Positions 1 through 20,393 of a DNA stretch of 20,393 nucleotides are shown piece by piece. The notes beneath the pieces are model-generated. The model was not told the origin of the DNA and searched no databases. It saw only the letters and a list, made by a program, of their open reading frames with translations. Position numbers and translations under genes: made by a program. Origin of the DNA: a virus; the IMG/VR virus record IMGVR_UViG_3300044627_002513, positions 1-20,393 of that record. One strand, 5' to 3'. Numbering within the stretch: the stretch's first letter is position 1; each line of letters starts with the position of its first letter.

Positions 1-328
1 TGCCAGCTTCGGCTACAATAAGCCCATGAAGTACGACGACGCGCAGCGTGAGTACGGTGGGATGGGTCGCCTGAGACGGGCGTTTACCTACAAGGCCCTG
101 AACCGTGTGATCCAAGGATCGGCTGCCGATCAGAACAAACTCGCCATGGCGCAGTGCTACGAGGAGGGTCTGGTCCCGCTCCTCACGGTGCATGACGAAT
201 TGTGCTTCAACGTGGAGACCGACGAGCAGGCTGCCCGGATCACCAAGATCATGGAAGAAGGGCTGTCCCTCAAGGTCCCCAGCAAAGTGGATCAAGAACT
301 CGGCAACAATTGGGGAGAGGCCGGATGA
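1..328 (+). CDS. Family A DNA polymerase, C-terminal part (5' end outside window)
   Basis: This is the last 108 or so residues of a Pol I-type replicative DNA polymerase; the reading frame is open from base 2. The visible part ends the palm/fingers region. RRAFTYKALNRVIQGSAAD matches the conserved stretch before motif C in family A enzymes, and LLTVHDELCF contains motif C itself, whose His-Asp-Glu carries a catalytic metal-binding acid. The tail (VPSKVDQELGNNWGEA) resembles the usual C-terminus of phage Pol A proteins. The exonuclease and fingers domains lie outside the window. Its TGA stop overlaps the ATG of the next gene (ATGA), so the two are probably co-translated. The family is clear; the assignment to replication of this phage's own genome follows from context. 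Confidence 0.93.
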   Translation, partial: ASFGYNKPMKYDDAQREYGGMGRLRRAFTYKALNRVIQGSAADQNKLAMAQCYEEGLVPLLTVHDELCFNVETDEQAARITKIMEEGLSLKVPSKVDQELGNNWGEAG

Positions 329-537
329 ACGAGCAGGAAATAAAGTGCATTGGTTTCAAGGACATGGACCCCATGCAGATCGCGGCGCTGACGAGGGTGA
401 TGGCGCATGCCCTCAACCTTGCCGACGCCTACAGCGCGGATGCTTTCGAAGAAGTCTTCGGGGACATCGACGAGATGGTGCAGCTGTTCGGGGCTCACGG
501 GTTGACCGTGGAGGTCAACCCGAAGTTTGACTACTGA
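325..537 (+). CDS. Small acidic protein downstream of DNA polymerase (70 aa), unknown function
   Basis: A 70-residue acidic protein whose ATG overlaps the polymerase stop as ATGA. GGGGAG lies a few bases upstream of the ATG, inside the polymerase codons. The sequence is predicted to be mainly helical (AALTRVMAHALNLADAYSAD, then EEVFGDIDEMVQLFGAHG), with no membrane segment, no cysteine cluster and no signal peptide. I do not recognise a named domain. Position suggests a replication-module accessory, but this is only context. Its 3' end is unusual: the codons for the last residues form a perfect inverted repeat (498-522), and its stop overlaps the end of the convergent late operon on the other strand. 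Confidence 0.75.
   Translation: MNEQEIKCIGFKDMDPMQIAALTRVMAHALNLADAYSADAFEEVFGDIDEMVQLFGAHGLTVEVNPKFDY
498..522. terminator. Perfect 10-bp inverted repeat at the convergent gene ends; candidate bidirectional terminator
   Basis: CGGGTTGACC and GGTCAACCCG are exact inverted copies separated by GTGGA, giving a GC-rich 10-bp stem with a 5-nt loop. The element sits inside the last codons of the + strand gene, 13 bases before its stop, and 8 bases after the minus-strand late operon stop, so transcripts from either side would form the same hairpin. There is no long T-run on either side, so classic intrinsic termination is not proven. It could instead protect RNA 3' ends or cause pausing. The match could be chance within coding sequence, but its place at the only convergent junction argues otherwise. 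Confidence 0.5.
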
Positions 538-3500
538 CCCGAGATACGCCGTGCAATTTCCATATTCGCCATCTGCGATGCGAGGTCACCTCCGAGAAGG
601 CTCGGAGACAAGGAGGCCCTATTCGCCGGTGCTGTCGGCAGCTGTGGTGCCGACGGTGCTGGCATTGAATCGAAGGCGGGGGGCGGCAGTGCCGCCCCTT
701 GTGTAGACTGGCTCCCACCACCCGCGCCACCCGGCGTGATGAAGTCGGACGGGCTGGGCTCGATGAAGTCGGACGGGCTGGGTTCAATGAAGTCTTGGCC
801 GCCCTCTTCCGGAGACGGGGGTCTCAACTTTTCACGGGTCCGGGCACGAGACGCCTTGATGAAATCCCGAAAGGGGATTTGAGCCGATGGAGTTACTCGG
901 TTCAGCTTCTCCGCGCGTTCCACCATACGGATTTCGTTAAGCAGCTCTTCGGTGATGTTTCCCGGATAGAACTCCCCGCGCATGATACTCCCAACCTCGT
1001 TGGTTCCGATGTTGGCCTCCTTAGCAAGCTGCCTGCGGATGCTTTGCTCGGAAAGACCCAAGGCCCGAGCGTTCTGGATTCGGGCGTAAAGCGCGCCCTG
1101 CTCGCGGTACAGATTGTCAAGATACTGGTTCCAGCCCTGAACCATTTCCTCTGGCGTTCTGTCCGCGGCGCGAATTGTGGCAAGGGCTGCGGACTTTGCG
1201 TCTGTTCGTCGCGGGGAATACTCGCCGCCTGCGAACTGGAAGTCGCGACGGAGGTTCAACTCCATAGGTTTCAGGCCCGTAACGAGCTTTGCAAACTCAG
1301 CGGAGAGGTTCAAGTCTTTCCCCTGCCCGGTCGGCATTTCTATGACAGACCGCGTGATCGGGCCCGGGCGAATCTCTCCACCCCGAACCTCTACGAAGTC
1401 ACGAATATACCCCGGGATGTATGGTGCGCTAACGTGGTTGATGGAGTTCATGACCTGCTCAAAAAGCGGAGCTGACTGGCGATACACAATGCTCCCGTTC
1501 TTTGTTTTGCCCCCTCGGGCAAAAGGCATGACGTCTAGCACACGCTCGATGGACATTGCTTCAGACGCGAAGGGGTCAGAGTATGCCATCACACTTGCCC
1601 AGACGGAGTCGGCAATGGCTGCTGCCTCGCTCTTCCCAAGACTTCCGGCTTCATTGTAGGCGCGCAACCCCGCAACAGCCGAGTCGGTCACGAACGCATA
1701 CGGCATGACATAGCCGAGATCGACGTACTCGATCTTCCCCTGTTGGTCATTGCCAATGATGGCAAGATCATGCCCCGGCAAAAGCTTTTTGGTTTCGGCA
1801 TGCAGCGCGTCAAGCTGCTCCTGTGATGTGTTGGTTGCCATCATGGAGCCACCGACCACGGACTTCGGGATGATGGCAGCGACAGCGGCATAGGCCATGA
1901 GGCGTTGCGCGCCGTGCTCTCTAATGGCGCGCTCGAACGCCTTAGCCTGCTCTTCACCAAGACGTCCGCGAGGAACGTCGGAGACTTTATAGGACATCTC
2001 CTTTAGGGCCCTGTCGAGGATGTTGACGGAGTTCCGAATGTTCTCGGAGGCGAAGGACGTGAACGCACCAATCACAGGAAGCTTGTCGAGCTCGCGAACA
2101 AACAGGCCAACCCGGTTTTGAATTGGGAACATGTCCTTGACCGCGTCGGCCGCCATGATCTCGATGCCGGACAATCCGGGGTTTGTAAGGCTAGACGTGC
2201 GCTTGCCAACCCCCTGTGCGACCAAGTCTTCAAGCAGGTCTGGAATGGGCTGATCCAACCCGGCCTTTGCGAATGCTTCCAGAAGCTTGTTCTGCTCGGA
2301 GATAACTCCCACACCCTTGAAGAAAGAGTCGACGCCAGAGAACGTCTTTTCAAAGAACTTCAGGAAGGGGACAAGGCTTTCCCCCTTGTCGATTATGTTG
2401 CGAAGTTTACCGGAGAACCGAAGGTCCGCCCCGGCGTCCTTGTATTCTTGCAGTGCCTTGATAACGAGGTTCGTCTCAGAGGTCCCGCTTAGGGCGATGA
2501 CCCTTGCCATGCGCTCAAGGCCAGCGTCGTCCAAATCTTTAAGGTTGGCGGTAAAGACCTGATACACGTCAAAGACGTCGGTGGAACGTCCAAGGTTCGC
2601 GGTCCCGACAAGGGCGAGGGCGTTACCGATGCCCGAGCGCATCTGACTTGCGATGTTTGGAACAACGGTCATCTTCTGCGATAGGCCCTTCATCTGGGCC
2701 AAGATGGAAACAAACTCGTCCAGACCCGTAATGCCGATACGGGCAGGAGCGGAGAGAACCCGGTACGTTTCCGGTGAAACGTACAGCCCAGAGAGCTGCC
2801 CGTACTGACCGCCAAACGGATCGATTTTAGGGAGCTCGGTGTCTATAACCTCTTTGAGCATAGGGTCTGCTTCGCCGAGCCTGACATAGCCGCTCTGCTT
2901 GAGCTCGTTCGTGTACGTCTGTATCACCTTTTCCGGTTTGACCGCTCCGGAAAACTGCGGGGAGACCCCTGAGGTCGGGTCGGGGAGCGTTGTTGCAGCG
3001 CTCAGGCGCTGAGCCTCTTGGATAAAGGGGGACATATCAAAACCCGTCAGGTCTTGCCCCGGCTCAGGAACCTTGACGAAGAGCGGCTTCCCGCCCTCGC
3101 GGAGCACAGGGATGGCGTCCGCAAGGGTTGCGGTCATTCCAGAAGTGGCCATGTTCTGGTAGAAGCGAAGAGCCTCTGCCGTCTTGGACAGGTCCCCGAT
3201 GGTCTTAATGAACAACTCACGCGGGTCATCGATCTCGCCAAGAAGCTGACGAAGAACCGGGGACTTATCGATCATAGGTTCCCGAGGCGTCAAAAGAGAC
3301 CGGGTCATCTTAAAACGCGGCATCTCCATGGCAAACAAACCGCCCTTGGGGTTGACGGTTTCGGACTTGAGGCTCGAAAGTTTCTCCTTAATCGCGGCGC
3401 TCGGGTCCATGCCTGTGTTGATCTGACCGAGGCCAATCGCTTCGTTGACCTTGTACCGAGCGAGAGCTTGAACCTGCGGTGCCGAGGCGTTGCTCTGGTC

Positions 3501-4937
3501 TAGGTTTTTGGCAACCTCATCAACAGCGTTTTTGTATAGGGCGGCGTCCTTGCCCTTGAGGTCCAAGCCCTTGTAGTAGGTGATGGGGTCTTCATAAACC
3601 TTAAAGGCGCGCCGCAAAACGCCCTTCTGCTTGTCGGCATGCTCGGCCATGGTCTTCATGGCGGCTTCCAAAACCTGCCGACGCGCGCCCGGGGGAGCAA
3701 GGTCAACCTCGCGCTCGAGTGTGGTAAACAGGCGGTCCGTTTCACGCAGGGCTGCATCTTTGACGCGTTCTGCGGCGGCGTTTACTTTGGGGCCGTAGGA
3801 CGAGAGGTCCGGACCAAAGCCCGTCAGGTATCGGATAATGTCCTTATCTGCCTGCTTCACGGCTCGACGACCTTTGACGGCGCGGGCGATGGGGCCACCA
3901 ACCTCGGCCTTGACCGTGGCGGTGAACTCGTCGAATGCGGAGATGGCGGCCGAGTTGATGGCATCCTCGCGCGCAGTTACGTCCATGACCTCTTCAAAGA
4001 CACGCGGGTCAGCTCCCCTCGCGGCAGTGAAGTAGCTCTCGGCCGTTCGCCCAACGGCTTCTGCCCCGGGAATTTTGCTCAACCCTTCTTTGGCTGCCTG
4101 AAAACCAGACCGGATGCCGCGCGCAGCAGCAGACGCCGCGTCCGTGCTTCCCACGTAGCCAACGCCTTTTCCAACCCCGACGAGCGCGGTGTCAAAAGCA
4201 CCTGTGACAAGACCGCCCTCAATCCCGGAACGCAGCTTGTTTCTGATTCTCCGCAGCGCCTCTTCTCGTCCAGACAGCCCGGTGTCTTCCTCTGTCTCAA
4301 GCGGCCCGCCGAGGCTGAACGTGTCTGACAGTGTCGCGCGACCATCCGGGGTGAAGATGGTCTCAAACCCAGCCGCGGCAGCCGCGGTGGTTCCAATGAG
4401 TCCCTTCTTGGTTCCGAGGGCCGCCCTTCCAATAGACGAGGCCCCGAAGTTATCTGCCGTTCTGAGATAGCGGCTAGTGGCTGGGAGGAGGGTCTTCCCT
4501 GCGTTGACCGCCTTCGCTGCGGCGGAAGCTCTGCCAAGCCACCCCACGACCGGGACGAAACCGAGGCCGTACGAGATGACGTCCTCCGCGATCTGCCCTC
4601 CCACGGTTTGAGGTTTTACGTAGGACTTCAGGTATTCAAAGCCGTCAGTGACGGAGCGGGAAGTGCTGGTTCCAAACACCAAATCAAGGCCGGAGGACCC
4701 AAGTTCAGAAACCCCCTGAAGAAGAGACAGCGCGGCCGAAGGCACCGCTCGGCCAAACTCCTGCCCGGCGGTGATTCCGGTGTCTACCGCGCTTGCCAAA
4801 AAGGACTGGTCTTCCTCGGACCCCTGAGCAAAATCAGCCGGAGTGGGATCAATGAAGTCCGCCGGAGTGGGATCAATGAAGTCCGCCGTGGTGGGCTCGA
4901 GGAAGTCGCCCGGAGTGGGCTCGATGAGGTCTACCAC
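531..4937 (-). CDS. Large virion-associated / DNA-ejection-type protein (1468 aa) with terminal octapeptide repeats
   Basis: The last gene of the late operon and by far the largest. I chose the GTG at 4937 over the upstream ATG at 4970 because GGGGAG lies 6 nt before it and the preceding gene stops at 4940. The protein looks like the large internal virion or ejection proteins of podoviruses: long, mostly helical, Ala/Lys/Glu-rich, no catalytic motif that I can name, with hydrophobic stretches in the first ~170 residues (for example GLGFVPVVGWLGRA) and a central region with amphipathic helices. An octapeptide D-F-I-[ED]-P-[ST]-P-x is repeated four times at residues 3-34 and again at residues 1382-1402. 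Its 3' end overlaps the + strand gene by 7 bases. The role as an ejectosome or capsid-internal protein is inferred from size, position and neighbours; a transglycosylase or peptidase domain is not evident. Confidence 0.7.
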   Translation of the reverse strand: MVDLIEPTPGDFLEPTTADFIDPTPADFIDPTPADFAQGSEEDQSFLASAVDTGITAGQEFGRAVPSAALSLLQGVSELGSSGLDLVFGTSTSRSVTDGFEYLKSYVKPQTVGGQIAEDVISYGLGFVPVVGWLGRASAAAKAVNAGKTLLPATSRYLRTADNFGASSIGRAALGTKKGLIGTTAAAAAGFETIFTPDGRATLSDTFSLGGPLETEEDTGLSGREEALRRIRNKLRSGIEGGLVTGAFDTALVGVGKGVGYVGSTDAASAAARGIRSGFQAAKEGLSKIPGAEAVGRTAESYFTAARGADPRVFEEVMDVTAREDAINSAAISAFDEFTATVKAEVGGPIARAVKGRRAVKQADKDIIRYLTGFGPDLSSYGPKVNAAAERVKDAALRETDRLFTTLEREVDLAPPGARRQVLEAAMKTMAEHADKQKGVLRRAFKVYEDPITYYKGLDLKGKDAALYKNAVDEVAKNLDQSNASAPQVQALARYKVNEAIGLGQINTGMDPSAAIKEKLSSLKSETVNPKGGLFAMEMPRFKMTRSLLTPREPMIDKSPVLRQLLGEIDDPRELFIKTIGDLSKTAEALRFYQNMATSGMTATLADAIPVLREGGKPLFVKVPEPGQDLTGFDMSPFIQEAQRLSAATTLPDPTSGVSPQFSGAVKPEKVIQTYTNELKQSGYVRLGEADPMLKEVIDTELPKIDPFGGQYGQLSGLYVSPETYRVLSAPARIGITGLDEFVSILAQMKGLSQKMTVVPNIASQMRSGIGNALALVGTANLGRSTDVFDVYQVFTANLKDLDDAGLERMARVIALSGTSETNLVIKALQEYKDAGADLRFSGKLRNIIDKGESLVPFLKFFEKTFSGVDSFFKGVGVISEQNKLLEAFAKAGLDQPIPDLLEDLVAQGVGKRTSSLTNPGLSGIEIMAADAVKDMFPIQNRVGLFVRELDKLPVIGAFTSFASENIRNSVNILDRALKEMSYKVSDVPRGRLGEEQAKAFERAIREHGAQRLMAYAAVAAIIPKSVVGGSMMATNTSQEQLDALHAETKKLLPGHDLAIIGNDQQGKIEYVDLGYVMPYAFVTDSAVAGLRAYNEAGSLGKSEAAAIADSVWASVMAYSDPFASEAMSIERVLDVMPFARGGKTKNGSIVYRQSAPLFEQVMNSINHVSAPYIPGYIRDFVEVRGGEIRPGPITRSVIEMPTGQGKDLNLSAEFAKLVTGLKPMELNLRRDFQFAGGEYSPRRTDAKSAALATIRAADRTPEEMVQGWNQYLDNLYREQGALYARIQNARALGLSEQSIRRQLAKEANIGTNEVGSIMRGEFYPGNITEELLNEIRMVERAEKLNRVTPSAQIPFRDFIKASRARTREKLRPPSPEEGGQDFIEPSPSDFIEPSPSDFITPGGAGGGSQSTQGAALPPPAFDSMPAPSAPQLPTAPANRASLSPSLLGGDLASQMANMEIARRISGQ
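738..794 (-). repeat. 24-bp tandem repeats encoding C-terminal DFIEPSPS octapeptides
   Basis: On the minus strand two identical 24-nt units encode DFIEPSPS twice, followed by a partial third unit, DFITP. On the + strand GATGAAGTC recurs at 738, 762 and (as AATGAAGTC) 786, an exact 24-base period. The array lies in the last ~90 codons of the 1468-aa gene, before a Gly/Ser/Pro-rich tail. Confidence 0.9.
4836..4931 (-). repeat. 24-bp tandem repeats encoding N-terminal D-F-I-[ED]-P-T-P-x octapeptides
   Basis: Four consecutive 8-residue units follow the start of the 1468-aa protein: DLIEPTPG, DFLEPTTA, DFIDPTPA, DFIDPTPA, then a decayed unit beginning DFAQ. The third and fourth units are nearly identical in DNA, and the set closely resembles the C-terminal array about 4 kb away. 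Confidence 0.9.
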
Positions 4938-4939
4938 TG

Positions 4940-6346
4940 TTAGCTCCCCGCATAGTTCTGGGCCACCCAAGAATTGTACCGCGCTTCAAACTCTTCGCCA
5001 GTCATTGCGACGTTTGGATTTTTAGCTTTAACCATGGCCGTGTACTGCTCAAGGGTTGGCGGAGTGCCAGTTCTTTGGGCTGCCGCAGGCGGTGGTTCCT
5101 CAGACGACGAAGCAGACCCGAACAGCTTAGCGGCGTTCTCGGCCCCGTAGAGCTCTACAACCTTGTCCCGAGCAACCTGCGTAGCGTAATCGTTCAGCTC
5201 CCCACCGCCTTCCGGAACGGCAAACACCCCGGCATCAAACACAGTGGTGTACATGGTGTCGAACGTGTCGCGCATGTCCTTGATGAGCTTGCCTTCGGCC
5301 TCCGTCTCAGCTTTAGCCCCTGCTTCTCTGGCCGCCTGCTCCGCAGCACGGACCTCCAGAGCCTTGAGCTGCAAGGCCCGAGCATCGCCAGCCCGGCGCT
5401 CTTCGGTCGCTCGCGCGCCCTCCATGCCGACAAGCAACCCCTTGGCAATGTTCTCTGTGGCACGTGCGGAGGTCCCGGCCGCAATCGCCGCACCGATGAT
5501 GCCGCGGTTGAGCTGGTCAATGTTCTTTTCGTAGGCCGACGAATCGCCAGTCATTTCTTCTAGGGTCTTGGCAAGGTCGAACCGCAGGTCACCCGTGGGT
5601 TCTTCGACCGCTGTTTTCACGATCTCGTCGGCAACCTCTTCCGGCGGAGCCGTGTCGAGTTTCGCTCCAATCCGTTCCACAAACGCGTCCACGCCAATTG
5701 CATTCACCTTTGGCGGCACAACGACAGTACCAGCGGTCGCCCCGATATCGACAGGCTCAGCCGACCGGACGGTCGAAGGCCCGATGCCTATGGCACGAGC
5801 AGGGTTCGGCCGGGCTGCCGGAGCGGGAGGAGCGGCCGGGTCTTCAGAGGCCTCTGCGGAACCCATCGTCGGGGCGAGGTTGATCAGGCCGCCGAGGAAA
5901 AACCCCGGGGGCTGCGCAGGCTGCATCTGCAGCGACTGCGGCATCTGCGGCGGCATGTAGGCGGGCTCTGCAATCGCGGGCTGGATCGGCTGCTGCGGCA
6001 TCATCGACTGCGGCTGCATCATCCCCATCCCGTCGTCCATGGGTTGCTGCATCCCCATGTCCATGGGTTGCTGCGGCATCGGCTGCTGCATGCCCATCCC
6101 CATGTCCATGGGTCGCTGCGGCTGCATCATAGGCTGCTGCGGCTGCATAACAGGAGGGGCAGGCATCCCCATAGGCTGCTGCGGCATGGACATAGGCCCA
6201 AGGTCCGCGGGCCGCGGAGCCTGCATCGCCGTCATCAGGGCCTCGCGCATCAGCTCCTCGGAGCTGGACATGATGCCGCCCATCTTGCGGAGCTCGTCCC
6301 GAGCGCCGCTTTGACGGAAGAGCTTGCGGTTGTAGACACCGGACAT
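4940..6346 (-). CDS. Virion/ejection-type protein with Met-Gln-Pro-rich region (468 aa)
   Basis: Starts MSGVYNRKLFRQ, followed by GARDELRKMGGIMSSSEELM, an N-terminal pattern I associate with structural-module proteins of marine phages. The start has GGAG (GGAGCCTAATATG) overlapping the end of the upstream gene. Residues 51-147 are a low-complexity Met/Gln/Pro/Gly stretch built from units such as QQPMDMGM. Residues 148-220 are Pro/Ala-rich and probably disordered. Residues 220-300 contain a helical region with a small hydrophobic segment (GIIGAAIAAG). Residues 305-365 are a charged, coiled-coil-like helix, and the C-terminus (LEQYTAMVKAKNP to YNSWVAQNY) is compact. It lies between two other virion-type genes, so a capsid-internal or tail/ejection role is likely. 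No enzyme motif is visible. Confidence 0.72.
   Translation of the reverse strand: MSGVYNRKLFRQSGARDELRKMGGIMSSSEELMREALMTAMQAPRPADLGPMSMPQQPMGMPAPPVMQPQQPMMQPQRPMDMGMGMQQPMPQQPMDMGMQQPMDDGMGMMQPQSMMPQQPIQPAIAEPAYMPPQMPQSLQMQPAQPPGFFLGGLINLAPTMGSAEASEDPAAPPAPAARPNPARAIGIGPSTVRSAEPVDIGATAGTVVVPPKVNAIGVDAFVERIGAKLDTAPPEEVADEIVKTAVEEPTGDLRFDLAKTLEEMTGDSSAYEKNIDQLNRGIIGAAIAAGTSARATENIAKGLLVGMEGARATEERRAGDARALQLKALEVRAAEQAAREAGAKAETEAEGKLIKDMRDTFDTMYTTVFDAGVFAVPEGGGELNDYATQVARDKVVELYGAENAAKLFGSASSSEEPPPAAAQRTGTPPTLEQYTAMVKAKNPNVAMTGEEFEARYNSWVAQNYAGS
4944..4949 (-). promoter_or_regulatory. Shine-Dalgarno GGGGAG that sets the GTG start at 4937
   Basis: On the minus strand GGGGAG is followed by CTAACA and then GTG, a 6-nt spacing. 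It lies in the last codons of the preceding 468-aa gene, which stops at 4940. The more upstream ATG at 4970 has no comparable site. Confidence 0.7.
5906..6196 (-). repeat. Met-Gln-Pro low-complexity coding repeat
   Basis: About 97 codons of the 468-aa gene use mostly ATG, CAG and CCG/CCC. On the + strand this gives recurring blocks such as CCCATGTCCATGGG and GGCTGCTGCGGCTGCAT. The units are irregular (QQPM, MDMGM, MQPQ), so this is a decayed repeat rather than a strict tandem array. The encoded segment is expected to be unfolded and rich in oxidisable Met. Confidence 0.85.
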
Positions 6347-6347
6347 A

Positions 6348-7424
6348 TTAGGCTCCGCTTGGGTTCATGAGGCTGCCAAGAATGCCTTGGCCGCCGCCGT
6401 ACTTGTTTCCGTATGCACCGAGCGCCATCCCTGTCCCGAGGATCGAGGACACCGGGCTGGGGGTCGGGGCGCTGGTGACGGCCAGAGTTGACGCCGACGA
6501 CGGGACTCCGCGGAAAATGTCGGACATGAAGGAGAAGCGCTGGAACGGTTCGTAGGCCGACTCGATAGCCCCGGCCCGCTGCACGTCGTACTCCGACTGG
6601 CGCTGCCCCTGCTCGAGCGCGCCCATGTTGAACAGGGCGTTGACGTCCCGCTGACCGAGGCCCTGAGCGGCTTCGCCCAGAGCAGCCTGAGCCGTGCCCA
6701 GACCTTGGAAGATCGAGGCGGCGTTTTGACCACGCTGCATCTGGTTCTCGAACACGCTCTGAGCCTGCTGCTGCGCGCCCGTGTAGGCGGCCGAGCGCAG
6801 TTGCGCACCGGTGCGGGCCATCTGGTCGGCCGTGTTGCGCTGCAGCTCCTGCTCGGCGACAGCCTGACGGGAGCCACCAAAGGCTCCGGACTGTACTGCC
6901 TGCGCCCCGATGCGGTCGCGCTCGATGTCGCCCTGACGTGCAATGTCCCGCTCGGCTGAGCCGATAACCTGCTCGACGAAGGGGTCGTAGAAGGACCTGT
7001 AGGACTGCGGGTCGTAGGCCCCCGTTGTCCCGCCCAGTGCGGCAACGCCCTGCCCCATAGTCTGCGTCCCTGCCTGCAGGTATGGGGCGTAGGCACCGAT
7101 ACCCTCAGTGGCCATCCTTGCCGCGCGTTCCTGAGACGGCGTGAACGGCATGATCTCGGGCCGAGGAACGCCGCCCTCGACCTTCTGGATCGGCTGGCCG
7201 CGAATGTCGAGGCGTGGGCTGCCGTCGGCGTTGAGCTCGTAGAGCGGGTTCCCCTGCGCGTCCGTAACGGGCCTGCCGTAAAGAGGCGAGACCGCGGCGA
7301 TGCCTGACGGCTGCCCGGTTGCTGGGTCCACGTTGTAGATGTTGGCAAGAAGGTCTTTTAGAAACCGTTCCTGATACTCAGGAAGAAGAGAGATAGTCTC
7401 TTGGCGGACTGTTTGATCGGCCAT
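6348..7424 (-). CDS. Virion structural protein, helical (358 aa)
   Basis: Its ATG overlaps the stop of the previous gene as TAATG, with GGAGGG a few bases upstream. Residues 1-30 are helical (QETISLLPEYQERFLKDLL). Residues 31-95 are Pro/Gly-rich with D-x-x-G-N-P-L-Y style text. Residues 150-290 form a long Gln/Ala/Arg-rich helical region containing GAFGGSRQAVAEQEL, and residues 291-310 read YEPFQRFSFMSDIFRGVPSS. The C-terminus is Gly-rich. This layout resembles phage proteins that accompany the large ejection proteins in podovirus-like aquatic phages, but I cannot name a family. The neighbours on both sides are likewise virion-type. There is no transmembrane segment, signal peptide or catalytic motif. 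Confidence 0.72.
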   Translation of the reverse strand: MADQTVRQETISLLPEYQERFLKDLLANIYNVDPATGQPSGIAAVSPLYGRPVTDAQGNPLYELNADGSPRLDIRGQPIQKVEGGVPRPEIMPFTPSQERAARMATEGIGAYAPYLQAGTQTMGQGVAALGGTTGAYDPQSYRSFYDPFVEQVIGSAERDIARQGDIERDRIGAQAVQSGAFGGSRQAVAEQELQRNTADQMARTGAQLRSAAYTGAQQQAQSVFENQMQRGQNAASIFQGLGTAQAALGEAAQGLGQRDVNALFNMGALEQGQRQSEYDVQRAGAIESAYEPFQRFSFMSDIFRGVPSSASTLAVTSAPTPSPVSSILGTGMALGAYGNKYGGGQGILGSLMNPSGA

Positions 7425-8167
7425 TATGCCCTCCGCTCAAAGCGCTGCATCATGCGGTACATTTCCGCTGCGCCCTTGGCGCGGTCGCCATTGCCTGCAC
7501 CACGAACCGCGCGGTTCGTCATGACAAACTCCCCGTCCGAGAGCCGAGCTTCTTGGACAGGCTTGCCGTTCTGGTAGATGCGGGAGGGGATCGAGTCGCT
7601 GGTCCCGGTTCCCGGACCTTGGACCATGCCGCCCTTGGCGTAGTTGGAGCCGTAGCGGTAGTCAAAGGTCGGGGTCCCACGGTAGTCTGGAAGACGTTCA
7701 CCCGTCTCAAGTTGGCGCTGCTGCTCGGGGGTTGTGATGGTCACGTTCTTGGGCTCGGTCGCCTTCAGGATCGCGGCAAGCATCAGAGGATTGTCAAAGG
7801 CCTGAAGCAGGCCGCCAAGGCCCTGAGACTTCTTGGCCCCGGTGGCCGCAGCTGCGGCCGAGGGCGTCCCACCGAGGCCCGGCAGCAGGCCGCCCAGAAG
7901 GTTCCCGCCACCTTTCCCGCCACCGCTGAAGGCGTCGAACACAGCAGAACCAGCCGCCTGCGAGGAGCCACCTCCGCCAAGAAGGTCGGCCACGATGCCA
8001 GCCTTCCCGCCGAGACCGCCCGTGACGAGCGATCCGATGCCCGTCTTGAAGGCGTCCGAGATGCTGCCACCGCCGAACAGTGTGCCGAGACCACCGCCGA
8101 GCGCTGCGCCTGCCGGGCCGCCAGCCACAAGGCCAACAAGACTTCCGATTGTAGAGAGAAGGCTCAT
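7424..8167 (-). CDS. Gly-rich virion protein with tape-measure-like C-terminal module (247 aa)
   Basis: The N-terminal ~120 residues are Gly/Ala/Leu-rich with hydrophobic runs (LVGLVAGGPAGAALGGG), which suggest membrane-active or flexible helices. The C-terminal module, residues 177-247, is recognisable: KGGMVQGPGTGTSDSIPSR, then ARLSDGEFVMTNRAVRGAGN and GAAEMYRMMQRFE. This block is found at the ends of tape-measure and other virion proteins. The ATG overlaps the stop of the 98-aa gene (ATGA), and the Shine-Dalgarno-like GGTGG lies inside the last codons of that gene. At 247 aa it is far too short for a siphovirus tape measure, so a short-tail or ejection role is more likely. Function is inferred. 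Confidence 0.72.
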   Translation of the reverse strand: MSLLSTIGSLVGLVAGGPAGAALGGGLGTLFGGGSISDAFKTGIGSLVTGGLGGKAGIVADLLGGGGSSQAAGSAVFDAFSGGGKGGGNLLGGLLPGLGGTPSAAAAATGAKKSQGLGGLLQAFDNPLMLAAILKATEPKNVTITTPEQQRQLETGERLPDYRGTPTFDYRYGSNYAKGGMVQGPGTGTSDSIPSRIYQNGKPVQEARLSDGEFVMTNRAVRGAGNGDRAKGAAEMYRMMQRFERRA

Positions 8168-8460
8168 GTGATTACCACCGTGACTGTGCCGAGGACCGAG
8201 GTTCCAGATACCCCTGCCACGTGCGGCGTGTTTTCTTGCGTGATCTTAACAAAACCGTCGTGCTGGAACAAGGCTCCAGTCGGCAGGCCCTGATCGTTGG
8301 TCGGAAGATTCGTCAGGCGCAGCGTCGTGAAGATCGCGTCACCGGGGTTGTTGACCTGCTGGACAAAAACGGCAAAGGCGCGGATGACCTGCGCCATGTA
8401 TTGACGATTATATTCTTCCGGAGGAGTCGGGAAAAATGGGGCTGGTGCGGATGAGGGCAC
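8164..8460 (-). CDS. Small virion-type protein (98 aa), GTG start
   Basis: Begins at GTG 8460 with GGAGG five bases upstream, spanning the end of the 620-aa gene. The N-terminus is Pro-rich (SSAPAPFFPTPPEEYNRQYM), followed by a short helix (QVIRAFAVFVQQVN) and a beta-rich C-terminal half ending GTVTVVIT. Similar small proteins with a PPEEY start sit beside tail genes in many marine phages, so a tail or virion role is likely, but no function is known to me. Its last codons are nearly identical in DNA to the end of the 100-aa gene at 17958-18260 and carry the ribosome site for the next gene. Confidence 0.72.
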   Translation of the reverse strand: MPSSAPAPFFPTPPEEYNRQYMAQVIRAFAVFVQQVNNPGDAIFTTLRLTNLPTNDQGLPTGALFQHDGFVKITQENTPHVAGVSGTSVLGTVTVVIT

Positions 8461-8462
8461 GG

Positions 8463-10325
8463 CTACCTCCGCCCGTCAGTTCGGACATCGAGCCTCGGGT
8501 CGCCCAGCCGCCACGCAGTGTTCAGCTGATTCGACTCTATCCGCAAGGACATAGACCTGCCACGAAGGCGCGTGAACAACTGGTTTGTAAACTGCTCTAC
8601 CGGATGGGAGGCCGTCTTCGTTACGGCCTCGTCGTCCGAGGCAAAGTACGCCCCGCCCGGGAAGTTCCGAGCCTTGATCGTGAGTGTAGCTGTCGGCGAC
8701 GCGTTGGTCGAATTGCGGAAGGTCAGGTCAGGGATAATCCGCGTGGCAAACATGAACTGGTCGCCGTCGCCAATGTCCACGACGCTCGACTCGATGTACG
8801 CGTCCAGCGGCACCGCCGGGCTGACGCTGCCGTCGTTCAGTCCGCTCTCTTGATAGTAGACGTAACCGTCTGGGGACACGGCCAGCGGGAACGGAAAAAC
8901 GTTCCTGTCGGCCCATGCAGTACGAGGCATGCGGCCGTAGTACCACACACGCTGCTCGTAGTTGTAGACGACGTAGCTGTCGTTCTCTTGGCTGTTGCTG
9001 CTCGGGTAGAGCCACCAGACCTCCGAGAAGGCACTGGCGTGACCAGCGTATACCTTGAGCTGCTGGTCAATGTTCATGCCTGAAAAGACATACTCTTTCA
9101 CGTCGCATGGGATTTGGGTCACAGCGCCGTCATAGAGGTAGAACTCCCCACGACCCATCCAGAACACAAGGTCTCCGACAGCCACCATCGAGTTTGGACT
9201 GACGATGGACGTGGCCGACGAAACCTCCTGAATCCCGAATGTGAACGGAGGCCCAATAAATTGCATCGCGTGGACTGACGCATCAGTAAATACGACAACC
9301 TGCTGCTTCGTCTGGATGGCCCCGACGATGGTTGAGCCTGTGCCGAGTCGAAGCTCCCCCGCAGTCGTCGTCGCCATGGTTCGCCATTCTGTAGCGCTCT
9401 CCTGATCGGAGAAGCGGATGGTCAGAGGGTCTTGGACCCCGGGAGTGCTTTCCGGATCACAACCAAAGGCTATGATGTGGCGATCCCGCTCCGAAACGAC
9501 AACACTCTTTGCCACTGTCGGCGCGGCCTGTGCGCCAGCGAGGTCGGCCAAGGCAACCGCCCGAGACGTGATGCCGCTGGACTTGTTCCAGTAGTAAAGG
9601 CCGCCGTCCTGCACGGACATGATGAGGTCTTCGCCGAAGTTGTCCTGAGACCAGATTCGAAGCTGCGTGAACGAGGTAGTGATTGGAGTTCCTGAGCCCC
9701 ACGTTCCGCGGGACCATGTACCCGCACCCCAGCCCGTACCGACAACACCCGTGTTGAGACCGGTGTTGATCTGGTATGCGCCAACCACTGCCGCACCTCC
9801 GTCCCCTATGTCGGAGGCGTTGGCCGTGACGCTGAGCGTGATCGTATAGCTGTTGGCGTTTATGACGCTTGTGATCTGGTACTCTTTGTTGAGCACGGTT
9901 GCGGTGACGTTGCCGCCAAGGCTGGCCGCGCCCGAGAAGGTCACGAAGTCATTGGCCACCGCACCGTGTGCTGTGTCAGTCACGACCAAAGTAGACGAGC
10001 CCGTGGTGGCTGCGAATGTAACGGCACCGGCTGTCGTTGTTGCTCGGATGGGGGTGACGTCAAAAGGACTACCACCTTGAAGGATGTAGTACTTCAGGTT
10101 TGTGCCGCACCCGACAAGGTTCGTCCCGTCAAGAGCGATCCACGGCAGAAGAGACCGCCCAGTACCAAGGAGCGCGGTCCGAGTGTACCGCTGCCACCCA
10201 CCAATGCTCTCGGGCTTCCCCGCTCGGAAACGCACGAGATTGCAGTCCCACCACCCACCCTCGTTGCCGTAGGCGGTGGTCTCGCGGTTGATGCCGGGGC
10301 GGAATACGAGCTTGGTAAGGGGCAT
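8463..10325 (-). CDS. Tail hub / packaged-DNA stabilisation-like protein (P22 gp10-like), 620 aa
   Basis: ATG at 10325 has AGGAGA upstream in a short 29-base gap after the endolysin gene. The N-terminus (LVFRPGINRETTAYGNEGGW, then WDCNLVRFRAGKPE) is the typical opening of the gp10-like tail accessory/stabilisation proteins of podoviruses, which seal the portal and hold packaged DNA. The repeating Trp/Tyr-rich beta pattern through residues 220-500 (for example YLYDGAVTQIPCDV and YVVYNYEQRVWYYGRMPRTAW) fits a beta-propeller-like fold. Residues 90-175 look like an inserted beta domain (ATTTAGAVTFAA through INANSYTITL). Residues 198-215 carry GWGAGTWSRGTWGSGTPI, a motif shared with the 278-aa protein. 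The family call is by sequence feel; a profile search would settle it. Confidence 0.72.
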   Translation of the reverse strand: MPLTKLVFRPGINRETTAYGNEGGWWDCNLVRFRAGKPESIGGWQRYTRTALLGTGRSLLPWIALDGTNLVGCGTNLKYYILQGGSPFDVTPIRATTTAGAVTFAATTGSSTLVVTDTAHGAVANDFVTFSGAASLGGNVTATVLNKEYQITSVINANSYTITLSVTANASDIGDGGAAVVGAYQINTGLNTGVVGTGWGAGTWSRGTWGSGTPITTSFTQLRIWSQDNFGEDLIMSVQDGGLYYWNKSSGITSRAVALADLAGAQAAPTVAKSVVVSERDRHIIAFGCDPESTPGVQDPLTIRFSDQESATEWRTMATTTAGELRLGTGSTIVGAIQTKQQVVVFTDASVHAMQFIGPPFTFGIQEVSSATSIVSPNSMVAVGDLVFWMGRGEFYLYDGAVTQIPCDVKEYVFSGMNIDQQLKVYAGHASAFSEVWWLYPSSNSQENDSYVVYNYEQRVWYYGRMPRTAWADRNVFPFPLAVSPDGYVYYQESGLNDGSVSPAVPLDAYIESSVVDIGDGDQFMFATRIIPDLTFRNSTNASPTATLTIKARNFPGGAYFASDDEAVTKTASHPVEQFTNQLFTRLRGRSMSLRIESNQLNTAWRLGDPRLDVRTDGRR

Positions 10326-10354
10326 GACGGTCTCCTGTTGCCGGAGATATTACA

Positions 10355-11245
10355 TCAACCGAGCAGCTTCGCCAATGTCTTCGGCCCAGCCACGCCGTCG
10401 GCAACGAGACCGTTCTTGCCCTGCCACTCCTTCACCACGTTCGAAGTCCAAAACCCATAGATACCGTCAGCAGGCTCGATGCCCAGCTTCTCCTGAAGCT
10501 GCTTCACCAATGCGCCAGTGCTTCCTCGTTTCAGGGTTTCGTTCCCAACAGTTGCGGGGGCCGAGGGCCGAGTTGCGGGGGCCGCGGCCTTTGGTGCCGG
10601 AGCCGATACCTTCCCGCCCAGCGCCGCCATGGCCTTAGCGTAGCGCGCCTTGCGGTCGGCTAAGCCAATGTCGCCACCGTTGATGATCTTGGTCAGCTTC
10701 ACCACGTCGCCCGTGTCGGCCACGTCGTTCAGATTGCGGCTGCCCCAGAACCACAGTGCGCTCTCAAGTGCGCCCTTCTTGGTCAGCAGGTAGGCGGCGG
10801 CTTCCTCGGCGGTCATGCCCACGGTCTTTCCAAAGGCCGTCGTATTCGCACGGCCAGTGACTTGCTTCAGACCTTTTCCGGAAAAAAGCCAGCCGTCCCC
10901 CTCTTTCACATTGCCCAAAGCGCCGCCCTTGGAGCGGTTCTTATCCATGTACACATAGTTGGCGATCTTCTCGGGTTTGCCTGCGTACTCGGCGGCGTTC
11001 TCCTTGCCGGGGCCAAAGTAGCGCGGGAACACCTTCAGGAGGGTGGCCTCCTTGTAGTTCAGGTTCTCCTGCAAGACCCGGAAGTCAGAGCTCTCGTGGG
11101 CGCACTGGCTGATGAAGCCAGCGATTCGCTTGTCGGTGGTGATGCCGTACTTCGGCAGCATCTCATTGAGTGCCGCGCACCACGCTCCAACTTCCTTGTT
11201 GGTCGGGATCATAACGGCCAGTTGGGCTTCGGTAATCAGGCTCAT
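10355..11245 (-). CDS. GH19-type endolysin with C-terminal peptidoglycan-binding domain (296 aa)
   Basis: A muralytic enzyme predicted to cut the glycan strands of peptidoglycan at lysis. Residues ~1-210 match the GH19 (chitinase-like) endolysin fold: AHES with Glu51 and QENLNY with Glu60, spaced like the two catalytic acids of phage GH19 lysins, then FPRYFG, the VYMDKNRSKG region, and GDGWLFSGKGLKQVTGRANT, the conserved substrate-binding block. An Ala/Pro linker (residues ~213-232) leads to a PG_binding_1 domain at ~235-296 (LKRGSTGALVKQLQEKLG, then ADGIYGFWT and GPKTLAKLLG). No signal peptide is visible, so a holin would be needed for release. AAGGAG lies 7 nt before the ATG. It follows the thermonuclease gene by about 11 bases and ends the lysis cassette. 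Confidence 0.93.
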   Translation of the reverse strand: MSLITEAQLAVMIPTNKEVGAWCAALNEMLPKYGITTDKRIAGFISQCAHESSDFRVLQENLNYKEATLLKVFPRYFGPGKENAAEYAGKPEKIANYVYMDKNRSKGGALGNVKEGDGWLFSGKGLKQVTGRANTTAFGKTVGMTAEEAAAYLLTKKGALESALWFWGSRNLNDVADTGDVVKLTKIINGGDIGLADRKARYAKAMAALGGKVSAPAPKAAAPATRPSAPATVGNETLKRGSTGALVKQLQEKLGIEPADGIYGFWTSNVVKEWQGKNGLVADGVAGPKTLAKLLG

Positions 11246-11256
11246 TTATTGGCTCC

Positions 11257-11673
11257 TTATTCGCACCACGAGGACTTAGCCTCGCCTTTGTAGGGGCGGG
11301 CTAGACCCGCCTCAATCAGCATCTCAGAAAGCCCGCGCCCGTCCAAAACGACCATGCCTAGCACGCGGCCACCATACTTATCCCAGCTTTTGATGTGAAT
11401 GTTGACTTCTTTGGCTTCGGCAACGGCGCGCTGAGTGAAACGTGTTGCTTCCACCGCCCTCTTGGCTTCAGCCTCGCACTTGGCGCGAGGTGCTTTCTCG
11501 GGCGTATCAACACCTATCACGCGGATCGACAGCTTTGGCGGGAGAGGCTTTGGTAAAAAGTCCACCGCGATCTCTACCGTGTCTCCGTCGATGACGCGGG
11601 TGATCTCGTAGGCGTTAGCAGAAGCGGCAAAACTGCCACCAACGAGCGTTGCTGTTAGAGCAAGCCACTTCAC
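11257..11673 (-). CDS. Exported staphylococcal-type thermonuclease (138 aa), GTG start
   Basis: A Ca-dependent nuclease of the SNase family. All hallmark residues are present: DGDT (Asp29, Asp31), then RVIGVDTPE with Arg51, Asp56, Thr57 and Glu59, and KYGGRVLG with Arg103, matching D21, R35, D40, T41, E43 and R87 of the staphylococcal enzyme. Residues 1-21 form a signal peptide (LALTATLVGGSFAASANA, cleavage before YE), so the enzyme should act in the periplasm or outside the cell. There are only two cysteines (66 and 137), which could form a disulfide. The GTG start overlaps the stop of the 75-aa gene (GTGA). It sits directly before the endolysin gene, so it is made with the lysis proteins. 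Length is normal for a minimal SNase domain. Confidence 0.92.
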   Translation of the reverse strand: MKWLALTATLVGGSFAASANAYEITRVIDGDTVEIAVDFLPKPLPPKLSIRVIGVDTPEKAPRAKCEAEAKRAVEATRFTQRAVAEAKEVNIHIKSWDKYGGRVLGMVVLDGRGLSEMLIEAGLARPYKGEAKSSWCE

Positions 11674-11897
11674 TTCTTCGGCTTTCTGATGCGAACCTTC
11701 TTGGTGATCTCACCAAGCACAGCCTCTTGCGCCATGTCCTTGCCCGTGCCGCCGAGCAGGTCACCGACGTTGCCAGTGGCTGCCGCTTTGATCGCGTTCT
11801 CGACTGGATCAGGCAAGTTCACCTTGTCCAGCACCGCGTCCACGGCCTTCTCTTTGAGCTTGCGGCCCATGAACATTCCAATAATGCGTCCGATCAT
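11670..11897 (-). CDS. Small basic protein in lysis cassette (75 aa), unknown function
   Basis: Begins MIGRIIGMFMGRKLKEKAVD with an amphipathic, weakly hydrophobic N-terminus, a helical acidic middle (PDPVENAIKAAATGNVGDLL) and a very basic end (EITKKVRIRKPKK). The ATG overlaps the stop of the 88-aa membrane protein (ATGA), and its own stop overlaps the thermonuclease GTG (GTGA). I recognise no domain. The first ten residues are too short for a proper membrane span but could associate with the membrane. Co-translation with the holin candidate and the nuclease suggests a part in lysis or exit, which is inference. Confidence 0.65.
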   Translation of the reverse strand: MIGRIIGMFMGRKLKEKAVDAVLDKVNLPDPVENAIKAAATGNVGDLLGGTGKDMAQEAVLGEITKKVRIRKPKK

Positions 11898-12160
11898 TCG
11901 GTGTACTCCTGCGGTTCGTCGCGTTTGCGGTTGTTGCCTGCAGCCATCACGCCGCCCAAAGCACCAGTGATAAAGCTGGCAATCGGGGTGAGGATGGCAA
12001 ACAGCGCCCGGTCGTTCTCGCTGCTCTCTCCGAGCGGCTGGGTCACGAAAACCAAGCTGTAGAGGATGATGAATATGCTGCCGCCCAAGATCATGGTGAG
12101 CGACACGCCGATAAAATAGCGCAGCTTACTTTCCAGATAGTCAGGATCGTTCTTTCTCAT
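11894..12160 (-). CDS. Two-span membrane protein, holin candidate (88 aa)
   Basis: Two clear hydrophobic segments at residues ~15-39 (YFIGVSLTMILGGSIFIILY and on) and ~52-75 (FAILTPIASFITGALGGVMA), with a charged N-terminus (MRKNDPDYLESKLR) and charged C-terminus (NNRKRDEPQEYTE). Both ends therefore probably lie in the cytoplasm, the topology of class II holins. Size and position four genes upstream of the endolysin fit a holin that releases it. It is coupled to both neighbours by ATGA overlaps. No sequence motif proves holin activity; the 63-aa and 163-aa membrane proteins are rival candidates. Confidence 0.65.
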   Translation of the reverse strand: MRKNDPDYLESKLRYFIGVSLTMILGGSIFIILYSLVFVTQPLGESSENDRALFAILTPIASFITGALGGVMAAGNNRKRDEPQEYTE

Positions 12161-12348
12161 GGCGCAGCCCCTCCAGTCAGATCATCAGCGCAGTTCTTGG
12201 TACGAAGGCAGATCGGAGGCTGGCACTCAAGTGCGCTCCAATTTTGTGGGTCTTGGCACGGATAGCGATACCATCCGTCTCCGCTGAAATAGAATACCAA
12301 TGCAATACCAATTGCAAAAGCAGGCCATATCCAGTGTTCCAATGCCAT
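12157..12348 (-). CDS. Cys-rich single-span membrane protein (63 aa)
   Basis: I start this gene at ATG 12348, which overlaps the previous stop as TGATG and has GGGAGG five bases upstream; two GTG codons just before it lack such spacing. The N-terminal span (residues ~5-22, HWIWPAFAIGIALVFYF) is followed by an exported-looking tail with four cysteines (31, 42, 47, 53) in YRYPCQDPQNW, ECQPPIC and NCADDL. A tail with this spacing probably forms two disulfides in the periplasm. Similar small proteins occur in the lysis regions of aquatic phages. A spanin-like or lysis-accessory role is possible but not shown. Confidence 0.72.
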   Translation of the reverse strand: MALEHWIWPAFAIGIALVFYFSGDGWYRYPCQDPQNWSALECQPPICLRTKNCADDLTGGAAP

Positions 12349-12839
12349 CACCACCTCCCTATGTAACGGCCCCAGAAGTACAGGCCGACGCCAGAAATCA
12401 CCACGGACAGCAGGACTATACCAAACCAGAGGAAAAACTCTACGATAGACTCGATAATCTCCTGACGACGGTAGACCTGTTCGCGCTGTCGCTCTCTGAC
12501 CCGGCGCTCAATCGCCTGAAACTCCAACCACGCATCGTTTCCGTACTGATAGCTAATCAGCTGGCGCAACTCTTTCCGCTGCTGTTCGCACTGCTTCTGG
12601 GCGGCAAAGATGTCGATGGCGCTCTTTTGGTTGCCGCCGCCGAACAGCGTCTTGAACACGCCCGGAGGCTCGTTCGCTCTCTCCGCAGCGTAGGCGATGT
12701 CAGAGACAGCTTTGCCCCACTCGGAGAGCTGGGACGCCATGTCTTGGATTTCACGGCCCGCCGCAATGCCTTGTTTCAGCAGGCTGAAAGCCTTGCTGCC
12801 TACGCTAAGGGCAATGCCTATGCTGGCGGGGTCAAACAT
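12348..12839 (-). CDS. Tail-anchored coiled-coil membrane protein (163 aa)
   Basis: The start is taken at ATG 12839 (MFDPASIGIA), which has GGAG six bases upstream and overlaps the stop of the 47-aa gene as TAATG. An in-frame ATG at 12863 lies inside that gene and has no ribosome site. Residues 1-60 are helical and mildly hydrophobic. Residues ~80-130 are a strongly charged helix (QKQCEQQRKELRQL, then ERRVRERQREQVYRRQE) expected to form a coiled coil. A single span lies at ~132-156 (IVEFFLWFGIVLLSVVISGV), leaving a short basic end. The protein resembles membrane proteins found near marine phage lysis genes. A tail-anchored lysis or envelope-remodelling role is inferred. Confidence 0.75.
   Translation of the reverse strand: MFDPASIGIALSVGSKAFSLLKQGIAAGREIQDMASQLSEWGKAVSDIAYAAERANEPPGVFKTLFGGGNQKSAIDIFAAQKQCEQQRKELRQLISYQYGNDAWLEFQAIERRVRERQREQVYRRQEIIESIVEFFLWFGIVLLSVVISGVGLYFWGRYIGRW
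12354..12359 (-). promoter_or_regulatory. Shine-Dalgarno GGGAGG deciding the ATG start at 12348
   Basis: On the minus strand GGGAGG is followed by TGGTG and then ATG. It lies inside the codons for the last residues (IGRW) of the 163-aa protein, so termination of that gene delivers ribosomes directly to this start. Confidence 0.7.
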
Positions 12840-12982
12840 TACAGGCTCCAGAACGGTGGGCATGGGTAGAGCGGATGGACCGCCAGCGCCACGTCCGCAC
12901 TATACCTGCAAATCTTGACAAATACCATGCTGCCGTCGATCCACAGGTGGGTGTAGGCCACCCAGATCAATGGCAGTGTCAC
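12839..12982 (-). CDS. Small 47-aa protein between two coupled lysis-cassette genes (GTG start)
   Basis: This short frame fills what would otherwise be a 139-base gap. Its GTG overlaps the stop of the 80-aa gene (GTGA) and its TAA overlaps the ATG of the 163-aa gene (TAATG), so both ends are coupled. The translation reads (M)TLPLIWVAYTHLWIDGSM, then VFVKICRYSADVALAV and HPLYPCPPFWSL. It has a mildly hydrophobic, aromatic N-terminus and two cysteines (25 and 41), and no long membrane span. The fit at both ends and the protein-like composition make it very likely a real gene. Function is unknown; position suggests lysis or membrane work. Confidence 0.72.
   Translation of the reverse strand: MTLPLIWVAYTHLWIDGSMVFVKICRYSADVALAVHPLYPCPPFWSL
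12846..12849 (-). promoter_or_regulatory. Shine-Dalgarno GGAG deciding the ATG start at 12839
   Basis: On the minus strand GGAG is followed by CCTGTA and then ATG, a 6-nt spacing. It is embedded in the codons for WSL at the end of the 47-aa protein. Confidence 0.65.
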
Positions 12983-13221
12983 TTCGCTAGGCTTCGCATC
13001 AGTTCGTCGATCTTCTTGTCAAGATTGTCCAGCCGAGAGATGACCCGGTTCATGTCGGTGTGCATGTCGGCCCGCGTGACGTAGTCACGGGCTACTTCTT
13101 CCCGCGTCCTGTTTAGCAGGATTTGCAGGCGCTTCACTTCCTCAACATGGTTTTTCAGCACCCAGCCGATCAGGCCGAGTGCTGCTGATAGACCGAGGCT
13201 CCAAAGCATCTCGGTCGTCAT
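12979..13221 (-). CDS. Membrane-anchored coiled-coil protein (80 aa), possible holin/lysis accessory
   Basis: A short N-terminal hydrophobic span (residues ~5-22, MLWSLGLSAALGLIGWVL) is followed by a charged helix running to the end (HVEEVKRLQILLNRTREEV, then MNRVISRLDNLDKKIDELM) with a heptad-like spacing of Leu/Ile. The layout is similar to XhlA-type haemolysin proteins that work with holins, though there the coiled coil comes before the span. It begins one base after the stop of the DUF7936 gene and its own stop overlaps the GTG of the 47-aa gene. It opens the lysis cassette in transcription order. Confidence 0.72.
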   Translation of the reverse strand: MTTEMLWSLGLSAALGLIGWVLKNHVEEVKRLQILLNRTREEVARDYVTRADMHTDMNRVISRLDNLDKKIDELMRSLAK

Positions 13222-13222
13222 T

Positions 13223-13525
13223 TTACCACGGCGTCCCGGTCAGGGTGGCGGGTGCCTTCTGGGCGTCGATCTGGCTCTGCAGAGAGGCCTCCGTCTCGGC
13301 CTTGTCCACTGAACCCCAGACCCATCCCAGCACGTCGGCTTCGGTGAGGCTGGCATAGGGCTTGAAGCCCGGTGCGGTGGCGTCAGGAGTGAAGCCTGCG
13401 GTGCCGTAGGACGAGGCGCTGTGGTCCCCATCGACGGCAGAGGCAGTCCAGTGGGCGACCGTCACACCACCATCCGTGGCATTGCGGTCAAGCTGGGCGA
13501 TGGCCCAAGTGATAGTGGCGGTCAT
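13223..13525 (-). CDS. DUF7936-like protein (100 aa)
   Basis: The sequence opens TATITWAIAQLDRNATDGGV and closes with DVLGWVWGSVDKAETEASL, QSQIDAQKAP and GTPW, which I recognise as the DUF7936 pattern common in marine phages near tail-fibre genes. No function is established for the family. The ATG overlaps the previous stop as ATGA and has AAGGAG upstream. The protein is soluble and beta-rich in the first half and helical towards the end. Its place directly after the fibre and DUF6447 genes suggests a virion or fibre-associated role. Confidence 0.78.
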   Translation of the reverse strand: MTATITWAIAQLDRNATDGGVTVAHWTASAVDGDHSASSYGTAGFTPDATAPGFKPYASLTEADVLGWVWGSVDKAETEASLQSQIDAQKAPATLTGTPW

Positions 13526-13734
13526 TCGGCTTCTCCTTGTGCCAGCGAGGCGGTGAGCATGTTGACGAAGGCATCGCGGCCCACGCGCAGTTGGTCTAGA
13601 TTGAACTGAGCGGAACCCATCTTGCGGTCCAGATCAGCGATGTGATTGATGAGCATCTTCTGCTCGTCCGTCAGCTGATCCTCAGTGTAGTCCACGTCAT
13701 TGATCGTGATGGTTTGGGTTTGTTTCTGTGCCAT
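13522..13734 (-). CDS. DUF6447-like small protein (70 aa)
   Basis: Contains ITINDVDYTEDQLTDEQKM near the start and two helices (LINHIADLDRKMGSAQFNLD, then LRVGRDAFVNMLTASL), matching the DUF6447 type seen in many aquatic phages: a short beta strand with the I-x-I-N-x-x-x-Y pattern followed by a helical hairpin. Function is unknown. AAAGGAGG precedes the ATG in a 28-base gap after the fibre gene, one of the two largest gaps in the operon. It is coupled to the DUF7936 gene by ATGA, and the two usually travel with fibre genes. Confidence 0.75.
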   Translation of the reverse strand: MAQKQTQTITINDVDYTEDQLTDEQKMLINHIADLDRKMGSAQFNLDQLRVGRDAFVNMLTASLAQGEAE

Positions 13735-13762
13735 CGTGATCCTCCTTTCAGGGGGTTAGGGG

Positions 13763-15709
13763 TTAAGAGATGCAGTAAACGGTGTAGGTGTTGGTAGAGG
13801 TCTTACGCACCCGGAACAATCCCGAGGCAGCAGCAGCGACGGTCATGCCACCAACCAGAGTAAGTCCAGTGGCTGTCCCAAGAGTAACTACACCAGCACC
13901 AGTATTGATGACCGAGAAGTCGAAGGACATATCCGTCGGGAAGGTGGCTGGAACGCCGCCCTCAATGTCTGTGCCTGTCGGCATGGTCAGCGTGGCCAGA
14001 GCGCCAGTATACTGGATGATACCCGTCAGCAGTTCTGCAATGGTGAGTGTTGCAGCAGCACTCTCCACACTCTGGGCTGGCTGGTTCTTGTAAACCACAC
14101 CAGTGGTGACGGTAGCACCCGTGACATGGAGCGGGGTGATAGGGGAGGTGTTGCCAATCCCTACGTTGCCCGTAGTCGCGATCCTCATGCGTTCAGTGTT
14201 GGCTGTACTAAATATATGGGTACTGACAGCAATACCCGTGCCTCGAACAATTTGATACGCCTCCTCACCCGCACTAAAGGCATCGTTAGCGGTTCCGATA
14301 ATAAAATTTCCGGATGTGTTTACACGAGTACGCCAACGGTTTTGATCTACCGCAGCAGAAGTGGTTTGCAAAATAACAGTCGGCTCTGCGGTTGCGATAT
14401 GCAAAATTCGCTGCGGAGTAGTCGTCCCGATCCCCACGTTGCCCCCAGAGAGGATTCTCATACGCTCGGTGCCACCTTCTGCGAAGGCAATGGTATTCTC
14501 AGCCGGGAAGAACATACCCGTGTTCAGGTCACCAAAATTTGTGATCGACGGAGCAGCAGCAGAGCCGTCTCCAAAGGAGGCCACGCCGTTTACGGACAGG
14601 AGGGCGTCTGGCGCACTCGTCCCAATACCCACGTTGCCTGCAGAGGTGATCCTCATACGTTCGAGGTTGTTGGTGAAAAGCGCCATCAGGTGATCGCTCA
14701 CAGCACGAATCTGCACCGCACTACCGCTGCCATTGGCTGCAAATTGCCCTTGAACAGTCCCGCTGTTGACGTTCACAAAGTTATAGGTTGCCAAGGTGGT
14801 GCTAATGTTACCAGCCACGTCTAAAGCACTGGCAGGAGAACTCACCCCAATCCCTACGTTGCCCGTAGAGGAGATCCTCATACGCTCAACCCCACTCGTC
14901 TCCACCGTCACGGTATCAGCCGCAGGGAAACGAATGGCGGTGTTGGTGTCGCCAGCGTGGATGATCTTGTCGGCAATGGTCACATCGCCAGTGGCCGTGA
15001 TGGTTGTCCCGGTGATGGCTGCGGCAGACGATCCACCAATGACAGCGCCGTCCACAGTGCCGCCGTTGATGTCAGTCGTTGTCAGCACAGAAGAAGCCAG
15101 CGTGACTACACCCGTCGAGTCCGCAATGGAACCAGCAGAGGTGCCATCCTTAGCCTTGATGGTGGTAACTTCGATGTTGGTGGTGTCTACGGTCGTGGCG
15201 TTCGCCGTGGTAAAAGTGCCTGCGGCGGCGGACGTCCCACCGATCACGGTCCCGTCAATGGTGCCGCCCGTGATCTTCACCGAGCTCATGGCAAAGTCAT
15301 TAGTGATGTTTGCGACGGCGGCACTGCCCCCGGCCCCATCCGAGTAGATAATCGCGCTGTCGCCCGTGGCGATGGTCACGTTCCCGCCGGAGCCCTGAGT
15401 AAACACGACGCTCTGGGCAGTGGTGTTCCGCACAAAGTAAATTTTCTGGGCATCGCTGGGCGCGATGGTGATCGTGTGGGTGCCGCTCGGGGAGCCCGCC
15501 AAAACCAGCAACTTGTACTGCCCGTCAGATAGCGCGCCGTCCGAAGTTGTCAGGGTCGAGGATGTTCCGCTCAGGGACAGCGCAATCGAGCCGTTGATGG
15601 CCCGGTCAAGGATGTTCATGTTGTCGTTGACAACATCCCCCCAGACACCGTCGAGTTCGCCATCGGCGGGGAGCTCGATTCCGAGATTACCTGTGTATGT
15701 GCTGGGCAT
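13763..15709 (-). CDS. Tail fibre protein with G-N-V-G-I-G repeats (648 aa)
   Basis: The receptor-binding-type fibre candidate. The N-terminus (YTGNLGIELPADGELDGVWG, then DVVNDNMNILDRAING) is typical of phage fibres that attach through a short N-terminal head. Residues 60-270 are beta-rich, with two GGT-x-DG-x-VIGG units at ~148 and ~216. Four copies of ERMRI..GNVGIG..P lie at residues ~275, 350, 415 and 506, a repeat common in phage fibres and in proteins upstream of S74 chaperone domains. The C-terminal ~110 residues are beta-rich and end VYCIS; I see no S74-type intramolecular chaperone. GAGGA precedes the ATG by a few bases. The fibre role is well supported; receptor is unknown. Confidence 0.85.
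   Translation of the reverse strand: MPSTYTGNLGIELPADGELDGVWGDVVNDNMNILDRAINGSIALSLSGTSSTLTTSDGALSDGQYKLLVLAGSPSGTHTITIAPSDAQKIYFVRNTTAQSVVFTQGSGGNVTIATGDSAIIYSDGAGGSAAVANITNDFAMSSVKITGGTIDGTVIGGTSAAAGTFTTANATTVDTTNIEVTTIKAKDGTSAGSIADSTGVVTLASSVLTTTDINGGTVDGAVIGGSSAAAITGTTITATGDVTIADKIIHAGDTNTAIRFPAADTVTVETSGVERMRISSTGNVGIGVSSPASALDVAGNISTTLATYNFVNVNSGTVQGQFAANGSGSAVQIRAVSDHLMALFTNNLERMRITSAGNVGIGTSAPDALLSVNGVASFGDGSAAAPSITNFGDLNTGMFFPAENTIAFAEGGTERMRILSGGNVGIGTTTPQRILHIATAEPTVILQTTSAAVDQNRWRTRVNTSGNFIIGTANDAFSAGEEAYQIVRGTGIAVSTHIFSTANTERMRIATTGNVGIGNTSPITPLHVTGATVTTGVVYKNQPAQSVESAAATLTIAELLTGIIQYTGALATLTMPTGTDIEGGVPATFPTDMSFDFSVINTGAGVVTLGTATGLTLVGGMTVAAAASGLFRVRKTSTNTYTVYCIS
14117..14890 (-). 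repeat. Four dispersed repeats in the fibre gene (ERMRI..GNVGIG..P)
   Basis: The coding repeats show at DNA level as near-copies of CCCACGTTGCC and ATCCTCATACG-type blocks near 14160, 14440, 14630 and 14860 on the + strand. Spacing is unequal (about 65-91 residues), so these are repeated modules with different inserts rather than a tandem array. Confidence 0.85.
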
Positions 15710-15718
15710 TGTTCATCC

Positions 15719-16555
15719 TCACGCGGCGACTGGGGTCCAGACCGTAGGTGGCGCTGGCTCAAGGGTTGTCCATGAATTTATAACACCCGGATCGACGTCC
15801 GTCCATGACGAACCCGGAGAAGGCAAGACGTCAGACCAAGATGTAGGTGGCGCTGGATTCAGTGGGTCCCACGCGGTTCCGGGACCGGGGACAATCTGGC
15901 TCCAGACAAGAACGACGCCGACAGCCCCGGTGGCTGAGACACCAGTGACCTGAACGTCAGCGCCAGCCTCGGGGACCACAGTGCCCACGGCCACGGTGGC
16001 TGAGACCCCAGTGAGCTCTGCAATCGTCGGGATGATGATCACCACGTCGCCTACAGCGCCCGAGGCCTCAACGCCAGTGACTGCCACATCAGAGCCAGCC
16101 TGAGCGACGACATCACCCACAACAGCAGATGCAGAGACGCCAGTTGGCAAAATGAGGGCAGAGCCTGAGACGAAAACGTCGCCTGTCTCTCCGGTGGCTG
16201 ATACCCCCGTCGGCTCGACAATCGCCCCTGCGGCCACTGTGACAGAACCTACAGCGCCAGATGCCTCAACGCCCGTGACCGGTACGTCAGCCCCAGCCCG
16301 CGCAATGACAGTTCCAACTGCCCCAGACGCAGAGACCCCGGTAGGTAGAACAAGGGCGGAGCCCGTGGCAACAACTGTGGCGACGTCCCCGGTGGCTGAT
16401 ACACCTGTGGGCTGGACAAGGGCGGTGCCAGTGACGGTGACAGTGCCAATTGCGCCAGTGGCAGACACGCCAGTGACGACGACGGGGATTGCCTCACCCC
16501 ACGCCCCAGAGGACCACGTACCACGGCCCCAGCCTGTAAGGGTCGTGTTGGCCAT
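15719..16555 (-). CDS. Two-tier repeat protein beside the fibre (278 aa)
   Basis: The N-terminus TGWGRGTWSSGAWGEAIPV (residues 7-25) is a Trp/Gly-rich motif also present in the gp10-like protein. Residues 28-223 are nine copies of a 22-residue unit, consensus TGVSA[ST]GAVGTV-x9-P, probably a string of short beta hairpins. Residues 218-278 carry six Trp spaced exactly 11 residues apart in units of the type W-[ST]-D-V-x-P-x-P-x-x-S. There is no signal peptide and no catalytic motif. AAGGGG precedes the ATG. The gene lies between the 147-aa structural-type gene and the fibre gene, so a fibre-linked or decorative virion role is likely, but it is inferred only from context and repeats. Confidence 0.75.
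   Translation of the reverse strand: MANTTLTGWGRGTWSSGAWGEAIPVVVTGVSATGAIGTVTVTGTALVQPTGVSATGDVATVVATGSALVLPTGVSASGAVGTVIARAGADVPVTGVEASGAVGSVTVAAGAIVEPTGVSATGETGDVFVSGSALILPTGVSASAVVGDVVAQAGSDVAVTGVEASGAVGDVVIIIPTIAELTGVSATVAVGTVVPEAGADVQVTGVSATGAVGVVLVWSQIVPGPGTAWDPLNPAPPTSWSDVLPSPGSSWTDVDPGVINSWTTLEPAPPTVWTPVAA
15722..15904 (-). repeat. 33-bp tandem repeat encoding Trp every 11 residues
   Basis: Residues 218, 229, 240, 251, 262 and 273 of the 278-aa protein are all Trp, in units such as WSDVLPSPGSS, WTDVDPGVINS and WTTLEPAPPTV. The array runs to the C-terminus and overlaps the last 22-residue unit by a few residues. Confidence 0.9.
15887..16474 (-). repeat. 66-bp tandem repeat, nine copies of a 22-residue unit
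   Basis: Units start at residues 28, 50, 72, 94, 116, 138, 160, 182 and 204, each beginning TGV[SE]A. Several DNA units remain similar (for example GTGGCTGA[GT]AC blocks on the + strand), with two alternating flavours ending in P or V. Confidence 0.92.
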
Positions 16556-16564
16556 GGCCGCCCC

Positions 16565-17008
16565 TTAGCTAATACGAATTATGGCATTCGTGGAGTCGGC
16601 TGCGGGAAACTGGATGGTGAAGGTGCCTGCAGTGGAGATTTTGTCTCCACCGAAGTCCAGAACCGCAACGGACGGGTTGGTGTAGGTATGCGCCGGAGTC
16701 GTGTTGTAGATCAACGCACCGCGGGCCGTGATGGTCGCCGAGGTGAACGACAGATCATCAAAGTCTGTGAACGCCGTGGTGCCAGACGTGGTCGGGCTGA
16801 TGTTGGTCAGGGAGCCGCCACCGGCCGAGTAGCTGCCCGAGTTCGCCACCTCGTTCGAGGACGAGTAGGCAGTGGTAGCCGCACTGAGATCGGCCGAGCT
16901 CGTGTAGAGAGCCAGCTTGAACGTGTCGCCGCCGCTCGAGCGGAAGTCGTGGACGCCCTCGAGAAGCTCGTCCTTGAACGAAGTGCACATTGCTTGCGAA
17001 ATGGCCAA
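16565..17008 (-). CDS. Structural-type beta protein (147 aa), TTG start
   Basis: Starts at TTG 17008 with a perfect AGGAGG five bases upstream; the next in-frame ATG is at codon 7 and lacks such a site. The sequence MAISQAMCTSFKDELLEGVH, then FKLALYTSSADLSAAT and AFTDFDDLSFTSATITARGA is a pattern I know from small tail or head-decoration proteins of marine phages. The end (FTIQFPAADSTNAIIRIS) is beta-rich. Only one cysteine. It lies after the 97-aa gene and before the two-tier repeat gene, within the tail region. A virion role is likely; the exact place in the particle is unknown. Confidence 0.78.
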   Translation of the reverse strand: MAISQAMCTSFKDELLEGVHDFRSSGGDTFKLALYTSSADLSAATTAYSSSNEVANSGSYSAGGGSLTNISPTTSGTTAFTDFDDLSFTSATITARGALIYNTTPAHTYTNPSVAVLDFGGDKISTAGTFTIQFPAADSTNAIIRIS

Positions 17009-17013
17009 AGTAG

Positions 17014-17019
17014 CCTCCT
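17014..17019 (-). promoter_or_regulatory. Shine-Dalgarno AGGAGG deciding the TTG start at 17008
   Basis: On the minus strand AGGAGG is followed by CTACT and then TTG. The first bases of the site overlap the TAG stop of the 97-aa gene. Confidence 0.75.
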
Positions 17020-17311
17020 ATAGCTTTTGAATGGCCGCAGCCAGTTGTGGGTGCCCAGCCTCTACGAGCGCATTATACACGGTAAGGCGGTCGTTGGTAA
17101 CTGCCTCTTTCATGTAGGCCGTCACGACAGTGAGCAGGGCGCTTCGGTAGGCCAAGGCCTGATCCCTGATCCCCTGCGGCGCAGAGTCAGACACGCTGAT
17201 GAGCTTGTTCACGCAACGGAGCGCGACCTCCTCGGGCGTCTGGCCCCGGTTGCTGGTCGTCGTTACGGTCACGATGGGCGTGGAAGGCAGGTTCATGGAG
17301 GCTGAGAACAT
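17018..17311 (-). CDS. Small helical protein (97 aa), unknown function
   Basis: Starts at ATG 17311, overlapping the stop of the adaptor gene as TAATG. After a short Ser/Thr-rich lead (NLPSTPIVTVTTTSNRGQTP) the rest is helical: EEVALRCVNKLISVSDSAPQ, ALAYRSALLTVVTAYMKEAV, LTVYNALVEAGHPQLAAAIQ. There is no membrane span long enough to be convincing and no motif. Comparable small helical proteins lie between adaptor and tail genes in marine podovirus-like phages. A head-tail joining or assembly-helper role is possible. Confidence 0.7.
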   Translation of the reverse strand: MFSASMNLPSTPIVTVTTTSNRGQTPEEVALRCVNKLISVSDSAPQGIRDQALAYRSALLTVVTAYMKEAVTNDRLTVYNALVEAGHPQLAAAIQKL

Positions 17312-17961
17312 TACTCTTTGGACCTCACAACCCTGCCGACGCGATACTCGTCGGTCGTCTGCTTGGCTTCGCCCAGCATCTTCAGGCCGATCAACGACTC
17401 TTGGAAGCGCTTGTCGTAGGCCGCCATCAGGTCCGGATCGCCCTTCAAGAAGATATAGGCCTCGATCATCGCGCCGTAGAACAGGGTCAGCTCAGCGTTG
17501 ATGCTCAGCCACGTGGTTCCGCTATCCGAACCGGCCGTGAGGCTGGCCGGGCGGTAGAAATAGTGAAGCTCCATAATGTAGTCATCATTGGGGGTAGGAG
17601 CCAGAAGGAAGTTCTCGTTGTCGAACTGTGCGTAGTAGCGCGGCTGTCCTGTGGTCGTCGAGTCAGGGTTATACTCCTGAAGGAAGCTTACATCCTTAAA
17701 CTCCGCGAAGGCCTTGTCGTTGTTGTCGCCCCGGTACGAGAGCGAAAAGGGAGCAAGGAAGTCGCTGGGGGCAGCCAGAAACTGATTGCCAATGGTAGCG
17801 TTGGCCGTGGCGTTTTTGCGGAACAGGTTCAGCTGCACACTCTTCAGAATCCGTTCTTCCGACAGGCGGATGAACAGGGGAAGGTTGTTCACGAAGGTGG
17901 TCTCTGTGGTCTCGAGATAGTCCTGCAGAGCCTGCTTCAGCTGGCCGTATGTAAAGCTCAT
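17311..17961 (-). CDS. Head-tail adaptor-like protein (SU10 adaptor type, 216 aa)
   Basis: SFTYGQLKQALQDYLETTET, VNNLPLFIRLSEERILKSVQ and the middle block (FLAPFSLSYRGDNN, FLQEYNPDSTTTGQPRYYAQ, FLLAPTPNDDYIMELHYFYR) match the adaptor proteins that join the portal to the tail in SU10-like and related podoviruses. The C-terminal helical half (ELTLFYGAMIEAYIFLKGDP, then MAAYDKRFQESLIGLKMLGE) is the part that packs on the portal in relatives. The ATG overlaps the previous stop (ATGA), with GGTGGAG five bases upstream inside the last codons of the 100-aa gene. The assignment is fairly firm. Confidence 0.83.
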   Translation of the reverse strand: MSFTYGQLKQALQDYLETTETTFVNNLPLFIRLSEERILKSVQLNLFRKNATANATIGNQFLAAPSDFLAPFSLSYRGDNNDKAFAEFKDVSFLQEYNPDSTTTGQPRYYAQFDNENFLLAPTPNDDYIMELHYFYRPASLTAGSDSGTTWLSINAELTLFYGAMIEAYIFLKGDPDLMAAYDKRFQESLIGLKMLGEAKQTTDEYRVGRVVRSKE

Positions 17962-18260
17962 GTGATCTCCACCGTGACAAAGCCGAGGCTGACGACCATG
18001 GGATACACAGGCGCAACCGGCGGGAATACGGTATTTCCAACGGGGACGTAGACGTGCCCAGCCTCAGGGTCCGGGCGCGGATTGCGCAGCGCCTGCGGAT
18101 CAGGGTAGGCCTTTGGCGGGAAAAGCTGCGGGTGCTTCGGGTCAAACTCGTCCGGGCCCACAAGCAGCCCGGTCCACTCCTTGCGCATGTCGCGCAGGCG
18201 GAACCGAACGCCGGAGCGATCCGAAATTCCCCAAGCCTTTTTACCGCTGGCAAACGACAT
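17958..18260 (-). CDS. Small structural-module protein, Cys-free 'DRSG...KHPQL' type (100 aa)
   Basis: Start at ATG 18260 overlaps the stop of the 221-aa gene as TGATG; a longer frame that opens upstream at 18440 lies inside that gene and is not real. The core WGISDRSGVRFRLRDMRKEW, LVGPDEFDPKHPQLFP and PDPQALRNPRP is a common small protein of the head-tail module. Some relatives carry Cys pairs at the positions of SDRS and LVGPDEF, making a zinc ribbon; here all four are replaced, so no metal site is expected. It ends SLGFVTVEIT, and those codons hold the ribosome site of the adaptor gene. Function unknown. Confidence 0.8.
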   Translation of the reverse strand: MSFASGKKAWGISDRSGVRFRLRDMRKEWTGLLVGPDEFDPKHPQLFPPKAYPDPQALRNPRPDPEAGHVYVPVGNTVFPPVAPVYPMVVSLGFVTVEIT

Positions 18261-18925
18261 CAGAACCTCAAGTATGCTACGTCGGGCTGCAGCTTCAGCG
18301 GGACGCGATCTTCGTCTTCCTCGGACGCGCGGGCGAACTCTTCGTCGTAGATCGCCTTGAGCATGGCCATCCGCTCCGGGGCCCGCTTCATGGCAAGATA
18401 ATAGGACAGGCCCGCAACCATGCAGGGGTAGAAGCGCCACGGCATGTCCGTGGTGTTCTGCATCGTCCCTGCGTCCTGAATGCGCCGCACGTAGTAATAA
18501 ACCAGCTGGTCTGTCGAGTTCTCAGGAACCTGCCACAAGTTGATGACCGGGGAAATCTTCCGGTCGTAGTAGAACTGCGACGGGCGACCCTGTGCGGTCT
18601 TGTTGGGCAGCAAGAAGTAGTCGCCGCGGCTGATCCGTTCGACCTCGTAGTCCGTACCTGAACGACGAAGGACCATCTCCAAGATGTCCGCGTGGTCTGC
18701 GCCGACCGTATAGGTCGCCGTGCCCTGTGTGACGGTGATCGTCGCTTGGGCCACGGTCCACAGGTTGAGGCCGCGGTTGGCCCATTCCGCGAACATCAGA
18801 TTCAGGGACCGCCGGGCCGTGCGTGCGTCGTAGCCCGTGCGAACCTCAAGCCCGCAGCGCTCATACGACTCTTCGATCAGCTCTCCAACGTCTAGGTTGA
18901 ACGTCGCGGTTCCGGAGGTGGTCAT
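18260..18925 (-). CDS. Head-tail connector/adaptor protein (P22 gp4-like type, 221 aa)
   Basis: FNLDVGELIEESYERCGLEV followed by RTGYDARTARRSLNLMFAEW and ANRGLNLWTV is a signature of the tail accessory/adaptor proteins of podovirus-like phages, which bind beneath the portal after packaging. The middle (ATITVTQGTATYTVGADHAD, then SRGDYFLLPNKTAQGRPSQF and YYDRKISPVINLWQVPE) is the beta domain, and the C-terminal part (MPWRFYPCMVAGLSYYLAMK, then AIYDEEFARASEEDEDR) is helical. Two such proteins separated by one small gene are present here. The start at ATG 18925 follows the DUF5872 stop by three bases, with AGGGA upstream. Confidence 0.82.
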   Translation of the reverse strand: MTTSGTATFNLDVGELIEESYERCGLEVRTGYDARTARRSLNLMFAEWANRGLNLWTVAQATITVTQGTATYTVGADHADILEMVLRRSGTDYEVERISRGDYFLLPNKTAQGRPSQFYYDRKISPVINLWQVPENSTDQLVYYYVRRIQDAGTMQNTTDMPWRFYPCMVAGLSYYLAMKRAPERMAMLKAIYDEEFARASEEDEDRVPLKLQPDVAYLRF

Positions 18926-18928
18926 GGA

Positions 18929-19177
18929 TCAATCCCTAAACTTCGCGGTCTTCTTTGCGATCTTCTTAGGTTGTGCCACAAACTGCTTGCCTTTGCGAGT
19001 ACCTTCGCGCTTGGCACGGCTCGTGGCCGCATATTCGGCAGGACTCAGCGCTTCACGCGCGCCCTTGGGCAGGTAGCGTTCGCCCGTGGCCTTCGGGCCT
19101 TGAGTCGAGGGTTTGCCACTCTTGGTGCCCCACTTCTCGTCGGTCCATTTCTTTAGGCTTTTCTGCGGGGCTTTCAA
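18929..19177 (-). CDS. DUF5872-like small basic protein (82 aa), TTG start
   Basis: I place the start at TTG 19177, which overlaps the previous stop (TTGA) and has GGAGGG eight bases upstream. A longer in-frame version beginning at 19243 would use codons of the previous gene. The sequence KAPQKSLKKWTDEKWGTKSG, then KPSTQGPKATGERYLPKG, ALSPAEYAATSRAKREGTRK and GKQFVAQPKKIAKKTAKFRD is the DUF5872 pattern, widespread in phages and large DNA viruses. It is very Lys/Arg-rich and probably binds nucleic acid or coats DNA in the capsid; that is inference. Third of three consecutive small basic genes. Confidence 0.88.
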   Translation of the reverse strand: MKAPQKSLKKWTDEKWGTKSGKPSTQGPKATGERYLPKGAREALSPAEYAATSRAKREGTRKGKQFVAQPKKIAKKTAKFRD

Positions 19178-19398
19178 TCCTTGTACCCTCCACCTTTGGC
19201 CTTGTACTGCTGAGCCAGCATCTGGGCCTTGCGGGCACTCCACTGCCCCGGAGACCCGCCCTTGCCGCCAGCCTTGATGCTCTCAAAGAGCGACTTCCGC
19301 ATGGACGGCTTGGTGTAGTTCCCGGCCTCGTTGACACGGGACTTCGGCTTCTTGCCGCCGGGGGTCGAGACCTGTTTGGACATACTCGAGCGGTTCAT
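19174..19398 (-). CDS. Small basic protein (74 aa), 'KSRVNEAGNYTKP' type
   Basis: Start taken at ATG 19398, one base after the DUF6321 stop (TGACATG); an ATG at 19416 lies inside that gene and another at 19383 is possible. The body KKPKSRVNEAGNYTKPSMRK, LFESIKAGGKGGSPGQWSAR and KAQMLAQQYKAKGGGYKD is a conserved small protein of aquatic phages, often next to DUF5872 and DUF6321 genes. It is basic, Gly-rich and soluble. Function unknown; by composition and company it may bind nucleic acid or be packaged in the virion. Confidence 0.8.
   Translation of the reverse strand: MNRSSMSKQVSTPGGKKPKSRVNEAGNYTKPSMRKSLFESIKAGGKGGSPGQWSARKAQMLAQQYKAKGGGYKD
19186..19191 (-). promoter_or_regulatory. Shine-Dalgarno GGAGGG supporting the TTG start at 19177
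   Basis: On the minus strand GGAGGG is followed by TACAAGGA and then TTG. It lies in the codons for the GGGY end of the 74-aa protein. Confidence 0.6.
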
Positions 19399-19399
19399 G

Positions 19400-19660
19400 T
19401 CAGCAGTTCCATGCACGAAGGGATTTGTTGATGCGGCTGTTCGGATCGTTGCGGGTCTTCTCGCTCGTCAACTTTTTCTTCATGCCATTCATCCTCGAGC
19501 AAAAGCTCTTACGACGGGCCGCATCCTTGTCTGTCTTCGGGTTCGGAGCTGGGGGCTTCAGGTTCATGCCTTGGGCTTTCGCCGAAGCTCGGCCCTTGGC
19601 GTTTAAGCCCCCAGCGGGGTTCTTCCCTTCTTTACGGGTCCACGCGGCTGTCTTAGCCAT
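19400..19660 (-). CDS. DUF6321-like small basic protein (86 aa)
   Basis: Start at ATG 19660 overlaps the previous stop as TGATG, with GAGGG close upstream; an in-frame start at 19702 would lie in the previous gene. AKTAAWTRKEGKNPAGGLNA, then KGRASAKAQGMNLKPPAP, and RRKSFCSRMNGMKKKLTSEK with TRNDPNSRINKSLRAWNC, match the DUF6321 pattern of phages. Strongly basic, few hydrophobics, two cysteines. No function is known. First of the three small basic genes. Confidence 0.85.
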   Translation of the reverse strand: MAKTAAWTRKEGKNPAGGLNAKGRASAKAQGMNLKPPAPNPKTDKDAARRKSFCSRMNGMKKKLTSEKTRNDPNSRINKSLRAWNC

Positions 19661-20109
19661 CACCCTCGCCCCTCTTTTGTAATCGGGCCGCCGACCAGCC
19701 ACGCGTCACAGGTACGGCTGCCAGCGCATTTGAAGTGGAAGAGCTGGCAGTATCCGAGGTTTGAAGCCTCGGCCACTGACGTAGAGTTCGCCATCTCGAA
19801 CTCTTCGTCCCCGGCCATACCCGCAGAAATGCACTCAAGCATCTTGGGGGTCTGAACAAAGGCCGCGCAGTTGCCGCAGCGCGAAGCCTTGGCCTCTGTC
19901 GGTGTCACGTCCCAGAGGTCCGCCAGAGCCTTCCAGAACTTGTTGTTCGGAAGCTCCGGATTCATCGGGCCGTAGCCGTACTCCTCGATGGCGTGGTTCC
20001 GGTTCTTCAGGTTAACATGCACGTCCTTCGTGGCCGTCGGGCAGGCCTCCCCGTCGCGGTAAGCCGCGACGAGTGCCGATCCACGAGAGGATGTTGGGCG
20101 ACGGGCCAT
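19660..20109 (-). CDS. Seven-cysteine protein with HiPIP-like Cys pattern (149 aa)
   Basis: ATG 20109 is preceded by AAGGG five bases upstream. The N-terminal half is soluble (VNLKNRNHAIEEYGYGPMNP, then FWKALADLWDVTPTEAKASR). The C-terminal half has C78-GN-C81-AAF, C93, GYC121QLF, C128 and C134-DAW. The order CxxCxxF ... GYCxLF ... CxAW resembles high-potential iron-sulphur proteins, where four such cysteines hold a 4Fe-4S cluster. Cys93 and Cys128 are extra, and Cys23 lies apart. Zinc binding is the main alternative. Proteins with this pattern occur in marine phage structural modules, usually without a stated function. Its stop is coupled to the DUF6321 gene (TGATG). Confidence 0.78.
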   Translation of the reverse strand: MARRPTSSRGSALVAAYRDGEACPTATKDVHVNLKNRNHAIEEYGYGPMNPELPNNKFWKALADLWDVTPTEAKASRCGNCAAFVQTPKMLECISAGMAGDEEFEMANSTSVAEASNLGYCQLFHFKCAGSRTCDAWLVGGPITKEGRG

Positions 20110-20116
20110 GTCGCCC

Positions 20117-20393
20117 TTATCCGTAGTAGACGTTGATGGATGCTAGTTCATCCGCGTAGACGTACACGCCAATCCGAGCGAGGAAACCGTCGTCGGGAAG
20201 GCTGAATCCGTTGAAGAAGATGTCGCTGGCGGAGGTGTGGTAGGTGGCAAGCCAACGGGCGTTATAGCCGTTCTGCTTGTTGGAAACATAGCGGCAGACG
20301 GTGCTGGTGGCGATAGTCCCGCTGTTGATGTCGGTTAGCGTGAAGGTGTCATTACCCGTTACGGTGATGACGTAGCTCCCGGGAGTCGCGATG
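20117..20393 (-). CDS. C-terminal part of a structural-type protein (5' end outside window)
   Basis: An open frame runs from the right edge to TAA at 20117-20119, giving 91 residues with no start in the window. The text is beta-rich and Tyr/Asn/Thr-rich: GSYVITVTGNDTFTLTDINS, then CRYVSNKQNGYNARWLATYH, DIFFNGFSLPDDGFLARIGV and YVYADELASINVYYG. The stop lies seven bases before the ATG of the seven-cysteine gene, in the same direction, so it belongs to the same operon. I do not recognise a family. Position just upstream of the head-tail genes suggests a capsid or capsid-accessory protein. Confidence 0.7.
   Translation of the reverse strand, partial: IATPGSYVITVTGNDTFTLTDINSGTIATSTVCRYVSNKQNGYNARWLATYHTSASDIFFNGFSLPDDGFLARIGVYVYADELASINVYYG

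Follow-up and report, generated by a model that had tools for sequence, protein, structure and literature searches.

The window, a 20,393-nucleotide stretch of IMG/VR virus record IMGVR_UViG_3300044627_002513, carries on its minus strand the gene of a giant protein, here called B, with a GTG start at 4937 and a stop at 531 (Table 1). Tandem octapeptides lie at both of its ends. The N-terminal array reads DLIEPTPG-DFLEPTTA-DFIDPTPA-DFIDPTPA-DF, its first unit having DLIEP rather than DFIEP, and the C-terminal array reads DFIEPSPS-DFIEPSPS-DFITP. Tandem Repeats Finder delimits 24-bp units at 4837-4931 (4.0 copies) and at 738-794 (2.4 copies). The protein begins with VVDLIEPTPGDFLEPTTADFIDPTPADFIDPTPADF, and DFIEPSPSDFIEPSPSDFITP appears about 1345 residues further on, ahead of a conserved tail; no copy of the motif was found in the interior between the two ends. 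Aligned with each other, the two end segments of B score 88, compared with a mean of 26 against the C-ends of other phages, and none of 200 shuffles scores as high. The DF[IL][ED]P-type octapeptides that the preliminary description reported at both ends are therefore real and beyond chance. The conserved core of B is predicted, with moderate model confidence, to be helical for the most part. The ends lie in Pro/Ala-rich linkers that are probably disordered.

Table 1. Features of the window around the giant protein B (positions are those of the window)
Feature	Position	Strand	Remark
Giant protein B, 1468 aa, GTG start	531..4937	minus	probable ejection protein, putative docking motifs at both ends
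Conserved C-terminal tail of B past the array, PxLLGxxxxxQxxNxEIxxR	534..680	minus	96% identity in a homologue 66% identical overall
C-terminal motif array of B (putative docking motifs), DFIEPSPS x2 + DFITP	732..794	minus	
N-terminal motif array of B (putative docking motifs), D-[LF]-[IL]-[ED]-P-[ST]-[PT]-x, 4 units + DF	4830..4931	minus	
Protein A, 468 aa, immediately upstream of B	4940..6346	minus	N-terminal NRKLFR...GGIMSS, C-terminal mini-domain
C-terminal mini-domain of A (GTPPTLEQYTAMVKAKNPNVAMTGEEFEARYNSWVAQNYAGS)	4943..5068	minus	putative reader of DF[IFL][ED]P
Neighbouring probable DNA ejection protein (PHROG 4287)	6348..7424	minus	E 2e-13, two genes upstream of B

A search of viral contigs with the core peptide returned 80 loci, which together with loci found earlier gave 51 distinct full-length homologues of B, most of them 31-66% identical. 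In the homologue that is 66% identical the octapeptides are absent, and FDDLIP is found at the start and FDDLLP at the equivalent place near the end. The motif text is replaced wholesale across the family, in which we distinguished FDDLxP, FDDVP, NPYLNL, LPxGFxLDP, VFDPNxPF, VFDPNLPST, LFGEP, NPFLSLR, LPEPxGP, PPPGFRP, LLPEGATI, EDFIPPGA, ADFFDPF, GVFDDLE and the DF[IL][ED]P of the window, and the N and C ends are still alike in most array-bearing proteins. Based on 28 clusters (80% core identity), the score between the two ends of the same protein is 54.0, compared with 28.4 ± 1.9 when C-ends are permuted (0 of 10,000 permutations). Considering all contigs, matched ends (z ≥ 5) occur in 28 of 48 giants versus 12 of 512 other ORFs, and these 12 look repetitive throughout.

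On a tree of the core, 20 changes are needed to place the 17 motif labels, and in eight neighbouring pairs the close relatives carry different motifs. Own-end scores are about 2-4-fold above crossed scores in seven of these eight sister pairs, and pairs with the same motif, used as a control, show no excess. The exception is the pair L025/L029, which has both motifs at the C-end: the C-ends carry ELFGEP and NPF[LM]ELR and the N-ends just one of the two. Such C-ends may have arisen partway through an evolutionary switch of motif. Where the cores are 98% identical (L026 and L028), replacement is confined to short segments at the two ends; the borders of swapped segments are sharp. Two loci found later (L227 and L229) carry IDLxALKxxAP, a type not met before, and here too it stands at both ends. 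In the alignment of homologues that the preliminary description had called for, the text of both ends varies together.

The same description held that homologues lacking one or both arrays would argue for chance expansion. Such homologues form a sub-group, as 12 of the 51 have no C-terminal copy of the motif and most of these have two N-terminal repeats of about 30 aa instead, but this leaves the matched ends of the rest unexplained. The repeats of this alternative N-terminal module, FxELxxxAxxAYxxGDxxxAxxLKxxAL, have no C-terminal copy (giants of L044, L045, L040, L075, L069, L080, L085, L064, L077 and L078). Arrays are lacking altogether in some distant relatives. No relative turned up in a scan of GTDB, and a tail-only search of viral contigs recovered close relatives for the most part.

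The preliminary description had also raised gene conversion between the two arrays, and the 24-bp units of the window gene are indeed similar at both ends. Over the family, residues that agree between the N and C ends have identical codons in 113 of 296 cases (38.2%), and 108.8 (36.8%) are expected from codon usage. The same test picks up memory between tandem copies within one end, where codons agree in 91 of 158 cases in the N end (59.8 expected) and in 109 of 195 in the C end (64.4 expected). Because codon agreement between ends is no better than codon usage predicts and agreement within ends is higher, we conclude from the codons that the arrays expand by local duplication and that the match between ends is held through selection on the protein. 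On these counts it is extremely improbable that the two arrays of B match through gene conversion or recent duplication.

We asked which protein could read the motifs. In other ORFs of the checked loci and contigs there were no matches to the motif other than chance-like single ones. Motif labels were fixed before the upstream tails were looked at, a tail being taken as the last 75 residues encoded by the gene that directly precedes that of the giant. Representatives with the same motif have a tail similarity of 0.489, compared with 0.124 ± 0.030 under permutation (0 of 20,000). When the comparison is limited to relatives whose cores are <65% identical, the motif is correctly predicted by the nearest tail in 16 of 16 cases and by the nearest core in 9 of 16. 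Tail similarity is 0.09-0.21 in close pairs with different motifs, and 0.39 in the pair with the near-synonymous motifs FDDVP and FDDLxP. Giants that are 90-94% identical and differ in motif are preceded by unrelated mini-domains, whereas distant giants with the same motif are preceded by related ones. After removal of core identity, the partial correlation with the tail is 0.78 for the N-array and 0.38 for the C-array, which is about 4 kb from the mini-domain of A (each 0 of 5000). Comparisons of whole neighbouring genes diluted this signal because it is confined to the roughly 40 residues that end the upstream protein.

Likeness is graded. The mini-domain of the window's A (about 40 aa) is of the same type as that of locus G004, where the giant carries ADFFDPF, so that DF[IL][ED]P and DFFDP go with related tails; LPxGFxLDP, PPPGFRP and LLPEGATI are all paired with [DT]GxxW tails. 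The mini-domains were found nowhere except at the end of the gene that directly precedes the giant's, in one case (G010) as a short separate ORF at that place. None of nine examples had a Pfam match above the cut-off. The FDDLxP type is predicted to form a helix-turn-helix or two-helix unit, with a mean pLDDT of 77 for a model of 46 residues and values of about 82-90 in its helical part. Elsewhere, protein A has Met/Gln/Pro-rich repeats, and its N terminus, NRKLFR..GGIMSS, is similar to the way in which comparable genes of HTVC027P, DSL-LC04 and 023Pt_psg01 start (MFRxGG..G[IV]M-like).

A search with the FDDLxP-type mini-domain gave a weak match (E ~1) in the cultured Rhizobium phage RHph_N2, exactly at the C terminus of EVC05_013; the protein that follows it, EVC05_014, starts with MAGLSFDDLIPEQPSGKKSSLTFDDLIA. 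BLASTP detected no significant similarity of EVC05_013 and EVC05_014 to A and B of the window. Searching with the end of EVC05_013 retrieved 80 loci of this other family, dereplicated to 51 loci with a next gene. A FDDLxP-like start of the next protein accompanies the helical FDDLxP-type tail in 9 of 9 loci and occurs in 0 of 42 loci without that tail (Fisher p = 3e-10), the patterns for tail and motif having been widened after the loci were viewed (8 loci when the FDDIM variant is left out). At L311 the tail is present and the motif absent. Across the other family as a whole, the tail and the next N terminus covary (partial r 0.51, 0 of 3000). Further pairs of tail and next start were picked out post hoc, namely GGDPAxxxxW with PWxxY, YVSPDG with FDLxxAKP, ANPNDPR with FDPDxYL, and LPSGxxY with WxxDPV. 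The next genes that were complete and were checked had no C-terminal copy of the motif, and motifs at both ends were observed in the window's family only.

Two arrangements in the other family are possible pairs of reversed polarity. At L303 a motif-like tail, LPPLPPGFKVIK (PPGF), precedes an N-terminal domain with AFDGKSWSPL (DGxxW), and at L304, L312 and L315 the motif-like tail VVNFNDLP lies upstream of the N-terminal domain PDGTLVKDVPEGTTKAQL. A suggestive, looser pair is present in Pseudomonas phage PA8 (L240), where an LPKGTQYM-type tail (4572-4661) is followed by a giant (4677 on) starting WGENDKIV...FGANDEVV. Among the isolate phages matched by mini-domain searches, HMSP1-Susan, HTVC142P and WF5505 did not show the pair of tail and motif, nor did Eistla, which was judged by annotation only. 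Isolate phages searched with the motif text alone gave matches at chance level.

The position of A and B in the virion gene cluster, beside a homologue of a DNA ejection protein (PHROG 4287), is that expected of ejection proteins. The gene at the comparable position in DSL-LC04 is annotated 'DNA transfer protein', and the closest predicted folds of the B core are phage 'large polyvalent protein' types. From gene order and these weak similarities, A and B are probable ejection proteins. Scans of B against Pfam and PHROG gave nothing usable, including no Pfam large-polyvalent domain at the cut-off, and neither profile nor fold comparison matched B to a solved ejection protein or any other PDB entry at E ≤ 0.001. 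The PHROG 4287 neighbour was also considered as the specificity partner and rejected, since two phages that differ in motif have it at 99.4% identity.

Our preferred reading, to which we give a probability of roughly 0.78, is that the arrays of B are multivalent docking motifs recognised by the mini-domain at the end of A. Motif and domain types covary across phages, as is expected of pairs of docking domain and short motif. Related phages exchange the tag jointly with its putative reader, and the pairs would make up a lock-and-key code by which the DNA-delivery machinery is assembled. A and B would bind each other directly through the terminal mini-domain, and B, with motifs at both ends, would gather copies of A or be held by them at both ends. 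Such docking may load or order A and B in the virion, or build a conduit for injection. The many mutually exclusive pair types could then reflect specific pairing that stops mixing with proteins of related co-infecting phages. The suggestion that both ends do the same job by binding the same partner gains strong support from these comparisons of sequences, as the text of both ends changes together and a candidate partner is encoded next door.

Other readings were weighed against this one. The arrays might be a packaging or assembly signal bound, like the tail of A, by a third protein such as the portal, the scaffold, the capsid or a host factor. Such a reader would suit the place of A and B in the virion gene cluster; portal and capsid genes were present on few contigs of the sample. 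It leaves unexplained why, in two unrelated families, the type of A's mini-domain goes with that of the motif, and a single host-specific partner is difficult to reconcile with FDDLxP in phages of 47-62% GC; we regard it as unlikely. Linkage raises a different concern, as the tail of A and the N-array of B adjoin in the DNA, could travel as one piece, and have sharply bordered swapped segments, so that they might be exchanged together with functional pairing absent. Within the window's family only the distant C-array, for which the correlation is weaker, counters pure linkage. The same pair of tail and motif appears again in unrelated proteins, however, and the possible pairs of reversed polarity described above also speak against it, which makes linkage quite improbable as the whole explanation.

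If the motif at one end of a B molecule bound the opposite end of a second B molecule, the matching text of the two ends would be accounted for. The covarying tail of A would not, such linking is not needed, and the second family has the pairing with no C-terminal copy in those complete next genes that were checked, so that end-to-end linking is very improbable. Chance expansion of low-complexity text might be expected in Pro/Ala-rich, probably disordered linkers such as the ends of B. It is contradicted by the shuffled and crossed controls and by the new motif type of L227 and L229, matched at both ends, and its probability is negligible.

Beyond the docking of A and B, we tentatively suggest, with somewhat less than even confidence, that short-tailed and related phages widely use a diversified code by which the ends of successive ejection proteins dock. 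It would comprise more than 12 mutually exclusive pair types of motif and mini-domain, exchanged among unrelated proteins and sometimes of reversed polarity, and would serve as self-recognition that separates the injection machinery of co-infecting relatives. We found no description of a docking code of this kind in phages among the open-access papers that were searched. The docking-domain types of synthetases work as interchangeable modules, and in some of them a small domain reads a short linear motif. In polyketide and nonribosomal peptide synthetases, as reviewed in PMC9113145, short regions at protein ends set the pairing of subunits. The resemblance is functional, in that short end-located regions determine the partner. 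The phage pairs differ in belonging to virion genes rather than enzymes, in having no detected sequence relation (by Pfam, the nine mini-domains fall into no described docking-domain family) and, in the window's family, in having the motif at both ends of one protein, usually in tandem.

How the proteins that carry phage DNA across the cell envelope are recruited and ordered is poorly understood, and the fast divergence of these proteins makes it hard to predict. With the ejection (pilot) proteins T7 gp14/15/16 and P22 gp7/16/20, A and B share a place beside a homologue of a DNA ejection protein, a giant protein predicted to be helical, and mosaic evolution, as far as the relevant parts of PMC8954989 and PMC10883804 describe them; unlike them, B has no significant match to a solved structure. 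Those parts describe no code of motif and mini-domain. The P22 proteins are highly variable and mosaic (PMC10883804), and a swappable docking code would help to account for this. Large polyvalent protein-associated phage proteins have the nearest predicted folds to the B core, although B is without their Pfam domain. If the code is real, a readable tag and its reader on neighbouring genes would make it possible to assign partners by sequence alone, would account for some of the mosaic exchange among ejection proteins, and would provide many small pairs of peptide and domain for bench tests of specificity.

Two other features of the window were recorded, both on the minus strand. The protein encoded at 7427-8167 has a C-terminal module, GPGTGTSDSIPSRIYQ...DGEFVMTNRAVRGAGNGD, with low-score likeness to the ends of tape-measure and endolysin PHROGs. 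A 278-aa protein at 15722-16555 consists of head-to-tail repeats of the form PTGVSATGAVGTVTV, and its family is present in 16 of the related contigs.
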